A stretch of DNA of 64,000 nt, taken from positions 43,750 to 107,749 of the forward strand of contig JAFYJN010000094.1 of assembly GCA_017538105.1 (NCBI GenBank). The letters are read 5' to 3'. This document shows positions 1-64,000 of the stretch, in pieces. How positions within the stretch are numbered: the stretch's first letter is position 1; every line of letters starts with the position of its first letter. The stretch is from Prevotella sp. Its GTDB lineage: Bacteria > Bacteroidota > Bacteroidia > Bacteroidales > Bacteroidaceae. The notes beneath the pieces were generated by a model that saw nothing but the letters and a program-made list of their open reading frames with translations, was not told the DNA's origin and searched no databases. The position numbers and the translations under genes were made by a program.

Positions 1-21
1 CACATTTATTTGTTTTTTTTG

Positions 22-29
22 TATTTTTG
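22..29 (+). promoter_or_regulatory. -7 promoter element of the relA-type gene
   Basis: TATTTTTG matches the Bacteroidetes -7 consensus TAnnTTTG. It lies 33 bases before the ATG at 62, which supports that ATG over the in-frame TTG at 32. No TTTG box is found at the usual 17-23 base spacing inside the window, since the sequence begins here. Confidence 0.5.
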
Positions 30-61
30 CCTTGTTTTATAAACGGATAGCCCATCTACTC

Positions 62-2263
62 ATGAATAGTCTTATATTCTCGCGTTCGGAAAAGGAGGAA
101 ATCGTTACTTTGCGTAAACATTTACGGAGTGCCATTGGTAATCTCCCTGTAGAGAAAGAAGTGGTGCATGTGCTTGACCATGCCTTGAAACAAGGATGGC
201 TTGAACGCGATGCCTTTAGTCTTAACCCCATTGTCACAGCCATGCAAACGGCAGTGGTGGCTGTCGAAGAAACCAGTCTTCGTCAAGAGGGCGTCACTGC
301 TATTTTGCTCAACGTAGGTATGGTTTCCAAACTATGGTCAGACCAAGAGATAGAAAAACGTTTTGGCAAAGGCGTGGCTCGAATCCTCAAAGGATTGGAA
401 AAAACGCGTCAATTAGACAAACGCAACACGGCGGCCGACACGGAGAATTTCCGAAATCTGCTACTCTCCTTCGCAGAAGACATGCGAGTGATTCTAATCA
501 TGATTGCTTCACAGGTTAATTTAATGCGCCAAATACGAGACACTGATGAGGAGGAAATGAAACTGAAAGTGTCTCAGGAAGCATCCTATCTATATGCGCC
601 TTTGGCTCACAAACTGGGTCTCTATAAATTGAAGAGTGAGCTGGAAGACCTAAGCCTAAAATACCTCGAGCACGACGCTTATTACATGATCAAGGAGAAA
701 CTCAACGCCACCAAACGTTCCCGTGATGCGTATATCGCTCGTTTCATTGGCCCTATCGAGAAGAAACTCATGGAGGCGGGTTTGCGTTTCCATATGAAAG
801 GGCGAACAAAGAGTATACATTCCATTTGGCAAAAGATGAAAAAGCAGAAGTGTGCTTTTGAGGGCATCTATGACTTGTTCGCTATTCGCATCATCTTAAA
901 TTCACCTATTGAGAAAGAGAAGATGCAATGTTGGCAAGTTTATTCCATTGTAACCGATATGTATACACCCAATCCACGACGTTTGCGCGATTGGCTGTCT
1001 GTACCGAAAGCCAATGGTTACGAGAGTCTTCACATCACCGTTTTGGGGCCTGAAAACAAATGGGTAGAGGTGCAAATACGCACCGAACGTATGGATGAGG
1101 TGGCTGAAAAAGGTTTGGCGGCCCATTGGCGCTATAAAGGTATCAAAGGAGAGGGCAATATCGATGAATGGCTGAATAATATTCGTGTGGCGTTGGAGGG
1201 TAACGATAGTCGACAGATGATTGACCAATTTAAGATGGACCTATATGAAGACGAGGTATTCGTGTTCACGCCCAAGGGTGATTTGCTGCGTTTCCCCAAA
1301 GGAGCAACCATTCTCGACTTCGCTTATCGTATACATTCACGCGTGGGAAATCAGTGTGTCGGCGGAAAGATAAACAACAAGATTGTGCCCGTGAGGGAAC
1401 AGCTTCATAGCGGTGATTTGGTTGAGATCATGACATCTGCCAATCAGACGCCTAAACGGGAATGGGTAAACATCGTGAAGACTTCTAGGGCGAAGGCCAA
1501 GATTCGCTTGGCCTTGAAGGAAACCCAAGTGAAAGAAGGTCTTTATGCCAAAGAGATGCTGGAACGACGTCTTAAAAACCGAAAGGTGGAACTGGTGGAA
1601 GGCACCCTCTCCCATCTCATCAAGAAGTTGGGGTTCAAGGAAACTTCGGATTTCTATCGTCAATTAGCAGAAGAGAAACTTGATGTGAATGAGGTGATAG
1701 AAAAATATATTGACATTCGCGCTACCGAGAAAAATGCGTCAATGGGTTTGGTGCCAGCCAGAAGCGCGGAAGATTTCTATTATTCCAATCCTAGCGAGGA
1801 ACTAATTAAACAAAACGAAGATGTTTTGGTTATTGATCGTGACTTGAAAGGCCTGGATTATCAACTCGCTCGTTGCTGCCGTCCCATATTCGGTGACCCC
1901 ATTTTCGGCTTTGTTGGCGTGAATGGAGGTATAAAGATTCACCGGGTTGATTGTCCCAATGCACCTGAATTACGAAGGCGCTTTGGATATCGCATCGTGA
2001 AAGCAAAGTGGAGCGGAAAAGGGTCTTCACAATACTCCATAACTTTAAGAGTGGTGGGTAATGACGATATCGGTATTGTTAACAATATCACCAACATTAT
2101 CTCCAAAGAAGAAAAGATTGTGATGCGTTCTATCAATATCGACAGTCACGACGGATTGTTTGGTGGAATCCTTACTGTGCTATTGGATGACACTTCGAAA
2201 CTGGAAGCTCTCATCAAAAAACTGCGTACCGTGAAAGGGGTGAAGAATGTGGAACGGTTATAA
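62..2263 (+). CDS. relA: RelA/SpoT-family (p)ppGpp synthetase, hydrolase domain degenerate
   Basis: Stringent-response enzyme that makes (p)ppGpp from ATP and GTP/GDP on starved ribosomes. About 733 residues. The order is a degenerate HD domain (about 45-165), a synthetase domain (about 230-350, with GRTKSIHSIW and the NGYESLH segment), a TGS domain (about 395-455), a Cys-Cys/His-x-x-x-Cys region (about 610-640, ARCCRP and HRVDC) and a C-terminal ACT domain. The hydrolase His-Asp-x-x-Glu-Asp signature is replaced: LLNVGMVS stands where LLHDVVED is expected, and ASQVNLMR where ADRLHNMR is expected. It is therefore probably synthetase-only, with a separate SpoT elsewhere. The ATG at 62 was chosen from the -7 element just upstream; the frame is open to the window edge, with a TTG at 32. 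The 3' end overlaps the convergent TetR gene by six bases. Confidence 0.9.
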   Translation: MNSLIFSRSEKEEIVTLRKHLRSAIGNLPVEKEVVHVLDHALKQGWLERDAFSLNPIVTAMQTAVVAVEETSLRQEGVTAILLNVGMVSKLWSDQEIEKRFGKGVARILKGLEKTRQLDKRNTAADTENFRNLLLSFAEDMRVILIMIASQVNLMRQIRDTDEEEMKLKVSQEASYLYAPLAHKLGLYKLKSELEDLSLKYLEHDAYYMIKEKLNATKRSRDAYIARFIGPIEKKLMEAGLRFHMKGRTKSIHSIWQKMKKQKCAFEGIYDLFAIRIILNSPIEKEKMQCWQVYSIVTDMYTPNPRRLRDWLSVPKANGYESLHITVLGPENKWVEVQIRTERMDEVAEKGLAAHWRYKGIKGEGNIDEWLNNIRVALEGNDSRQMIDQFKMDLYEDEVFVFTPKGDLLRFPKGATILDFAYRIHSRVGNQCVGGKINNKIVPVREQLHSGDLVEIMTSANQTPKREWVNIVKTSRAKAKIRLALKETQVKEGLYAKEMLERRLKNRKVELVEGTLSHLIKKLGFKETSDFYRQLAEEKLDVNEVIEKYIDIRATEKNASMGLVPARSAEDFYYSNPSEELIKQNEDVLVIDRDLKGLDYQLARCCRPIFGDPIFGFVGVNGGIKIHRVDCPNAPELRRRFGYRIVKAKWSGKGSSQYSITLRVVGNDDIGIVNNITNIISKEEKIVMRSINIDSHDGLFGGILTVLLDDTSKLEALIKKLRTVKGVKNVERL

Positions 2264-2893
2264 CTCTACTCCAAATGTTCTGTCAATACACTTCACGCCT
2301 TTCTCTGTGCAAAGACCACGTACAAATACAATGGTGATGGTGCGGTGTATCTCATTAAGGGGATAACGGTTATACATCTCACTCTTCAAAACATGTTCTA
2401 CACACGAATTGTTGATTTCCATAACTATGTTGAAATTGATATCGGCACGAAAATACCCTTCATTCACTCCCTTCTTGAAAAAACCGAGGGAACGGGCCTG
2501 TTGTTCCTTACGAGTCTTTTCCAAATAATCCATAACCATAGGATACTTATCCAATTCCGTAAAAAAGTTGGAATGGATATGGTTCACTTCTTCAATCTTG
2601 TTGGTTAGTATCTCGATGAAGATATCCATAGTGTTGGCGCCATGAGCCACCAATTCTTCAAATTGATGGGACAGCCGTTCACGACGTGTCTTGATACAGG
2701 CTAGCAACAGCTCTTGCTTGTTGTGGTATAGTTCGTATAGAGTACGCTTTGATATGCTTAATTGATGTGCGATATCGTCCATCTTGACAGATTTGATGCC
2801 TTGGCGATAAAAACAGGCCATGGCAGTATTGAGAATTTTCTCTTTTAACGAAACGCGGTATAAAGTGGAGAAATTTTTTGTATTAGTTTTCAT
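2258..2893 (-). CDS. TetR/AcrR-family transcriptional regulator
   Basis: One-component DNA-binding repressor of 211 residues, a usual length for TetR proteins. The N-terminal helix-turn-helix covers about residues 15-60: LNTAMACFYRQGIKSVKMDD followed by ISKRTLYELYHNKQELL, the classic TetR HTH with its Tyr-Xaa-Xaa-Tyr-His-Lys element. The C-terminal half is helical and has no recognisable ligand signature, so the effector is unknown. It is divergent from the malic enzyme gene across about 120 bases, which makes self-regulation or maeB control possible but unproven. Its 3' end runs into the end of the relA-type gene, with no terminator between them. Confidence 0.88.
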   Translation of the reverse strand: MKTNTKNFSTLYRVSLKEKILNTAMACFYRQGIKSVKMDDIAHQLSISKRTLYELYHNKQELLLACIKTRRERLSHQFEELVAHGANTMDIFIEILTNKIEEVNHIHSNFFTELDKYPMVMDYLEKTRKEQQARSLGFFKKGVNEGYFRADINFNIVMEINNSCVEHVLKSEMYNRYPLNEIHRTITIVFVRGLCTEKGVKCIDRTFGVEL

Positions 2894-2912
2894 AATTGTT
2901 TGTTTCTGTTCG

Positions 2913-2920
2913 CAAAAATA
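2913..2920 (-). promoter_or_regulatory. -7 element of the TetR gene
   Basis: The minus strand reads TATTTTTG (TAnnTTTG), 19 bases upstream of the start codon. No convincing TTTG box at -33. Confidence 0.45.
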
Positions 2921-2962
2921 CGCTTTTTTTTTGAAAATAGCATTATTTATGGGTGTTTTTAG

Positions 2963-2970
2963 TAAATTTG
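2963..2970 (+). promoter_or_regulatory. -7 element of maeB
   Basis: TAAATTTG matches TAnnTTTG and lies 43 bases upstream of the maeB ATG. The nearest upstream TTTG (2930-2933) is 29 bases away, longer than usual, so only the -7 box is well supported. Confidence 0.45.
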
Positions 2971-3013
2971 CAAATTCAATGACAAAACAACAGAATAATT
3001 ATATTAATACACG

Positions 3014-5305
3014 ATGGTAAAAATTACACAAGAGGCCGCCTTGACATATCACCAGAGTGGCCGTCCCGGAAAAATTGAGGTAAAGCCTACCAAGCCTTAT
3101 CGCACCCAAACAGACTTGTCTTTGGCTTATTCGCCAGGTGTGGCATTCCCTTGCTTGGAAATTCAGGAAGACCCTGACAGAGTATATCAATATACAGACA
3201 AAGGAAATCTTGTGGCCGTTATTTCCAATGGGACTGCAGTGCTTGGACTTGGCGATATAGGAGCGATGAGCGGCAAGCCAGTGATGGAAGGAAAAGGATT
3301 GTTGTTTAAGATATATGGAGGTATTGATGTCTTCGACATTGAGGTGGCTGAGAAAGACCCTGAAAAATTCTGCGAGGCCGTGGAACGTATTGCTCCCACT
3401 TTCGGCGGTATTAACTTGGAAGACATCAAAGCTCCAGAGTGTTTTTACATTGAAGAAAGGTTGAAGAAAACACTCGATATACCTGTTATGCATGACGATC
3501 AACATGGCACTGCCATCATCTCTGCGGCGGGATTGAAAAATGCCTTGGAAGTGGCAGGCAAGAACATTAAGGATGTGAAAATCGTGGTCAACGGTGCTGG
3601 CGCCGCCGCCATATCCTGCACAAAACTATATATGGCCATAGGTGCCAAGAAGGAAAACATCCTCATGCTCGACTCTAAAGGTGTCATCAGTAAGGAAAGG
3701 AAGGATTTGAATGAACAGAAGAAATTCTTTGCCACCGACCGTACCGACGTGCATACTTTGGAAGAGGCAATGAAGGGAGCCGATGTGTTTGTGGGTTTAT
3801 CAAAAGGAAATATCCTTTCCCAAGATATGGTACGTTCCATGGCCGCCAGCCCCATTGTTTTTGCCTTGGCCAACCCTGAGCCTGAGATATCCTATGAAGA
3901 CGCCATGGCATCCAGACTTGATGTGTTGATGGCCACGGGACGCTCTGACTATCCCAACCAAATCAACAATGTCATCGGGTTCCCATACATCTTCCGTGGA
4001 GCGCTTGATGTGCATGCACGAGCCATCAATGAAGAGATGAAACTGGCTGCTGTATATGCTATTGCCGACTTGGCGAAACAACCTGTACCCGATGTGGTGA
4101 ACGATGTCTATCATGTCAATAACTTGACCTTCGGTCCTTCCTATTTCATTCCCAAACCAGTTGATCCCCGTCTTATTACCGAGGTGTCGGCTGCTGTTGC
4201 AAAAGCGGCCATTCAAAGTGGTGTGGCAAGAACGCCCATTGACGACTGGGATGAGTATAAAAATCGCTTACGCGAAATGCTTGGACAGGAAACCAAACTT
4301 ACTCAGAAGCTTTACGACACTGCTCGTCATCACCCTCAACGAGTGGTCTTTGCAGAGGGCATTCATCCCACCATGCTCCGTGCCGCCGTGCAGGCTAAAG
4401 CTGAAGGTATCTGCTATCCTATCTTGCTGGGCAATGATGAACGTATCACTAAACTGGCACATGAACTGGAACTCAGCCTTGATGGCATAGAGATTGTCAA
4501 TCTCCGTCATGACAGAGAGGCAGAACGTCGTGAGCGTTACGCACGCATTCTGACACAAAAGCGGCAACGCGATGGCTATACTTTTGAAGAGGCCAACGAC
4601 AAAATGTTCGAACGCAACTACTTTGGCATGATGATGGTGGAAACTGGTGAGGCCGATGCCTTTATTACAGGTCTTTATACCAAGTATTCCAACACCATCA
4701 AAGTGGCAAAGGAAGTTATAGGAATTCAACCTGAGTATAAACATTTCGGCACTATGCATATCATCAACTCCCCGAGAGGAGCGCTGTACATAGCCGACAC
4801 CCTTATCAACAACAATCCCAATACCGAAGAATTGGTTGATTTGGCACGGTTGAGCACCAAGGCTGTACGTTTTTTCAATGAAAAACCACATATTGCCATG
4901 GTGAGCCACTCCAATTTCGGCTCTGACACATCGGAAGGCTCACGCAAAGTGAGAAACGCTGTGGCAACGTTACAGGAGATGTTTCCTGATCTTGCTATCG
5001 ACGGTGAGATACAGATTGGTTTCGCACTCGACAAAGAACAGAGAGACAAGCTATTCCCCTTTACCAGGTTGAAAGGTCTTGACGTAAACACGCTCATCTT
5101 CCCTAACCTCACCAGTGCACGCTCATCTTACAAAATGTTGCAGGCTATGAATACGGATGTGGAAATCATAGGGCCGATACAGATGGGACTGAACAAACCC
5201 ATTCATTTCACCGACTTCGGTAGTTCCGTACGCGACGTTGTGAATATCATTGCCGTGGCAGTTATTGATGCATATGTGGAGAAAATCAAGCACAACATCT
5301 GGTAA
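3014..5305 (+). CDS. maeB: NADP-dependent malic enzyme with C-terminal phosphotransacetylase domain
   Basis: Decarboxylates malate to pyruvate with NAD(P)H production. 763 residues, the usual length of the MaeB hybrid type. The N-terminal malic domain (about 1-160) has LAYSPGVAFPCLEI with the catalytic tyrosine and GKPVMEGKGLLFK with the catalytic lysine. The NAD(P)-binding domain follows (about 165-400; VNGAGAAAISC and the ALANPEPEI segment). The C-terminal 330 residues form a phosphotransacetylase (Pta)-like domain, which in this family usually serves regulation (acetyl-CoA sensing) rather than catalysis. It stands alone between the divergent TetR gene and the convergent nqr operon, from which a strong bidirectional terminator separates it. 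Confidence 0.95.
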   Translation: MVKITQEAALTYHQSGRPGKIEVKPTKPYRTQTDLSLAYSPGVAFPCLEIQEDPDRVYQYTDKGNLVAVISNGTAVLGLGDIGAMSGKPVMEGKGLLFKIYGGIDVFDIEVAEKDPEKFCEAVERIAPTFGGINLEDIKAPECFYIEERLKKTLDIPVMHDDQHGTAIISAAGLKNALEVAGKNIKDVKIVVNGAGAAAISCTKLYMAIGAKKENILMLDSKGVISKERKDLNEQKKFFATDRTDVHTLEEAMKGADVFVGLSKGNILSQDMVRSMAASPIVFALANPEPEISYEDAMASRLDVLMATGRSDYPNQINNVIGFPYIFRGALDVHARAINEEMKLAAVYAIADLAKQPVPDVVNDVYHVNNLTFGPSYFIPKPVDPRLITEVSAAVAKAAIQSGVARTPIDDWDEYKNRLREMLGQETKLTQKLYDTARHHPQRVVFAEGIHPTMLRAAVQAKAEGICYPILLGNDERITKLAHELELSLDGIEIVNLRHDREAERRERYARILTQKRQRDGYTFEEANDKMFERNYFGMMMVETGEADAFITGLYTKYSNTIKVAKEVIGIQPEYKHFGTMHIINSPRGALYIADTLINNNPNTEELVDLARLSTKAVRFFNEKPHIAMVSHSNFGSDTSEGSRKVRNAVATLQEMFPDLAIDGEIQIGFALDKEQRDKLFPFTRLKGLDVNTLIFPNLTSARSSYKMLQAMNTDVEIIGPIQMGLNKPIHFTDFGSSVRDVVNIIAVAVIDAYVEKIKHNIW

Positions 5306-5360
5306 CATGGATGAATGATGTTCATATTATGAAGTGTTTGGTTTGAAGATAATGAACGAA

Positions 5361-5395
5361 ATGAAAAGGGCCGCAAAATAAGCGGCCCTCTTCAT
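5361..5395. terminator. Bidirectional terminator between maeB and nqrF
   Basis: Inverted repeat with 14-base arms (5361-5374 and 5382-5395), one mismatch and an AAAATAA loop; the core is GGGCCGC/GCGGCCC. A- and T-rich flanks on both sides suit termination of both converging transcripts. Confidence 0.8.
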
Positions 5396-5410
5396 TTTGC
5401 AGGGTAATAT

Positions 5411-5433
5411 CTAACCTCTCACTTATTACCCCT
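5411..5433 (-). repeat. Purine-rich GTGAGAGG-type tract after nqrF
   Basis: On the minus strand, between the nqrF stop and the terminator hairpin, the sequence reads AGGGGTAATAAGTGAGAGG and then TTAG. Similar tracts follow the MgtC-family gene, oadB and the GH5 gene in the same position and orientation. Confidence 0.4.
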
Positions 5434-5437
5434 TGTC

Positions 5438-6706
5438 TTATCCGAAGTTATCGAACATGATGCTCTCCGGGTCAACGCCCAATGAGTCGAGCATTCCTTG
5501 CACAGCTTTTGACATGGGGCCGGGACCACACATGTAGTACTCAATATCTTCAGGAGCCTCATGGTCTTTGAGATAAGTTTCATACATGACCTGATGTACA
5601 AATCCGGCTGTGTATTTTACACCAGCTTCATCTGCTGCAGGATCAGGACGGTCAAGTGCCAGATGGAAATGGAAATTGGGGAATTCCTTTTCCAATTCCA
5701 GGAAGTCTTCCACGAAGAATGCCTCTACCAAAGCACGTGCGCCATAGAAGAAATGCATCTCACGGTCACGTGTGTTAAGCGTCTTGGTCATGTGCATGAT
5801 TTGTGCGCGCAATGGAGCCATACCGGCACCTCCGCCCACCCATATCATCTCTTTCTTTGAATCGAAGATGGGATGGAAGTCTCCATAAGGACCACTCATG
5901 ATTACCTTGTCGCCAGGTTTGCGGGAGAAGATATAGGATGAAGCTATACCCGTGGGTACATCCTGGAAGCCCACTTCCGGTTTTGGCTTGAACGGAGTCG
6001 TTGCGATGCGCACCGTCAATGTGATACGGTCACCCTCTGCGGGATAGTTTGCCATTGAATACGCACGGATTGTATCTTCAGGATTGTGCGCCTTGAGCGA
6101 GAAAATATTGAATCGCTCCCACGATGGCAGATATTCAGGACCAATATCGTCCTTGTCAAAATCTTTGTCGTAATCGATGCAATCGTAAGCGGGAATCTTT
6201 ATCTGTGCATAGGAGCCAGGTACGAAGTCCATGTGTTCGCCCGGAGGTAATGCCACGATAAATTCTTTGATAAAACTGGAAACGTTCTTGTTGGAAATCA
6301 CCGTACATTCCCATTCCTTGACACCCATCACACTCTCGGGCACCTTGATTTTCAAATCACCCTTCACCTTGCATTGACATCCCAGGCGCCAATGTTCTTT
6401 TATCTGCTTGCGAGTGAAATGGGGCCGCTCAGAATCAAGAATCTCTCCCCCACCCTCAAGCACCTGCACTTTGCATTGGCCACATGAAGCCTTACCGCCA
6501 CATGCTGAAGGAAGGAAAATGCCGTTCTCGTTAAGCGTTGTCATAAGACTACTTCCTTGAGCAACGGAAATCGTCTTGTCACCATTGATGAGGATATTTA
6601 CATTGCCACTGGGTGACAAGTATTTCTTAGCCACCAGCAAGATAATGACCAATAAGAGGATAATGGTCAAAAATACTGCGATGCTTGTTATGATAAATTG
6701 TAACAT
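5438..6706 (-). CDS. nqrF: Na+-translocating NADH:quinone reductase subunit F
   Basis: Electron-entry subunit of Na+-NQR: it oxidises NADH and passes electrons through FAD and a 2Fe-2S centre. 422 residues. One N-terminal membrane helix (about 3-26), then a ferredoxin domain with cluster ligands C69, C75, C78 and C110 (ACGGKASCGQC). The FAD domain carries RAYSMANYP at about 214-222, and the NADH domain carries GGGAGMAPLR at about 290 with the C-terminal CGPGPM segment. Last gene of nqrABCDEF, 14 bases after nqrE, and followed by a purine-rich tract and a strong hairpin terminator. Confidence 0.97.
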   Translation of the reverse strand: MLQFIITSIAVFLTIILLLVIILLVAKKYLSPSGNVNILINGDKTISVAQGSSLMTTLNENGIFLPSACGGKASCGQCKVQVLEGGGEILDSERPHFTRKQIKEHWRLGCQCKVKGDLKIKVPESVMGVKEWECTVISNKNVSSFIKEFIVALPPGEHMDFVPGSYAQIKIPAYDCIDYDKDFDKDDIGPEYLPSWERFNIFSLKAHNPEDTIRAYSMANYPAEGDRITLTVRIATTPFKPKPEVGFQDVPTGIASSYIFSRKPGDKVIMSGPYGDFHPIFDSKKEMIWVGGGAGMAPLRAQIMHMTKTLNTRDREMHFFYGARALVEAFFVEDFLELEKEFPNFHFHLALDRPDPAADEAGVKYTAGFVHQVMYETYLKDHEAPEDIEYYMCGPGPMSKAVQGMLDSLGVDPESIMFDNFG

Positions 6707-6720
6707 AGTAACTGCTCCTT

Positions 6721-7347
6721 TTATATTTTAAGACCGGAAAAACACATCATGGCCATAGCCATGAGGCCTACTGTTATGAAAGTGATACCAAGACCTTTTA
6801 ATGGTTCCGGCACATCGCTATATTGCATTTTCTCGCGAATGGCACCCATCGACACGATGGCAAGGGTCCAACCAATACCGCTACCCAACGCATAGACAAT
6901 AGCATCCAGCAGGCTGCCGATATATTGTGAACTAGCAGGGTCAAGGTTGATACGCTGCTGCATGAACAGCGATGCACCCATGATGGCGCAGTTCACGGCA
7001 ATCAGCGGGAGAAAGATACCCAGAGCAGCGTAGAGCGACGGAGAGTATTTCTCGACGGTCATCTCCACTAATTGTACCATGCCGGCGATTACAGCAATGA
7101 AAAGGATGAAACTCAAGTATGAAAGGTCTACGCCCTCAATAAGGCAATCAGGACCTAAAACCTTGGTCTGAAGCAAATAGTCGACGGGAACCGTGACCAA
7201 TAACACAAATGTAACGGCCAGTCCAAGTCCCAAGGATGTCTTTACGCTCTTCGATACGGCAAGGTAGGAACACATGCCGAGAAAGAACGCAAATATCATG
7301 TTGTCGACGAATATCGACCGGAAAAACAAACTAATCAGATGGTCCAT
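6721..7347 (-). CDS. nqrE: Na+-NQR subunit E
   Basis: Integral membrane subunit of the sodium-pumping NADH:quinone oxidoreductase. 208 residues with about six hydrophobic helices. Together with NqrD it forms the RnfA/RnfE-like pair that binds the buried iron cofactor and takes part in Na+ passage; the family cysteines appear within [12 protein letters not shown] and [11 protein letters not shown]. It starts two bases after the nqrD stop, so translation is probably coupled. Confidence 0.97.
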
Positions 7348-7349
7348 AA

Positions 7350-7982
7350 TTACTTCTCCTTATAAAAATAAGCCCTGTGAATCCAAATAACGCAACCCAA
7401 CAGGATGAGTGCCATGGCAGGCATGGTCATCATACCGTTGTTCATATAGCCACAACCATAGAAACTCTGTGGGATAATGGTCAGTCCAAGCAATGTGCCA
7501 CGACCGAGCAATTCACGAACCGCGGCCACAACAATGAGCACCATAGCATAACCCAGTCCGTTACCTATTCCATCGAGAAAACTCGGCCAAGGTTTGTTCA
7601 TCATGGCAAAAGCCTCTAAACGGCCCATGAGAATACAATTGGTAATAATCAAACCCACATATACGGAAAGCTGCACACTTACATCGTAGGCAAATGCCTT
7701 GAGTATTTGGCTAACGATGGTCACCAAGGCGGCTACGACCACCAACTGCACAATGATACGAATGCGGTTGGGTATTGTGTTTCGCAAGATAGAGATAATG
7801 ACATTGGCGAAAGCCGTAATAATCGTTACGGCCAAGCCCATGACAATGGCGGGCTTGAGTTGGGAAGTGACGGCTAAGGCCGAACAAATACCCAACACCT
7901 GCACAAGGATAGGATGGTCGAGGTTTAGCGGATTGCCTAACGCCTCTTTATTTTGTTTTGAAAACAATTTGCTCATATTCAA
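7350..7982 (-). CDS. nqrD: Na+-NQR subunit D
   Basis: Membrane subunit homologous to NqrE and RnfE. 210 residues, six predicted helices. The segments [15 protein letters not shown] and [16 protein letters not shown] hold the two conserved cysteines expected to ligate iron with NqrE. The soluble N-terminus (about residues 1-20, [16 protein letters not shown]) is typical of NqrD. It lies six bases after nqrC and two before nqrE. Confidence 0.97.
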
Positions 7983-7988
7983 TTCTCC

Positions 7989-8696
7989 TTATTCTTTTGA
8001 TTGAAGGAATTTAATATATTTACCCAGACAATCATGAAGCATGGCACTCACTCCATCTGAAGTCAGCGTAGCGCCTGTTACCGCATCGACTTGGGTTTCG
8101 GTATCATCTACCTTTTTCTTTACGGCAAGAGCGATATCCTGATTGTCACCGGCAAACAACTTCTTACCTACGAACTTGGCTTGCCAACTGGCATCATCCT
8201 TAATTTCTGCTCCCAAACCAGCAGTTTCGCCTTCATGGTTGAAATAAGCGCCAAACACCGTTTGCTTGTCATCATTAAGTGCGACATAACCATTGATAGG
8301 CCCCCAAAGACCCATGCCGTATACGGGAATCACGTATTTCCGTTGGCCATCCACCTCACAAATATAAAGAGCCAGACGGTCGTTCTTATAGTCGGAACTG
8401 TTAAACTTAAAGGCGGTGCTCTCATTGTCTTTCGCCTCAAAAGGCTGAAGTGTACCGTCCAGGTTCACCACATTGTCGCTCAGCACATTTTTCTGATATG
8501 CCTCTGCAGCTTGCGTGTCATTCAAGTCCCTAATGTTCAGAGAATAGAGAATCTGCTTTTTCTTGTCAAGAGCCACATTGGCATCCTGTTTGCTTTTCAA
8601 TGCTTGGAAAACAAACGCCAACAAGAAAGCCACGACAACGACAATAATCATTGAATAGACTATTGTGTATGTATTGGAATTGGTGTTCAGTTTCAT
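7989..8696 (-). CDS. nqrC: Na+-NQR subunit C (covalent FMN)
   Basis: Periplasmic flavin-carrying subunit of Na+-NQR. 235 residues: one N-terminal membrane helix (about 12-32), then an FMN-binding domain. The flavinylation motif is DAVTGATLTSDG near residues 204-215, with T210 the expected phosphoester-linked residue. The ApbE-type flavin transferase needed to load it is not in this window. It sits between nqrB (seven-base gap) and nqrD. Confidence 0.96.
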   Translation of the reverse strand: MKLNTNSNTYTIVYSMIIVVVVAFLLAFVFQALKSKQDANVALDKKKQILYSLNIRDLNDTQAAEAYQKNVLSDNVVNLDGTLQPFEAKDNESTAFKFNSSDYKNDRLALYICEVDGQRKYVIPVYGMGLWGPINGYVALNDDKQTVFGAYFNHEGETAGLGAEIKDDASWQAKFVGKKLFAGDNQDIALAVKKKVDDTETQVDAVTGATLTSDGVSAMLHDCLGKYIKFLQSKE

Positions 8697-8703
8697 GATA
8701 TTC

Positions 8704-9867
8704 TTATTTATTAGGGGTGAGACGTTTCATGCGCTTCGAGATATTGCGCTGTACAACACAATAGTCAATGAGCGGCGCAAACATGTTCATTAATAAGATG
8801 GCCAGCATCATGCCTTCGGGGTAACCCGGGTTCATGACCCTGATGATGATAGCCATGGCACCGATAAGGAAACCATAGATATATTTCCCACATTCCGTAC
8901 GAGCACTGGTTACCGGGTCAGTAGCCATGAATACGGCACCAAAAGCGAATCCACCAAGTATCAGATGCTCATAGAATGGAATGGCAGACTGTCCTGTGGC
9001 TGTAAAGATAAGCCCCATTACTGTTCCGCCTACGAATACGCTGACCATCGTCTTCCAAGAAGCGATACCCGTTACAATGAGAATGATGGCACCAAGAGCG
9101 ATAGCAATTACACTGGTCTCACCAATGGAACCCGGGATAAATCCAGTTATCATATCGCAAATGCTGCTTGAAGGCTCTATGCCCTGCCCTATCTGTCCCA
9201 GAGGAGTGGCGGCAGTAAAGCCATCTGGCAGATTATTACCCAATCCCCAAATGGAATCGTTCGCCACCCAAATGCTGTCGCCGCTCATCTTTTGTGGGTA
9301 AGAGAAGAATAGGAAAGCACGGGCCACCAGTGCCACATTGAAGATGTTCATGCCCGTTCCGCCGAATATCTCTTTGGCGAATATTACAGCAAAGGCACAT
9401 GCTAAAGCAAGAATCCACAATGGACAATTGACAGGTATGATCATCGGGATGATGATACCCGATACGAGATATCCCTCTTGTATCTCTTCGCCTTTCCATT
9501 GGGCCCAGGCAAACTCAATACCCAAACCAACAATATAACTGACCAGAATTTTGGGAAGCACAGCCAAAAAACCGTAGAAGAAAATGCTGAAGAAACTGGC
9601 ATTTTGCAAAGTGCCGGCAGCTACATAGTTCTGATAACCAATATTGTACATACCGAATAGCAAAGCAGGCATCAAGGCGATGACCACCATGCTCATGATT
9701 CGTTTGGAATCAATTGCATCGTGGATATTCGAGCCGCTCTTTGCTGTATCGTTGGGAACGTACAGAAAAGTTTCAAACCCCTCGAAAATGCTTCTGAAAG
9801 CATGAAATTTGCCGTCCGGCTGGAACGAGGGTTTTATCTTATCTAGATATTTTCTTAATGCGCTCAT
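8704..9867 (-). CDS. nqrB: Na+-NQR subunit B (covalent FMN, riboflavin site)
   Basis: Main membrane subunit of Na+-NQR, thought to carry Na+ and to bind quinone near the NqrA interface. 387 residues with about ten hydrophobic helices. The covalent FMN segment is DGFTAATPLG (about 215-224), with T221 as the likely attachment residue; the usual Gly of the S/T-G-A-T motif is Ala here. The conserved GGTGMNIFNVALVARAF is present at about 169-185. It follows nqrA after eleven bases. Confidence 0.96.
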   Translation of the reverse strand: MSALRKYLDKIKPSFQPDGKFHAFRSIFEGFETFLYVPNDTAKSGSNIHDAIDSKRIMSMVVIALMPALLFGMYNIGYQNYVAAGTLQNASFFSIFFYGFLAVLPKILVSYIVGLGIEFAWAQWKGEEIQEGYLVSGIIIPMIIPVNCPLWILALACAFAVIFAKEIFGGTGMNIFNVALVARAFLFFSYPQKMSGDSIWVANDSIWGLGNNLPDGFTAATPLGQIGQGIEPSSSICDMITGFIPGSIGETSVIAIALGAIILIVTGIASWKTMVSVFVGGTVMGLIFTATGQSAIPFYEHLILGGFAFGAVFMATDPVTSARTECGKYIYGFLIGAMAIIIRVMNPGYPEGMMLAILLMNMFAPLIDYCVVQRNISKRMKRLTPNK

Positions 9868-9878
9868 AATATTAATGT

Positions 9879-11228
9879 TTATGCATTTTCCTTTCTCAAC
9901 ATGTCAAGACCTTCCCGTACGATACGTTGCAGTTCCAATTTGGAGGAGTCGACAAATTCGGCTACTGCGAAATCCTCTGGTGATACTTCATAGATTCCCA
10001 GTTGTTCCATCTTGTCAATATCGCCCGCTATAATGGCTTTGATGAGATATTCACCATATATATCCATGGGTAACACACGATCGTATTCGCCACTCATAAT
10101 GATGTGTCGTGCTCCACCTTTGATACGTGCGTCGAGCGTATATTCCTTCTTCTTGCCCATGAGCCAGGAAAAATAACTGCGGTTAGCTGAAAAATCCTTG
10201 AATCGAGGCATAATCCATCCTATAAATTCGTCGCGGTCATCACCTTCGGGAATAACAGTAATTTCGGAGGTTAGGGCACCCACATAGTGGTCGAGACCAC
10301 ATGGTTTGCCGGTGAGGGGATTACCGTCAATGATACGTAGATGTCGTTCTCCCGTCAGTTGATTTTCAAGAAGTGGCTTGATAGGTTGTCCAACCAACAC
10401 CTCTGCATATTCGGGATTTTTAACCTCACTTCCGGCGATAGCGATACGTTTATGTAAGTCCACTTTGCCGTCTAAAAATAATCGGCCGATGAAAACAACC
10501 ACCATTGGGTCGGCTGTCCATACCACATCACCTTTGTTCACTGGTGAGATATGATTCACCTGGACTCCTACATTGCCAACAGGACAAGGACCGGAAAATA
10601 CATGTGTCTCAAGTCCTTTCACATCAGGCACCGTCAGGTTCTGTCCAGCTTTCAATCCCACATGTGTCTCAGCTATTCGTGAAAGGGCTATCAGTCCTGT
10701 CGCAAAATATTTCTCGTTGCCTTCGATTTCATAATCGAAATCAGCGGCAAGCGGCATATCACGGAAAGCACTAACAAAAATAGCCTTTGGCATAGACGAT
10801 GGTTCGGCGGAGACAGCATAAGGTAGTTGTCGCATAAAGCCGAACAGACCAGCACTCAGAAGATGCTGTAACACCTCATCACCGGAAAGAGTAGATGGGT
10901 CTTTTTTGCCATAGTCAACAAAATCCTGTTTGCTGTCAGATTCAACCTTCACACATAGTAGTTTTCTCCGTTCACCACGGATAACTGCAGTCACCGTTCC
11001 GCTGACAGGTGAGGCAAATCCCACTTCTGGAAACTTCTTGTTGACAAAAAGCGGTTCGCCGGCTTTTACATGATCCCCTTCGCGTACAACGACCTTCGGT
11101 GTCATTCCGATAAATGCATCTGGTACAAGGGCATATTCCTTGTCTAATTTAAACGGAGTGCATTTTAAGGTCGCCTTTCCCTTCAGGTTAATGTCTAAGC
11201 CTTTTTTTAGCTTAATTACATTTTCCAT
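9879..11228 (-). CDS. nqrA: Na+-NQR subunit A
   Basis: Cytoplasmic subunit of Na+-NQR without its own membrane helix; in the family it contacts NqrB and contributes to quinone binding. 449 residues, standard length. The N-terminus has the lipoyl-like barrel MENVIKLKKGLDINLKGK and VVREGDHVKAGEPLF seen in NqrA/RnfC; the C-terminus ends in REGLDMLRKENA. First gene of a six-gene operon. A TATTTTTG -7 element lies about 87 bases upstream, in the region shared with the divergent tamB gene. Confidence 0.97.
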   Translation of the reverse strand: MENVIKLKKGLDINLKGKATLKCTPFKLDKEYALVPDAFIGMTPKVVVREGDHVKAGEPLFVNKKFPEVGFASPVSGTVTAVIRGERRKLLCVKVESDSKQDFVDYGKKDPSTLSGDEVLQHLLSAGLFGFMRQLPYAVSAEPSSMPKAIFVSAFRDMPLAADFDYEIEGNEKYFATGLIALSRIAETHVGLKAGQNLTVPDVKGLETHVFSGPCPVGNVGVQVNHISPVNKGDVVWTADPMVVVFIGRLFLDGKVDLHKRIAIAGSEVKNPEYAEVLVGQPIKPLLENQLTGERHLRIIDGNPLTGKPCGLDHYVGALTSEITVIPEGDDRDEFIGWIMPRFKDFSANRSYFSWLMGKKKEYTLDARIKGGARHIIMSGEYDRVLPMDIYGEYLIKAIIAGDIDKMEQLGIYEVSPEDFAVAEFVDSSKLELQRIVREGLDMLRKENA

Positions 11229-11314
11229 AAAAATATTAAAACATTATGTTTGAATCTCTTACTTTGTACAATGTCCACTATAGATACGAAGAGCAATACT
11301 TATCTTTTAGAGTG

Positions 11315-11322
11315 CAAAAATA
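11315..11322 (-). promoter_or_regulatory. -7 element of the nqr operon
   Basis: The minus strand reads TATTTTTG (TAnnTTTG), giving a predicted leader of about 80 bases before nqrA. No clear TTTG box at -33. Confidence 0.45.
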
Positions 11323-11386
11323 GTAAAAAAGCCTTGATTTAGAAAGAAAAAAAGGTGAATAATTCGCATAACACGAGTTTTTGATG

Positions 11387-11394
11387 TATTTTTG
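11387..11394 (+). promoter_or_regulatory. -7 element of tamB
   Basis: TATTTTTG matches TAnnTTTG. Transcription would start near 11400, leaving no ATG, GTG or TTG in the tamB frame before 11472. Confidence 0.45.
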
Positions 11395-11471
11395 TACCAA
11401 AATTCAGAAATATCCGAACGTTCAAGCATATAATAAGCGCCGTTATTTGGACAGTTATCGGCATCATACTG

Positions 11472-14400
11472 TTGGTGTTCATTTTATTGAGAATACCAGC
11501 AGTACAGGTATATTTAGGCCAAAAGACAGCGGAAGCCCTTAGCAAGAAATTCGGCACAGAAGTAAGTGTTGGTAAAGTTGACATTGGACTTATCAGTAGT
11601 CGTATCACCATTGATGATGTGTTCGTTCGTGACCAGCACCATAAGCCCATGCTCAGTGTCTCCCGTATGTCCGCCAATATCGATATTATGTCTTTGTTCG
11701 ATGGCAAAGTGTGTGTCAATTCCGCCCAGTTGTTTGATTTCAAGGGGTCTTTTTATCAAAAAGATGCCAACAGCAAGCCCAACTATGCATTCATGTTAGA
11801 TTCCCTTAAGGGAAAAGACAAAGATAATAGTCCATTGGATTTGTCGGTCAAATCTCTTATCTTGAGGAATGGTTCGATTTCCTATCACCGCATGGATCTA
11901 CCGCCTACACATAAGCTCAGCGCAGCACACCTGTCTGTCACGGATCTCAGCGGTCATTTAATTCTCCATCATCTAACTGATGATGGAGTGTCACTTGATG
12001 TGAAGAAACTATCTTTTAAGGAGGCGTCGGGTCTGAATGTTAAATCATTGGAATTTGATTTGAATTCAGACAAAAAAGGCACGACGATGAACCATTTATC
12101 GTTGACGTTGCCAGGTTCTTCCCTCAAACTCTCCGACATCAAAACAAACTACTTCTTCGGACAAGCCGGCTTTCATCCAGACTCCCTCTCCTATCAGGCA
12201 ATTCTTGATGCCGAAAAGGTTTCTCCTCCCGATTTGGCATGTATTTTCCCAAAATTGGCATTTTGCCCGTCACTTCTGTCAATACGAACCAAATTATCAG
12301 GTAGAGAAGGGAAGCACACGGTTCAGGGCTTGTCGCTCCACTCATTGGATGGACAACTATCACTCAATGCCGACGCCACAATAGCCAACCTTAACACCGC
12401 ATCATCGTGGACAGCCGATATCCATCAGCTAGTACTTCCATCCCATGAAGTGGAAAAATGGTCGACACTCATTGACAACCAGAAAGTGCTTGAAATCCTC
12501 CATCAGGTTGGAACACTATCGCTCAGCGGGAAAGCTGAAGGAGGTCCGTCGCTACTAAATATGACATGCCAAATGTCGAGCGACTTAGGTGGCGGCCATT
12601 TTGAGTTACGGAAAAGGGGCGACTCATTTTCTGCAAAAGCAGATACCGAGACTTTCCACCTTGACCCTCTCCTAGGCAGTGATTTCGGCATTTTGGAAGC
12701 CCATCTCTCCATGGAGGGCACGTGGCCATTGACACCTCAAACTGCCATGCAGATGAAAGGCACCGTGCCTCATTTCATGTATAAAGGGCATGACCTGCAC
12801 GATATAGTTATTGACGGGAGATATGCTGATGGCATGTATGACGGTACCTTTGCCATGACCTCGCCTGAAGGAGATGTAAATTTTGACGGATTATTGCATT
12901 TCAAGCAACCACTATCGGGGAAATTCACCGCTCAGGTACATCATTTCAATCCCAATGCATTGGGACTGATAGACGATTGGAAAGGACAGACTGTAGACTG
13001 TGAAATAAAAGCAGACGTAGGTGTTCTCATTGGTAGTGCATTGCAAGGCGAATTGACCGTCAACGACCTGGTTCTCACTTCTTCTGAACGGCAGTTGCGC
13101 CTTAACCATCTTGCCATCGTATCAACGGGTAAAGACAAGTTGTCGCTCACTACTGATTTCTGCGAAGCCGAAGCCCGCGGCGACTTAAACCTGAACACCC
13201 TTCCAGAGAGTCTTTTTGGCATCTTAGCCGACAAGATTCCCACTTTGCCCGGATTGATAGGCAAAAGTACACAGAACAAAGGACGTCACCTTTCACTATC
13301 GGCACGACTTGAAGACAGCGATTGGTATCGACAGATGTTGAAATTGCCCATCACATTACACCAACCCATGAAGATTGAGATGGAATTGGACGAATCGGCA
13401 CACTCATTGGACATGTCGATGGACTTGCCCGACTTCACCTATTCCGACAACCATTTTGGACATGCATTGGTTGATATGGTGACGGTGGACGACACCCTTA
13501 AATGCACTGCAAATTTACAGAAGGTAAATGAAGGTGGCAAAAGCATCGACTTTGGCGTCAATGCCATGGCCATCAACAACGCTCTTCACGCGAATATTGA
13601 TGTGGACACCCATGGCGGCAAACGGGCCATGCGCGGATTGTTGTCGACCAGCACACAATTTTTCCGTTCCGACGACGGGGTTCCCACAGCCCATATCGTC
13701 ATTCACAACTCACGTCTGTTCGTTGGAGATGAAGAGTGGCGTATACAACCAGCCGACATCCTCTATTCAAAGAACGGTCTGTTGGTTGATAACCTTGCGT
13801 TGACAAACCATGGTCAACATATAATCGTTAACGGCATGATACGTCCCAACAGCAATGACACACTGTCTGTTGACATCAACCATGTCGACATGGAATACAT
13901 GTCATCGTTGATGGGCGTCAAAAACATTTCTTTCGGTGGTATTGCCACAGGCCAAATACATGCCTATTCCCTCTATAGCGATCCCAGCGCCGATGGTGTG
14001 CTAAAAGTGGACAATTTTACTTTCGTCGATGGGCACATGGGCGATCTTTCTGCCTCACTGAACTGGAAAAAAAGCGCCAATAAACTGATGATAGGTGCGC
14101 TCATTGACAATGGTACTGAATCCAAGACGTATGTTGACGGCCATATTGGTTTCTCTCCTTCAGAGTTGAACCTCAACATCCACACTCAGGGTACACCCCT
14201 CTCGTTCATTGAGCACTATTGTCCCTTCATGACCGATGTTCAAGCCCGTAGCACTGGATTGGTGCGCGTGTTGGGCACGTTTAAGGATCCCGATTTGGAA
14301 GGATTGGCCGTGGTAAACGGTCCAATTACTCTCAAAAACCTTAACACCACCTACCTTTTTAAAAACGACACCATATCTCTAAGTCCTGGTCAGATATTAT

Positions 14401-15830
14401 TTGAAAGAGACACTGTTTATGATAAAGGCGGCCACCCAGCCTTCATCAGCGGTATTGTCAACCATGATAAATTAGGGCCGTTTACCACTGACATACAAAT
14501 ACATGCCGACAATGCCTTGGTATACGATTATCCAACAATGGGAAACAACCATTTCTGCGGAACGATTTATGCCACGGGCGATTGTCATATCAAGACAAGA
14601 AGCGGCGAGGTGAACATAGATGTTGAAGCAACGCCAGGAGCCAACACGCTTTTCGTTTATGACGCCAGCAGTCCTGACGCCATCAGCAATCAAAGTTTCA
14701 TCCAGTGGAACGATATCACCCCTCGCACCGACACCCTATTGGTTGCACGTGACGTTATCCCCCAAGAGGCTACGATTGATAATAAGCCCAACATGCCAGC
14801 CAATCTTCACATGAACCTATTGGTGAATGCCAACACGAATGCCACCCTTCGTGTGTTAATGAACGAAGAGAGTGGCGACTACATCGATTTGCTCGGCAAT
14901 GGCGTACTCCGTATTTCCTATTTCAACAAAGGAGCCTTTAATATCTTTGGCAACTATGTGGTTGACCATGGTATTTACAAGATGACCATCCAGAATGTGC
15001 TTTCGAAAGATTTCCAATTCCAAGAGGGAGGAACCATAGCCTTCGGCGGTAATCCTTTCCGTTCTAACCTGGACTTGAAAGCCCTTTACACTGTCAATGG
15101 TGTTTCTCTATCCGACCTGAACATCAGTCGTAATTTTGCCACGAACAATATTCGTGTGAACTGTATCATGAACATCGGGGGTACGATGGAAGCGCCAACC
15201 GTTGACTTCGACATGGAAATGCCAACGGTGAATGCAGATGCCCAACAGATGGTGCGTAGTTTGGTGAACAGCGAAGAAGAGTTGAACCAACAGGTTATCT
15301 ACCTGTTGACCATCGGTCGTTTTTATTCACAAAGTGGCAATAATGCTGTTGAGGAGAGCACACAGAGTCAGACGAGTCTGGCGATGCAAAGTTTGCTAAG
15401 CGGCACTATCAGTCAGCAGATTAACAATGTGCTCAGCAATGTGCTCAACAATAACAATTGGAACTTTGGTGCAAACATCTCCACTGGTGATGAAGGTTGG
15501 AACAACGCGGAATACGAAGGTATTTTGAGCGGCCGACTGATGAACAATCGCTTGCTCATCAATGGACAGTTCGGATATCGCGATAACAGCAACGCCACCT
15601 CAAGTTTTATCGGTGACTTTGATGTGCGATACCTTCTTTTTCCCAATGGCAACTTGTCTGTTCGAGTGTATAACCAAACCAATGACCGCTATTTCACCAA
15701 GAACAGTCTGAATACCCAAGGCGTGGGCCTTATCATGAAGAAAGATTTCAATGGGTGGCGAGACCTCTTTGGTGTCAAGAAGAAGAAAAAGAAAACGAAG
15801 AAAGAATCAAATGATAAACAAGACCCATGA
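11472..15830 (+). CDS. tamB: TamB-like translocation/assembly protein (AsmA/DUF490 family)
   Basis: Very large periplasm-spanning protein, over 1452 residues, of the TamB/AsmA type, thought to form a beta-taco bridge between inner and outer membranes for lipid or outer-membrane protein traffic. Most of the length is repeating beta-strand sequence (SLSGKA, LSLSARL, VNGMIRPN); the C-terminal DUF490/TamB domain covers roughly the last 350 residues and ends in a Lys-rich tail. The annotated TTG start leaves only half a membrane anchor. In frame upstream, back to a stop at 11382, codons for TFKHIISAVIWTVIGIILL complete a good helix, so the true start may be a rare codon upstream. The stop overlaps the next start by four bases (ATGA). 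Confidence 0.85.
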   Translation: MVFILLRIPAVQVYLGQKTAEALSKKFGTEVSVGKVDIGLISSRITIDDVFVRDQHHKPMLSVSRMSANIDIMSLFDGKVCVNSAQLFDFKGSFYQKDANSKPNYAFMLDSLKGKDKDNSPLDLSVKSLILRNGSISYHRMDLPPTHKLSAAHLSVTDLSGHLILHHLTDDGVSLDVKKLSFKEASGLNVKSLEFDLNSDKKGTTMNHLSLTLPGSSLKLSDIKTNYFFGQAGFHPDSLSYQAILDAEKVSPPDLACIFPKLAFCPSLLSIRTKLSGREGKHTVQGLSLHSLDGQLSLNADATIANLNTASSWTADIHQLVLPSHEVEKWSTLIDNQKVLEILHQVGTLSLSGKAEGGPSLLNMTCQMSSDLGGGHFELRKRGDSFSAKADTETFHLDPLLGSDFGILEAHLSMEGTWPLTPQTAMQMKGTVPHFMYKGHDLHDIVIDGRYADGMYDGTFAMTSPEGDVNFDGLLHFKQPLSGKFTAQVHHFNPNALGLIDDWKGQTVDCEIKADVGVLIGSALQGELTVNDLVLTSSERQLRLNHLAIVSTGKDKLSLTTDFCEAEARGDLNLNTLPESLFGILADKIPTLPGLIGKSTQNKGRHLSLSARLEDSDWYRQMLKLPITLHQPMKIEMELDESAHSLDMSMDLPDFTYSDNHFGHALVDMVTVDDTLKCTANLQKVNEGGKSIDFGVNAMAINNALHANIDVDTHGGKRAMRGLLSTSTQFFRSDDGVPTAHIVIHNSRLFVGDEEWRIQPADILYSKNGLLVDNLALTNHGQHIIVNGMIRPNSNDTLSVDINHVDMEYMSSLMGVKNISFGGIATGQIHAYSLYSDPSADGVLKVDNFTFVDGHMGDLSASLNWKKSANKLMIGALIDNGTESKTYVDGHIGFSPSELNLNIHTQGTPLSFIEHYCPFMTDVQARSTGLVRVLGTFKDPDLEGLAVVNGPITLKNLNTTYLFKNDTISLSPGQILFERDTVYDKGGHPAFISGIVNHDKLGPFTTDIQIHADNALVYDYPTMGNNHFCGTIYATGDCHIKTRSGEVNIDVEATPGANTLFVYDASSPDAISNQSFIQWNDITPRTDTLLVARDVIPQEATIDNKPNMPANLHMNLLVNANTNATLRVLMNEESGDYIDLLGNGVLRISYFNKGAFNIFGNYVVDHGIYKMTIQNVLSKDFQFQEGGTIAFGGNPFRSNLDLKALYTVNGVSLSDLNISRNFATNNIRVNCIMNIGGTMEAPTVDFDMEMPTVNADAQQMVRSLVNSEEELNQQVIYLLTIGRFYSQSGNNAVEESTQSQTSLAMQSLLSGTISQQINNVLSNVLNNNNWNFGANISTGDEGWNNAEYEGILSGRLMNNRLLINGQFGYRDNSNATSSFIGDFDVRYLLFPNGNLSVRVYNQTNDRYFTKNSLNTQGVGLIMKKDFNGWRDLFGVKKKKKKTKKESNDKQDP

Positions 15831-17584
15831 GAATAAAAAAGCACATAATCATCTTGTTTTTCCTTCTATCCATACCCTGTATCATCATGGCCCAAACACA
15901 AGATATCGAACTGAGAATTGTAGAGACAAGTGACGTTCACGGGAGTTTTTTCCCATACGATTTCATCAATCGAACGCCGAAGAAAGGCACACTGTCACGT
16001 GTTATGACCTACGTGAAAGAACTAAGGGAAACTTATGGTGACCGTCTCATACTGTTGGAAAATGGGGACATCCTTCAAGGACAACCCACCTGTTACTACA
16101 CCAATTATGTAAAGCCCGAATTGCCAAATCTGGCAGCCGAAGTGGTGAACTATATGGGTTATGACGCACAGGTGTTCGGCAATCATGATGTGGAAACGGG
16201 GCATGCTGTTTACGACAAATGGATTAGTGAATTAAAGTGTCCCGTATTGGGAGCCAACATCATCGACACGACGACGAATGAACCTTATGTGCGCCCCTAT
16301 ACCATCATTGAACGTGAAGGTGTCAAAATGGCTGTTCTCGGTCTGCTCACACCCGCTATTCCAAATTGGTTGAACGAAGAACTGTGGAAAGGACTGAGGT
16401 TCGATGAGTTGGTGTCAACGGCGCGAAAATGGGTAGAACATATTCAGCGTAAGGAACATCCCGATATCATCATTGGTCTGTTCCATTCCGGACGCGAAGG
16501 AGGGATAACGACAGACAGCTACGTTGAGGATGCCTCATTGCGTGTGGCTCGCGAAGTCGAAGGTTTCGACGTGGTATTTTATGGACATGACCACACCAAG
16601 CATAATGACCTGGTGCGCAGTCCCTCCGGCAAAAGCGTGGTTTGTCTTGACCCTTCCTGCGATGCGCTGATGGTGGCAGATGTCACCCTAAACCTTCGTA
16701 TCGATAACCCCAATACACCACAACGTAACGTGGCATTTGTCAAGGCAAGAGGTATATTGGTTTCCGTTGAGCCTATGGATGTGGATGCAGATTTCGTTCG
16801 ACATTTCCAACCCGCCATCGACAGCGTGAAGGCGTATGTAGACCGTGAGATTGGTATTTTCGACTGTCCGGTATATACTCGCGACAGCTATTTCGGCAGT
16901 TCTCCTTTCACCGACCTTATACATGATCTGCAGTTGGAACTTACAGGAGCCGATATTTCCTTCAACGCTCCGCTCACGTTCGACACGCGTATCGAAGCGG
17001 GTCCTATCCATGTGAGCGATTTATTCAATCTGTATAAATATGAGAATCAAGTGTATGTACTTCGAATGACTGGTGAGGAAATCCGTCGTCATTTAGAGTT
17101 TAGTTACGACCAATGGGTGACTACGATGCAATCTCCCGACGATCATATTATGTTGATGAACGATGGCAGTGAAGATGACCGCCAACGCTTTGCCTTCAAG
17201 AATCTGGCTTTCAATTTCGACAGTGCTGCCGGTATCGACTATGAGGTAGATGTCACGAAACCCGACGGGCAGAAGGTTCGCATTCTCAGAATGAGTAACG
17301 GCGAGCCTTTTGATGAAAGTAAATGGTATCTAGTGGCAATGAACAGCTACCGTGGCAACGGTGGTGGCGAATTGTTGACGAAAGGAGCGGGTATTCCCCA
17401 TCATGAAATACCAAGCCGCATCATCTTTCAAAGTGATAAGGATGAACGTTTTTATCTTTTGCAATATATTCAAAAAGTAGGCAGACTATGTCCCCAAGCC
17501 CGTAACAACTGGCATTTCGTTCCCCGTAAATGGACCGACGCCGCCATTGAACGAGACAAAGCATTGCTATTCGGAAAGAAATGA
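15827..17584 (+). CDS. Secreted 5'-nucleotidase / 2',3'-cyclic phosphodiesterase-like metallophosphatase
   Basis: Periplasmic dinuclear-metal phosphoesterase, likely releasing phosphate and nucleosides from nucleotides. 585 residues. A signal peptide (about 1-21, ending IIMAQ) is followed by the metallophosphatase domain: ETSDVHGSF (about 33), LENGDILQG (about 80), FGNHDVETG (about 115), and FYGHDHTKH near 250. The C-terminal 5'-nucleotidase domain follows (about 340-530; NAPLTFDTRIEAG and MNSYRGNGGGELL). Start and stop both overlap neighbours by four bases (ATGA), implying translational coupling between tamB and nudC. Substrate preference cannot be read from sequence. Confidence 0.88.
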   Translation: MRIKKHIIILFFLLSIPCIIMAQTQDIELRIVETSDVHGSFFPYDFINRTPKKGTLSRVMTYVKELRETYGDRLILLENGDILQGQPTCYYTNYVKPELPNLAAEVVNYMGYDAQVFGNHDVETGHAVYDKWISELKCPVLGANIIDTTTNEPYVRPYTIIEREGVKMAVLGLLTPAIPNWLNEELWKGLRFDELVSTARKWVEHIQRKEHPDIIIGLFHSGREGGITTDSYVEDASLRVAREVEGFDVVFYGHDHTKHNDLVRSPSGKSVVCLDPSCDALMVADVTLNLRIDNPNTPQRNVAFVKARGILVSVEPMDVDADFVRHFQPAIDSVKAYVDREIGIFDCPVYTRDSYFGSSPFTDLIHDLQLELTGADISFNAPLTFDTRIEAGPIHVSDLFNLYKYENQVYVLRMTGEEIRRHLEFSYDQWVTTMQSPDDHIMLMNDGSEDDRQRFAFKNLAFNFDSAAGIDYEVDVTKPDGQKVRILRMSNGEPFDESKWYLVAMNSYRGNGGGELLTKGAGIPHHEIPSRIIFQSDKDERFYLLQYIQKVGRLCPQARNNWHFVPRKWTDAAIERDKALLFGKK

Positions 17585-18363
17585 AAGAAACATATTGGTT
17601 CGTATTTTGCAAGTCTGACTTGTTGTTGATAAAAGACACAAATGGTCAGTTGTGTATTCCTTTATCAGAGGAGTCCCCTACCCTTGTTCAACCCTGGCAA
17701 AGGATTCATGAGATGCCTCCAATGGAAGGAATACCTGTAAAGGCATATGCCATCGACAGTCCTATAACAGGTAATGACGACATGGTAATGTGTGGCTTGC
17801 GCAAATCCTTTTACCTCATTCCTGCCAACCATTACTTGATGGCTGGGAAATGTCAGGAGATATTGTATTGGGATCAGAACACTCGTTATTGTGGCATCTG
17901 TGGCGGAAGAATGCAGATGAACACCAACATCTCAAAACGTTGTGAGTCATGTGGCAAAGAGATATGGCCGCAATTGGCCACAGCCGTCATTTGTCTCATT
18001 TACCGTGGAGATGAAGTGATGATGGTAAGGGCGCGAAACTTCCGTGGCGATTTCTATGGCTTGGTCGCAGGTTTCGTTGAGACGGGTGAGACCTTGGAAG
18101 AAGCTGTGGAACGAGAGATTGCCGAGGAAGTGGGATTACGAGTGAAAAACATCCGCTATTATGGCAGTCAGCCATGGCCTTATCCCAGCGGATTGATGGT
18201 TGGCTTTTATGCCGAATATGATGGAGGGAGTGTTCACTTGCAACATTCCGAGCTATCCTCTGGTGGTTGGTTCCGCTACGACAACCTCCCTACCCTGCCA
18301 GAGCCACTTTCCATCGCACGCAAACTGATTGACCACTGGTTGGAAAGTGGACGCAAGCCATAA
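17581..18363 (+). CDS. nudC: NAD+ diphosphatase (NudC-type Nudix hydrolase)
   Basis: Cleaves NAD(H) to NMN(H) and AMP and, in the family, can remove NAD caps from RNA. 260 residues. Zinc ribbon at about 100-121 with two CxxC pairs (YCGICGG and CESCGKE), then the Nudix box GFVETGETLEEAVEREIAEE at about 161-180 continuing VGL, and the NudC-specific SQPWPYPSGLM at about 197. Coupled to the preceding phosphatase gene by an ATGA overlap. Its stop lies one base from the stop of the convergent TPR gene, so the two transcripts must overlap. Confidence 0.95.
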   Translation: MKETYWFVFCKSDLLLIKDTNGQLCIPLSEESPTLVQPWQRIHEMPPMEGIPVKAYAIDSPITGNDDMVMCGLRKSFYLIPANHYLMAGKCQEILYWDQNTRYCGICGGRMQMNTNISKRCESCGKEIWPQLATAVICLIYRGDEVMMVRARNFRGDFYGLVAGFVETGETLEEAVEREIAEEVGLRVKNIRYYGSQPWPYPSGLMVGFYAEYDGGSVHLQHSELSSGGWFRYDNLPTLPEPLSIARKLIDHWLESGRKP

Positions 18364-18364
18364 C

Positions 18365-19045
18365 TTAATTTCTCTCTTTCACCAAGGAATAGAGTTCCGA
18401 CAACTCGGCACGCGATACACCCAATGCCACTGCTTGGTCAAGGTCTTCCTTGGCCAAGCTTTTTTTCCCGAGGGTGATACGGATAATGGCCCTGTTGAGA
18501 TAGTATTGAGCTTCAGCAGGGTCAAGACGTATGGCCTCTGAAAAATCGTATTCCGCTACATCGTAGAGGTTTCTATCTTTTTCCATACCCGCCCGTGCGG
18601 CATAAGCCACAGCATTGTCAGGATACATCTCTACCAAACGGTTCATTATGTCCATGGCTTCCGTGGGATGATGGTCCCTGTCGTTGAGCAATGCTAACCC
18701 CAACAGTCCTTCAAAATGAGTAGGTTGCATACGCAATAACGATTCATAATCGGAACGAGCAAAGCCATAATTGCCCAATTGGGTATAGGCATAAGCACGA
18801 TAGAAAAAAGCAGTTGCATTCTCGCCTTTTTTCAGGATGAACGTATATTCATCCACGGCATAGTTCCATTGCTCAAGAAGCAAGTTAACGGCAGCTTTGC
18901 GAAACCTCAGATCCATATCGTTGGGATGACGGTCTATCTGCTGTATAAGAATCGACAGCGAGTCACGCCACTCTTGGTTCGACTGTGCTTTGGCCATCGT
19001 GGAAAAGCACAGAGAAAGGATGAAGGCAATTATGCAGTTCTTCAT
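18365..19045 (-). CDS. Secreted TPR-repeat protein
   Basis: 226 residues with a signal peptide (about 1-20, ending MAKAQ) and four to five tetratricopeptide repeats, for example [40 protein letters not shown] and [20 protein letters not shown]. These are protein-interaction modules; no enzyme domain is present. Its start codon overlaps the leuB stop by four bases, so it appears to be the last cistron of the leu operon, though no biosynthetic role is evident. It is probably a periplasmic scaffold of unknown partner. Confidence 0.8.
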
Positions 19046-20112
19046 GCCGTTTCATTCTTTATATAATCAACAATCCACTTGCCCACCTCCTTCGTGCCAT
19101 AATAAGGAGCTCCTTCTACCTGAATCTCCGGAGTTCGGACATTGGCATCGAGGCTGGCATTCACAGCCTGTCGTATGCAGCGGCCTTCGTCAAGGAGTCC
19201 GAAATGCTCATACAGCATGGCAACAGAAAGAATCTGTGCCAATGGGTTGGCAATATTCTGTCCGGTGGCTTGCGGCCATGAACCATGCACAGGCTCGAAA
19301 AGCGGCGTGTGTTCGCCGGTGGAAGCAGAGGGAAGGAGTCCCATGGAACCGGATATGCAACTGCCTTCATCAGTAAGAATGTCACCGAAAGTGTTCTCTG
19401 TCACAATAACATCGAAAAATGTGGGCTCAACAATCATGCGCATGGAAGCGTTATCAACAAACATATAGTCAACAGTGACATCAGGATATAAAGGTTCCAT
19501 TTCTTGAGCCACTTGCCTCCATAAACGACTTGAAGCCAACACATTAGCTTTATCCACTACAGTGAGGTGGTTGCGGCGTTTACGAGCATATTGAAAACCC
19601 ACACGAAGGATGCGTTCCACTTCTGGACGAGTATATTTATTCGTGTCGTAAGCCATGTTGTCGTCCTGATATTTCTCACCGAAATACATGCCACCCGTCA
19701 ATTCACGTATACAGACAAAATCTGCACCATCCACCAGTTCCGGCCTGAGCGGACTCTTATGCAACAGGCAAGGGAATGTCTGTATGGGTCGGATATTGGC
19801 AAACAATCCCAATTTTTTACGCATGGCCAACAGCCCTTGTTCAGGCCGCACCTTGCTCGTAGGGTCATTGTCATATTTAGGGTCACCCACGGCGGCGAAG
19901 AGCACGGCGTCGGCCCACATACAAGTTTGGAACGTCTCTTCTGGGAATGGGTCACCCACTTTGTCAATGGCATCAGCTCCGCAGATGGCATCCTTGTATT
20001 CTACTTGGTGTCCGAACTTGTCGGCCACAGCATTCATGACGGCAATACCCTGTTGCATGATTTCCGGTCCTATGCCATCGCCAGCCAACACGGCTATTTT
20101 AAGATATTTCAT
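19042..20112 (-). CDS. leuB: 3-isopropylmalate dehydrogenase
   Basis: NAD-dependent oxidation and decarboxylation of 3-isopropylmalate in leucine synthesis; the family can also act on beta-methylmalate when citramalate feeds isoleucine synthesis. 356 residues, usual length. Motifs: [13 protein letters not shown] at the N-terminus, [20 protein letters not shown] (about 88-107), [12 protein letters not shown] and [20 protein letters not shown]. It follows the citramalate-synthase-like gene by 38 bases and overlaps the TPR gene. Confidence 0.96.
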
Positions 20113-20150
20113 GATTGTACTATTTATAAAAATGTAACGTAGGATACGTG

Positions 20151-21716
20151 CTAATTATTGTTTTCCTCAAATATATTCAACATCTTGATAGTAGCCTTGA
20201 TGGCCGCCTCGGTCTGGTCGGCATCGAGGGCACGGGTACGTATGGTCTTGTCGTCATATTGCCATGTGATGACGGTTTGCACCAAGGCATCCGTACGTCC
20301 ACCAGGTGGAATGGTAACAGCGTAATTCTCCAACAAGGGGAATGTGCGGTTAAGGTTTGCTTTGTATATTTTTCTCAATGCTTTGACAAAGGCATCATAT
20401 TGACCATCACCCGTGGAGTCTGCCTCATATTGTCGCCCATTGATCTCCACCTTGATACTGGCTAAAGGTTTCAATCCGTAGGATGTGGTGACCATATAAC
20501 TCAGCAGTATCACCTTTTCTTCTGGAGGAGTGTGCTTGAGCACGTCACTGACGATGTATGGCAGGTCTTCAGGTGTGACAATCTCTTTTCTATCGCCCAA
20601 TTCTGTAATACGTTGTGTCACCTTTCGCGTCTGTTCCGGTGTCAGCTCCAGGCCCATCTCCTGCAAGTTCCTGAGGATATTTGCCCTGCCACTTGTCTTA
20701 CCTAATGCATATTCACGCTTGCGACCGAACCTTTCAGGCATGAGGTCATTGCAATAAAGATTGTCTTTGTTGTCACCATCGGCATGAATGCCCGCCACCT
20801 GGGTGAAAACATTTTCACCGACGATGGGTTTGTTGGGTGCCACGGCAATGCCACTATATTCCTCTACTATTTTACTGGCCATATTGAGCTTGTCTTCACA
20901 GATATTGGTGCGAGCCTTGAAATGGTCTTTCAAGATAACCTGCACACTGGCCAAAGGAGCATTACCACAGCGTTCACCCAGACCGTTGACTGTCACGTGC
21001 AATCCTTTGGCACCGGAAAGCACTGCTGCCAGAGAGTTCGACACTGCAAGATCATAGTCGTTGTGGGCATGGAAATCAAAATGCAACGAAGGATAACGCT
21101 TCACCATTTTTCGAAAATACTCTATCACTTGCAAAGGGTTCATGATGCCGAGTGTATCAGGAAGCATGAAACGGGCAACAGGAGTTTTTGTGATGGCATC
21201 CATCAATTGATATACATATTCTGGTGAATCCTTCATACCGTTGCTCCAATCCTCAAGATAGACGTTGACTGTCATACCTTTTGACGTAGCATATTCCACA
21301 CAGTCCACAACATCGGCAATGTGTTGTTCGGGTGTTTTGCCCAACTGTTGCCTGCAATGGCGCAACGACCCTTTGGCCAAGAGATTCACTGTTTTAGCAC
21401 CGCAATCAGCTATCCAATCCACCGACTGGTGCCCATCGACAAACCCCAGCACTTCCACTTTGTGTAGCATGTCAATACGTGAGGCATAGCGGCAAATCAT
21501 TTTCACCGCATCGGCTTCTCCTTCTGACACCCCCGCCGAACCTACTTCTATTCGGTCAACATTGAGGTCCTTCATCAATGTACGGGCAATCATGAGCTTT
21601 TCATGCGGTAGAAAAGAAACACTATTGGTCTGTTCTCCGTCACGTAGTGTGGAGTCCATGATTTCAATGAAAGGTGCTATGCGTTGATAAGCCTTTATTT
21701 GTTTTTCTTCTCCCAT
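20151..21716 (-). CDS. LeuA-like acyltransferase, probable (R)-citramalate synthase
   Basis: Condenses acetyl-CoA with a 2-oxo acid. 521 residues: catalytic TIM barrel (about 15-300) with [16 protein letters not shown], metal-binding [11 protein letters not shown] and [15 protein letters not shown], then the LeuA dimer (regulatory) domain (about 380-505). The same operon carries a second, canonical leuA, so this divergent copy is more likely to make citramalate from pyruvate for isoleucine; LeuCD and LeuB can process both products. The Ile-rich leader peptide upstream fits this. A second 2-isopropylmalate synthase remains possible. Its start lies 22 bases inside leuD. Confidence 0.75.
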
Positions 21717-22285
21717 TCCTCAATCAGTTGTTTATTGTCGATGAGGTAGTCGATATCGTCAAGTCCATTCATCAGGCAATGTTTCTTATATTCATTAATT
21801 TCGAAATGTTCACTGTGTCCTGTGGCTAAATTGGTCACTCTTTGGTTAGGTAAGTCAACCATCACCTCACTTTTAGGATTGGCTTGTATGGTGTTGAACA
21901 ACTCAGCCAAGAATTCCTCACTGACCACCACAGGAAGGACGAAATTGTTGAGTTCGTTGTTTTTATGGATGTCGGCAAAGAAAGAACTGATAACCACACG
22001 GAAACCATATCCGGCAATGGCCCACGCTGCATGTTCGCGTGACGAACCGGAACCGAAATTCTTTCCTGCCACCAATATACAACCACCATATATGGGATTG
22101 TTAAGCACAAAATCTTTTTTGGGTTCCCCGTTATTGTCATACCGCCAGTCGTAGAACAGTTTATCTCCGAAAGCCTCTTTGTCGGTAGCTTTTAGGTAAC
22201 GGGCCGGTATAATCTGGTCGGTATCGACGTTCTCCAATGGCAGGGGAACGCATGTGCTGGTGATAATATCAAATTTCTGTTTCAT
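21695..22285 (-). CDS. leuD: 3-isopropylmalate dehydratase small subunit
   Basis: Swivelling small subunit of isopropylmalate isomerase. 196 residues. Signature segments: PLENVDTDQIIPARYLK (about 16-32) and ILVAGKNFGSGSSREHAAWA (about 70-89). Works with LeuC encoded directly upstream (three-base gap), and its 3' end overlaps the following synthase gene by 22 bases, indicating tight co-translation. Confidence 0.97.
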   Translation of the reverse strand: MKQKFDIITSTCVPLPLENVDTDQIIPARYLKATDKEAFGDKLFYDWRYDNNGEPKKDFVLNNPIYGGCILVAGKNFGSGSSREHAAWAIAGYGFRVVISSFFADIHKNNELNNFVLPVVVSEEFLAELFNTIQANPKSEVMVDLPNQRVTNLATGHSEHFEINEYKKHCLMNGLDDIDYLIDNKQLIEEWEKKNK

Positions 22286-22288
22286 AAC

Positions 22289-23683
22289 TCAGAGAAATAT
22301 TCTTGGGTCAGTTATTTTACCTGTTATCGCTGAGGCAGCCGCCACAAGAGGCGATGCCAGAAGTGTACGTGCTCCCGGTCCTTGTCGGCCTTCGAAATTA
22401 CGGTTACTTGTCGCCACGCAATATTTACCTGCCGGTACTTTGTCGTCGTTCATGGCCAAACATGCCGAACAACCTGGCTGGCGCAGTTCAAATCCAGCTT
22501 CATGGAGAATGTCGTTTATCCCCTCGTCACATATCTGACGATAGACAGCCCAGCTTCCCGGAACAAGCCATGCTACTACATCTTCGGCTTTTGTCCTACC
22601 TTTGACAATGCTGGCAAAAGCCCTGAAATCTTCTATGCGCCCATTGGTACATGCTCCAAGGAAGACATAGTCAACAGGTTTTCCTAACAGTTGTTCGTCG
22701 GGTTCAAATCCCATGTATTTCAGTGCTTTCAGGAAAGAAGGTTTTGCCGACTCCTGGATGCTGTCGAGAGATGGAATGTTATCCGTGATGCCTATACCCA
22801 TCCCGGGATTGGTACCGTAAGTGATACGTGGTTTGATATCTGCTGCATTGAATGACAATTCCTTGTCGAAAACTGCATCATCGCCACTGCGAAGGGTTTT
22901 CCAATACTCCACAGCCCTGTCCCACTCCTCACCTTTAGGAGCGAAGGGTTTATCTTTCAGATAGGCAAACGTTGTATCATCGGGTGCTACAAAGCCTCCT
23001 CGAGCACCCATCTCAATGGAGAGGTTACAGAGAGTCAGCCTACCCTCCATACTCATGTTAGTGACGACGGAACCCGCATATTCCACGAAATAGCCCGTGG
23101 CCCCCGATGTGGTTAGTTGGGCCATCAGGTATAACGCCACATCCTTGGCAACAACGCCAGGCTGTAAGGTGCCATCGATGGTGATACGCATGGATTTCGG
23201 CTTCTGTTGCAGGATACACTGTGAAGCCATGACCATCTCCACTTCAGAAGTTCCTATGCCGAAAGCTACGGCTCCCACAGCACCATGTGTCGATGTATGA
23301 GAGTCTCCGCAGACAATGGTCATCCCAGGCAGGGACAACCCTTTTTCCGGTCCTACCACATGAATAATACCATTATCGGGCGTCATCATACCATAATGCG
23401 TAAGTCCAAACTCCTTGCAGTTTCGCTCCAACGTTTCCACCTGTTTCCTTGATACAGGGTCTTCAATGGGCTTGTCTTGGTCATGGGTCGGAGTGTTATG
23501 GTCGGGCATACAGATAATCTGATTCGGTCGGAAACACTTCAGCCCTCGTGCCCTCATACCTTCAAAAGCCTGTGGAGAGGTCACCTCATGACAGTAAAGC
23601 CTGTCGATATACAGTTGTGTGGGACCGTCAGGGATATTATTCACCACATGTTTATCCCATATTTTGTCGAAAAGCGTATTCAT
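22289..23683 (-). CDS. leuC: 3-isopropylmalate dehydratase large subunit
   Basis: Aconitase-family 4Fe-4S subunit that interconverts 2- and 3-isopropylmalate (and citramalate to beta-methylmalate). 464 residues. Fe-S ligand motifs: [13 protein letters not shown] (about 341) and [13 protein letters not shown] (about 400); substrate segment [15 protein letters not shown] at about 130. Five bases after leuA. Confidence 0.97.
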
Positions 23684-23688
23684 CGTTT

Positions 23689-25188
23689 TCAGTTTTTGAA
23701 TTTATTGATACAGTCGAGATAAGCCTCTACCGATGCCGTGACGATGTCGGTATTGGCACCGAAGCCATAGTACAGGCTACCATTATATTCCACCTGCATG
23801 TGTACCTTACCTACATCATCAGAACCTTTGGAGATAGCCTGAATGGTAAATTCCCGTATGGTCATCTTTTTCTGGATGATTTTCTTCATTGCCTTGATGG
23901 CAGCATCTACAGGACCGTTACCCGTCGAAGCCTCCTCGAATTTCTGTCCGCTGATGTCGAGGCCGATACTTGCCACACTCTTCACGCCCATGCCTGTGGT
24001 CACTTGCAGGAAGTCGAGTTTCACAGCATGCGATTCGGCAGTATCAGCACCGGCAAGCATCAGGATGTCGTCGTCGGTAATCTCTTTTTTGCTGTCGGCC
24101 AGTTTTAGGAACTTCTCGTATATTTTGTCCACTTTGGCCTCGTTTTGCACATTTACGCCCAATACGCCCAGACGGTATTTCAGTGCCGCCCGTCCTGAGC
24201 GGGCTGTCAGAACGATGGAATTTTCGTCGATGCCCACATCTTTGGGGTTCATAATTTCATAAGTTGACACATTCTTAAGCACACCGTCCTGATGAATGCC
24301 ACTGGAATGTGCGAACGCATTGCGGCCTACAATCGCTTTATTAGGCTGTACGGGCATGTTCATCAACCCCGAGACCATCCTGCTGAGAGGATATATTTTC
24401 ATCGTGTTGATATTCGTCTCAATATCCAGTTGCTTATGACACTTCATAATCATAGCAATCTCCTCGAGTGATGTGTTTCCCGCTCTTTCTCCGATACCGT
24501 TTACTGTCACTTCCACTTGTCGTGCCCCATTCATTACTCCGCTCAACGAATTGGCCGTTGCCATGCCGAGGTCGTTGTGACAGTGGGTGGAAATGATGGC
24601 TTTATCTATGACGTCAACATGTTCCTTCAAGTATTTAATTTTCTCTCCATATTCATCAGGCAGACAATAACCTGTCGTGTCGGGAATGTTCACCACAGTG
24701 GCACCTGCCTTGATTACCGCTTCCACCACCTTGGCAAGGTATTCATTATCGGTGCGGCCAGCGTCTTCGGCATAAAATTCCACGTCTTCCACATATTTCT
24801 TGGCATATTTAACGGCGGCAACAGCTCTTTCAATAATTTCCTCGCGTGTGGAATTGAACTTGTATTTAATGTGCAAGTCACTGGTGCCAATACCTGTATG
24901 AATGCGTTTGTGTTTGGCGTATTGAAGAGATTCTGCTGCCAGGTCGATATCTTTCTCCACGGCACGTGTCAATGCGCAAATAGTAGGCCACGTTACTGCT
25001 TTGGAAATCTCTATTACCGAATGGAAATCGCCGGGGCTGGAGATAGGGAATCCCGCTTCGATTACGTCAACGCCCAATAGTTCCAGTTGTTTGGCCACTT
25101 CAATTTTCTCCACCGTGTTAAGTTGGCATCCGGGAACCTGTTCGCCGTCGCGCAATGTGGTGTCGAAGATGTACAATTTTTCTGCCAT
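23689..25188 (-). CDS. leuA: 2-isopropylmalate synthase
   Basis: First committed step of leucine synthesis: acetyl-CoA plus 2-oxoisovalerate. 499 residues. Barrel motifs [16 protein letters not shown] at the N-terminus, [16 protein letters not shown] (about 200) and [17 protein letters not shown]; LeuA regulatory domain in the last 120 residues, expected to give leucine feedback. First gene of leuA-leuC-leuD-synthase-leuB-TPR. The region just upstream contains a promoter, a leader peptide and a terminator-like hairpin ending 17 bases before the ATG, so control by attenuation is likely. Confidence 0.97.
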
Positions 25189-25198
25189 AGTCTAAATT

Positions 25199-25240
25199 AA
25201 AAAACTTGACCTTTCTCACATGGAAGTGGGAAAGGTCAAG
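25199..25240 (-). terminator. Leader terminator (attenuator) of the leu operon
   Basis: On the minus strand a hairpin with 15-base arms (25240-25226 and 25219-25205, one C-A mismatch, TTCCAT loop) is followed directly by TTTTTT and then, ten bases on, the leuA ATG. Its outer arms are CTTGACCTTTC and GAAAGGTCAAG. This is the form of an intrinsic terminator placed between promoter and first gene. Confidence 0.75.
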
Positions 25241-25281
25241 CCAGTTCAACAATTGTTATATATGCATACCTTATCACTTCC
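25222..25281 (-). promoter_or_regulatory. Candidate antiterminator pairing in the leu leader
   Basis: GGAAGTGATAAGG (25281-25269 on the minus strand), at the end of the leader peptide frame, can pair with CCTTTCCCACTTCC (25235-25222), which holds most of the terminator's 5' arm and loop: seven plus four base pairs around a small internal loop. The two structures are mutually exclusive. No folding calculation was run. Confidence 0.6.
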
Positions 25282-25342
25282 GAGGTGCTTTACGCAGTCG
25301 GATTTGTAGTGAGGCAATAATAATGTTTGTAATTGGAGTCAT
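25274..25342 (-). CDS. Ile/Leu-rich leader peptide of the leu operon
   Basis: A 22-codon frame from ATG to TGA starting about 25 bases downstream of the -7 box. It contains ITNIIIASLQIRL, with three consecutive isoleucine codons (ATT ATT ATT), two further Ile and two Leu codons. The stop codon lies inside the candidate antiterminator strand. A ribosome stalled at the Ile/Leu codons would leave that strand free to pair with the terminator arm, allowing readthrough into leuA. This is inference from layout; there is no homology evidence for the peptide itself. Confidence 0.65.
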   Translation of the reverse strand: MTPITNIIIASLQIRLRKAPRK

Positions 25343-25366
25343 TGATACTGTCTTTAAAATCGCCTG

Positions 25367-25398
25367 CAAAATTATAACAAAAATTCTATTCCCGCAAA
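25367..25398 (-). promoter_or_regulatory. Promoter of the leu operon
   Basis: On the minus strand TTTG (25398-25395), 20 bases, then TAATTTTG (25374-25367): a full match to the Bacteroidetes consensus. Start of transcription predicted near 25360, giving a leader of about 170 bases. Confidence 0.75.
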
Positions 25399-25454
25399 CA
25401 AATTGCAAGAATTTTTTCAAAAATAATTACGAATTGACGTTTTTGCAACAATCT

Positions 25455-25871
25455 TCATTTGACTCTATCGAAGTTTTGCACAATGTCAGGATGGTCTTTC
25501 AATGACCAGGTAAGACGTTCAGAAGTAAGTTTTATTATGTCGTATGACTGTTCTTCTGAGTCACCTTCATACATTTCTTTGATAATGGTAATATGTCTAC
25601 CATCTTTACTGAGGATAAATTCGCACTCATATTGACTGTCACCAGCAAACACATCATACACTTCGATAACACAATAACCCGTTCTTTCCGTTTTGGGCGT
25701 AAAAGTATAATAGACATAGCCATCACTGGCAACACCTTCATCATATACTTGTCTCCATTTTCCTGCGAGATATGCAAGGTCGAAGTCATCATCGCCACAT
25801 GAGGAAAAAGAGAAAACAGACAGCATCATGAAAATGATGCTCCCAAATAACATTCTTTTCATTTTTGTCAT
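25455..25871 (-). CDS. Small lipoprotein, lipocalin-like
   Basis: 138 residues. The N-terminus is a lipoprotein signal with the cysteine at about residue 26 (FSFSSCGDDD, the Bacteroidetes-type C followed by acidic residues, which favours surface export). The rest (LAGKWRQVYDEG, VYYTFTPKTERTGYCVIEVY, RLTWSLKDH) resembles small beta-barrel lipocalin-like lipoproteins common in Bacteroides and Prevotella. An internal ATG three codons in is an equally possible start. Function unknown. It ends about 57 bases before the leu promoter, same strand. Confidence 0.65.
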   Translation of the reverse strand: MTKMKRMLFGSIIFMMLSVFSFSSCGDDDFDLAYLAGKWRQVYDEGVASDGYVYYTFTPKTERTGYCVIEVYDVFAGDSQYECEFILSKDGRHITIIKEMYEGDSEEQSYDIIKLTSERLTWSLKDHPDIVQNFDRVK

Positions 25872-25940
25872 TATTGGTTATTGATATAACGCTGTTGAGG
25901 GGTGATAAATTGTCAAAACGACTGTAATTTTGGAATATAA

Positions 25941-26936
25941 TTATTCACAAATAACATACCCACTCTCATTCACGATTTTATCATGTTGTCCTGTGGCGAG
26001 TTGGTAAAACAACTGATAGGCAGTGCTCGATTTATCAACATCGGCACGCACGCTGGCCATCACCTCGGTCACGTAAGGATAGGAACCATTCTTGATGGTC
26101 GATTTGTCGGGCATCACACCGTTTACGCCAATTACCTGTGTACGGTCGTCATTCACAATCGTATCGTAATAGTAGAATGGCGTGTAAGCTATGCCATTTT
26201 CGTCTTGTTCAAGTTGATAATATGGAGACAACATCACGTAGCCCACCATTTCCGGCCAGTCAATCATGGTGAGACCATTCATTACGATCGTTTCCATCTT
26301 TTCCTGACTGCCAGAGTTGGCGTTGCGAATATAGGGATTGATTGTCGCATCATTACCTCCTACTTCTTGCCAGTTTCGTATCTCGCCTGTATAAATCTTC
26401 TGTATCTGTTCTATGGAGAGGTTTCGGACAGGGTTCTTGGGATTGACAATAAAAACGAATGCGTCTTTTGCCACAGGTCGTGAAAGAAGCGTAACTCCCT
26501 TTTCGTTGTCATAGGTCTGTTCATCACGACTGATGCCACGGGCTGTGATGATGATATCATTCTCACCATCTATCAGGCTGACGAAAGAGCCATGAGTATT
26601 ACGGTTTTGCAAAATCTGCTGCAAGGCAGTCTTATCATCGTCTGATAGTTTATACCACAATGGAACGATTCCCCATCTTCCATCAGTTGCAAGGTGCTGA
26701 ATCCATTCACACTCAATACCAAGTAATCGGCACATCAACAGGGTCCGCAGTGGTTCTGTGGAATCAGAGCCATCCATGATGGGTGAATTCTCAAGTGTAA
26801 GTGCCGTGGCAGCTGTAGGCTTTTCCAACTCGGGAACAGGGTCAACAACCACATCGGAATTCTCATCATCGCTGCCACCACATGAAGTGAACGCCAAAAC
26901 TGCAAGAAATGCAAAAGCAAAACTAATTTGTTTCAT
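25941..26936 (-). CDS. PstS-like periplasmic substrate-binding lipoprotein
   Basis: 331 residues. Lipoprotein signal with TSCGGSDDENSD at about 18-30, then a phosphate-binding (PBP-like) fold: LENSPIMDGSDSTEPL resembles the first PstS phosphate loop, and the segments FVFIVNPKNPVRNLSIEQIQ, IYTGEIRNWQEVGG and the SGSQEKME loop are typical of PstS. No ABC transporter permease or ATPase genes accompany it, so it may sense or bind phosphate or another oxyanion at the cell surface rather than feed a local transporter. It lies downstream of the TlpA cluster on the same strand, about 96 bases away. Confidence 0.75.
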   Translation of the reverse strand: MKQISFAFAFLAVLAFTSCGGSDDENSDVVVDPVPELEKPTAATALTLENSPIMDGSDSTEPLRTLLMCRLLGIECEWIQHLATDGRWGIVPLWYKLSDDDKTALQQILQNRNTHGSFVSLIDGENDIIITARGISRDEQTYDNEKGVTLLSRPVAKDAFVFIVNPKNPVRNLSIEQIQKIYTGEIRNWQEVGGNDATINPYIRNANSGSQEKMETIVMNGLTMIDWPEMVGYVMLSPYYQLEQDENGIAYTPFYYYDTIVNDDRTQVIGVNGVMPDKSTIKNGSYPYVTEVMASVRADVDKSSTAYQLFYQLATGQHDKIVNESGYVICE

Positions 26937-27032
26937 TTCAATTCTAATTATATCTGTCTGTCATTTAACTAGCGTTACTAACGGAGATAACGTTCTCTTC
27001 AATTATCTTGCTCACAAGCGACATTCGTTTAT

Positions 27033-28568
27033 TTACTCAACTGATACATTGCGTATGACAAAAGCACCCTCGCCATCGCCCTCTTTGTAGTCGAAGGTGG
27101 TGGGGATGGCGTCGAATGGTTCAAAGGTAAGCGTGAAGTCTGTGAAGAATAGTTTGCCCATAATACCTTCTGTGATTGCAGACGCTTTCAGTTTGGGATA
27201 GCTGTTCTCATCAAGCGTAATGCCATCGGCAGATGTCAATTTATATTTTTTCCCATTAGCTTCAAGATAGGAATCTTTGGCAATGCGGAACCAATAGCCC
27301 TCCTGACCATAGAATCGGAAACTGACGGTGGTTCTACAGGCATCAACATCCACCTTTTGGATAGCAAGTTGGAGGTTGGTTGTGTTATCCTGTTTGGGGC
27401 CGCTGATGGCCTCTGCCATACCCAAGAACCATCCTGCGCCATATCCTGCACCCTTCCAAAGGATGCGTTTGTCGGGCGAAATCAACACATAATAGGGTAT
27501 GGCTTTTATATCGCAATAGCGATTTTCAATGTCGGCTTTGCCCATCTTTCCATCGTTCCAATTCATCCAGGCGATGCTCTTGCTGAAATCGTCCTCTTGC
27601 CAAGCAGAGGGTTTATCCCGATTGATACCGATGATTTCCAGTTTGCCTTGCATCTTATCATAGGCCTCCCTCATCTCTGGCTCTGATATGCGGCAGGGGT
27701 AGCATCCCAGGCTCCAGAAATCGAGTAGCACATATTTGCCGGTCTGACCGAGCACTTCGGCAAGGTGGTGCTTCTGCCCCTGCATATCTATCAATTCAGC
27801 ATCGATGGCCTCTTCACCTACTTGCAAAATATGTGGCGGATAAACCTGAGTGTGTATTTGCGCCAATTCCTCTTCAAACCCTTTTGGCGCACGGGCGGCG
27901 GTGGATGCCTCCAATACCTTTAATTGCTCCATATCAGGGAAGTCCTTAGTATAGTTTCTTGCCATCATAGCCACTCCGTCTAACTCATCGAGCGATGCCG
28001 CATCTACCGGCAAAGAGGGAAGAATGTCCATCGTCTGTTTCAAGTATTTCATATAGACAGGCCTTTCTTCTTCCCACGGAGCATTGGCAAGACTAAGTCG
28101 TAACAACTCTGCCAGCGTGTCATAACCATATTCCGTAATACGGCTGAGTGTCTGCTGTTCGGGGAGTGGACTATCCACTTTCCACAATGGGTAGAGGCAG
28201 TCTGTACCCGTTACTTTCACTTCCACACTGGGCTTTAGCCAGATGGTCATCAGGTGGTTGGGGCATCCTTCTCCCTCAAGGAATAAATAACTCTTCGTGA
28301 GTCCCTCCACGGGAACAGTTAAGGTGAAACGTCCACCCTTCACGGTGTCATTGGCTACGCGTACATTGTCAACCGTTGACTCTGCCACCGTGCCGTCTTT
28401 CAGTGCGGGTGAATATCCCGTGATGGTTGCTGTCTTTTTCTGTGCCTGTCCCGCCATCGTGACGAGGGCAAGCAGTGTGGTGATAATGGATTGCTTGTTA
28501 CATAAAATGCTCACATTCGACCATCTGCAAACAAGTTTGCATGGCTCTCTCTTAATCGCATTTTTCAT
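27033..28568 (-). CDS. Secreted TlpA-like thioredoxin-fold protein 4, with C-terminal extra domain
   Basis: 511 residues. A DUF4369-like beta domain (about 45-140), a helical linker, then a thioredoxin domain (about 255-375) with redox motif CYPC in LDFWSLGCYPCRISE, and a C-terminal domain (about 390-511; FRIAKDSYLEANGKKY) that resembles the N-terminal domain of the gene just upstream. The signal peptide SIITTLLALVTMAGQAQ is preceded by 25 residues absent from its paralogue. At 28503 the sequence reads ATG TAA CAA where the paralogue has ATG AAC AA, so one inserted base has broken the ancestral start, and translation now apparently begins at the upstream ATG. Second gene of a pair, 12 bases after its neighbour. 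Confidence 0.75.
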   Translation of the reverse strand: MKNAIKREPCKLVCRWSNVSILCNKQSIITTLLALVTMAGQAQKKTATITGYSPALKDGTVAESTVDNVRVANDTVKGGRFTLTVPVEGLTKSYLFLEGEGCPNHLMTIWLKPSVEVKVTGTDCLYPLWKVDSPLPEQQTLSRITEYGYDTLAELLRLSLANAPWEEERPVYMKYLKQTMDILPSLPVDAASLDELDGVAMMARNYTKDFPDMEQLKVLEASTAARAPKGFEEELAQIHTQVYPPHILQVGEEAIDAELIDMQGQKHHLAEVLGQTGKYVLLDFWSLGCYPCRISEPEMREAYDKMQGKLEIIGINRDKPSAWQEDDFSKSIAWMNWNDGKMGKADIENRYCDIKAIPYYVLISPDKRILWKGAGYGAGWFLGMAEAISGPKQDNTTNLQLAIQKVDVDACRTTVSFRFYGQEGYWFRIAKDSYLEANGKKYKLTSADGITLDENSYPKLKASAITEGIMGKLFFTDFTLTFEPFDAIPTTFDYKEGDGEGAFVIRNVSVE

Positions 28569-28580
28569 ATTCGTATTGTT

Positions 28581-30347
28581 TTATTCGTTGGCGAGAGTTT
28601 TCTCTAATGCCTCTCTGATTATTTCAAGTCTGAAACCAGAGAATGATATGGTCTTTTCTCCGTCAGGGGTATAGAAGGCATAAGTGGGATAGCCTGTTCC
28701 CTCCAACTGTTTGAAAATGGCATCCAACTGCTCTTCGGTCAGGAAATAATGCTCGCCAGAAATGTCGGCAATGTATTTTTTCCATTCCTCAAAATTCGAA
28801 GTATTCGAGGTGAGATAGACATATACGATGTCCTTGTCGCTTAGTTCTTCTTTGAGCGGTTTCATCTTCTCATGCCCAAGTTTGCAGGGGCCACACCATG
28901 TGGCCCAGATGTCGATGAGGATGGTCTTGCCCTTGTATTTGTCGAGAATGGTTTGCAGGATTTTTTCGGATGCCACGTCCGTCATGTCGAGGTAGTGGAT
29001 GTTGTCGGCAAGCCCTTGTTGATTTGCAGCAACGGTCGCTTGATATTCGGCTAAATATTTGTCGTAGAGGTCGGAAAGATTCTTGTCCTCGATGAGCGGC
29101 TTCTCCAATTGTTTGGAGTCAAGCACTTGCGGCAAATAGTAGCAATAGCGGGCAAGGTCGGCATTGAATCCTCGGGCATCAGCCATTGCATAGTATTTGC
29201 TGGCTCTTGGGAATTCATTGTTGAAAACGATATTCTTCTTGTATAGATTCCCTGTGTAATTCTGAAGCACATAGTCTGTAAACTCCTTTGTTCTGGACAG
29301 GGAATCTTGTTCGCCTTCAAACATGAATAACGGGGAATATGCGAATTGTGTCAAATACTCTTTTATTGCCTTGCAATAGTTTGAGTTCTTTACCCATTTG
29401 TCGTAGTTCTCCCGTTCTTCATCACAATATCTTATCAACGTCTGCACATCGTGAATGTCTTCCTTTTTAATGGTAGGTTTCAGAGGACCATTTTCTGTGT
29501 CCTCGTCATAAGCAGACTGAAGCCAATCTTTGCCGAATTTTGCGTAATAGCCTTTGGCGCCTACAATCTTGTTATTGGCTTCGCTGTCATCGTGTAGCAT
29601 ATCAACTAGGACGGTAACTTCCTTACCTGGTGAGAGATATACGCACCACATTGAACTATCGATAACGATCCACACAATTTGAGGCAGGCAGATAGGGAGA
29701 CTAAGACTGGCTTCACCATCATCATTTAGGTTCGTGTAGACATCCATAGGCTTTGCAGGATTCTTCAAATCAACATATTGCACTCGAATCTCCGTGTTCA
29801 TTCCCTTACGATAGTTCAACGACTTGAAATGTATGGTGGCAGGCGTAGCATCGAACTTCAGTTCCGTCAATCCTTCCCCATTATCATCGGGCATGTATTC
29901 AGTAGGCACGGAAGCGGGAGGAATCGTGTAGTCCTTGTCGTGGATGCCAAACACCTTGTAGTCGCCTTTCGCCAAACCTTCCAAGAAGTCAAATTCCTTC
30001 GTATTCAAAGGCAAGGCTTTGAAATAGAGAATGAAGTCTTTCCTTCCTGTGTCGTCAAGAATAATGTAATCTCCTCCCAATGGTATGCTGTCACTTCCAA
30101 TGATGCCATACTGCTTCCCATTTGTTTGCAGATAACTGTCTTTGCTGATTCGGAAGCCATGACCTGGTAAATGAACCATCCTGACATACATGGCTGTCTT
30201 TTCCTTCGTCATTTCCACCTTTTGGATTTCAAAATAAGGAAAGGCTGAATAAGCTACTGATGGGTTTTCCCATACGATTGTCTTTTTTGCTTGTCCCGTC
30301 ATTGCGACGAAGGCGAGCAGTACGGTGATGATGGATTTCTTGTTCAT
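28581..30347 (-). CDS. Secreted TlpA-like thioredoxin-fold protein 3
   Basis: 588 residues. Signal peptide (about 1-20, SIITVLLAFVAMTGQA), an N-terminal domain (about 25-140) with FRISKDSYLQTNGKQY, a DUF4369-like beta domain (about 165-255; NYRKGMNTEIRVQYVDL), a helical region, then a thioredoxin domain (about 450-588) with CGPC in IDIWATWCGPCKLG and the cis-proline segment GTGYPTYAFY. Likely a periplasmic or surface-exposed disulfide reductase. Heads the second bicistronic unit; its promoter region is a close copy of that of the first unit at 33889-33980. Confidence 0.82.
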   Translation of the reverse strand: MNKKSIITVLLAFVAMTGQAKKTIVWENPSVAYSAFPYFEIQKVEMTKEKTAMYVRMVHLPGHGFRISKDSYLQTNGKQYGIIGSDSIPLGGDYIILDDTGRKDFILYFKALPLNTKEFDFLEGLAKGDYKVFGIHDKDYTIPPASVPTEYMPDDNGEGLTELKFDATPATIHFKSLNYRKGMNTEIRVQYVDLKNPAKPMDVYTNLNDDGEASLSLPICLPQIVWIVIDSSMWCVYLSPGKEVTVLVDMLHDDSEANNKIVGAKGYYAKFGKDWLQSAYDEDTENGPLKPTIKKEDIHDVQTLIRYCDEERENYDKWVKNSNYCKAIKEYLTQFAYSPLFMFEGEQDSLSRTKEFTDYVLQNYTGNLYKKNIVFNNEFPRASKYYAMADARGFNADLARYCYYLPQVLDSKQLEKPLIEDKNLSDLYDKYLAEYQATVAANQQGLADNIHYLDMTDVASEKILQTILDKYKGKTILIDIWATWCGPCKLGHEKMKPLKEELSDKDIVYVYLTSNTSNFEEWKKYIADISGEHYFLTEEQLDAIFKQLEGTGYPTYAFYTPDGEKTISFSGFRLEIIREALEKTLANE

Positions 30348-30375
30348 ATAATTGTTATTCGGATAACTTCAGCTA

Positions 30376-30383
30376 CAAAAATA
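30376..30383 (-). promoter_or_regulatory. -7 element of TlpA unit 2
   Basis: The minus strand reads TATTTTTG (TAnnTTTG), 29 bases upstream of the start. No TTTG at -33, so an activator may be needed. It aligns exactly with the -7 element at 33890-33897. Confidence 0.55.
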
Positions 30384-30444
30384 GGATAAACCTATAGAAA
30401 TACTATCAGCTGGATTGTTAAATTGAATAAAGATGGTGAAAATC

Positions 30445-30458
30445 TAAAACTAGTTTTA
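30445..30458 (-). promoter_or_regulatory. Candidate operator, TAAAACTAGTTTTA palindrome
   Basis: Perfect 14-base palindrome 62 bases upstream of the -7 box, a distance common for class I activator sites. It is conserved at the same spacing (one mismatch) at 33959-33972. Candidate binders are the neighbouring Crp/Fnr-like protein or another regulator. Confidence 0.45.
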
Positions 30459-30482
30459 TGTTTTTTATTGAAAACAGCCATA

Positions 30483-32498
30483 TCACCAGTTCAGTAGTTG
30501 CTCTATGGCTCCAACAACGGCACTTGGGTTAGAAGGTCTGGGAGCACTACCGGGCATAAGTTGTCCTGAAGCATCTACTAGTCGATATGAGGGAAAACCA
30601 CTCACCTCCATGTATTGCTCAATGGCATACTCCAGTTCCTGGGGCAGGTTGTAATGAACGGCATTACCACTTTCAAGATGATTCTGGCTGATATAGATAC
30701 GCCGTGCCTCTTCAGGAGTATTGTTACAGAAATAGAGAAAAACGACGGGCATTCCTTCAAGCATTTTCTTCAGGTTGGGAACTTTCTCCAAATCAGTCCT
30801 ACAAGGGCCACACCATGTTCCCCAAAAATCCACATAAATGACATATCCACGGAAAGGGGCTATGATTCGCTCAAAAAGCGCTTGACCATCTGTAATACCC
30901 AACAGATCCTCTTCAGATACACTTTGTAATATGGGGTTCCCCTCCCCTGCTGTAGCCACCACCGTCTGCTTACGTTGATGTTCTTCCAAAAAATCCTTTA
31001 TTCGTTGATTGGCCTCGTCAATAGCTTGGATGAGAAGGGGATGGCGAATCTCCTGATGGGCCAGTTCCAACACACGCGGTGAGGCGACATGACTTTTACC
31101 GTCAATATCTTTCATAAAAGTCTGTGTTTTCAAAATCTCGCGGGTAACATCGTCCAAATCAAGGGAATTGAGGACATTGATTTCAAGTGGTACATTCTTT
31201 TCACTCTGTTCCCAATCCCAATATTGTGCGATGAGCGGCTTGCCCAAAATGGGGATGATGTCGGTCTTGAAGGCTTTATTCAACGATTCATCCCCGCCTT
31301 TTCGGGCACGCAAGTCCTGGAAATCCTTTACTTTCCTTATCTCTTCGTCATTCAGTTGCACCTTACCCTCTTTGTAAAGTTGAAGAAGGAAGACATCGGG
31401 ATCCGTCATCGCCTTGCTCCTAATATCCGTCATTGTCGAAATGTAGTAGCCTATATTAGTAGTGAAACCGTCACGACACATCAATGGAACCTCGGAGCGC
31501 ATCCAATGCAGTGGGTTCAGTTGGTCATTGGTCTTGCTCAATAACTCACCCTGATTCTCACCACTTGCCGGCCAGCAACACTTAAGGAGCATCGGATAGG
31601 CAAACTGACTTTGTATGTCATCCTGATAGAAGGTGCAGAAACGACGGGACAGGTTCGGACGGGCAGCATAGAGGGAGTCTATCCTTGTCTGGCACATTTC
31701 CAGTCGATGACGTTGTTGTGTTATCGTGCTGTCCATTGTCAGTTTATCGGTTACCACGAAATCGGGGTGAAAGTCACCACCCAACAGTTCATTATTGAAT
31801 CTGGCATATTTGCCACCCATCAGGTAGATGCGCTTACTCCCTTGCCTAACGGGAGCAGTTGAATACGGTGGGGAGGAAGATTCATCGTCGATATAAAGCA
31901 ACAGTGTATCCCCTTTTTCCACAGCCAACCTACCTGAGAAAAAGTGTTCTAACGAATGTTCAAACTCATTGCGGATGCCCATGACTGTAGGACCGCACAC
32001 AGGCATTTTCACATCAAAACGGCCCCGTTCGTCGATTTTCGAATATTCTACGATTTGCTTACCATTGATAAGACGGTTGATGAAAGAAACGAAACCAACC
32101 TTTTCCTTAGTCGTACGGATACAAACACGTAACGTGAAACTGCCTTCTTCGGCACGAAGGTTATTTGGCCATGCCGTCTCATCCTTGGTCGGATAGTCGG
32201 GCAGAAACGACGTCGTCAACACCGACGTCTTATATTTCTTCCCGTCAATGACGGTAGCATTCTTCTTTAGCTGTATTTCCTTATACTGTCCATCCTTTGT
32301 CAGCACCACCTGGTTTTTATCCACTTTGGCATACTCCCAATAGTCGCATTCGTAGATAGCGTAATCGTCGAACAGCCCGATAAGCCATTCACCCGTCGTA
32401 TCATCACGCAAGCAAAGGTCGAGACCTGACTTTACTTGGGAGCGTCCCGCTACCACAACGAAGGCAAACAGAATGGAGATGAAGAGTCGTCTAGTCAT
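30483..32498 (-). CDS. Secreted TlpA-like thioredoxin-fold protein 2
   Basis: 671 residues, the longest of the four. Signal peptide (about 1-20, FISILFAFVVVAGRSQ), an N-terminal beta-rich domain, a DUF4369-like domain (about 115-210; RLINGKQIVEYSKIDERGRF), a long helical middle, and a C-terminal thioredoxin domain (about 525-671) with CGPC in YVDFWGTWCGPCRTD and the cis-proline segment VSGFPSYRLV. It starts three bases after the stop of the 433-residue paralogue, so the two are surely co-transcribed. Confidence 0.82.
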   Translation of the reverse strand: MTRRLFISILFAFVVVAGRSQVKSGLDLCLRDDTTGEWLIGLFDDYAIYECDYWEYAKVDKNQVVLTKDGQYKEIQLKKNATVIDGKKYKTSVLTTSFLPDYPTKDETAWPNNLRAEEGSFTLRVCIRTTKEKVGFVSFINRLINGKQIVEYSKIDERGRFDVKMPVCGPTVMGIRNEFEHSLEHFFSGRLAVEKGDTLLLYIDDESSSPPYSTAPVRQGSKRIYLMGGKYARFNNELLGGDFHPDFVVTDKLTMDSTITQQRHRLEMCQTRIDSLYAARPNLSRRFCTFYQDDIQSQFAYPMLLKCCWPASGENQGELLSKTNDQLNPLHWMRSEVPLMCRDGFTTNIGYYISTMTDIRSKAMTDPDVFLLQLYKEGKVQLNDEEIRKVKDFQDLRARKGGDESLNKAFKTDIIPILGKPLIAQYWDWEQSEKNVPLEINVLNSLDLDDVTREILKTQTFMKDIDGKSHVASPRVLELAHQEIRHPLLIQAIDEANQRIKDFLEEHQRKQTVVATAGEGNPILQSVSEEDLLGITDGQALFERIIAPFRGYVIYVDFWGTWCGPCRTDLEKVPNLKKMLEGMPVVFLYFCNNTPEEARRIYISQNHLESGNAVHYNLPQELEYAIEQYMEVSGFPSYRLVDASGQLMPGSAPRPSNPSAVVGAIEQLLNW

Positions 32499-32501
32499 CT
32501 T

Positions 32502-33803
32502 TTATTCGACGTTCAATGCTTTCTTGATGATAGGTTCCAACTCCTGGGCATCGTTAGTGGTGGAGAGGATGGTACCATCGCTATCGATGAGCAGGATTTT
32601 ACCAGAGCCATTTTTGATGCCATGTTTCTCCCAGACACCGTAGCGGTCTTGGTAGTCCACGAGGCTGGGCCACGGGTACTGGTCGTGTTCCATGGCACGG
32701 CGGAAAGAGTCCATGTTCCACTCACGGGCAATGGCTACGACGGTCAGTCCGGCATCGCGGTATTTTTCATAAATGGGGATGAGAGCCTTGGCATGAGCGC
32801 GACACGGACCACACCATGAGCCCCATAGGTTGATGATGGCCATCCGTCCACGATATAGTGAGGCGACGTTAACGGTCTCTCCGTCGGTTGTTGCGGCTTC
32901 GTAATCGTCAAAGTAAGGCTGTCCTGGTTGCAGAAGGAGCCCTCGTTCTTTTAAGGCGATGCGGTGGTGTGCGGGATGCTCTGGGAAGAGGTGTTCATAA
33001 ATCTGGTGGTATTCGTCAAGATAAGGCTGTGCCTTGTTGATATCATCGTATGTGTAGAGCATTCTCGCCTCCAGATAGAGCAACCCGTAGAGCATCGGAT
33101 GGTCGACTTTGTAAGCTTTCGTCCATGCATCTACCAGTGCATGGAGCGAATCATTCGCCAGTACCAATTTGCGAGCCTCGAGCGAAAAAGCACTCTTGTC
33201 GTGCATCATAGAGTCTCTTCGTGCATAGATAGTTTCAAGGGCGTGGACGTGGTCGGGATTGGCACGATCATACTTTTCGCGCTCCTCCATCAAGCGTCTG
33301 TACGCCTCGGAATAGACGAGGTCATCATCATATAAGGAGTCGAGTTTGTGCTCTATCGTCTCTGCCTCTTTCCCGAAAAGGTCTTTGGACATACGTTGCA
33401 TCGTCAGCCACTTCTCTTGCTCAGGACCTCCAGCGGTAACTTCCAGACATGCACGATCGCCTTCCGGCGTAACAGTAATGCGCACCGTGTCGTTCTCCAC
33501 AAGGAAGAGAGCGAAACGTCCGCCCTGCCAACGGTCTTCTACCATTTCGTACATCTCCGTCGTGTCGGCTGCGATGTCGAGGGAGAAATGTCCGTCCTCG
33601 ACGTTTACCGCCGTCCATTTTGCGTCATCATTTTCAGTTGTACCTAGCTGTGAGATGTAGAAAGTCTGACGCTCCACGCCGTCGTCTACAGTCCCGACGA
33701 CATGGCATTTGATTTGTCCTTTCCCCGCCATTGCGACGAGAGCAAACAGGGAGATTACAAATCCCCGTAAACTGGTAATGATAATTTGGTTGTTCTTTTT
33801 CAT
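32502..33803 (-). CDS. Secreted TlpA-like thioredoxin-fold protein 1
   Basis: 433 residues. Signal peptide (about 1-30, ending FALVAMAGKGQ), DUF4369-like domain (about 33-130), helical region with many charged residues, and a TlpA/AhpC-TSA thioredoxin domain (about 290-433) with CGPC in INLWGSWCGPCRAH and the segment VVAIAREWNMDSFRRAM. Closest of the four to a standard ResA/TlpA-type thiol-disulfide reductase. First gene of unit 1, preceded by a leader hairpin and a duplicated promoter region. Confidence 0.84.
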   Translation of the reverse strand: MKKNNQIIITSLRGFVISLFALVAMAGKGQIKCHVVGTVDDGVERQTFYISQLGTTENDDAKWTAVNVEDGHFSLDIAADTTEMYEMVEDRWQGGRFALFLVENDTVRITVTPEGDRACLEVTAGGPEQEKWLTMQRMSKDLFGKEAETIEHKLDSLYDDDLVYSEAYRRLMEEREKYDRANPDHVHALETIYARRDSMMHDKSAFSLEARKLVLANDSLHALVDAWTKAYKVDHPMLYGLLYLEARMLYTYDDINKAQPYLDEYHQIYEHLFPEHPAHHRIALKERGLLLQPGQPYFDDYEAATTDGETVNVASLYRGRMAIINLWGSWCGPCRAHAKALIPIYEKYRDAGLTVVAIAREWNMDSFRRAMEHDQYPWPSLVDYQDRYGVWEKHGIKNGSGKILLIDSDGTILSTTNDAQELEPIIKKALNVE

Positions 33804-33825
33804 AACGTCTTTTTCTGTTTATAAC

Positions 33826-33857
33826 GGGCAGTGCCGACTTCACGTCGGCAGCTGCCC
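33826..33857 (-). promoter_or_regulatory. Leader hairpin before TlpA protein 1
   Basis: GGGCAG-TGCCGAC, a five-base loop, GTCGGCA-(one bulged base)-CTGCCC: 13 base pairs, in the 5' leader about 22 bases upstream of the ATG. No U-run follows, so it is not a typical terminator; it may affect mRNA stability or translation, or be an intergenic repeat. Confidence 0.55.
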
Positions 33858-33889
33858 AAAATAACGAGTGAGTTTTACAACTCATGCCA

Positions 33890-33897
33890 CAAAATTA
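33890..33897 (-). promoter_or_regulatory. -7 element of TlpA unit 1
   Basis: The minus strand reads TAATTTTG (TAnnTTTG). A weak -33 box (ATTG, 33920-33917) lies 19 bases upstream. Aligns with the promoter of unit 2. Confidence 0.55.
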
Positions 33898-33958
33898 TGG
33901 TAAACAACATGAAATACAATCAGAGAATCCGACAAATTGAATGCTGAAGGGTAAAATC

Positions 33959-33972
33959 TAAAACTATTTTTA
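33959..33972 (-). promoter_or_regulatory. Candidate operator, second copy
   Basis: The plus strand reads TAAAACTATTTTTA, one mismatch from the perfect palindrome at 30445-30458 and at exactly the same distance from its -7 box. Confidence 0.4.
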
Positions 33973-34018
33973 TGTTTTTGCTTCTCTACTTCTCAAAAAC
34001 TGGATATAAAACTGTCTT

Positions 34019-34591
34019 TTATCCGTTAACTGAGATTTCTTTGCGAATTTTACTTAGGTAGACGGGGGTGATATTTAGAAACGAAGCGATGGCAGCCAAG
34101 GGTAGATGTTCCACAATACCAGGACAGCGGTGAAGCAACAGCTCGTATCGTTCTCGTGGTGAAGCACGATGAAAGTCCATATAACGGGCACGTGCCTGAT
34201 TAAGCAGATGCTCTGCTATGAGCGCGCGCATTTCCATCATCTTCATGTTCTGTTGAAACAGTTGTGTCATTTGTTCTTTACTAACTTGGAAAACGCGGCT
34301 GGGCATCATCGCCTCGATCGTCGTCTGGGACGGTGTGCCGTTGACGCAACTTGGATAGTCACCCACAAATTCACCCTCAAACGAGAACCATGTGATGTGG
34401 TCAAGGTTATCGCTGATACCTCGTTTCATGTACTTGAAACATCCACTTTCCACGAAGCCGAACGACGAGGAGGGTTCATCCTCACATTCAAATTGTCCCC
34501 CCTTCATATAACTGACAATCTTCCCCTCACGCTCGCAAAAGTCGCGTAGCAAACTCATGTCAATGCTATTGATGCCGAATTTCTGTTCCAT
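34019..34591 (-). CDS. Crp/Fnr-family transcriptional regulator
   Basis: About 190 residues from the ATG at 34591 (MEQKFGINSID); an in-frame ATG at 34651 would add 20 residues that do not look like the family. The N-terminal cyclic-nucleotide-binding-like fold (SSSFGFVESGCFKYMKRG, WFSFEGEFVGDYPSCVNG) lacks the Arg-Ser phosphate-binding cassette of Crp, so the ligand is unknown. A C-terminal helix-turn-helix is near 155-180 (LPLAAIASFLNITPVYLSKI). No Fe-S cysteine cluster is apparent. It lies between the barrel protein gene and the first TlpA unit on the same strand, so it is a good candidate regulator of that unit. Confidence 0.85.
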   Translation of the reverse strand: MEQKFGINSIDMSLLRDFCEREGKIVSYMKGGQFECEDEPSSSFGFVESGCFKYMKRGISDNLDHITWFSFEGEFVGDYPSCVNGTPSQTTIEAMMPSRVFQVSKEQMTQLFQQNMKMMEMRALIAEHLLNQARARYMDFHRASPRERYELLLHRCPGIVEHLPLAAIASFLNITPVYLSKIRKEISVNG

Positions 34592-34799
34592 AGTTGTTTG
34601 TATTCTTCCTCTACTATTTATACACGTAAAGACGAGAAAGATTGCATCCAACGCTGTTAAATCTTCTTAACTCATAGCAAAAACCATGGAAGATGGCGTT
34701 CTTGATGGCCTGTTGTACTTCACTTGAAATGATGAAGCAGGTAAAGTAGTAATGCCATTGAACGCCAAGGATAGTTATTGTTTTAATGAGAGACTTGTT

Positions 34800-37364
34800 T
34801 TATAAACGGTCTTTTTCAGCATTACCGGCACCCGTTCCCTTGTATTTTGACGGAGTGACATTGAAGCGGTAGCGTATTGAGAGTGTGACACAGCGTGAGT
34901 CGTTGTCTTCCATTTTTTGGAACATCATACGATTACTATAGAGAGTACAATGATTGATGCCACCATTGAAGAGGTCGTTACCTGTCAACTTAACATTGAG
35001 ACAGTGATGGAAAAAGTCTTTACTGACACTAAGCGAAAGCATGGGATTGGTGCTGTCAACCCACATATTCGAGCCTGTATTGCCATGGGTGTGCATGTTG
35101 AAGTCGGCTTGCAGCAGCCACTCGTGGGGCAGCATGACGATGTTACCCAGTTGCAGGGAAAGCATAGGATGGTTGCAACTTTTCTTCTGACCTAAGAACG
35201 TACTTGCAAGCCACGGCTTCATCAACGACACGTTGTATTGTGGAGTCCACGTTATCTTGTCGCTTAATTTGACGTTCTTCTGGGCACCAAGCGTGACGGT
35301 GAGCCAGTCGGCGTGGTCGTAGTTTTTGCTGGTGACAAGGTTCACCTTTGAGTCGTCCTCCATGCTTTGCGCCTCGGAGATGATGGGGTCGACGCAATGC
35401 GAGTAGTTTGCCATCATATAGAGCCACTTCCACATCACCATTGCGTTCAAGTTGTGGTATTTGACAGGCATCAGATAAGGATTACCCGTCTGACGGTTCA
35501 GGCGATTCTCATAGACGACATCGCTGCTCAACAGCCAGTAAGCTGGGCGTGAGGTGCGCTTGGCGTAGCTGAAGGAAAGTTGTAGATTCTTGGCTGACGT
35601 CGATACAGATACGGACGGGAAGAAATCATCGTAGGTACGGCACTGCTCATCGCGTCGCTGTCCACTGACGAAATACTCCGACTTCACGTGTTCGTAGCGA
35701 ATTCCTGCCGAGAGTTGAAAGCGACCCAGCTGTTGGCGTAGTTCCATGAAGGGCGCAATGTTGCTCTCGTGCTGTTCATTGTTGCTATTAGCAATGTATC
35801 CCTCCTGATTGTCGAATCTGCTGCGCCAGCGCGTATTGGTGTATTCCTCACCAATCTCTATCTGACCTTTCCACAGTGGATGGGTGACGTAAAGTTTCTC
35901 AGCAAACATCTTGCTGCGCGTCTGGCTCTCGGTATTCACATCGCGGTCTTCGTACTCGGTACTGAGTTCCTGCTGCTGATTGACACTCTGCTGCTTGCGG
36001 GAAGTATAGTCGGCATTGAAGTCGATGCTGAGTTGTCCCACCTTGCCCGTATAGTAGAGATTGATCTGATGCGTGGGCGCGTTCTTGTCACGCCGGACAC
36101 TACTGTTTTGCAAGTGGTCGTATGGCTTTCCGTCGGCCAGCAAATCATCATCATATTCGCTGCGCGTCTTCACATAGTCGTATGTGTTCTGATAGAACCC
36201 GCCGAAGGAGTGATTGTCGTTGATCTGGTAGTTGAAGCCGAATCGTCCTTCGAAGTAGGGATTGCGTGCTATAGCATGCTGTCGGTTGGTAATAGTCCAC
36301 AGCGTGTCGGCAAAGACGGTCTGCTCGAACTCGCCACGACTCCATCTTTTGTTATAGGCCCCGAAGAGATTGGCAAAGAGTTCCAAACCGCCTGTGCGGT
36401 AGCTCAGGTTGACGCGCTCGTTATTGGCATAGCCGTGTCCCTTGCGGCTCCACGAGCTCAGTTCCACGCCCAGACCTTCGCCAGTTGTCCGCTTGGTGCG
36501 AATGACAATGACGGCATTGACCGTGGCATCATAGCGGGCACCTGGATTTTGGATGACCTCCACGCTGCGGATGTTGTCCGATTGGACATTCTTCAGTTCA
36601 GTCAGGTCGGTCAGTTTACGGTTGTTCAGATAGATGAGTGGTGCACCTTTGCCTAAGATTTCGTAGCCCTCACCCCGTTTGGCAATCATCGGCACACGTG
36701 TGAGCACATCCTCTGCCGTGCCGAGCCGCTCCATCACCGTTCCCTCCACATTCATGACCAATGAATTCCCTTGCAACTGAACCTTAGGCCGTTCTCCTTT
36801 CACCACTAATCCATTGATGACATGTGCTTCCGGCATTAACTGAATGGTTCCTGCTTGTTTATTGTTGCATAAGCGATAGGTCGTCTTGTAGCCAACAAAG
36901 GATATGCGGGCGATGACAGGTTGCTGCTCACATGGCACCACAAAAAGCCCACTTTCATTAGTCACACCACCTGTTATCAATGTTGAGTCCAAAGGTGAGA
37001 GCAACGCCACATTGGCGTATGCCACCGGCTGTCCGTCGTTGTCAACTACCCTACCCTTATAGCGTGAGGTTGTCTTCTGCACACATTCTACAACGATATC
37101 TGAATCGCGTACCTCCATGCGGATAGGATAAAAGCCAATCATCTGGCGTATGGCCTCAGGGATTGTCTTTCGGTGTATATAAGTGGTCACACGAAAGTCT
37201 TCCAGTTCGTTATAGAGAAAACTGATGGAATAGTCTTTCGACAGGCCGTTCAACTGCCGCAAGGCATCGCTGATGGACACATCATGATATTGCCGTGTGA
37301 CACGTTGGGCATAGGACAGGCAAACAACACAACAGCAAAGGAAAGAGAATAGTATGCGCTTCAT
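34800..37364 (-). CDS. Outer-membrane beta-barrel protein with STN and carboxypeptidase-like domains
   Basis: 854 residues. Signal peptide (about 1-19), an STN (secretin/TonB N-terminal) domain (about 22-95; SISDALRQLNGLSKDYSISF, IPEAIRQMIGFYP), a CarboxypepD_reg-like beta sandwich (about 105-180; RYKGRVVDNDGQPVAYANVA), a plug-like domain (about 185-290; GKGAPLIYLNNRKLTDL, IRSVEVIQNPGARYDATVNA), then an OMP_b-brl_3 barrel. STN-bearing barrels in an operon with an ECF sigma and a FecR-like anti-sigma usually transmit a surface signal to the anti-sigma factor. No SusD partner is nearby, so this is not a polysaccharide locus. It starts one base after the FecR-like gene. Confidence 0.87.
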   Translation of the reverse strand: MKRILFSFLCCCVVCLSYAQRVTRQYHDVSISDALRQLNGLSKDYSISFLYNELEDFRVTTYIHRKTIPEAIRQMIGFYPIRMEVRDSDIVVECVQKTTSRYKGRVVDNDGQPVAYANVALLSPLDSTLITGGVTNESGLFVVPCEQQPVIARISFVGYKTTYRLCNNKQAGTIQLMPEAHVINGLVVKGERPKVQLQGNSLVMNVEGTVMERLGTAEDVLTRVPMIAKRGEGYEILGKGAPLIYLNNRKLTDLTELKNVQSDNIRSVEVIQNPGARYDATVNAVIVIRTKRTTGEGLGVELSSWSRKGHGYANNERVNLSYRTGGLELFANLFGAYNKRWSRGEFEQTVFADTLWTITNRQHAIARNPYFEGRFGFNYQINDNHSFGGFYQNTYDYVKTRSEYDDDLLADGKPYDHLQNSSVRRDKNAPTHQINLYYTGKVGQLSIDFNADYTSRKQQSVNQQQELSTEYEDRDVNTESQTRSKMFAEKLYVTHPLWKGQIEIGEEYTNTRWRSRFDNQEGYIANSNNEQHESNIAPFMELRQQLGRFQLSAGIRYEHVKSEYFVSGQRRDEQCRTYDDFFPSVSVSTSAKNLQLSFSYAKRTSRPAYWLLSSDVVYENRLNRQTGNPYLMPVKYHNLNAMVMWKWLYMMANYSHCVDPIISEAQSMEDDSKVNLVTSKNYDHADWLTVTLGAQKNVKLSDKITWTPQYNVSLMKPWLASTFLGQKKSCNHPMLSLQLGNIVMLPHEWLLQADFNMHTHGNTGSNMWVDSTNPMLSLSVSKDFFHHCLNVKLTGNDLFNGGINHCTLYSNRMMFQKMEDNDSRCVTLSIRYRFNVTPSKYKGTGAGNAEKDRL

Positions 37365-37365
37365 G

Positions 37366-38100
37366 TTACTCCACGGTTATCCTATTATCATTCAATTCTA
37401 TCTTGACACTTTCAAACTGGTTCAGCCTATTCAATACATGTTCAAGTGTTTCCTCATGCCTCCACTCAAAAAAGAAACGGAGTTGTCGTACCTCGTCGTT
37501 TAGAAACTCCACATCGACTTGATAATAAGCGGCTATCTCTGAAAGCATCCTATCCAACGAAATATTGTCGAAAGTAATAGATTCTGTTGTCGGGACTGTA
37601 TCCGTTTTCAGCGTGTCAACAATAACAGAAGAAACGTTATTATTTATTGTGGTCGTTGGTTCTGGTTCTACCTTTTCCTGTGCGTCTTTTGTCGGTTCTT
37701 GGCGACTAAAGGAGCGTACTATGTGAATTGCGGCAAAAGCCACACCGGCTATAAAAAGAAAACCGATGATGCTTGCTGCAATCCTGAAAGGAAGTCTTTC
37801 CTTCCAATTCGTGAGCAAACGAGGCTGGCAGGATTGCTTATCGTAATCCTCTTCTTTGTCGAGTGCGTCCAGTTCATCACCGTGCTCTGCCGCAAATGCT
37901 GCCCATTCCTCATCTTCTGAAATAGCCTCTTCATCCACATCTTGCTTGGCGAGTGCTTGCTTCACCAGGGCAAGATGACGTATCATGTCAGCCAACTCCG
38001 GGTCATCGGCAAGCAACTTTCTTAGTTGCTCGTCGGTATAGTTTTCTGGATGTTCCTGCATGGCAAGCAGGAGCCTAATTTTTTCTTGCTTTTCCATCAT
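37366..38100 (-). CDS. FecR-like anti-sigma factor
   Basis: 244 residues. Cytoplasmic N-terminal region (about 1-95), one membrane helix (about 106-128; IAASIIGFLFIAGVAFAAIH), a Thr/Pro-rich linker, then a short C-terminal domain (about 175-244) of the DUF4974 type that FecR proteins of Bacteroidetes carry (ISLDRMLSEIAAYYQVDVEF). The central FecR beta domain appears missing, so it is a compact variant. Overlaps the sigma factor gene by four bases and abuts the barrel gene. Confidence 0.82.
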   Translation of the reverse strand: MMEKQEKIRLLLAMQEHPENYTDEQLRKLLADDPELADMIRHLALVKQALAKQDVDEEAISEDEEWAAFAAEHGDELDALDKEEDYDKQSCQPRLLTNWKERLPFRIAASIIGFLFIAGVAFAAIHIVRSFSRQEPTKDAQEKVEPEPTTTINNNVSSVIVDTLKTDTVPTTESITFDNISLDRMLSEIAAYYQVDVEFLNDEVRQLRFFFEWRHEETLEHVLNRLNQFESVKIELNDNRITVE

Positions 38101-38597
38101 GGGGTATCGTTTTGCTGATTATGGAAATATTTTTTCATCTGTTGAAGAGATTGCGACAGGTGGTTGTACACCGTGACTTTGCTGATGCCCGTTGCCAGAG
38201 CCACTTCCTCGTATGTCATCTCCCGAAGGAAACGCAACCGGAAAATCTTTTGAGTAAGTGGAGGCAAACTGTTGATGAATAGCTGTATTTCCTCCTTGTG
38301 GTCTTCATTAATATTGTATGCCCTTTGGTCTTGTTTCTGCTCTTCCAAGAACAATTTCTCCACTCTTTCCCGCACGGATTTATGGTTGATAACATCCCGA
38401 CAACGGTTACGTACGCTGGTCATCAGGTATCCTTCTATCTTGTCATCATCAGGATATAACCTGCCCCTGAGCAGACGGGTAAAGACCTCACTCACCACGT
38501 CCTTGCTCTCGTCGGCGTCATAGAGTATCGTCTTTGCCAGACGGTACATCATGGTATAATACCGACGATATATCGATTCAAACTTTAATCGGTCCAT
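38097..38597 (-). CDS. ECF-type RNA polymerase sigma factor
   Basis: 166 residues, typical ECF length. Sigma-70 region 2 (about 5-70; YRRYYTMMYRLAKTILYDAD, ESKDVVSEVFTRLLRG) and region 4 (about 110-160; LPPLTQKIFRLRFLREMTYE, GISKVTVYNHLSQSLQQMKK). First gene of the sigma/anti-sigma/barrel operon, co-translated with the anti-sigma gene by a four-base overlap. Its own upstream region holds an AAAACTAA...TTAGTTTT inverted repeat. Confidence 0.92.
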   Translation of the reverse strand: MDRLKFESIYRRYYTMMYRLAKTILYDADESKDVVSEVFTRLLRGRLYPDDDKIEGYLMTSVRNRCRDVINHKSVRERVEKLFLEEQKQDQRAYNINEDHKEEIQLFINSLPPLTQKIFRLRFLREMTYEEVALATGISKVTVYNHLSQSLQQMKKYFHNQQNDTP

Positions 38598-38623
38598 ACA
38601 TTACTATGACGGTTCAGTGGGAT

Positions 38624-38652
38624 AAAAAACTAAGTAAACTGATTAGTTTTTT
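38624..38652 (-). promoter_or_regulatory. Inverted repeat upstream of the sigma gene
   Basis: AAAAAACTAA, nine bases, TTAGTTTTTT: perfect ten-base arms, 27 bases before the sigma start codon. The half-site AAAACTA is shared with the palindromes upstream of the two TlpA units. It could be an operator or a weak AT-rich terminator. Confidence 0.4.
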
Positions 38653-38763
38653 GGAAAAAAGTAAGCGGTAGATATATTTTTATGACAAACCATCCCTTTC
38701 TGTGTATTTCTGTGATTTCCGTGAGAGAATAAGGATGGGACCGTGATTTACAAACCACCCCTG

Positions 38764-38786
38764 CCCCCTCCTTTTAAAGGAGGGGG
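38764..38786. repeat. Palindromic intergenic element, copy 1
   Basis: CCCCCTCCTTT-T-AAAGGAGGGGG, perfect 11-base arms, preceded by CCACCCCTG. A related element lies inverted on the other side of the SGNH hydrolase gene at 39604-39640. Confidence 0.6.
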
Positions 38787-38790
38787 AAAA

Positions 38791-38850
38791 TATGTCTGAT
38801 TTGGAAAAGGAGGGGAGAAATATGTCTGATTTGGAAATGGAGGGGAGTGA
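38791..38850. repeat. 30-base tandem repeat, two copies
   Basis: Two adjacent 30-base units beginning TATGTCTGATTTGGAAA, identical except for three bases (one in the middle, two at the 3' end). They lie between the palindromic element and the stop of the SGNH gene. No coding sense seen. Confidence 0.7.
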
Positions 38851-38876
38851 AGATGCCTTTGGGAAAGGAGGAAGAA

Positions 38877-39545
38877 TTATCTTTTCATGGCTGCCTTTAC
38901 CTGGTCGGCTATACTGCGCATACCTTTAACGGAGGGATGGCCATTCTGCTTATCGATGTCGTGCAATTCGATACAAGGAACGTTGTAATGACGGCAAATC
39001 TGCCGGCATGATTCTGAGATGTCATCACGCAGTTCACTGTTCAGGATGAAATAGATATCAACATTCGGATAGCGGCGTATCATGTGGTTGAGCATATAGG
39101 CCATCGCCGGACGGAAAGTGTAAAAATCACTTTTTCGCCAATTGTCGTATTTATACTCGCCTACCGGTTCACCTGCCCAACTGTCGTTGGTGGCACCGAA
39201 AATAAAGATGATATCGGGTGTGCCGAGGTTGTCCATTCGAGTAAGAAACGAACGTTCGAAATAGTCATTGCCATCGTATCCTTGGTAGCCTATGGTAGAG
39301 CCACTGTATGAATTATTGATACAAAACTTATAGCCACTTTCCTTGATAACCTGCCACCACCATGTCTGTGTAACATCACTGACATCCACCTTGTTGCCAT
39401 TCTCTTCGTAATACCACATCTCGTTGGTCTTGGGGGTCACGTAACCCTCGAAAGTGGAATAGGAATCGCCCAAAATGGACACAGATTGAGCTTGTGTAAA
39501 CACAACATACAGCGACAATGCCAATATGCATAATATTTTTTTCAT
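38877..39545 (-). CDS. Secreted SGNH/GDSL-family hydrolase
   Basis: 222 residues with a signal peptide (about 1-19, ending VFTQAQ). The SGNH blocks are present: block I ILGDSYSTFEG (catalytic Ser at about 27), block II NNSYSGSTIG, block III FGATNDSWAG and block V NGHPSVKGM with the catalytic His. It is probably an esterase or acetylesterase acting on carbohydrate or lipid esters in the periplasm; the substrate cannot be inferred. It stands alone between two palindromic repeat elements, which suggests it could be a relatively mobile or recently inserted cassette. Confidence 0.85.
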   Translation of the reverse strand: MKKILCILALSLYVVFTQAQSVSILGDSYSTFEGYVTPKTNEMWYYEENGNKVDVSDVTQTWWWQVIKESGYKFCINNSYSGSTIGYQGYDGNDYFERSFLTRMDNLGTPDIIFIFGATNDSWAGEPVGEYKYDNWRKSDFYTFRPAMAYMLNHMIRRYPNVDIYFILNSELRDDISESCRQICRHYNVPCIELHDIDKQNGHPSVKGMRSIADQVKAAMKR

Positions 39546-39548
39546 ATG

Positions 39549-39580
39549 TTTTTAAGCTTGTGAGTTTTTAAGTTTATGAG
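39549..39580. repeat. 16-base tandem repeat, two copies
   Basis: TTTTTAAGCTTGTGAG followed directly by TTTTTAAGTTTATGAG, 14 of 16 bases identical, just upstream of the SGNH gene. Confidence 0.55.
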
Positions 39581-39603
39581 TCTGAATTCTCCCTCCCAGT
39601 ATC

Positions 39604-39640
39604 CATCCCCCTCCCTTTGGGAGGGCCGGGGTGGGGTCTC
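39604..39640. repeat. Palindromic intergenic element, copy 2 (inverted)
   Basis: CCCTCCC-TTT-GGGAGGG followed by CCGGGGTGGGGTCTC. The reverse complement resembles the copy at 38764-38786 (CCACCCC...CCTCC...GGAGGGGG). It sits eight bases from the dnaB stop and may also act as its terminator. Confidence 0.55.
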
Positions 39641-39648
39641 TTGCCCCT

Positions 39649-41181
39649 TTAATATGGTGCTACGCCGTCACCATCAGGCATAGGGCCAAGAGGATCGGGA
39701 TCTGGGTCTGGGTCACCATCATTCATTCGTGAACCTATGAACTCGCCACCCACATTAGGAGCCACATACGCCTCTTCAGGATTGGCAAAACGAGTAAATT
39801 CGCCCTTGAAGTTGAGCAGAACATCGCCAACGGCACCCTTTCTGTGTTTGGCAATGATGATTTGTGCCATACCACGCAGGTCGTTATTGTTACCATCAGT
39901 ATAGATATGATAGTATTCGGGACGGTGAACGAAGAGCACCATATCGGCATCCTGTTCAATAGCACCCGACTCGCGCAGGTCGCTCAACTGCGGACGTTTG
40001 CCTTCGATGCCTTCACGGTTTTCCACGGTACGGTTCAACTGTGACAATGCCAAGATGGGGATGTCAAGTTCCTTAGCCAGTCCCTTGAGAGAACGGCTGA
40101 TAGTGGACACCTCTTCCTGACGATTGCCGAATTTAGTACCTGTGGCATTCATTAGCTGCAAGTAGTCAATCATGATGAGTTTCACCCCTTTCTCACGAAC
40201 AAGTCGACGCGCTTTTGTACGTAACTCAAAGATGGACAATGCCGCGGTGTCGTCGATATACAATGGCTTACCATATAATTTGCGTATGTTCTTGTCTAAC
40301 CGCTGCCATTCTGCGTCGTTGAGTTGTCCATTCATTATTTTACTTCCTGTTATCTCGCATACGTTGGATATCAGACGGTTGGCAAGTTGTACCTTGTTCA
40401 TTTCCAAGGAAAAGAAAGCAATGGGAACATTATAGTCGACAACGATATTCTTGGCGATGGAAAGAGCAAACGATGTCTTACCCATGGCAGGGCGACCGGC
40501 AATGATGACCAAGTCGCTAGGTTGCCAGCCGGAGGTGATATCATCGAGCTTGGTAAAACCACTGGGAACACCTGTGAGTCCTCCTTTACTTCCCGCAGCA
40601 ATCATGATTTTTTCCTGCGCCTCAGTGATGATGGGATCAATCTGAGTATAGTCCTGTCTCATGTTTTTCTGTGACAGTTCAAAGAGCTTGCTTTCCGCTT
40701 CTTGCATCAAATCGTCGACATCCACTGACTCGTCGAAAGCTTTAGTCTCGATGACACTGGCAAAGGAGATTAATTGGCGGGCAAGAAATTTTTGCGCCAA
40801 AATGCGTGAATGGAACTCGATGTGGGCGGAAGAGACGACATGTTGCGATAGCTCAACAATATATACCGCTCCTCCCACGTCTTCCAGCGTGCCCTCTTTT
40901 TTCAGTTGTTCAACAACTGTGGTGATGTCAACCGCTTTTTCTTCCATGTTCAACGATTGGATGGCATGGTAGATGTACTCGTGGCGTTTTTCGTAAAATG
41001 TCTCAGGGCGAAGAATCTCGCTCACAACGGTAAAAGCATCATGGTCAATCATCAAGGCACCTAACACCAACCGTTCTATCTCTATGGCCTGCGGTTGTAG
41101 ATGGCCGTAGCCCGTGTCGATGGTTCCTTTTGGGATATTTCTTGAAGAATTTCTGTTTGTATTTCTATTGTCGTTTGGCAT
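39649..41181 (-). CDS. dnaB: Replicative DNA helicase
   Basis: Hexameric helicase of the replication fork. About 510 residues from the ATG at 41181 (MPNDNRNTNRN); an in-frame ATG at 41265 would add 28 unlike residues and overlap the -7 box. N-terminal DnaB domain (about 30-130), linker, then the RecA-like C-terminal domain with Walker A AGRPAMGKTSFALS (about 227), Walker B LIMIDYLQLMN and DLRESGAIEQDADMVLF. The last 25 residues are an unusual acidic, proline-rich tail (DPDPDPDPLGPMPDGDG). No intein. Divergent from ispE. Confidence 0.96.
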   Translation of the reverse strand: MPNDNRNTNRNSSRNIPKGTIDTGYGHLQPQAIEIERLVLGALMIDHDAFTVVSEILRPETFYEKRHEYIYHAIQSLNMEEKAVDITTVVEQLKKEGTLEDVGGAVYIVELSQHVVSSAHIEFHSRILAQKFLARQLISFASVIETKAFDESVDVDDLMQEAESKLFELSQKNMRQDYTQIDPIITEAQEKIMIAAGSKGGLTGVPSGFTKLDDITSGWQPSDLVIIAGRPAMGKTSFALSIAKNIVVDYNVPIAFFSLEMNKVQLANRLISNVCEITGSKIMNGQLNDAEWQRLDKNIRKLYGKPLYIDDTAALSIFELRTKARRLVREKGVKLIMIDYLQLMNATGTKFGNRQEEVSTISRSLKGLAKELDIPILALSQLNRTVENREGIEGKRPQLSDLRESGAIEQDADMVLFVHRPEYYHIYTDGNNNDLRGMAQIIIAKHRKGAVGDVLLNFKGEFTRFANPEEAYVAPNVGGEFIGSRMNDGDPDPDPDPLGPMPDGDGVAPY

Positions 41182-41213
41182 GGCTGTTGGTTTATTATAT
41201 GAAGAATTAGGTG

Positions 41214-41221
41214 CAAAAGTA
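41214..41221 (-). promoter_or_regulatory. -7 element of dnaB
   Basis: The minus strand reads TACTTTTG (TAnnTTTG), 33 bases before the chosen dnaB ATG. Confidence 0.45.
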
Positions 41222-41270
41222 AGAAAAAAAAACGATATTGTTTTCATCGAGCCAAGGATTCTCAATTTTT

Positions 41271-41301
41271 TTTGGCTATATATTTTTTTTCATTATCTTT
41301 G
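41271..41301 (+). promoter_or_regulatory. Promoter of ispE
   Basis: TTTG (41271-41274), 19 bases, TATCTTTG (41294-41301): full consensus. The ispE ATG is only 12 bases beyond, so the mRNA leader must be a few bases long. Confidence 0.7.
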
Positions 41302-41312
41302 CAAAAAAAAGT

Positions 41313-42149
41313 ATGATTGTCTTTCCTTGTGCCAAAATCAATCTTGGTCTCAATGTTGTATCAAAACGTTCCGACGGCTACCATGACTTGCAGACCGTGT
41401 TTCACCCCATCCCGCTCTATGATGCTTTGGAAGTGCTGACGATGGACGACGGATTCCCTTCGGCCTCACCCTGCGACCTTCTTGTGAGCGGCATGGAATT
41501 GGATGGAAACAATAGTGACAATTTGGTGGTTCGTGCCTACAATCTTTTGGCCAATGATTTCAAACTTCCTCGCGTTCATATACATTTATATAAAAATATA
41601 CCTTCTCAGGCTGGTTTGGGTGGAGGCTCCAGCGATGCAGCGTTTATGATAAAATTGCTTGATGAGAAATTCAAGCTTGACATGGGCCTTGCAGAGATGG
41701 AACGTTATGCCGCCCGTCTGGGTGCTGACTGTCCATTCTTCATCAGTGCTGAGCCATCATATGCCACTGGCATCGGTGATGAACTCTCACCTGTGGATGC
41801 ACATGGCAGTCTCACAGGCTACCACTTGTTGGTGGTCAAACCACCAGTTGCAGTGTCTACGCGTGAAGCCTATGCCGCCATCAAACCACGTATGCCCAAA
41901 AAGACATGCCGTGAGATTGTCCACCAACCTATTGCAACATGGCGCGACGAGTTGACCAACGATTTCGAAGAATCTGTGTTTGCTAAGCTGCCTGAATTGG
42001 CTGAAATCAAAGACAAGCTCTATGACTTAGGGGCTGTCTATGCCCAAATGAGTGGCAGTGGCAGTGCGCTGTTCGGTATCTATAACAGGAAACCGACATA
42101 CGACAAATCTCTCTTCGCAGGATGCCAAGTATATCAGATGTGCATGTGA
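41313..42149 (+). CDS. ispE: 4-diphosphocytidyl-2-C-methyl-D-erythritol kinase
   Basis: GHMP kinase of the MEP isoprenoid pathway: ATP-dependent phosphorylation of CDP-methylerythritol. 278 residues from the ATG at 41313, where homology begins (FPCAKINLGLNVVSKRSDGY); the frame upstream is low-complexity and overlaps the promoter. The GHMP ATP loop QAGLGGGSSDAAFM lies near 104-117, and the C-terminal MSGSGSALFG fits the family. The mRNA leader is very short. Confidence 0.95.
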   Translation: MIVFPCAKINLGLNVVSKRSDGYHDLQTVFHPIPLYDALEVLTMDDGFPSASPCDLLVSGMELDGNNSDNLVVRAYNLLANDFKLPRVHIHLYKNIPSQAGLGGGSSDAAFMIKLLDEKFKLDMGLAEMERYAARLGADCPFFISAEPSYATGIGDELSPVDAHGSLTGYHLLVVKPPVAVSTREAYAAIKPRMPKKTCREIVHQPIATWRDELTNDFEESVFAKLPELAEIKDKLYDLGAVYAQMSGSGSALFGIYNRKPTYDKSLFAGCQVYQMCM

Positions 42150-42230
42150 TACAAGGGTAGGACTTGGTACGCATCCGTTGATTTGGCACGGTATTTGCTT
42201 GTTAGAAGAGGTAATTATGAAAGTAAACGA

Positions 42231-44774
42231 ATGAACAATGTTAAATTTTCACGGGAAGTAACGGAGCTGTTTGCCTACAGCCGTGAAGAAGCATCCCGTT
42301 TATATAGTACAAGTGTGGCACCCGAGCATCTGTTGATTGCCATCCTGCGTGGCGACGAAAGCGACATAAATGGCTTTTTCCAACAGATGAACGTAGATAT
42401 AGCCACGCTCAAACAGGATTTGGAGCAGCGTGTAAGACGCCAAGAACAATCCGTCACCACCAATGCCCGTGAGCTGGTGATGAACGAAGATGCCAGCAAT
42501 GTGATGCGTCGTGCTATTCTCGAAGCCTCGCTTCACCATAGCATGGAAGTCGAGGTGAAACATATTCTGCTTGCCATCCTGCATGATCAGATGTCTAACG
42601 GAGCCAAGGAATTGTTGGAAAAGACAGCGGTGACTTACGACAATGCTGTCCGCTATTTCCAAGAAGCACATAGTCCGGCTAGTGAAAACAATTCTCCTAT
42701 GGACAGTTTGGGCATAGATGAACCAGAAGATGGGGAATTCTTGGAAGGCGACGGCAATACTCATGGTAGTAGTGTCGAAGTTCAGAACCCGTCTTCTTCG
42801 GGAAACACTCCTGTTCTTGACAATTTCTCTCATGACCTTACCAAAGCTGCTCGCGAGCATGCTCTCGACCCCGTGGTGGGGCGTGAAGAGGAGATGTTTC
42901 GTGTGACGGAGATTCTCTGTCGGAGGAAGAAAAACAATCCTGTGCTTATCGGTGAACCCGGCGTGGGAAAGAGTGCCATCGTAGAAGGTCTTGCCCAAAT
43001 GATTGTCGAGCGCAAGACGTCACCGTTACTCTTCAACAAAAGACTGGTGAGTTTGGACATGGCATCGGTGGTGGCTGGCACAAAATACAGAGGTCAGTTT
43101 GAGGAACGCATCAAAGCCATCCTCAACGAATTGGAACAACATTCCGAAATTATCGTCTTCATGGACGAGATACACACCATCATAGGAGCTGGTTCGGCAC
43201 CTGGTTCGATGGATGCTGCCAACATGCTCAAGCCTGCATTGTCAAGGGGCAGAATACAGTGCATCGGGGCGACCACACTCGATGAATACCGCAAGAGCAT
43301 CGAGAAAGATGGTGCTTTGGAACGTCGATTCCAAAAAGTGCTTGTTGAGCCGACCACCAGTGATGAAACACTACAGATATTGCAAAATATCAAGGGCCGA
43401 TATGAAGACCACCACCATGTGGCATATACCGATGAAGCCCTCCGTGCTTGTGTCAAGTTGACAGAGCGCTATATCACCGATCGCGCCTTCCCAGACAAGG
43501 CTATCGATGCACTGGACGAGGTGGGTGCCAAAGTACACCTAAAGCATGTACATATGCCGCCTGAGATTGGAGAGATGGAGAAGGAAATCGTTGAGGTGAA
43601 GAAGAAGAAAAACGAGGCGGTGAAGAATCAAAACTTCGAGTTGGCTGCTAGCTATCGTGACCGTCAAAGTAAGCTGGAAAGTCAGCTGAAGAAACTAAAT
43701 GAAGAATGGACACATGGAAGCAAAGGTGACCGAGAAACCGTGTCGGAGTCGGACGTTGCCGATGTCGTGTCAGTCATGAGTGGCGTTCCTTTACAGCGTC
43801 TTGAGGAATCGGAGGGTTCACGTCTGCGCAATATGGCTACTGTGCTCAAGCAGAAGGTGATAGCCCAAGATGCAGCTATTGACAAGATGGTGAAAGCCAT
43901 CCAGCGTAACCGCATTGGATTGAAAGATCCCAATCACCCTATCGGCGTTTTCATGTTCCTGGGTCCTACGGGCGTTGGTAAGACTTATCTGGCCAAGCAA
44001 CTGGCTGAATATATGTTTGGCAGTGCGGATGACCTGATACGTGTCGATATGAGCGAATATACCGAAGCATTCAACGTTTCGCGATTGGTGGGTTCGCCTC
44101 CTGGATATGTGGGCTACGATGAAGGTGGCCAACTGACGGAAAAAGTGCGTCGACACCCCTACTCTATCGTCCTGCTCGACGAGATAGAGAAAGCTCATGG
44201 CAATGTGTTCAACCTCTTGCTGCAAGTGCTGGATGAAGGACGCCTCACCGATGGAAACGGCAGACTCGTTGATTTCCGCAACACCATAGTCATCATGACA
44301 TCGAATGCCGGTACACGCCAATTGAAGGAGTTTGGCCGTGGTGTAGGTTTCAATGCGGGTAGTTTTGGCATTGACATGAACGACAGTGATCGTGACCGCG
44401 CCCGTTCCATCATTCAGAAAAGTCTGAGCCGACAGTTTGCCCCTGAATTCCTCAACCGTCTTGACGAAATCATCATGTTCGACCAATTGGATATGGAAGC
44501 CATCAAACGTATAGTCGACATAGAATTGGCAAGCTTGAGCAAACGCATGGAAGAACTTGGCGTTACATTGCATCTGACAGATGCCGCCAAGGAATTCTTG
44601 GCAAAAAAAGGCTATGACGTTCAATTTGGTGCCCGTCCTTTGAAACGAGCCTTGCAAAATCATGTGGAAGACAAAGTGTGTGAGTTGCTCCTTGAAGACA
44701 ACCCATTGCAAGGGCAAGTGAAGGTGGATGTGTCGGAAGACGGCAGCCAGCTAACATTCACGCCCTATGAATAA
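42231..44774 (+). CDS. clpC: ATP-dependent Clp protease ATPase subunit ClpC
   Basis: AAA+ unfoldase that feeds ClpP. About 847 residues from the ATG at 42231 ([14 protein letters not shown]); the frame upstream is not conserved. Clp N-domain repeats (about 5-145), a low-complexity acidic linker, AAA+ D1 with Walker A GEPGVGKS (about 247), a UVR-type coiled-coil insert (about 455-490; [20 protein letters not shown]), and D2 with GPTGVGKT (about 577). The UVR motif marks ClpC rather than ClpA or ClpB. A hairpin terminator follows directly. Confidence 0.93.
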
Positions 44775-44779
44775 TCACG

Positions 44780-44800
44780 AAGACGCCCTTGTGGCGTCTT
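44780..44800 (+). terminator. Terminator after clpC
   Basis: AAGACGCC-CTTGT-GGCGTCTT, an eight-base-pair stem followed by TTGTTTT. Confidence 0.8.
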
Positions 44801-44825
44801 TTGTTTTCAATAACGTATCATCATT

Positions 44826-45491
44826 ATGACTGGAGAATTTATATTACGTTTATTCATCGCCGCCCTTTTGGGAGGGTTGATTGGTCTGGAACGAGAGTAT
44901 AGGGCCAAAGAGGCTGGTTTCCGCACCCATTTTCTTGTTGCAATGGGCAGCGCCTTATTTATGCTGCTCTCGCAATATGGCTTTGAGGGAATATTGTCTT
45001 CTGGACAGAGTGTGCGTTTGGATCCATCACGCATAGCCGCTCAAGTAGTTTCCGGTATTGGTTTCATCGGTGCTGGAACCATTATTTTTCACAAACATAT
45101 TGTCAGGGGGTTGACTACCGCTGCGGGTCTGTGGGTTACATCAGCTATTGGTATGGCCACGGGAGCCGGTCTTTTTGCACTTTCCATCATGGGTACAATC
45201 TTGGTCCTTCTCTGTCTGGAAGCCATGCATGTCATTATGGGCAGGGTTGGCAACAGAAATGTATTCCTAAAAGTATCCGCAACTAGTCCAAAGGATGTAC
45301 AGGATTTGTTGAATCGTTTCAAAGAATGGGACGTGGTAATTGACTCCTTTAAACAAGAGGAAAGCACAGAAGAAAGCGAGCGACGTTATATCGTTTCAGT
45401 AGATCTGAACATGAAGCGTCGACAATATGAGAACCACCTTTACGACATGCTCCAAACCGACGATTCCATTCAAGTGTTGGAGTTGGTGTGA
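44826..45491 (+). CDS. MgtC/SapB-family membrane protein
   Basis: 221 residues. The MgtC domain (about 1-130) has four to five hydrophobic helices with the signature ALLGGLIGLEREYRAKEAGF and SGIGFIGAGTIIFH; a soluble C-terminal domain (about 140-221) with an ACT-like alternating pattern follows. Family members are linked to Mg2+ limitation and to control of the F-type ATPase, but most non-enteric homologues are uncharacterised. Separated from clpC by a terminator. Confidence 0.87.
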   Translation: MTGEFILRLFIAALLGGLIGLEREYRAKEAGFRTHFLVAMGSALFMLLSQYGFEGILSSGQSVRLDPSRIAAQVVSGIGFIGAGTIIFHKHIVRGLTTAAGLWVTSAIGMATGAGLFALSIMGTILVLLCLEAMHVIMGRVGNRNVFLKVSATSPKDVQDLLNRFKEWDVVIDSFKQEESTEESERRYIVSVDLNMKRRQYENHLYDMLQTDDSIQVLELV

Positions 45492-45496
45492 TATAT

Positions 45497-45530
45497 GTGG
45501 TAAGAAGAAGTGAGTGGTGAGAGGTGAAGA
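45497..45530 (+). repeat. Purine-rich GTGAGAGG-type tract after the MgtC-family gene
   Basis: GTGGTAAGAAGAAGTGAGTG and then GTGAGAGGTGAAGA lie between the stop codon and the terminator hairpin, sense strand purine-rich. Confidence 0.45.
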
Positions 45531-45534
45531 AATA

Positions 45535-45566
45535 AAAAACGGGGCGGAAATTTCCGCCCCGTTTTT
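45535..45566. terminator. Bidirectional terminator between the MgtC-family gene and mutB
   Basis: Perfect 16-base-pair inverted repeat AAAAACGGGGCGGAAA / TTTCCGCCCCGTTTTT; A and T runs serve both converging transcripts. Confidence 0.9.
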
Positions 45567-45582
45567 ATTGGGAATCACCTGA

Positions 45583-47748
45583 TTACTCTTTGTCGAGCAG
45601 GATGTTCATCATTTCACAAGCAGCCTTCGCCACAGATGTACCCGGGCCGAAGATTGCTGCCACACCCGCCTTGTAGAGGTAGTCGTAGTCTTGTGCGGGG
45701 ATAACACCGCCGGCGATAACCATGATGTCTTCACGACCGAGCTTCTTCAATTCTTCTATCAATTGAGGAATCAAGGTCTTATGACCTGCAGCCAGTGAAG
45801 AGGCACCGACGATATGCACGTCGTTCTCCACAGCCTCGCGAGCTGCTTCCGCCGGAGTCTGGAACAAAGGTCCCATATCTACGTCGAAGCCACAGTCAGC
45901 ATAGCCCGTAGCCACCACCTTGGCACCACGGTCATGACCGTCCTGTCCCATCTTAGCCACGAAAATACGCGGCCTTCTACCTTCTTTCTTGGCAAACTCT
46001 TCAGTGAGTTCACATGCTTTCTCGAAATCCGAGTCGTTTTTGCTTTCTGATGAATACACGCCTGAAATGGTTCTGATTACTGCTTTATAACGGCCCACGA
46101 TTTCCTCGCAGGCATCACTAATCTCACCCAAGGTACAGCGCAAACCGGCAGCCTTGACGGCGAGAGCGAGCAAGTTGTTTTCGGACTTCTTTCCTTCGTT
46201 GAACTCCTTAACACATTGGGTAATCTCGGCAAGAGCTGCCTTGCATGCTGCTTCGTCGCGTTTGCTGCGCACCTCTGCCAAGCTCTCTTCCTGCTGTTTG
46301 CGCACTGCAGTATTGTCCACTTCGAGGATATCGATGGGATCCTCATGCTCCAGACGATACTTGTTCGTACCAACGATGGTCTGAACACCCGAGTCAATAC
46401 GCGCCTGAGTGCGTGCGGCAGCTTCCTCGATACGCATCTTGGGCAGACCAGTCTCAATAGCCTTGGCCATACCACCGAGTTTCTCGATTTCCTGGATATG
46501 CTCCCATGCCTTGTGAACCAACTCATTAGTCAACGTCTCCACATAATAGGAACCGGCCCAGGGGTCAATCTGCTTGCACACCTTGGTCTCATTCTGTATG
46601 TAAATCTGTGTGTTACGAGCGATACGCGCGGAGAAGTCCGTCGGCAAAGCAATGGCCTCGTCGAGTGCGTTGGTGTGCAGTGACTGGGTGTGACCCAAGA
46701 CGGCTGCCATAGCCTCGATACACGTACGGCCCACATTGTTGAACGGGTCTTGCTCGGTGAGCGACCAACCAGAGGTCTGGCTATGTGTACGCAAAGCCAT
46801 TGACTTCGGATCTTTGGCACCGAAACTCTTCACTATCTTAGCCCAGAGCAGACGACCAGCCCTCATCTTGGCTATCTCCATGAAGTGATTCATACCGATG
46901 GCCCAGAAGAAGGACAGACGAGGTGCAAACTTGTCGACAGGAATGCCCGCATTCACACCTGTGCGCAGGTAATCCATACCGTCGGCCAAGGTATAGGCCA
47001 ATTCGATATCAGCCGTGGCACCTGCTTCCTGCATGTGATAGCCGGAGATAGAGATAGAGTTGAACTTCGGCATGAACTGCGAGGTGTACTCGAAGATATC
47101 GGCAATAATCTTCATAGAGAATGCCGGCGGATAGATGTAAGTGTTACGCACCATGAACTCCTTGAGGATATCGTTCTGGATGGTACCAGCCATCTCTTCG
47201 AGTTTGGCTCCCTGCTCCAATCCGGCATTGATATAGAAAGCCAGAATGGGCAGCACGGCTCCATTCATGGTCATCGACACCGACATCTTGTTCAAGGGAA
47301 TACCAGCAAACAACACCTTCATGTTCTCCAACGAACAGATAGACACACCAGCCTTACCAACATCGCCCACCACACGGGCATTGTCGGGGTCGTATCCACG
47401 GTGTGTGGGAAGGTCGAAAGCCACGGAGAGGCCTTTCTGTCCTGAAGCCAAGTTACGGCGATAGAAAGCATTGGACTCTTCTGCAGTGGAGAATCCTGCA
47501 TACTGACGGATGGTCCAAGGACGGAAAGGATACATCATGGAATAAGGACCACGGAGGAACGGAGGAATACCGGCAGCAAAGTCCAAGTGTTCCATGCCTT
47601 CCAGGTCTTCCTTGGTGTATACAGGCCTGACATTGATATGTTCAGGTGTCTTCCAGTTAGGCTCAATGTTATTAGACTTAAGCCATTCTGTTCCATTGAC
47701 AGGCTTGATGCCTGCATAAATATCTATGTTATTGAAATTCTTTCTCAT
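45583..47748 (-). CDS. mutB: Methylmalonyl-CoA mutase large (catalytic) subunit
   Basis: B12-dependent interconversion of succinyl-CoA and methylmalonyl-CoA. 721 residues: N-terminal TIM-barrel catalytic domain (about 60-560; [20 protein letters not shown]) and a C-terminal cobalamin-binding domain (about 590-721) with the His-ligand motif [10 protein letters not shown]. Works as a heterodimer with MutA, encoded 19 bases upstream. In this group of bacteria the pathway runs from succinate towards propionate. Confidence 0.97.
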
Positions 47749-47767
47749 GACTGTAAATCTAACATCA

Positions 47768-49624
47768 TTAAATACCTAATTTCTCATTATACTCTTTCAG
47801 CGTTTGCAACACATTGCAGCGAACATGAACAAAGTTCTCGATGCCGGCGGCTTTCAAGTCATCCATGCATGCAGGAGCACCAGCCACCACGAACATGGCA
47901 CGGCCATCAAGGTACTTGAACGCGGGAATAGCATATTCGGCATATTCATCATCGCTGGAGCAGAGCACCACGATGTCGGCTTTTGCCTCAAGGGCAGCGT
48001 CAACACCTTCTTCCACGGTCTTGAAACCGAGGTTGTCAATCACCTTATAGCCAGCACAAGCGAGGAAGTTGCAGGAGAACTGCGCACGAGCCTGACGCAT
48101 GGCAAGGTTGCCAATGGTCAGCATGAAAGCGACAGGAGTCTTGGCCTTCTCAGTATGGATACGCAGCTCTTCAAAGTCAGCTGCCAGACGGGAACTCTCA
48201 ATTTTCTTGAATTCACCACATTCGTCATCCTTATGATGACAACAGCATTTCTTGTCAAGAGCCTCTTTTCCATCGGATTTCTCCGTGAAGTTGGGGAATT
48301 GGTTGGTTCCCAAAAGGAATTCCTTCCGCTTAGCCGCATCTTCATGGCGTTTGGCGTTGGTGGCATTGATGACATCCTGGACGGTGCCCTTTTTAGCAGC
48401 TTCGAGGAATCCGCCCTCTTCTTCCACCTTGAGGAACAATTTCCATCCCTCTTCGGCAAGACTGTTGGTGAGATGCTCGATATAATAGGAGCCGGCTCCC
48501 GCATCGACTATCTGACCGAAATGGCACTCCTCTTTAAGCAGGAGCTGTTGGTTACGGGCGATACGCTCCGAGAAATCCGAAGGAATTTCGTAAGGAGCAT
48601 CGAACGGTGTTACCACCATGGAATGGATGCCACCCAATGCAGCACTCATAGCCTCGGTCTGGCTTCTCAGCAGGTTGACATAGCTGTCGAAGAGTGTCTG
48701 GTTATACTTCGACGTAATGGCATTGACCACCATCTGGCAGGAATTGTCGTCTTTGGGCTCATACTGTTTGACAATTTGTGCCCATAACAGTCGCGCAGCG
48801 CGGAATTTTGCCAGTTCCATGAAATAGTTTTCAGAAACGCCCATGTTGAACTTGATTTTGTTAGCAGCCAAGTCAACATCCACGCCAGCATCAGTCATTT
48901 GCTGCAAATACTCATTGCCCCATGCCAAGGCATAGCCCAATTCCTGGGCGATGTATGCACCAGCATTGTTGAGCGCAACGGTGTTGACAGCGATGCAGCG
49001 GAACTGAGGATAATCTTTGAAAGCATCTACAAGTTGGGGAGCCACTTGAATCAACGCTTCCACGTTCTTCCCTTTCATGACAATCTTCTCGATGGGGTCG
49101 AAATCGATGGAGCCGACCACCTTGGCCTTGTCATAGCCTTTCTTCTCAAAATACTCAACGAGAATCTGTGCCAGTTCCAGTGTGTGACGTTTGCATGTGG
49201 AGAAATTCACCTCGACAATATCACAAAGGATGTTGTCTAACAATGTTTCAATAAACTCCTTGCTAACCTTGTCGCCAGGAATGTGGAAGCCCAGAGAATC
49301 GATACCTTTGTTCAGAATGTCCAGCGCCTTGGCGTTGGCTTCTTTGGCATCTGCAGCAAAGATCTCTTGCCTGACATACCAATTGTTGTTGTCTTTTTTG
49401 TTACCTCTGACAAAAGGAAATTCGCCGGGCAGCGCATCGGGTGTCTTCAATTTCAACACATCTTCCCTACGGTAAAAGGGTTGGACGTTGAAACCCTCAT
49501 TCGTTCTCCATACGAGTTTTTTGTTGAAGTCGGCACCTTTCAAGTCAACTTGTATTTTGTCAAGCCATTCTTGTGTTGTTGGAGCCAGAAACTCGTTGAA
49601 GAGTCTTTCTTTGTTGTTTGACAT
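47768..49624 (-). CDS. mutA: Methylmalonyl-CoA mutase small subunit
   Basis: Non-catalytic partner of MutB. 618 residues: a barrel domain related to MutB (about 30-440; [17 protein letters not shown]-like segment [20 protein letters not shown]) and a C-terminal flavodoxin-like domain that lacks the DxHxxG cobalamin motif. A Cys/His-rich stretch ([15 protein letters not shown], about 475) lies in the linker between the two; it may bind a metal or be a lineage-specific insert. First gene of the mutA-mutB unit; a TATCTTTG -7 box lies about 67 bases upstream. Confidence 0.95.
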
Positions 49625-49690
49625 AGTGTATTAAAATAAGTTATAAAAAATCCTTTTTCAAAAAATGACAGTTCGGATTAAATTGACATG

Positions 49691-49698
49691 CAAAGATA
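49691..49698 (-). promoter_or_regulatory. -7 element of mutAB
   Basis: The minus strand reads TATCTTTG (TAnnTTTG); no good -33 box. No cobalamin riboswitch was recognised in the short leader. Confidence 0.45.
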
Positions 49699-49823
49699 TT
49701 GAATTTTTCCTAATTATCGAAATAAAAGCGGAGAAAAAGAATTGGTAACGTGAAAAAAAACAAATCTTACTATATTTCAGAAAAAAATTGCTCAAAAATA
49801 TGTAAAATGCGCAATTATTTAAG

Positions 49824-49831
49824 TAATTTTG
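49824..49831 (+). promoter_or_regulatory. -7 element of the AspT-like transporter gene
   Basis: TAATTTTG (TAnnTTTG), 18 bases before the ATG at 49850; it overlaps the alternative TTG start at 49829 and so argues against it. Confidence 0.5.
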
Positions 49832-49849
49832 CACCGATTTTTTCATATT

Positions 49850-51538
49850 ATGGAGTGGCTTACTGATTTATTTACAAATACCGAGTCTGTTGCTCATATC
49901 GCGATCTTGTACGCGGTAGTGATAGCCATCGGCGTCTATTTGGGGAAAATAAAATTTTTCGGGGTCTCTTTAGGTGTGACTTTCGTATTATTTGCAGGTA
50001 TCTTAGCGGGGCATTTGCATTTTACGGCACCTAATGCGATTTTGAATTTCTGTCAGGATTTCGGTCTCATCCTGTTTGTCTTCATGATAGGTATTCAGGT
50101 AGGTCCTGGTTTCTTTGCCAGTTTCAAGAAAGGCGGTGTGTCACTGAATATCATGGCATCTTGTCTGATATTGTTGAACATCGCTGTGATGTTTGCCTGT
50201 TATTTTCTCTTCTTCGATACATCGAACCCCGTCAACCTGCCAATGTTGATAGGCACCATGTATGGTGCCGTCACCAACACGCCAGGTTTAGGTGCCGCCT
50301 CGGAGGCTCTTACTTCAGTATTTCCAGACGATGTGCCACAGATAGCATCGGGTTACGCCTGTGCCTATCCTTTGGGTGTGGTGGGTATTATCTGCGCTAC
50401 CATTGCTGTAAGGTATATCTCCCGTATCCGCCTGGAAGCAGAAGAGCGTCAGTTGGAAGAAGAGGAAGCGGCTAACCCTCACGAAAAGCCATACAAGATG
50501 CACCTGCGAGTGACCAACATCTATTTAGCTGGCCGTACCTTGTTGCAAATCAGTGAATTCCTGAATCGTGATTTTGTGTGCTCACGCATCTTGCATGATG
50601 GTCAGGTGAGCATCCCCAACCGCAATACTATCTTTGAAATTGGTGATGAGCTGTTGGTAGTGTGTGCCGAAGCTGATTCCGAGCCTATCAAGGCATTTAT
50701 CGGTCCAGAGATTGAGGCAGACTGGAACGCTGAGATGGAAAAACAGCCTATGGTGTCGCGCCGTATTGTTGTCACCCGCCCATCCATGAACGGCAAGACC
50801 TTGGGTAAGATGCATTTCTCCAGCCTCTGGGGTGTCAATGTTACCCGTATCACACGTCATGGCATGGACATGTTTGCAGGTCGCAACCACCATTTCCATA
50901 TAGGCGACCGTGTGATGGTTGTCGGTCCCGAAGACAATGTGAACCGTGTAGCAGAGATGATGGGTAATTCAGTGAAACGCCTTGATGCCCCTAACATTGC
51001 CACGATCTTCGTAGGTATCCTTGTTGGTATCATATTTGGAAGCCTTCCTTTTGCCATTCCCGGTATGCCCGTGCCCTTGCGTTTAGGTATCGCCGGTGGT
51101 CCGCTCATTATTGCCATCTTGATAGGTCGTTTCGGCTACAGGGTGAAACTGGTTACCTACACGACGACTAGTGCCAACATGATGTTGCGTGAGATAGGAT
51201 TGGTGCTCTTCTTGGCCAGCGTGGGTATCAAGGCTGGCGCCGGTTTCTGGGATACCGTTGTGCAAGGAGACGGCTTGAAATATGTATATTCGGGTTTCCT
51301 TATTACAGTAATACCTATTTTAATAATAGGCCCTCTCGTACGCTATTTCTACAAGTTTAACTATTTCACCATCATGGGTATGCTGGCCGGCTCCTATACC
51401 GACCCGCCCGCTTTGGCATACGCCAATCAGGTGTGCAGCAAGGAGGCTCCAGCTGTGGGCTATTCCACGGTCTATCCTCTGAGCATGTTCTTGAGGATTT
51501 TCACCGCTCAGCTGTTGGTGTTGTTCTTCTGTGGATGA
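49850..51538 (+). CDS. AspT/YidE-type transporter with two TrkA-C domains
   Basis: 562 residues. Two blocks of hydrophobic helices (about 12-190 and 390-562) carry the AspT duplication, for example [20 protein letters not shown] and [20 protein letters not shown] with the [20 protein letters not shown] and [16 protein letters not shown] signatures. Between them are two RCK_C (TrkA-C) domains (about 215-300 and 305-390). Characterised members exchange aspartate for alanine; a dicarboxylate such as succinate would fit the neighbouring pathway, but this is inference. Heads a unit with the Na+ decarboxylase subunits. Confidence 0.85.
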
Positions 51539-51573
51539 ATAATCATAGCAATCAATATAGAATAGTTTTCTGA

Positions 51574-52518
51574 ATGAAACGTTTATCTTTGACATTCGCA
51601 CTTCTGCTCTCATGTTCCATGCTGATGTTGGGACAAGGAGCCAAAAACATTCAAATAAACGAAGTGCTGACCGACAATGTCACCAGTATCCAAGATGAGT
51701 TTGGCAACCATCAGGCGTGGGTGGAACTATCAAACACGGCATATTCCACTTATAATGTCCGTGGTATGTATCTCACTACTGACAGAAGTGTGTTGGACAA
51801 TTCGCTTTCAGCCCCTGCGCGTATCGCCAAGATGGTGCTCATTCCCAACAACGAAAAACGGACAAGTTTGTCGGCGAGGCAGCATCTATTGTTCTTTTTC
51901 AACAGCAATCCTTCCAAAGGCGGCCTTCATCTGTCTCTCAAGGTGGAATCGGGCAAGCCCCTTTGGGTAGCCTTGTACGACGGTAACGGCGTTGACTTGA
52001 TTGATTCCGTCAGTGTACCTGTATTACCCAAGGATTGTTCCTATGCACGCAGCCACGACGGTTCTTCTGATTGGGTGATAAAAGCCGTTGATGCCGTGAC
52101 TCCGGGCATTGAGAATTTCATTCAGGTGGAAGAGACTAAGGTGGCCAAAATTAAACGCGAAGACCCCCACGGCTTTGGCATCACCGTCCTTTCCATGGGT
52201 GTCGTTTTCTCCTGTCTCGCCTTATTGTTTATCTTCTTCACCCTCTTTGGTATCTATATGAAGCATAAGCAAGCCATTAAAGAGGCTATCGACAAACAAC
52301 CATTGAAGACAGTCACCAAGATGGGCGGAGACGTAGTTGACCTTGGGCACAAGGCCAATGTGGTGTTGAAGGACGGACTGCGCACAAAAGGCATCGACAA
52401 GGAGATTTACATAGCCGTCATCTCCATGGCCCTGAAACAATATATGGACGATGTGCATGATGTGGAAAGCGGCATCATCACCATTCGCCCCAAGCAGACA
52501 AAATGGACCAGAATATAA
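51574..52518 (+). CDS. Lamin-tail domain fused to OadG-like decarboxylase gamma subunit
   Basis: 314 residues. A signal peptide (about 1-22) and a lamin-tail-like beta sandwich (about 25-150; NIQINEVLTDNVTSIQDEFG, HQAWVELSNTAYSTYN) face the periplasm; then an OadG-type segment with one membrane helix (about 190-225; GFGITVLSMGVVFSCLALLF) and a Lys-rich cytoplasmic tail. OadG assembles the carboxyltransferase with the OadB pump. Gene order (this, then the biotin carrier and OadB) fits a methylmalonyl-CoA or oxaloacetate decarboxylase. Confidence 0.82.
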   Translation: MKRLSLTFALLLSCSMLMLGQGAKNIQINEVLTDNVTSIQDEFGNHQAWVELSNTAYSTYNVRGMYLTTDRSVLDNSLSAPARIAKMVLIPNNEKRTSLSARQHLLFFFNSNPSKGGLHLSLKVESGKPLWVALYDGNGVDLIDSVSVPVLPKDCSYARSHDGSSDWVIKAVDAVTPGIENFIQVEETKVAKIKREDPHGFGITVLSMGVVFSCLALLFIFFTLFGIYMKHKQAIKEAIDKQPLKTVTKMGGDVVDLGHKANVVLKDGLRTKGIDKEIYIAVISMALKQYMDDVHDVESGIITIRPKQTKWTRI

Positions 52519-52540
52519 ACAAGCAAACAATATAATCATT

Positions 52541-52990
52541 ATGAGCAAGTATCAATATACAGTAGAAGGTGTCGACTACGACGTTGAAATAGTAGAGATT
52601 GAAGATAACTTGGCCAAGGTGACGGTCAATGGCATACCCTTTGATGTGGAGTTAAAGCAAGCAGTCAAACCCACCCAGAGCCATGTACGTAAACCTGTTG
52701 TAGCTCCTCAGCCTGCAGCAGTAGAAACCAAAACCGCCGAGAAGCCCGCCGCTAAAGCGGCAGTTCCGGCTGGTGCAGGTTCCAAGATTACGGCCCCGTT
52801 GCCTGGTACCATCACTGAGTTGAAGGTGAAAGAGGGTGACACCGTGAAAGTCGGCGACACCGTCATCATTCTGGAAGCCATGAAGATGCAGAATAATATC
52901 GAGTCGGAATATTCAGGCACTGTAACCTCTGTGCTTGTCAATCGTGGCGATACGGTTATGGAAGGTTCAGTGCTATTAACCATAGGATAA
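52541..52990 (+). CDS. Biotin carboxyl carrier subunit of a Na+-pumping decarboxylase
   Basis: 149 residues from the ATG at 52541 (MSKYQYTVEGVDYDVEIVEI), the conserved start of this family; the frame upstream overlaps the OadG gene and is not conserved. A Pro/Ala/Lys-rich flexible linker (about 42-80) leads to a biotinyl domain (about 82-149) with the biotin site EAMKM, the lysine at about 115. It carries CO2 from the carboxyltransferase to OadB. Confidence 0.95.
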   Translation: MSKYQYTVEGVDYDVEIVEIEDNLAKVTVNGIPFDVELKQAVKPTQSHVRKPVVAPQPAAVETKTAEKPAAKAAVPAGAGSKITAPLPGTITELKVKEGDTVKVGDTVIILEAMKMQNNIESEYSGTVTSVLVNRGDTVMEGSVLLTIG

Positions 52991-52999
52991 TCATAGACA

Positions 53000-54157
53000 A
53001 TGGGATTTACAGATTTCATCATCAACAACTTCAACGAATTCTTGTCGTTCACAGGATTCGCCAATGCCACCGTACCTAATCTCATCATGATTGTGGTGGG
53101 TGCGATATTCATCTGGTTGGCCATCCGCAAGGATTTTGAGCCTTTGTTGCTCGTACCCATTGGCTTAGGCATTATCTTAGGTAACATTCCTTTCAAGGCA
53201 GATGCCGGTTTGGAAATAGGTCTATATGAGGACAATTCGGTGTTGAATATCTTCTACCAAGGAGTACGTCAGGGATGGTATCCACCCTTGGTGTTTCTTG
53301 GCATCGGTGCCATGACCGATTTCTCAGCCCTCATCAGTAATCCAAAGTTGATATTGATTGGTGCTTCCGCCCAGTTTGGTGTATTCGGTGCTTATATGGT
53401 GGCTTTGGCCTTGGGCTTCGAGCCCAACCAAGCAGCTGGTATCGCCATTATCGGTGGTGCCGACGGTCCTACGGCAATCTTCCTGTCATCAAAACTAAGC
53501 CCTAACTTGATGGGTGCCATTGCTGTATGTGCCTATTCGTATATGGCCTTGGTTCCTGTCATCCAGCCGCCCCTCATGCGTCTGTTGACCACCAAGAAAG
53601 AGCGTGTTATCCACATGCCGCCGGTTCGCAATGTGAGTCAGACAGAACGTATTCTCTTTCCCATCATTGGTCTGTTGCTGACAACTTTCCTTGTGCCTTC
53701 AGGCTTGCCATTGTTGGGTATGTTGTTTTTCGGTAACCTGTTGAAGGAGAGTGGAAAGACCACCCGTCTGGCCAAGACTGCCGGTTCGGCTTTGAACGAT
53801 ATTGTCGTTATGCTGTTGGGCCTCACCGTAGGTTGCTCCACCCAGGCCAGCGAGTTCCTGACCTTGAACACCATCAAGATTTTCTTCCTGGGAGCCATGG
53901 CCTTCATCATTGCCAGTACCAGTGGTATCTTATTTGTCAAGGTGATGAATCTGTTCCTACCAAAGGGGAAGAAAATCAACCCGCTTATCGGTAACGCCGG
54001 TGTGAGTGCCGTGCCCATGAGTGCGCGTATATCCAACAATATCGGTTTGGAATACGACCGTCACAACTTCCTCTTGATGCACGCTATGGGACCCAATGTG
54101 GCAGGTGTCATTGGTTCGGCTGTCGCTGCCGGTGTGCTGCTGGGATTCTTCTCATAA
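53000..54157 (+). CDS. oadB: Na+-pumping decarboxylase beta subunit
   Basis: Integral membrane subunit that decarboxylates carboxybiotin and exports Na+. 385 residues with about nine to eleven helices. Family segments: GIAIIGGADGPTAIFLSSKL (about 155) with the conserved Asp, VLGLTVGCSTQ-like LLGLTVGCSTQA (about 275) and GNAGVSAVPMSARISNNIGL near 330. Nine bases after the biotin carrier gene. Followed by a purine-rich tract and a hairpin terminator. Confidence 0.96.
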   Translation: MGFTDFIINNFNEFLSFTGFANATVPNLIMIVVGAIFIWLAIRKDFEPLLLVPIGLGIILGNIPFKADAGLEIGLYEDNSVLNIFYQGVRQGWYPPLVFLGIGAMTDFSALISNPKLILIGASAQFGVFGAYMVALALGFEPNQAAGIAIIGGADGPTAIFLSSKLSPNLMGAIAVCAYSYMALVPVIQPPLMRLLTTKKERVIHMPPVRNVSQTERILFPIIGLLLTTFLVPSGLPLLGMLFFGNLLKESGKTTRLAKTAGSALNDIVVMLLGLTVGCSTQASEFLTLNTIKIFFLGAMAFIIASTSGILFVKVMNLFLPKGKKINPLIGNAGVSAVPMSARISNNIGLEYDRHNFLLMHAMGPNVAGVIGSAVAAGVLLGFFS

Positions 54158-54160
54158 AAA

Positions 54161-54196
54161 AGAGGTAAGAGGTGAGAAGTGAGGGGTGAGAGAATA
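54161..54196 (+). repeat. Purine-rich GTGAGAGG-type tract after oadB
   Basis: AGAGGTAAGAGGTGAGAAG and then TGAGGGGTGAGAGAATA: a run of degenerate seven-base GTGAGAR units. It forms an imperfect inverted repeat with the tract at 54281-54316. Confidence 0.5.
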
Positions 54197-54220
54197 CCCT
54201 GAAAATCAAATACAAATAAG

Positions 54221-54248
54221 GCGGCCATCACGATTTCGTGATGGCCGC
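54221..54248. terminator. Bidirectional terminator between oadB and the GH5 gene
   Basis: GCGGCCATCACGA-TT-TCGTGATGGCCGC, a perfect 13-base-pair stem with A/T-rich flanks, between convergent genes. Confidence 0.85.
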
Positions 54249-54280
54249 TTAATATATTACAAGAAGTTTATTACACGGAC

Positions 54281-54316
54281 TATTCTCTCACCCCTTACCT
54301 CTCACTTCTCATCCCT
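54281..54316 (-). repeat. Purine-rich GTGAGAGG-type tract after the GH5 gene
   Basis: On the minus strand directly after the GH5 stop: AGGGATGAGAAGTGAGAGG and then TAAGGGGTGAGAGAATA. Same position and sense as the tracts after nqrF, the MgtC-family gene and oadB. Confidence 0.5.
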
Positions 54317-55990
54317 CTATCTCACCACAAACTTCTTGCCGTTCTTGATGTAAATACCTTTGGAGAGCGTTTGTACACGTTGTCCGGCAAGGTTATAGAT
54401 GGCGCCGTCTTCAGCTTGTGTGATGAAGGGAGTGTTGATGTCTGTTGTCCTTGGCACAGGATTAACAGAACAGCCCCAGAACACTGTAGGAGTCAGTTCA
54501 ACCTCAGTTCCATCTTTCTTGATAAGTGCTGCCTCACGCAAGGTGGCTGTACAAGCACCCACTAAAGTCTGCAGGGTGATGCGTTGTGTGGTGGCTCCCA
54601 TGGAAGAATCGAATTCAATGAGAGACTCAATTCCCGTAAGTGGTTTATAACCTTCAGGTGAACTATAAATTTTCACTTGCAGTTTGTCTATTGCCGATTC
54701 GTCAGCCATGACGACCTTGATACCTGTATAGTCAGCCAATCTGATAGCGCTGCCACTGTAAAGGTTTAGTTCCTGCCAATCGCCATTATACACTACTTCA
54801 TAGTCGAACTGTACATCATTTACGTCTGGATAAACGCCTTGGAAGTCCTCGCCATGATATGCCTTTGCTATCTTCTCGGCCAAATCGGGCTGGTTGAATG
54901 CCGGAATGGAGCGAGCCCAACCGTCGGAAAGCCCCATCCAATAGAAAGTGGCAATGTTGTTTGCCTTCATCGTCTTGACTAAGTAATCGCAAAAATTGAG
55001 CATCGTGGTCCTACGGATGTCATAGTCGGTCTTACCTTCTCCCGCATCGACATTGCTGGTACCCCACTCACCGAGAATGACAGGTCCACCCTTGGATACA
55101 AGATATGTTTTCACTTTATTCACAATGTCGTTCACCTCTGATTTAGCATTGCTGAGGTTCTGAATGTTCGGGTATGCATGTACCTCGAAAGCGATATGTC
55201 CACTCATAACATCCGTGGGCATGTTCAACTTTGAGAGCGGTTCGGTGAGATGTGAATTCCAGTTACCCGCACCATTAGCTGCAGCATAGGTGTTGATGAT
55301 GAGGTTGCGATATGTATTGTTGCCTCCCGTAGCACGGACCGCATTGACAAAACTCTGTGCGTAGCTGTTGATGGCATTATAAGCCGACTGAGCGATAGCA
55401 GCGTCATACTGACCGGCGGCAGCGTAAGAGGCAAAACACCATGACTTCTTGATGTCGAGCATCTCATTATATCCTTCGAAGAGCAGGTGATGGTCGTAAT
55501 CCTTGAATTCCTCGGCAATTTGGTGCCAGAGGGTTTCGTACCGCTGTTTCGTGTTCTGGTACACTGTTTCATCGGCAATGAGCCATGCCTGGTCGCCATT
55601 TCCCGTGTCATGGTGAACATTGAGGATGCAGTACATGCCATTGTTGATGACATAGTCGACCACCTCATGAACGCGGTTCATCCATTGTTCGGCCACCATG
55701 CCGTTGCCGTCCATCCATTTGAACCAAGTAACAGGCACACGGATGGCATTGAATCCGGCATTTTTCATCATAGTGATTAGTTCGGGAGTAGTTATTGGCT
55801 GTCCCCAACATTTTTCTTGGTCTTCCCAAGAAGAATAGGTATTTGTAGTCCAGCTGTCGAGTGTGTTGCCCAAGTTCCATCCTACGCCCATGTTTTTTAC
55901 TGCGTCGGTAGCACTTTCAAAACCATCTGCATGTACGGCCAAAGGTGCCAGCATCATGGAGATAGCAATAAATAGGTATTTCATCTTCAT
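54317..55990 (-). CDS. Secreted GH5 endoglucanase (cellulase)
   Basis: Hydrolyses internal beta-1,4 links of glucans. 557 residues: signal peptide (about 1-21), GH5 TIM barrel (about 30-375) with WNLGNTLDSW, LNVHHDTGNG (H126/H127), acid/base E176 in FEGYNEM and nucleophile E308 in ILGEWGTS. A C-terminal beta domain (about 390-510) could be a carbohydrate-binding module. The last 30 residues (IYNLAGQRV...KGIYIKNGKKFVVR) match the tail found on many secreted Prevotella proteins, likely a sorting signal. Subfamily 4 is likely but not certain. Divergent from the GH3 gene. Confidence 0.92.
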   Translation of the reverse strand: MKMKYLFIAISMMLAPLAVHADGFESATDAVKNMGVGWNLGNTLDSWTTNTYSSWEDQEKCWGQPITTPELITMMKNAGFNAIRVPVTWFKWMDGNGMVAEQWMNRVHEVVDYVINNGMYCILNVHHDTGNGDQAWLIADETVYQNTKQRYETLWHQIAEEFKDYDHHLLFEGYNEMLDIKKSWCFASYAAAGQYDAAIAQSAYNAINSYAQSFVNAVRATGGNNTYRNLIINTYAAANGAGNWNSHLTEPLSKLNMPTDVMSGHIAFEVHAYPNIQNLSNAKSEVNDIVNKVKTYLVSKGGPVILGEWGTSNVDAGEGKTDYDIRRTTMLNFCDYLVKTMKANNIATFYWMGLSDGWARSIPAFNQPDLAEKIAKAYHGEDFQGVYPDVNDVQFDYEVVYNGDWQELNLYSGSAIRLADYTGIKVVMADESAIDKLQVKIYSSPEGYKPLTGIESLIEFDSSMGATTQRITLQTLVGACTATLREAALIKKDGTEVELTPTVFWGCSVNPVPRTTDINTPFITQAEDGAIYNLAGQRVQTLSKGIYIKNGKKFVVR

Positions 55991-56039
55991 AATTAATGGT
56001 GTGAATAGGTTAATATCTGATATTTATGGTAATATGCTG

Positions 56040-56047
56040 CAAATATA
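56040..56047 (-). promoter_or_regulatory. -7 element of the GH5 gene
   Basis: The minus strand reads TATATTTG (TAnnTTTG), 50 bases upstream of the GH5 start. Confidence 0.45.
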
Positions 56048-56121
56048 ATGCGTTTTTTTTAGATATGGACACTATTTTCTTTTTTTTACTGGTTACGACC
56101 GTATTTCTTGAAAAAAAAGAG

Positions 56122-56129
56122 TAAATTTG
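56122..56129 (+). promoter_or_regulatory. -7 element of the GH3 gene
   Basis: TAAATTTG (TAnnTTTG). Transcription would start a few bases after an ATG at 56131, so translation more likely begins at the ATG at 56152. No TTTG box at -33. Confidence 0.5.
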
Positions 56130-56151
56130 CATGAACATCAAACTACACTCT

Positions 56152-58719
56152 ATGAATAAATTATTATTCCTAACTATTATTTTGGCTTTTGGCGGTATGT
56201 CATGCAGGGCACAATCGTATCCCTATCAAGATGTGAACTTGTCATTTGAGCAGCGGGCTGCCGACCTGTGCTCACGTTTGACGCTTGATGAGAAAATCAG
56301 CCTGATGCAAAATGCCTCACCTGCCATTCCTCGGCTGGGCATCCCTGAATTTGAGTGGTGGAGCGAAGCATTACATGGCGTGGCGCGCAACGGTTTCGCT
56401 ACAGTTTTTCCCATCACGATGGGCATGGCTGCCTCGTTTGATGAGCAGTTGGTATATGACGTGTTCAGCGCTGCAAGCGATGAGGCACGTGCCAAGAACA
56501 ATGAGGCACGCCATTCGGGTCGGTTCAAACGTTACCAGGGTCTGTCGTTCTGGACACCCAACATCAATATTTTCCGTGACCCTCGTTGGGGACGTGGACA
56601 GGAGACTTACGGTGAAGACCCCTACCTCACCACACGTATGGGACTCGCAGTTGTCAGAGGGTTGCAAGGACCTACCGTTACCAAATACGCCAAGCTGCTG
56701 GCCTGTGCCAAACATTATGCCGTTCATAGTGGCCCCGAGTGGAACCGCCATGAGTTCAACGTAGAAGAAGTGCCCGCACGCGACCTATGGGAAACCTACC
56801 TGCCCGCCTTCAAGAGTTTGGTTCAAGATGGTCATGTGGCTGAAGTGATGTGCGCTTACCAACGTATTGATGGCGAGCCTTGCTGCGGCAATACCCGCTA
56901 TCTCACGCAGATTCTCCGTGGCGAATGGAACTTCGACGGATTGGTGGTGAGCGACTGCGGTGCCATCAGTGATTTCTGGGTACCTGGTCGTCACGGTGTG
57001 TCGAAGGATGCCAGTAGTGCTTCGGCCATGGCTGTCCATGCGGGCACCGACGTGGAGTGCGGCAGCAATTACAGACATCTGAAAGAGGCCGTATCTGCTG
57101 GTCTCATCACCGAGGCTGAATTGGATGTCAGCGTCAGGCGGTTGTTGAAAGCCCGTTTCGAATTGGGTGACTTCGATTCCGAGGAAGAGGTGGACTGGAA
57201 ACGGATACCTTCCGATGTCATCGCTTCCAAGGAACACCATCAACTTGCGTTAGAGGCCGCCCGCGAATCCATTGTCCTTTTACAGAACAATCATCAGATG
57301 TTACCTTTGAAGAAAGCGGGCCAACGGATTGTAGTCATGGGACCCAACTCCAACGACTCGATTATGCAGTGGGGAAATTATTCTGGTTATCCAACGGCAA
57401 CCACCACTATTCTGAAAGGCATTCAAGAGAAATGCAGCGACGTGCGTTACGTGCAAGGTTGCGGATTAACACGCAACTTAGTGGAAAACAGCCGATATGG
57501 AGAGATTATATCCGCCAATGGCACGCACGGTCTCACTGCCACTTATTATAATGATGTTAATCTCCAAGGTGAGCCTTGCGCCACGATGCTGATGGCCTCA
57601 CCCATTAACCTCTGCAATGGCGGCAACACCGTATTTGCCCCCAATGTGCCTCTGGAACATTTCAGTGCACGATATGAAGGAACATTAATTCCATCCCACG
57701 ACGAGGAAGTGGTGTTCTTGGCGCGTTTCGATGATGGTGTCCGTTTGATTGTCAATGATGACACCTTAGGTGCTATCTGGAATGGGCGTGAACGCGTACA
57801 GAAAATTGAGAAGTCAATGACGGTAACCAAGGGAAAAAGATACCATATTCGATTAGACTACGTACAGAATAATGACATGGCCTTGTTGCAATTTGATATC
57901 ATCCATCGGTCTGCCCCGACTGATGAAGAATTGTTGGCTGCTACCGCCGATGCCGACGTGGTCGTTTTCGTGGGCGGCATCTCACCCAGTTTGGAGGGAG
58001 AGGAAATGAAGGTTGACGAAGTAGGCTTTAAAGGTGGCGACCGCACCGATATCGAATTGCCTAAAGCACAACGTGACGTGATAGCGCTGCTTCACAACGC
58101 CGGCAAGAAGATTGTGTATGTAAACTGTTCGGGTTGTGCCATCGCCTTGGAGCCAGAAACAAAGAACACTGAAGCCATTATACAGGTGTGGTATCCAGGT
58201 GAGTCTGGCGGCAAGGCCGTGGCCGATGTTCTCTTCGGCGACTACAACCCTTCCGGCAAACTTCCTGTAACATTCTACCGCAATGTGGGTCAGTTGCCCG
58301 ATTTCCTTGACTACCGCATGGCAGGACGCACCTATCGCTATTTTCTGGGTGATGCGCTGTTCCCTTTCGGCTTCGGACTGAGTTATACCACGTTCAGCCT
58401 CTCGCAACCAACATATAACAACCGCACTATCACAGTCGATGTAAAGAACACAGGTCATCGAGCAGGTTCTGAAACTGTTCAGTTATACATTAAGAAGGCT
58501 GATGACAAAGATGGCCCCATCAGGATGTTACGCGCTTTTGAGAAAGTAACCCTTCAGCCTGGAGAGGTGAAAACGCTCAACTTTTACTTAAATGGCAACA
58601 CTTTGGAATGGTGGGATCCAGCTACTAACAGTATGCGTTATCTTCCTGGAGAATACGACATTTGGGTGGGAACATCTAGCAAAACTTCAGACTTGAAAAA
58701 GTTGTCATTAAAGTTCTAG
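56152..58719 (+). CDS. Secreted GH3 glycoside hydrolase with PA14 domain
   Basis: Exo-acting beta-glycosidase, beta-glucosidase or beta-xylosidase. About 855 residues. Signal peptide ending near residue 21 (CRAQS); GH3 N-domain (about 25-330) with AKHYAVHSGPEWNRHEFN and nucleophile D268 in GLVVSDCGA; C-terminal GH3 domain interrupted by a PA14 domain (about 440-590; EVVFLARFDDGVRLIVNDD); final Fn3-like domain (about 760-855). KHYAVHSGPE resembles beta-xylosidase members, but the GH5 partner suggests gluco-oligosaccharides. The ATG at 56152 was chosen over the one at 56131 because of the -7 box. Confidence 0.9.
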   Translation: MNKLLFLTIILAFGGMSCRAQSYPYQDVNLSFEQRAADLCSRLTLDEKISLMQNASPAIPRLGIPEFEWWSEALHGVARNGFATVFPITMGMAASFDEQLVYDVFSAASDEARAKNNEARHSGRFKRYQGLSFWTPNINIFRDPRWGRGQETYGEDPYLTTRMGLAVVRGLQGPTVTKYAKLLACAKHYAVHSGPEWNRHEFNVEEVPARDLWETYLPAFKSLVQDGHVAEVMCAYQRIDGEPCCGNTRYLTQILRGEWNFDGLVVSDCGAISDFWVPGRHGVSKDASSASAMAVHAGTDVECGSNYRHLKEAVSAGLITEAELDVSVRRLLKARFELGDFDSEEEVDWKRIPSDVIASKEHHQLALEAARESIVLLQNNHQMLPLKKAGQRIVVMGPNSNDSIMQWGNYSGYPTATTTILKGIQEKCSDVRYVQGCGLTRNLVENSRYGEIISANGTHGLTATYYNDVNLQGEPCATMLMASPINLCNGGNTVFAPNVPLEHFSARYEGTLIPSHDEEVVFLARFDDGVRLIVNDDTLGAIWNGRERVQKIEKSMTVTKGKRYHIRLDYVQNNDMALLQFDIIHRSAPTDEELLAATADADVVVFVGGISPSLEGEEMKVDEVGFKGGDRTDIELPKAQRDVIALLHNAGKKIVYVNCSGCAIALEPETKNTEAIIQVWYPGESGGKAVADVLFGDYNPSGKLPVTFYRNVGQLPDFLDYRMAGRTYRYFLGDALFPFGFGLSYTTFSLSQPTYNNRTITVDVKNTGHRAGSETVQLYIKKADDKDGPIRMLRAFEKVTLQPGEVKTLNFYLNGNTLEWWDPATNSMRYLPGEYDIWVGTSSKTSDLKKLSLKF

Positions 58720-58768
58720 TGGAAATGAAGAAAATACTTCATTTCGGCATAAAAATATACTTGTATAT

Positions 58769-58799
58769 TTTGTTCTGCTAACGTTTTTTTGTAACTTTG
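58769..58799 (+). promoter_or_regulatory. Promoter of the HU-SPOR gene
   Basis: TTTG (58769-58772), 19 bases, TAACTTTG (58792-58799): full consensus. The ATG at 58804 lies five bases after the -7 box, at or near the transcription start. Confidence 0.7.
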
Positions 58800-58803
58800 C
58801 AGC

Positions 58804-59748
58804 ATGATGGAATTAGAAAGACATATTGAATTGTTGCTGTTGCACAATGACTGTGTGATGGTACCCGGTATGGGAGGCTTTATTTCCCATTATGTGCCAG
58901 CCCGTTATGAAGAAGCAGAGAACACCTTCCTGCCTCCATACAGGTCGTTAGGTTTCAATCCTCAATTAAGCCTCAATGATTCTCTGCTGGTACAATCGTA
59001 CATGGCTGTCCACGGCATCTCTTACGAAGAGGGCACAAAAATGGTAAAACATGCCGTCGACGAAGTGACAGGCATCTTGCACCATACTGGTCGTTATGAA
59101 TTTGCCAGTCTTGGTGTTTTCACCATCAACGACGAGGGAAGTATTGAGTTTGAGCCCAAAGAAGCAGGTGTCCTATCCCCCACTTTGTACGGTCTCGACC
59201 TGTTCGAATTCCGCACACTTGCTAATCAAGCACGTATAGATAGTCTTTCTGAAGACGAAGAGCCATACATCCGCATTAAAGTACGTACACTGAAGACCGT
59301 TGCCTCCTCTGCAGCAGCCGTTTTCCTTGGCGTGTTGATGGTTGCCGGTACCTTCTTCGGCAGTGGTAAGAACACATTCAGCCAGGCTGGTATTGTTTCC
59401 ATCAGCAAGATGTTGCCTTCTCCCACGGAAGAAAGCCAAGAACAGGACATGACCGCTCAGTTCACCACGCTGGCTCAGACACCTGCAATCACTGAGGAAT
59501 CTGCTTCTGAGGAATCACCTGTCGTCAACGGCTATTCCATGGTTCTTGCTTGTAAAATCCCCAGAAGCAATGCCGAGCAATTTGCCCGTACCATCCGTGA
59601 CAAAGGCTATGAGGTAGAAGTCATCGGCAGCGAAGCGGAAAGCATGGTCGTCTATGGCAACTATCCAACCGATCAGCAGGCCTACGCTGCGTTGCAACAG
59701 CTTCGTAGTGAGTCGGTCTTCGCCAATGCCTGGGTTCTCCATCGATGA
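58804..59748 (+). CDS. Membrane protein with CCDC81-type HU domains and SPOR domain
   Basis: 314 residues. Two N-terminal HU-like domains of the bacterial CCDC81 type (about 1-60 and 65-140; LLLLHNDCVMVPGMGGFISH, YEFASLGVFTINDEGSIEFE), one membrane helix (about 172-195), an acidic periplasmic linker, and a C-terminal SPOR domain (about 240-314; CKIPRSNAEQFARTIRDKGY, VYGNYPTDQQAYAALQQL). SPOR domains bind denuded peptidoglycan, often at division sites. The HU part faces the cytoplasm and could bind DNA or protein. Coupled to the FHA gene by an ATGA overlap; possibly leaderless mRNA. Confidence 0.85.
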   Translation: MMELERHIELLLLHNDCVMVPGMGGFISHYVPARYEEAENTFLPPYRSLGFNPQLSLNDSLLVQSYMAVHGISYEEGTKMVKHAVDEVTGILHHTGRYEFASLGVFTINDEGSIEFEPKEAGVLSPTLYGLDLFEFRTLANQARIDSLSEDEEPYIRIKVRTLKTVASSAAAVFLGVLMVAGTFFGSGKNTFSQAGIVSISKMLPSPTEESQEQDMTAQFTTLAQTPAITEESASEESPVVNGYSMVLACKIPRSNAEQFARTIRDKGYEVEVIGSEAESMVVYGNYPTDQQAYAALQQLRSESVFANAWVLHR

Positions 59749-60272
59749 AAAGAGTTAGGTGTCCTAAATGTGATTCTTTCATTACCTTTGACGAAACAAA
59801 ATACGCCAAAGGACAATCGTTGGTCTTTGTTTGCCCGAACTGCAACAAGCAGTTCGGCATTCGTATGGGTGTGAACCCGCTTCGCAATGTGCAGCGTGAG
59901 GAAGATCCTGAAGCGGAAAGCAACAATGGCGTGGGTTCTTTGTTGGTGATAGAGAACGTGTTCCATTATAAGCAGGTGATACCTTTGCATATGGGCATGA
60001 ACACCATCGGCCGTTACATGAAAGGCTCAAATATCACGTCGCCAATAGAGACAAACGACCCCAGTATGGATTTGCTGCACTGCAAGGTACAGGTGTCTCG
60101 TGACAAGAAAGGAAGGATACGCTATACGTTGATGGACGGTCCGAGCAACACTGGCACGTTTGTCGATAACGACATACTAGCAGACGGTGAGCGCCGTACA
60201 TTGGAAGATGGCTCCCTCTTCACGATAGGAGCCACGAGTATTATTCTTAAAGTAACGATGAGTGAAGAGTGA
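59745..60272 (+). CDS. Zinc-ribbon and FHA-domain protein
   Basis: 175 residues. An N-terminal zinc ribbon (about 5-40) with two CxxC pairs (VRCPKCDS and FVCPNCNK) precedes an FHA domain (about 85-170) carrying GRYMKG, LLHCKVQVSRD and NTGTFVDN; the usual Ser of the G-R...S-H phosphothreonine pocket is not obvious. FHA domains read phosphothreonine, so it may respond to a Ser/Thr kinase encoded elsewhere. Translationally coupled to the HU-SPOR gene, suggesting a shared role. Confidence 0.82.
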   Translation: MKRVRCPKCDSFITFDETKYAKGQSLVFVCPNCNKQFGIRMGVNPLRNVQREEDPEAESNNGVGSLLVIENVFHYKQVIPLHMGMNTIGRYMKGSNITSPIETNDPSMDLLHCKVQVSRDKKGRIRYTLMDGPSNTGTFVDNDILADGERRTLEDGSLFTIGATSIILKVTMSEE

Positions 60273-60283
60273 CGAGTTTTTAG

Positions 60284-61492
60284 TTATTTCACTTCCAACT
60301 TAGGTATTTTCACGTAGTCACCCGCCACGAAATCACTTTTCCCTTCATTTATTGCTTTGATATACGGCTCCATTTCCACGCCACCAAAATAAGTAGCGGA
60401 AATGGTCATCAAGGTTTGCCCTTGTTGCATGATGATGGCAGTATCTACTCCAACAATTTTATAAGCTCCATACCTCACGCGGTCATTAGCTTCCGTGAAG
60501 TCTTCCTTTGCCACGGGAGCAACAGCCGTTGTTGCCGTATCCGTTGGAACGTTGGTAGAAGATACAGTTAAATCGGCAGAGTTATCACCCTGCTTTGGCA
60601 ACAGCACAAGTAACAGGGCAACGATGGCAGTCACAGCGCATAATGAGGCAACCAACCATTTCCAGTTCAAGCCATGTTTGGACTGTGACATGTCCATCAC
60701 CGTTTTTTGTTCATTGACCGATGTATCTTCCTCAGGTGCCGTATCTGTTGTTCCGTCATTTGTAACAACAGTCTCTGAAACATTCTGTGTTTTCTCTGGT
60801 GCCGACTCCACAATCGCAACTGGCTTCGATGACGGGGTTACCACTGGTCCTTCGCCGGAGACCCGTTCTTTCTTGATTTCACCCTCTTTCAAGTCGTCGA
60901 ACTGCACACCCTCTTTCAATTCTATGGGTTGAAAATGTTCAAAGGGTTTGTTAATAGCCGATTTCAGCGAATTATCAGGGGTAAACGTAACAAAACCCAA
61001 AGCTTCGGAGAGGAACAACGAACTGCTGCTCACCATTTCTTTATCCTTGCCTTTCGATGAGTTGATTTTGAATTGCCCCAACCCCTTCACTTTCACCACT
61101 TTGTCTTTGGCAAGACCATTTACTATTGCTTTGAAGAATGCAAAGGTCAGAATCTCGGCATCCTCGGCAGAACAAGACAGCAGTTGTGCCAAAAGACTAT
61201 TGAAAGAGCCCGACGCCGTCTGGGCACCTTCTTTTTCGAATTCATCGGCTCCGACGGAATCATAATCAACCGCCAGTTGGGGAGGCATGAGTATTTTCTT
61301 ACCATCCTTTTCCACTATGTGTTCGTATATCTTCGTTACACCGAAACGTCCGAAGCCACGGACACTCACTTCTTCCCCTTCGGAGAGCATGTGTTCAATG
61401 GTTTGCAATATACCATCGCAACAAGTCTGCGCCTCGTCGCCGTTGATTTTGGAGATGGTGGCCACCTCCTGCAAGAAATCTTTATAGTTCAT
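60284..61492 (-). CDS. Membrane protein with HU-like domains and C-terminal LysM-like domain
   Basis: 402 residues. Two IHF/HU-like domains (about 1-85 and 92-170; SEGEEVSVRGFGRFGVTKIY and KDKVVKVKGLGQFKINSSKG), a disordered Ser/Thr/Glu-rich stretch, one membrane helix (about 277-298; LVASLCAVTAIVALLLVLLP) and a periplasmic LysM-like domain (about 350-402; MQQGQTLMTISATYFGG, YVKIPKLEV). The layout mirrors the HU-SPOR protein across the convergent junction: a DNA-binding fold inside, a peptidoglycan-binding fold outside. Third gene of ftsY-rimO-this, eight bases after rimO. Confidence 0.83.
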   Translation of the reverse strand: MNYKDFLQEVATISKINGDEAQTCCDGILQTIEHMLSEGEEVSVRGFGRFGVTKIYEHIVEKDGKKILMPPQLAVDYDSVGADEFEKEGAQTASGSFNSLLAQLLSCSAEDAEILTFAFFKAIVNGLAKDKVVKVKGLGQFKINSSKGKDKEMVSSSSLFLSEALGFVTFTPDNSLKSAINKPFEHFQPIELKEGVQFDDLKEGEIKKERVSGEGPVVTPSSKPVAIVESAPEKTQNVSETVVTNDGTTDTAPEEDTSVNEQKTVMDMSQSKHGLNWKWLVASLCAVTAIVALLLVLLPKQGDNSADLTVSSTNVPTDTATTAVAPVAKEDFTEANDRVRYGAYKIVGVDTAIIMQQGQTLMTISATYFGGVEMEPYIKAINEGKSDFVAGDYVKIPKLEVK

Positions 61493-61500
61493 AAATACAG

Positions 61501-62820
61501 CTATTCTTGTTCCACCTTGCCATAAAGGTCAAACTCCATGGCATCGGTAATCGTCACTTCGTAGAAATTCCCTATTGTCAGTCGTTTGTCCTTACATGGA
61601 ATAAGCACTTCCGGGTCAACTTCCGGTGAGGAATATTCCGTCCTGCCGATGTAGTAATCGTTTTCTTTTTTGTCGATGATAACCCTGTATCTCTTCCCCA
61701 CCATTTCCTCGTGTATCGATGCGCTGATGTCCTGTTGCAGTTGCATCAACATGTCCAACCTTCTTTCTTTTATCTTTTCTGGGATATCATCCTCATAATG
61801 TTTTGCACTATATGTCTGCTCCTCTTCAGAATAGGCGAAGGCACCCATCCTTTCAAATCTCGCCGTTTGCACGAAATCCATCAGTTCCTCGAAATCTTCT
61901 TCCGTTTCACCAGGGAATCCCACCATCAGCGTGGTGCGCAAGGCGATACCGGGCACTTTTTCCCTGATTTTGTTGAGAAGGTCATATGTCTCTTTCTTCG
62001 AAGTCTCTCTGCGCATGTTTTTGAGAACATGGTCAGATATATGTTGCAGTGCGATGTCCAAATACTTACAGACATTTTTCTTTTCCCTCATTACATCGAG
62101 CAATTCCATGGGGAAATGTGTTGGATAAGCATAGTGCAAGCGTATCCATTCCACGCCAGGAATATCAGCAATTTTAGCTACCAATTCTGCAATATGCTGT
62201 TTGCCATCTACATCAACACCATAATAGGTGAGTTCCTGGGCAATAACTTGAAATTCCTTGACCCCTTGAGCCACCAATGTCCTCACCTCATCAAGTATCT
62301 CGTCCATCGGTCTGCTTACGTGCTTTCCTGTAATAATAGGAATAGCACAATAGGCACAGTGACGGTTGCATCCCTCACTGATTTTCAGGTACGCATAATG
62401 ATTTGGCGTGGTAATATGTCTATGCCAACTATTGGTGGGTGGAGTTGCAACATCTGTGTTTGATTCCGCCAAGTCATCAAGTAACTGTCCGAAGTTGAAT
62501 TTACCATAGTATTTGTCCACTTGCGGTATTTCCTTCTCCAGTTCCGTCTGATAACGCTGTGACAGACAGCCCATGACGAAGAGTTTTTCTATCTCGCCTT
62601 GCTTCTTGGCTTGAGCGAGCTGTAAGATCATGTTGATGCTTTCCTCCTTGGCATCTCCTATAAATCCACATGTGTTGACAACCACAATGGGACCTGAGGG
62701 TTGGTCGCTGTCATGAAAACATGTATACCCCCGGTCCAAGAACATCTGGATGAGCCGTTCGCTGTCAACCAGGTTCTTCGAGCACCCCATGGTGATGACA
62801 TCTACATGCGGTTTTTTCAT
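61501..62820 (-). CDS. rimO: Ribosomal protein S12 methylthiotransferase
   Basis: Radical-SAM enzyme that methylthiolates Asp of ribosomal protein S12. 439 residues: UPF0004 domain (about 1-100) with cluster cysteines in TMGCSKNLVDSERL, VNTCGFIG and MGCLSQR; radical SAM domain (about 140-360) with CNRHCAYCAIP; C-terminal TRAM domain (about 375-439). The GCSKNLVDSE motif is specific to RimO over MiaB. Starts inside the end of ftsY (four-base overlap). Confidence 0.96.
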   Translation of the reverse strand: MKKPHVDVITMGCSKNLVDSERLIQMFLDRGYTCFHDSDQPSGPIVVVNTCGFIGDAKEESINMILQLAQAKKQGEIEKLFVMGCLSQRYQTELEKEIPQVDKYYGKFNFGQLLDDLAESNTDVATPPTNSWHRHITTPNHYAYLKISEGCNRHCAYCAIPIITGKHVSRPMDEILDEVRTLVAQGVKEFQVIAQELTYYGVDVDGKQHIAELVAKIADIPGVEWIRLHYAYPTHFPMELLDVMREKKNVCKYLDIALQHISDHVLKNMRRETSKKETYDLLNKIREKVPGIALRTTLMVGFPGETEEDFEELMDFVQTARFERMGAFAYSEEEQTYSAKHYEDDIPEKIKERRLDMLMQLQQDISASIHEEMVGKRYRVIIDKKENDYYIGRTEYSSPEVDPEVLIPCKDKRLTIGNFYEVTITDAMEFDLYGKVEQE

Positions 62821-63782
62821 GCTTTCACCTCTTCTTCAAACAAAGAGTCGACAAATTGCCTTCTGCTAAACAGTTGTAAGTCTTCCATGCCTTCGCCCAA
62901 TCCGATGTATTTTACTGGCACCTTGAGTTGGTCGCTAATGCCAATGACTACCCCACCCTTGGCCGTACCATCAAGTTTGGTAATGGCCAGACTGGTAATT
63001 TGTGTTACGGCGGAGAACTGTTTAGCTTGCTCGAAGGCATTCTGGCCCGTGCTGCCATCGAGAACAAGCAGCACTTCATCAGGAGCATCGGGCAACACTT
63101 TTTTCATCACTTGCTTGATTTTCTTCAGTTCATTCATCAGGCCTACTTTGTTGTGCAATCTGCCTGCAGTATCAATAAGCACAACGTCAGCGTCGTTTGC
63201 TTTGGCAGAACTAAGCGTATCAAAGGCCACCGATGCCGGATCGGAACCCATCTGTTGTTTGATGACAGGTACCCCCACCCTTTCACCCCATATGCAGAGT
63301 TGTTCCACGGCAGCGGCGCGGAAAGTGTCAGCGGCACCGAGATATACCTTTTTGCCTGCCTGTTTGAACTGATAAGCCAGCTTTCCGATAGTCGTTGTCT
63401 TACCCACGCCATTCACACCCACCACCAATATCACGTACGGCTTATGGTCTGTAGGAAGTTCCCAATCCTCGTTGTCGTCGGAATTGTTTTCCATGAGCAA
63501 GTCAGCAATCTCCTCTTTAAGGATATTGTTAAGTTCTAAGGTTGACACATATTTGTCACGTGCTACGCGTTCCTCTATGCGTTCGATGATTTTAATGGTC
63601 GTCTCAACTCCAACATCAGAGGTAATGAGCACCTCTTCAAGGTTGTCGAGCACCTCGTCGTCTACCTTCGACTTTCCGGCGATGGCTCTTGTTATTTTAC
63701 CGAATACACTCTGCTTGGTTTTTTCAAGTCCTTTGTCAAGCGTTTCCTTTTTCTTTTTGTTAAATATTCCGAAAAAAGCCAT
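62817..63782 (-). CDS. ftsY: Signal recognition particle receptor
   Basis: GTPase that docks the SRP-ribosome complex at the membrane. 321 residues: a short basic N-terminus (no long acidic A domain), N domain helices (about 20-90), and the G domain with VVGVNGVGKTTTIGKLA (about 117), VLIDTAGRLHNK (about 196) and TKLDGTAKGGVVIG (about 270). First gene of ftsY-rimO-HU/LysM; a TAACTTTG -7 box lies 17 bases upstream of the start. Confidence 0.97.
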   Translation of the reverse strand: MAFFGIFNKKKKETLDKGLEKTKQSVFGKITRAIAGKSKVDDEVLDNLEEVLITSDVGVETTIKIIERIEERVARDKYVSTLELNNILKEEIADLLMENNSDDNEDWELPTDHKPYVILVVGVNGVGKTTTIGKLAYQFKQAGKKVYLGAADTFRAAAVEQLCIWGERVGVPVIKQQMGSDPASVAFDTLSSAKANDADVVLIDTAGRLHNKVGLMNELKKIKQVMKKVLPDAPDEVLLVLDGSTGQNAFEQAKQFSAVTQITSLAITKLDGTAKGGVVIGISDQLKVPVKYIGLGEGMEDLQLFSRRQFVDSLFEEEVKA

Positions 63783-63798
63783 AATCTGAATTTTGATG

Positions 63799-63806
63799 CA
63801 AAGTTA
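63799..63806 (-). promoter_or_regulatory. -7 element of ftsY
   Basis: The minus strand reads TAACTTTG (TAnnTTTG), giving a leader of about a dozen bases. No consensus TTTG at -33. Confidence 0.5.
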
Positions 63807-63900
63807 GAAAAAATAAAAGACAAGATAATACTATTAGGTGAGAAAAATGAATTATTTTTTATTGGTGTCCGCTAAAAATGAATAACTGACAGAACACATG

Positions 63901-63930
63901 TCCGCAGTGCCGATAAACAGGCATTGCGGA
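63901..63930 (+). terminator. Hairpin with T-tract near the window end
   Basis: TCCGCAGTGCC, eight bases, GGCATTGCGGA: eleven base pairs counting one G-U, followed by TTCGTTTTT. No plus-strand gene precedes it here, so its role is unclear. The rest of 63807-64000 shows no gene. Confidence 0.4.
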
Positions 63931-64000
63931 TTCGTTTTTCAAGAAGTAAGCCCCTAGTCAAAAAGTGAGCGTTCCGGTGGTACGGATTCTTCTTTTTCAA

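Follow-up and report, generated by a model that had tools for sequence, protein, structure and literature searches.

The window, by which we mean the whole 64,000-nucleotide stretch of DNA that was analysed, carries on its minus strand a leucine operon in the order leuA-leuC-leuD-cimA-like-leuB, in which the cimA-like gene adjoins leuD. The genes, with the scores and cut-offs of the models that name them, are:

23689..25188, minus strand: leuA, 2-isopropylmalate synthase (NF002086, 732 bits, cut-off 532; TIGR00973, 667 bits, cut-off 599)
22289..23683, minus strand: leuC, 3-isopropylmalate dehydratase large subunit (TIGR00170, 624 bits, cut-off 560)
21695..22285, minus strand: leuD, 3-isopropylmalate dehydratase small subunit (TIGR00171, 196 bits, cut-off 116)
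20151..21716, minus strand: cimA-like gene, probable (R)-citramalate synthase of the isoleucine route (NF042433 CimA, 625 bits, below the cut-off of 950)
19042..20112, minus strand: leuB, 3-isopropylmalate dehydrogenase (TIGR00169, 423 bits, cut-off 353)

The region 5' of leuA holds a promoter, a short reading frame and a set of overlapping hairpins:

25367..25398, minus strand: Bacteroidota-type promoter, read directly, with TTTG at 25398-25395, a 20-base spacer and TAATTTTG at 25374-25367
25274..25342, minus strand: leader reading frame of 22 sense codons, MTPITNIIIASLQIRLRKAPRK, with ATG at 25342 and stop TGA at 25276-25274
25280..25301, minus strand: hairpin 1:2, CCGACTGC (25301-25294) with GCACCTCGG (25288-25280), present in the MFE fold
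25269..25281, minus strand: segment 2, GGAAGTGATAAGG, 13 bases overlapping the leader stop, 5' strand of the antiterminator
25222..25235, minus strand: segment 3, CCTTTCCCACTTCC, common to the antiterminator (2:3) and the terminator (3:4)
25199..25240, minus strand: intrinsic terminator 3:4, with arms 25240-25226 and 25219-25205, loop TTCCAT and tract TTTTTT at 25204-25199

We take TTTG-N20-TAATTTTG to belong to the Bacteroidota-type promoter class. The leuA ATG, at 25188, lies 10 bases past the TTTTTT tract. The first seven bases of segment 2 pair perfectly with CACTTCC on the 5' side of the terminator and, beyond a two-base mismatch, its last four bases also pair (one as G-U). An earlier note on this DNA had claimed a consensus promoter, a 22-codon leader frame containing Ile and Leu codons, a hairpin followed by TTTTTT just before leuA, and a 13-base segment at the leader stop that can pair with the 5' arm of the terminator; each is present, and the note's coordinates fit. 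Three features go beyond that note, namely hairpin 1:2, which makes the design that of a full three-hairpin attenuator, the citramalate-synthase-like gene in the operon, and sister leaders with Val codons before ilvD. In the window's sequence alone, codon bias and folding exceed chance only moderately: Ile and Leu make up 7 of 21 leader codons (p=0.035), with five Ile codons (p=0.011) and two Leu codons, and the leader RNA has a fold z-score of -4.1, equalled by 0 of 200 shuffles. The bias being modest, the claim rests on comparison.

Just 5' of this region lies a gene for 138 residues (25455-25871, minus strand) that is lipoprotein-like by eye and has no NCBIfam match at E 0.001. Farther upstream, between 27033 and 33803 on the minus strand, four consecutive genes (28568-27033, 30347-28581, 32498-30483 and 33803-32502) carry WCGPC, or CYPC in the first of them, and by motif reading only may be a run of thioredoxin-like proteins.

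Of 120 genomes of the genus, own included, 91 have leuA. For comparison with close relatives we used the leuA loci of the best 80 of 533 relatives, nearly all titled Prevotella or Prevotellaceae, which with the window gave 81 upstreams; L003, a near-copy of the window and the one upstream taken from the genus set, was left out of the counts. In 61 of the 81 a motif search found segments 2 and 3 with the correct spacing, and a covariance model built from 60 motif-bearing leaders added 4 of the 20 others (L009, L013, L019 and L024), bringing the element to 65 of 81 by the two methods together. The 16 upstreams without the element by either method are L010, L015, L027, L030, L049, L056, L058, L061, L062, L068, L071, L072, L075, L076, L077 and L079; the available upstream sequence is short in L027 (198 bases), L030 (249) and L015 (297), and L077 has a possible leader by eye. 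L056, L058, L061, L071 and L072 have promoter-like sequence close 5' of leuA and no attenuator, as if leader and hairpin had been lost together. Within the window's own genome the covariance-model search returned one good match, the leuA leader at 80.1 bits; the rest were the antisense of that leader at 18.4 bits and four others at 13.3-15.0 bits.

The promoter pattern TTTG-N17-23-TAnnTTTG occurs in 58 of 60 motif-bearing upstreams (L041 left out) and in 3 of 600 shuffles. The codon before segment 2 (alignment columns 31-33) encodes Leu in all 60 leaders, by four different codons; the codon two before it encodes Ile in 48, Leu in 11 and Phe in one, and the last nine leader codons include 5 to 7 Ile or Leu in every row. 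Of 2667 single-base codon differences between rows in the leader frame 1108 are synonymous, whereas the two other frames give 571 of 3640 and 235 of 4077; by codon position the differences in the leader frame number 1006 at the third, 909 at the first and 752 at the second, the third exceeding the first only slightly. The stop ends 24 bases past the start of segment 2 in 44 of the 60 rows, 16 further than in the window, and 8 bases past it in seven rows, the window included. The earlier note had read the locus as an Ile/Leu attenuator, and this preservation of leader frame and pairings in close relatives supports its reading in silico.

The helices were tested on a 60-row MAFFT alignment of the close leaders against slid controls and 500 shuffles. 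Hairpin 1:2 is paired in 83.0% of 540 cells (slid controls 32.6-51.3%), the antiterminator 2:3 in 91.6% of 774 (38.5-56.4%) and the terminator 3:4 in 89.0% of 839 (37.2-65.0%). In segment 3 the alignment sets nine rows one base out of register, which lowers these pair counts. Changes on both sides affect 4 pairs (17 cells) in 1:2, 2 pairs (12 cells) in 2:3 and 6 pairs (27 cells) in 3:4. For all three helices the observed percentage paired, number of both-side-changed cells and covariation score were reached by 0 of 500 shuffles; the count of both-side-changed pairs was reached by 23 shuffles for 1:2, 364 for 2:3 and 0 for 3:4, and the number of further pair types by 22, 152 and 2, respectively. 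Kinship among the rows inflates all of these tests. Segments 2 and 3 are almost invariant across the 60 leaders, and it is because they hardly vary that 2:3 has only two pairs changed on both sides. RNAalifold of the 60 leaders gave 15 pairs, all of them belonging to 1:2 and 3:4.

Both states were also folded, a check that the earlier note had suggested. With the RNA taken up to segment 3 and everything up to 12 bases past the A-site codon masked, as an assumed ribosome footprint, a ribosome at Ile14 or Leu16 gave antiterminator pair probabilities of 0.93-1.0, one stalled at Ile9 gave 0.40-0.96, and RNA free of ribosomes gave 0.27-0.63; with the ribosome at the stop the antiterminator cannot form. 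The full-length RNA at equilibrium prefers the terminator in every case, that of the stalled ribosome included. The choice between the two structures must therefore be kinetic; kinetic control of attenuation is also found in E. coli trp.

Across the order Bacteroidales the covariance model has matches at E<=0.01 in 97 of 295 genomes, own included, a count that takes in terminator-only and antisense matches. The 29 best model matches outside the window comprise 24 before leuA and five before ilvD (the ilvD of L100 was identified by NF009103, 816 bits, cut-off 710). A model-fitted order-wide alignment of 89 order-level loci contains antisense matches and was discarded. Loci were then picked by protein, since model bias was to be avoided: leuA at E 1e-150 in 53 of 129 genomes, with 51 upstreams used (own and one partial gene left out), and ilvD at E 1e-100 in 55 of 129, also with 51 upstreams used (own, G168, G137 and G141 left out). 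To both sets one fixed rule was applied. As terminator it required a hairpin of -10 kcal/mol or lower before a T-rich tract and, as leader, a frame of 12-40 codons in which Ile, Leu and Val together number at least 6 and make up at least 35%, ending no more than 110 bases before the hairpin. By this rule leader and terminator precede leuA in 22 of 51 upstreams (shuffles 3 of 102) and ilvD in 42 of 51 (shuffles 2 of 102). All 22 leuA cases fall among the 39 loci in which leuA was classed as the first gene of its operon, with none among the 12 in which it was classed as internal, that is, preceded by a frame of at least 100 codons ending within about 160 bases upstream. The leader of the window (7 of 22 codons, the start included) fails this rule, as do many relatives kept by motif, so that the counts from the rule are lower bounds; on the close upstreams it finds 48 of 81 (shuffles 5 of 162) as against the 65 of motif search and covariance model, and by eye it missed clear cases such as L119, L121, L125 and L128.

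Pairing between the bases around the leader stop and the 5' arm and loop of the terminator recurs in this wider set. The 22 leuA pairings have a median energy of -17.0 kcal/mol against a shuffle mean of -10.1 (combined p 1e-14), and the 42 ilvD pairings one of -16.9 kcal/mol against -9.8 (combined p 3e-29); taken singly, 14 of 22 and 29 of 42 reach p<=0.05, and the other 8 and 13 fall short of it. Counted back from the end of the stop, the median start of the pairing is 7.5 bases in leuA leaders (10-90% range -21 to -1) and 7 bases in ilvD leaders (-28 to -2). The letters that pair differ widely across the order, for example in L134, L162, L217, L229 and L251. The comparison of leaders and stems in relatives that the earlier note had called for found them conserved and, with changed letters, present also in other families of the order. 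In L120 the rule chose the wrong frame, which was replaced by hand in the composition tests described below and not in the pairing test.

At the level of the class, 18 leuA loci from beyond the window's family (L191-L208) were inspected by eye; 0 had a convincing leader and terminator, and in several of them leuA is apparently internal to an ilv-leu operon; nothing is therefore claimed beyond the order. As a separate observation, the leuA open frames of 14 of these loci (L195-L208) are only 384-401 residues long, match the window's protein up to residue 375-388 and seem to lack the C-terminal regulatory domain.

The codons of the leaders follow the operon downstream. Leaders of leuA (n=22) contain 22.6% Ile, 22.6% Leu and 2.6% Val, and those of ilvD (n=42) contain 16.0% Ile, 18.4% Leu and 19.7% Val, the Val shares differing at p 2e-9; the total of the three amino acids is built into the rule, the split among them is not. 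The rule finds both leaders together in 18 genomes; in 17 of these the Val share is higher before ilvD than before leuA, with one tie (p 0.0003). Exceptions are 5 of 22 leuA leaders with at least two Val codons and 4 of 42 ilvD leaders with fewer than two. In the window's genus 0 of 13 ilvD upstreams, own included (L175, L176 and L178-L188), have an attenuator, against 42 of 51 in the wider order. We consider the contrast between leuA and ilvD leaders inside one genome to be good evidence of amino acid sensing, even without an experiment.

Why should Ile codons precede a leucine operon? LeuBCD are common to the leucine route and to the citramalate-derived isoleucine route. Nearest to the cimA-like protein is the model of the Leptospira CimA (NF042433), and since its 625 bits fall below the cut-off of 950, the gene is only probably a citramalate synthase. 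The operon may accordingly serve both leucine, through leuBCD and leuA, and isoleucine, through leuBCD and the citramalate synthase, and this second role would probably account for the Ile codons. A cimA-like match occurs in the fetched stretch at 18 of the 22 order-level attenuator-bearing leuA loci; those without one there are L140 (contig end), L145, L167 and L168. L167 and L168 keep their Ile codons despite having no cimA-like gene in the fetched stretch, and the link between the codons and cimA is therefore not strict. In the window's genome no threonine deaminase comes near the cut-offs of three models: the best scores are 62, 55 and 65 bits where 379, 411 and 441 are required. This negative is weak, as only 5, 2 and 3 of 14 control genomes reach those cut-offs. 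Citramalate or another route may be the source of isoleucine in this genome.

Taken together, the leader 5' of leuA-leuC-leuD-cimA-like-leuB is, in our judgement, very probably a classical ribosome-mediated transcription attenuator that senses the charging of Ile- and Leu-tRNA. A predicted short frame carries codons for the end products, an intrinsic terminator lies between it and the first structural gene, and the antiterminator excludes that terminator, with support that is stronger across the order than in close relatives. Hairpin 1:2 is placed in the 60 close leaders where a stalled ribosome could open it, and the position of the stop is such that a ribosome there would cover segment 2. 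We propose the following course of events. RNA polymerase would start near 25360, and as it makes hairpin 1:2 a ribosome would start to translate the 22 codons of the leader. Given charged Ile-tRNA and Leu-tRNA, the ribosome would reach the stop inside segment 2 and cover that segment, and the terminator 3:4 would form before leuA. Should either tRNA lack its amino acid, the ribosome would stall on the Ile or Leu codons and cover the 5' side of hairpin 1:2; segment 2 would thereby be freed, the antiterminator 2:3 would form first and transcription would continue into the operon, which would in this way respond in vivo to the supply of the two amino acids.

Other explanations of the same features deserve consideration. 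The gene at 25871-25455 shares the strand of the element, whose hairpin resembles a good intrinsic terminator, so the hairpin might be a mere terminator of that gene and the short frame accidental. However, a conserved promoter (58 of 60) lies between that gene and the hairpin, the element precedes leuA or ilvD across the order, and the leader-stop region pairs with the hairpin, all of which makes this account extremely unlikely. Somewhat less improbable, if still very unlikely, is attenuation by a factor other than the ribosome (a T-box, a riboswitch or an RNA-binding protein) that chooses between 2:3 and 3:4, with the frame incidental: mutually exclusive hairpins by themselves leave the sensor unnamed, and segments 2 and 3 are more constant in the 60 close leaders than pairing requires. 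Against such a factor stand the lack of any Rfam family, T-box included, at the gathering score, the Ile/Leu codons kept at a fixed distance from segment 2, and the way in which Val versus Ile/Leu codons track the downstream operon.

It is also conceivable that the sequence of the nascent leader peptide, rather than a scarce tRNA, halts the ribosome that makes it, and the occurrence of Arg (54 of 60) and then Leu (60 of 60) near the end of the close leaders would fit such an arrest. The Arg-Leu codons are also the 5' side of hairpin 1:2, however, which could explain their constancy, and most of the order-level leaders listed do not preserve the motif, whereas they stay rich in Ile and Leu; we give this account next to no credence. 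Attenuation through the charging of Ile- and Leu-tRNA remains the reading that we prefer. More broadly, we think it likely that many Bacteroidales place branched-chain amino acid synthesis under leader-peptide attenuators, with Ile and Leu codons before the leucine/citramalate operon and Val, Ile and Leu codons before ilvD. If this is true, RNA polymerase and ribosome keep close pace in Bacteroidota, a phylum mostly without Shine-Dalgarno sites, and the element, which bears on transcription-translation coupling in this group, would make that coupling measurable by a native reporter. It would also represent a conserved and testable switch for making amino acids in bacteria that are common in gut and rumen.

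The remark in the earlier note that such control is rarely described in Bacteroidota agrees with the literature that we found, which offers only general remarks (PMC7366714, PMC9723704). For Flavobacterium psychrophilum 'strong clues' were reported that leader peptides in front of amino acid operons cause attenuation (PMC9723704), and for Bacteroides thetaiotaomicron short frames were found in long 5' UTRs, with leader-peptide attenuation suggested for some (PMC7366714); these remarks concern the same phylum, and the passages in question mention neither a leu or ilv leader nor any structure or comparative test. According to the relevant part of a 2010 survey, its authors, before their own finding in Firmicutes, knew of no leader peptide system outside Proteobacteria and Actinobacteria (PMC2965389). 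By title or abstract, none of the papers listed from the attenuator and citramalate literature deals with a leader of leu or ilv genes in Bacteroidota, although Lopatovskaya et al., 2010 may already predict some. The principle is textbook knowledge, and what seems to be undocumented is its spread in Bacteroidales with codons that match the pathway. As far as its description goes, the ilvB-II motif of Corynebacterium (PMC10272879) is similar in having a leader frame enriched in branched-chain codons and a proposed attenuation of a branched-chain synthesis operon; the likeness is one of description, and unlike the window's element that motif is found in Actinobacteria and before ilvB.

Rfam at the gathering cut-off gave 0 matches in the whole window, the leu and ilv leader families and the T-box included; at E<=5 it gave only a nematode snoRNA and a microRNA family, both eukaryotic, at the level of chance and far below their cut-offs, and at the loci of 10 relatives only a 5S rRNA. 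The classical attenuators of this pathway are those of E. coli leuABCD (leuL) and ilvGMEDA (ilvL). In contrast to these, the window's leader matches no Rfam leader family, has five Ile codons to two Leu codons although the operon is one for leucine, and stands under a Bacteroidota promoter in front of an operon that includes a citramalate-synthase-like gene. With leuL and ilvL it shares a leader frame with codons for the product, three alternative hairpins, a stop near segment 2 and a terminator before the first gene. As judged from these testable defining features, all of which we find here, the element would belong to the same kind as the E. coli leu and ilv attenuators, in a group for which the literature that we found does not document it.
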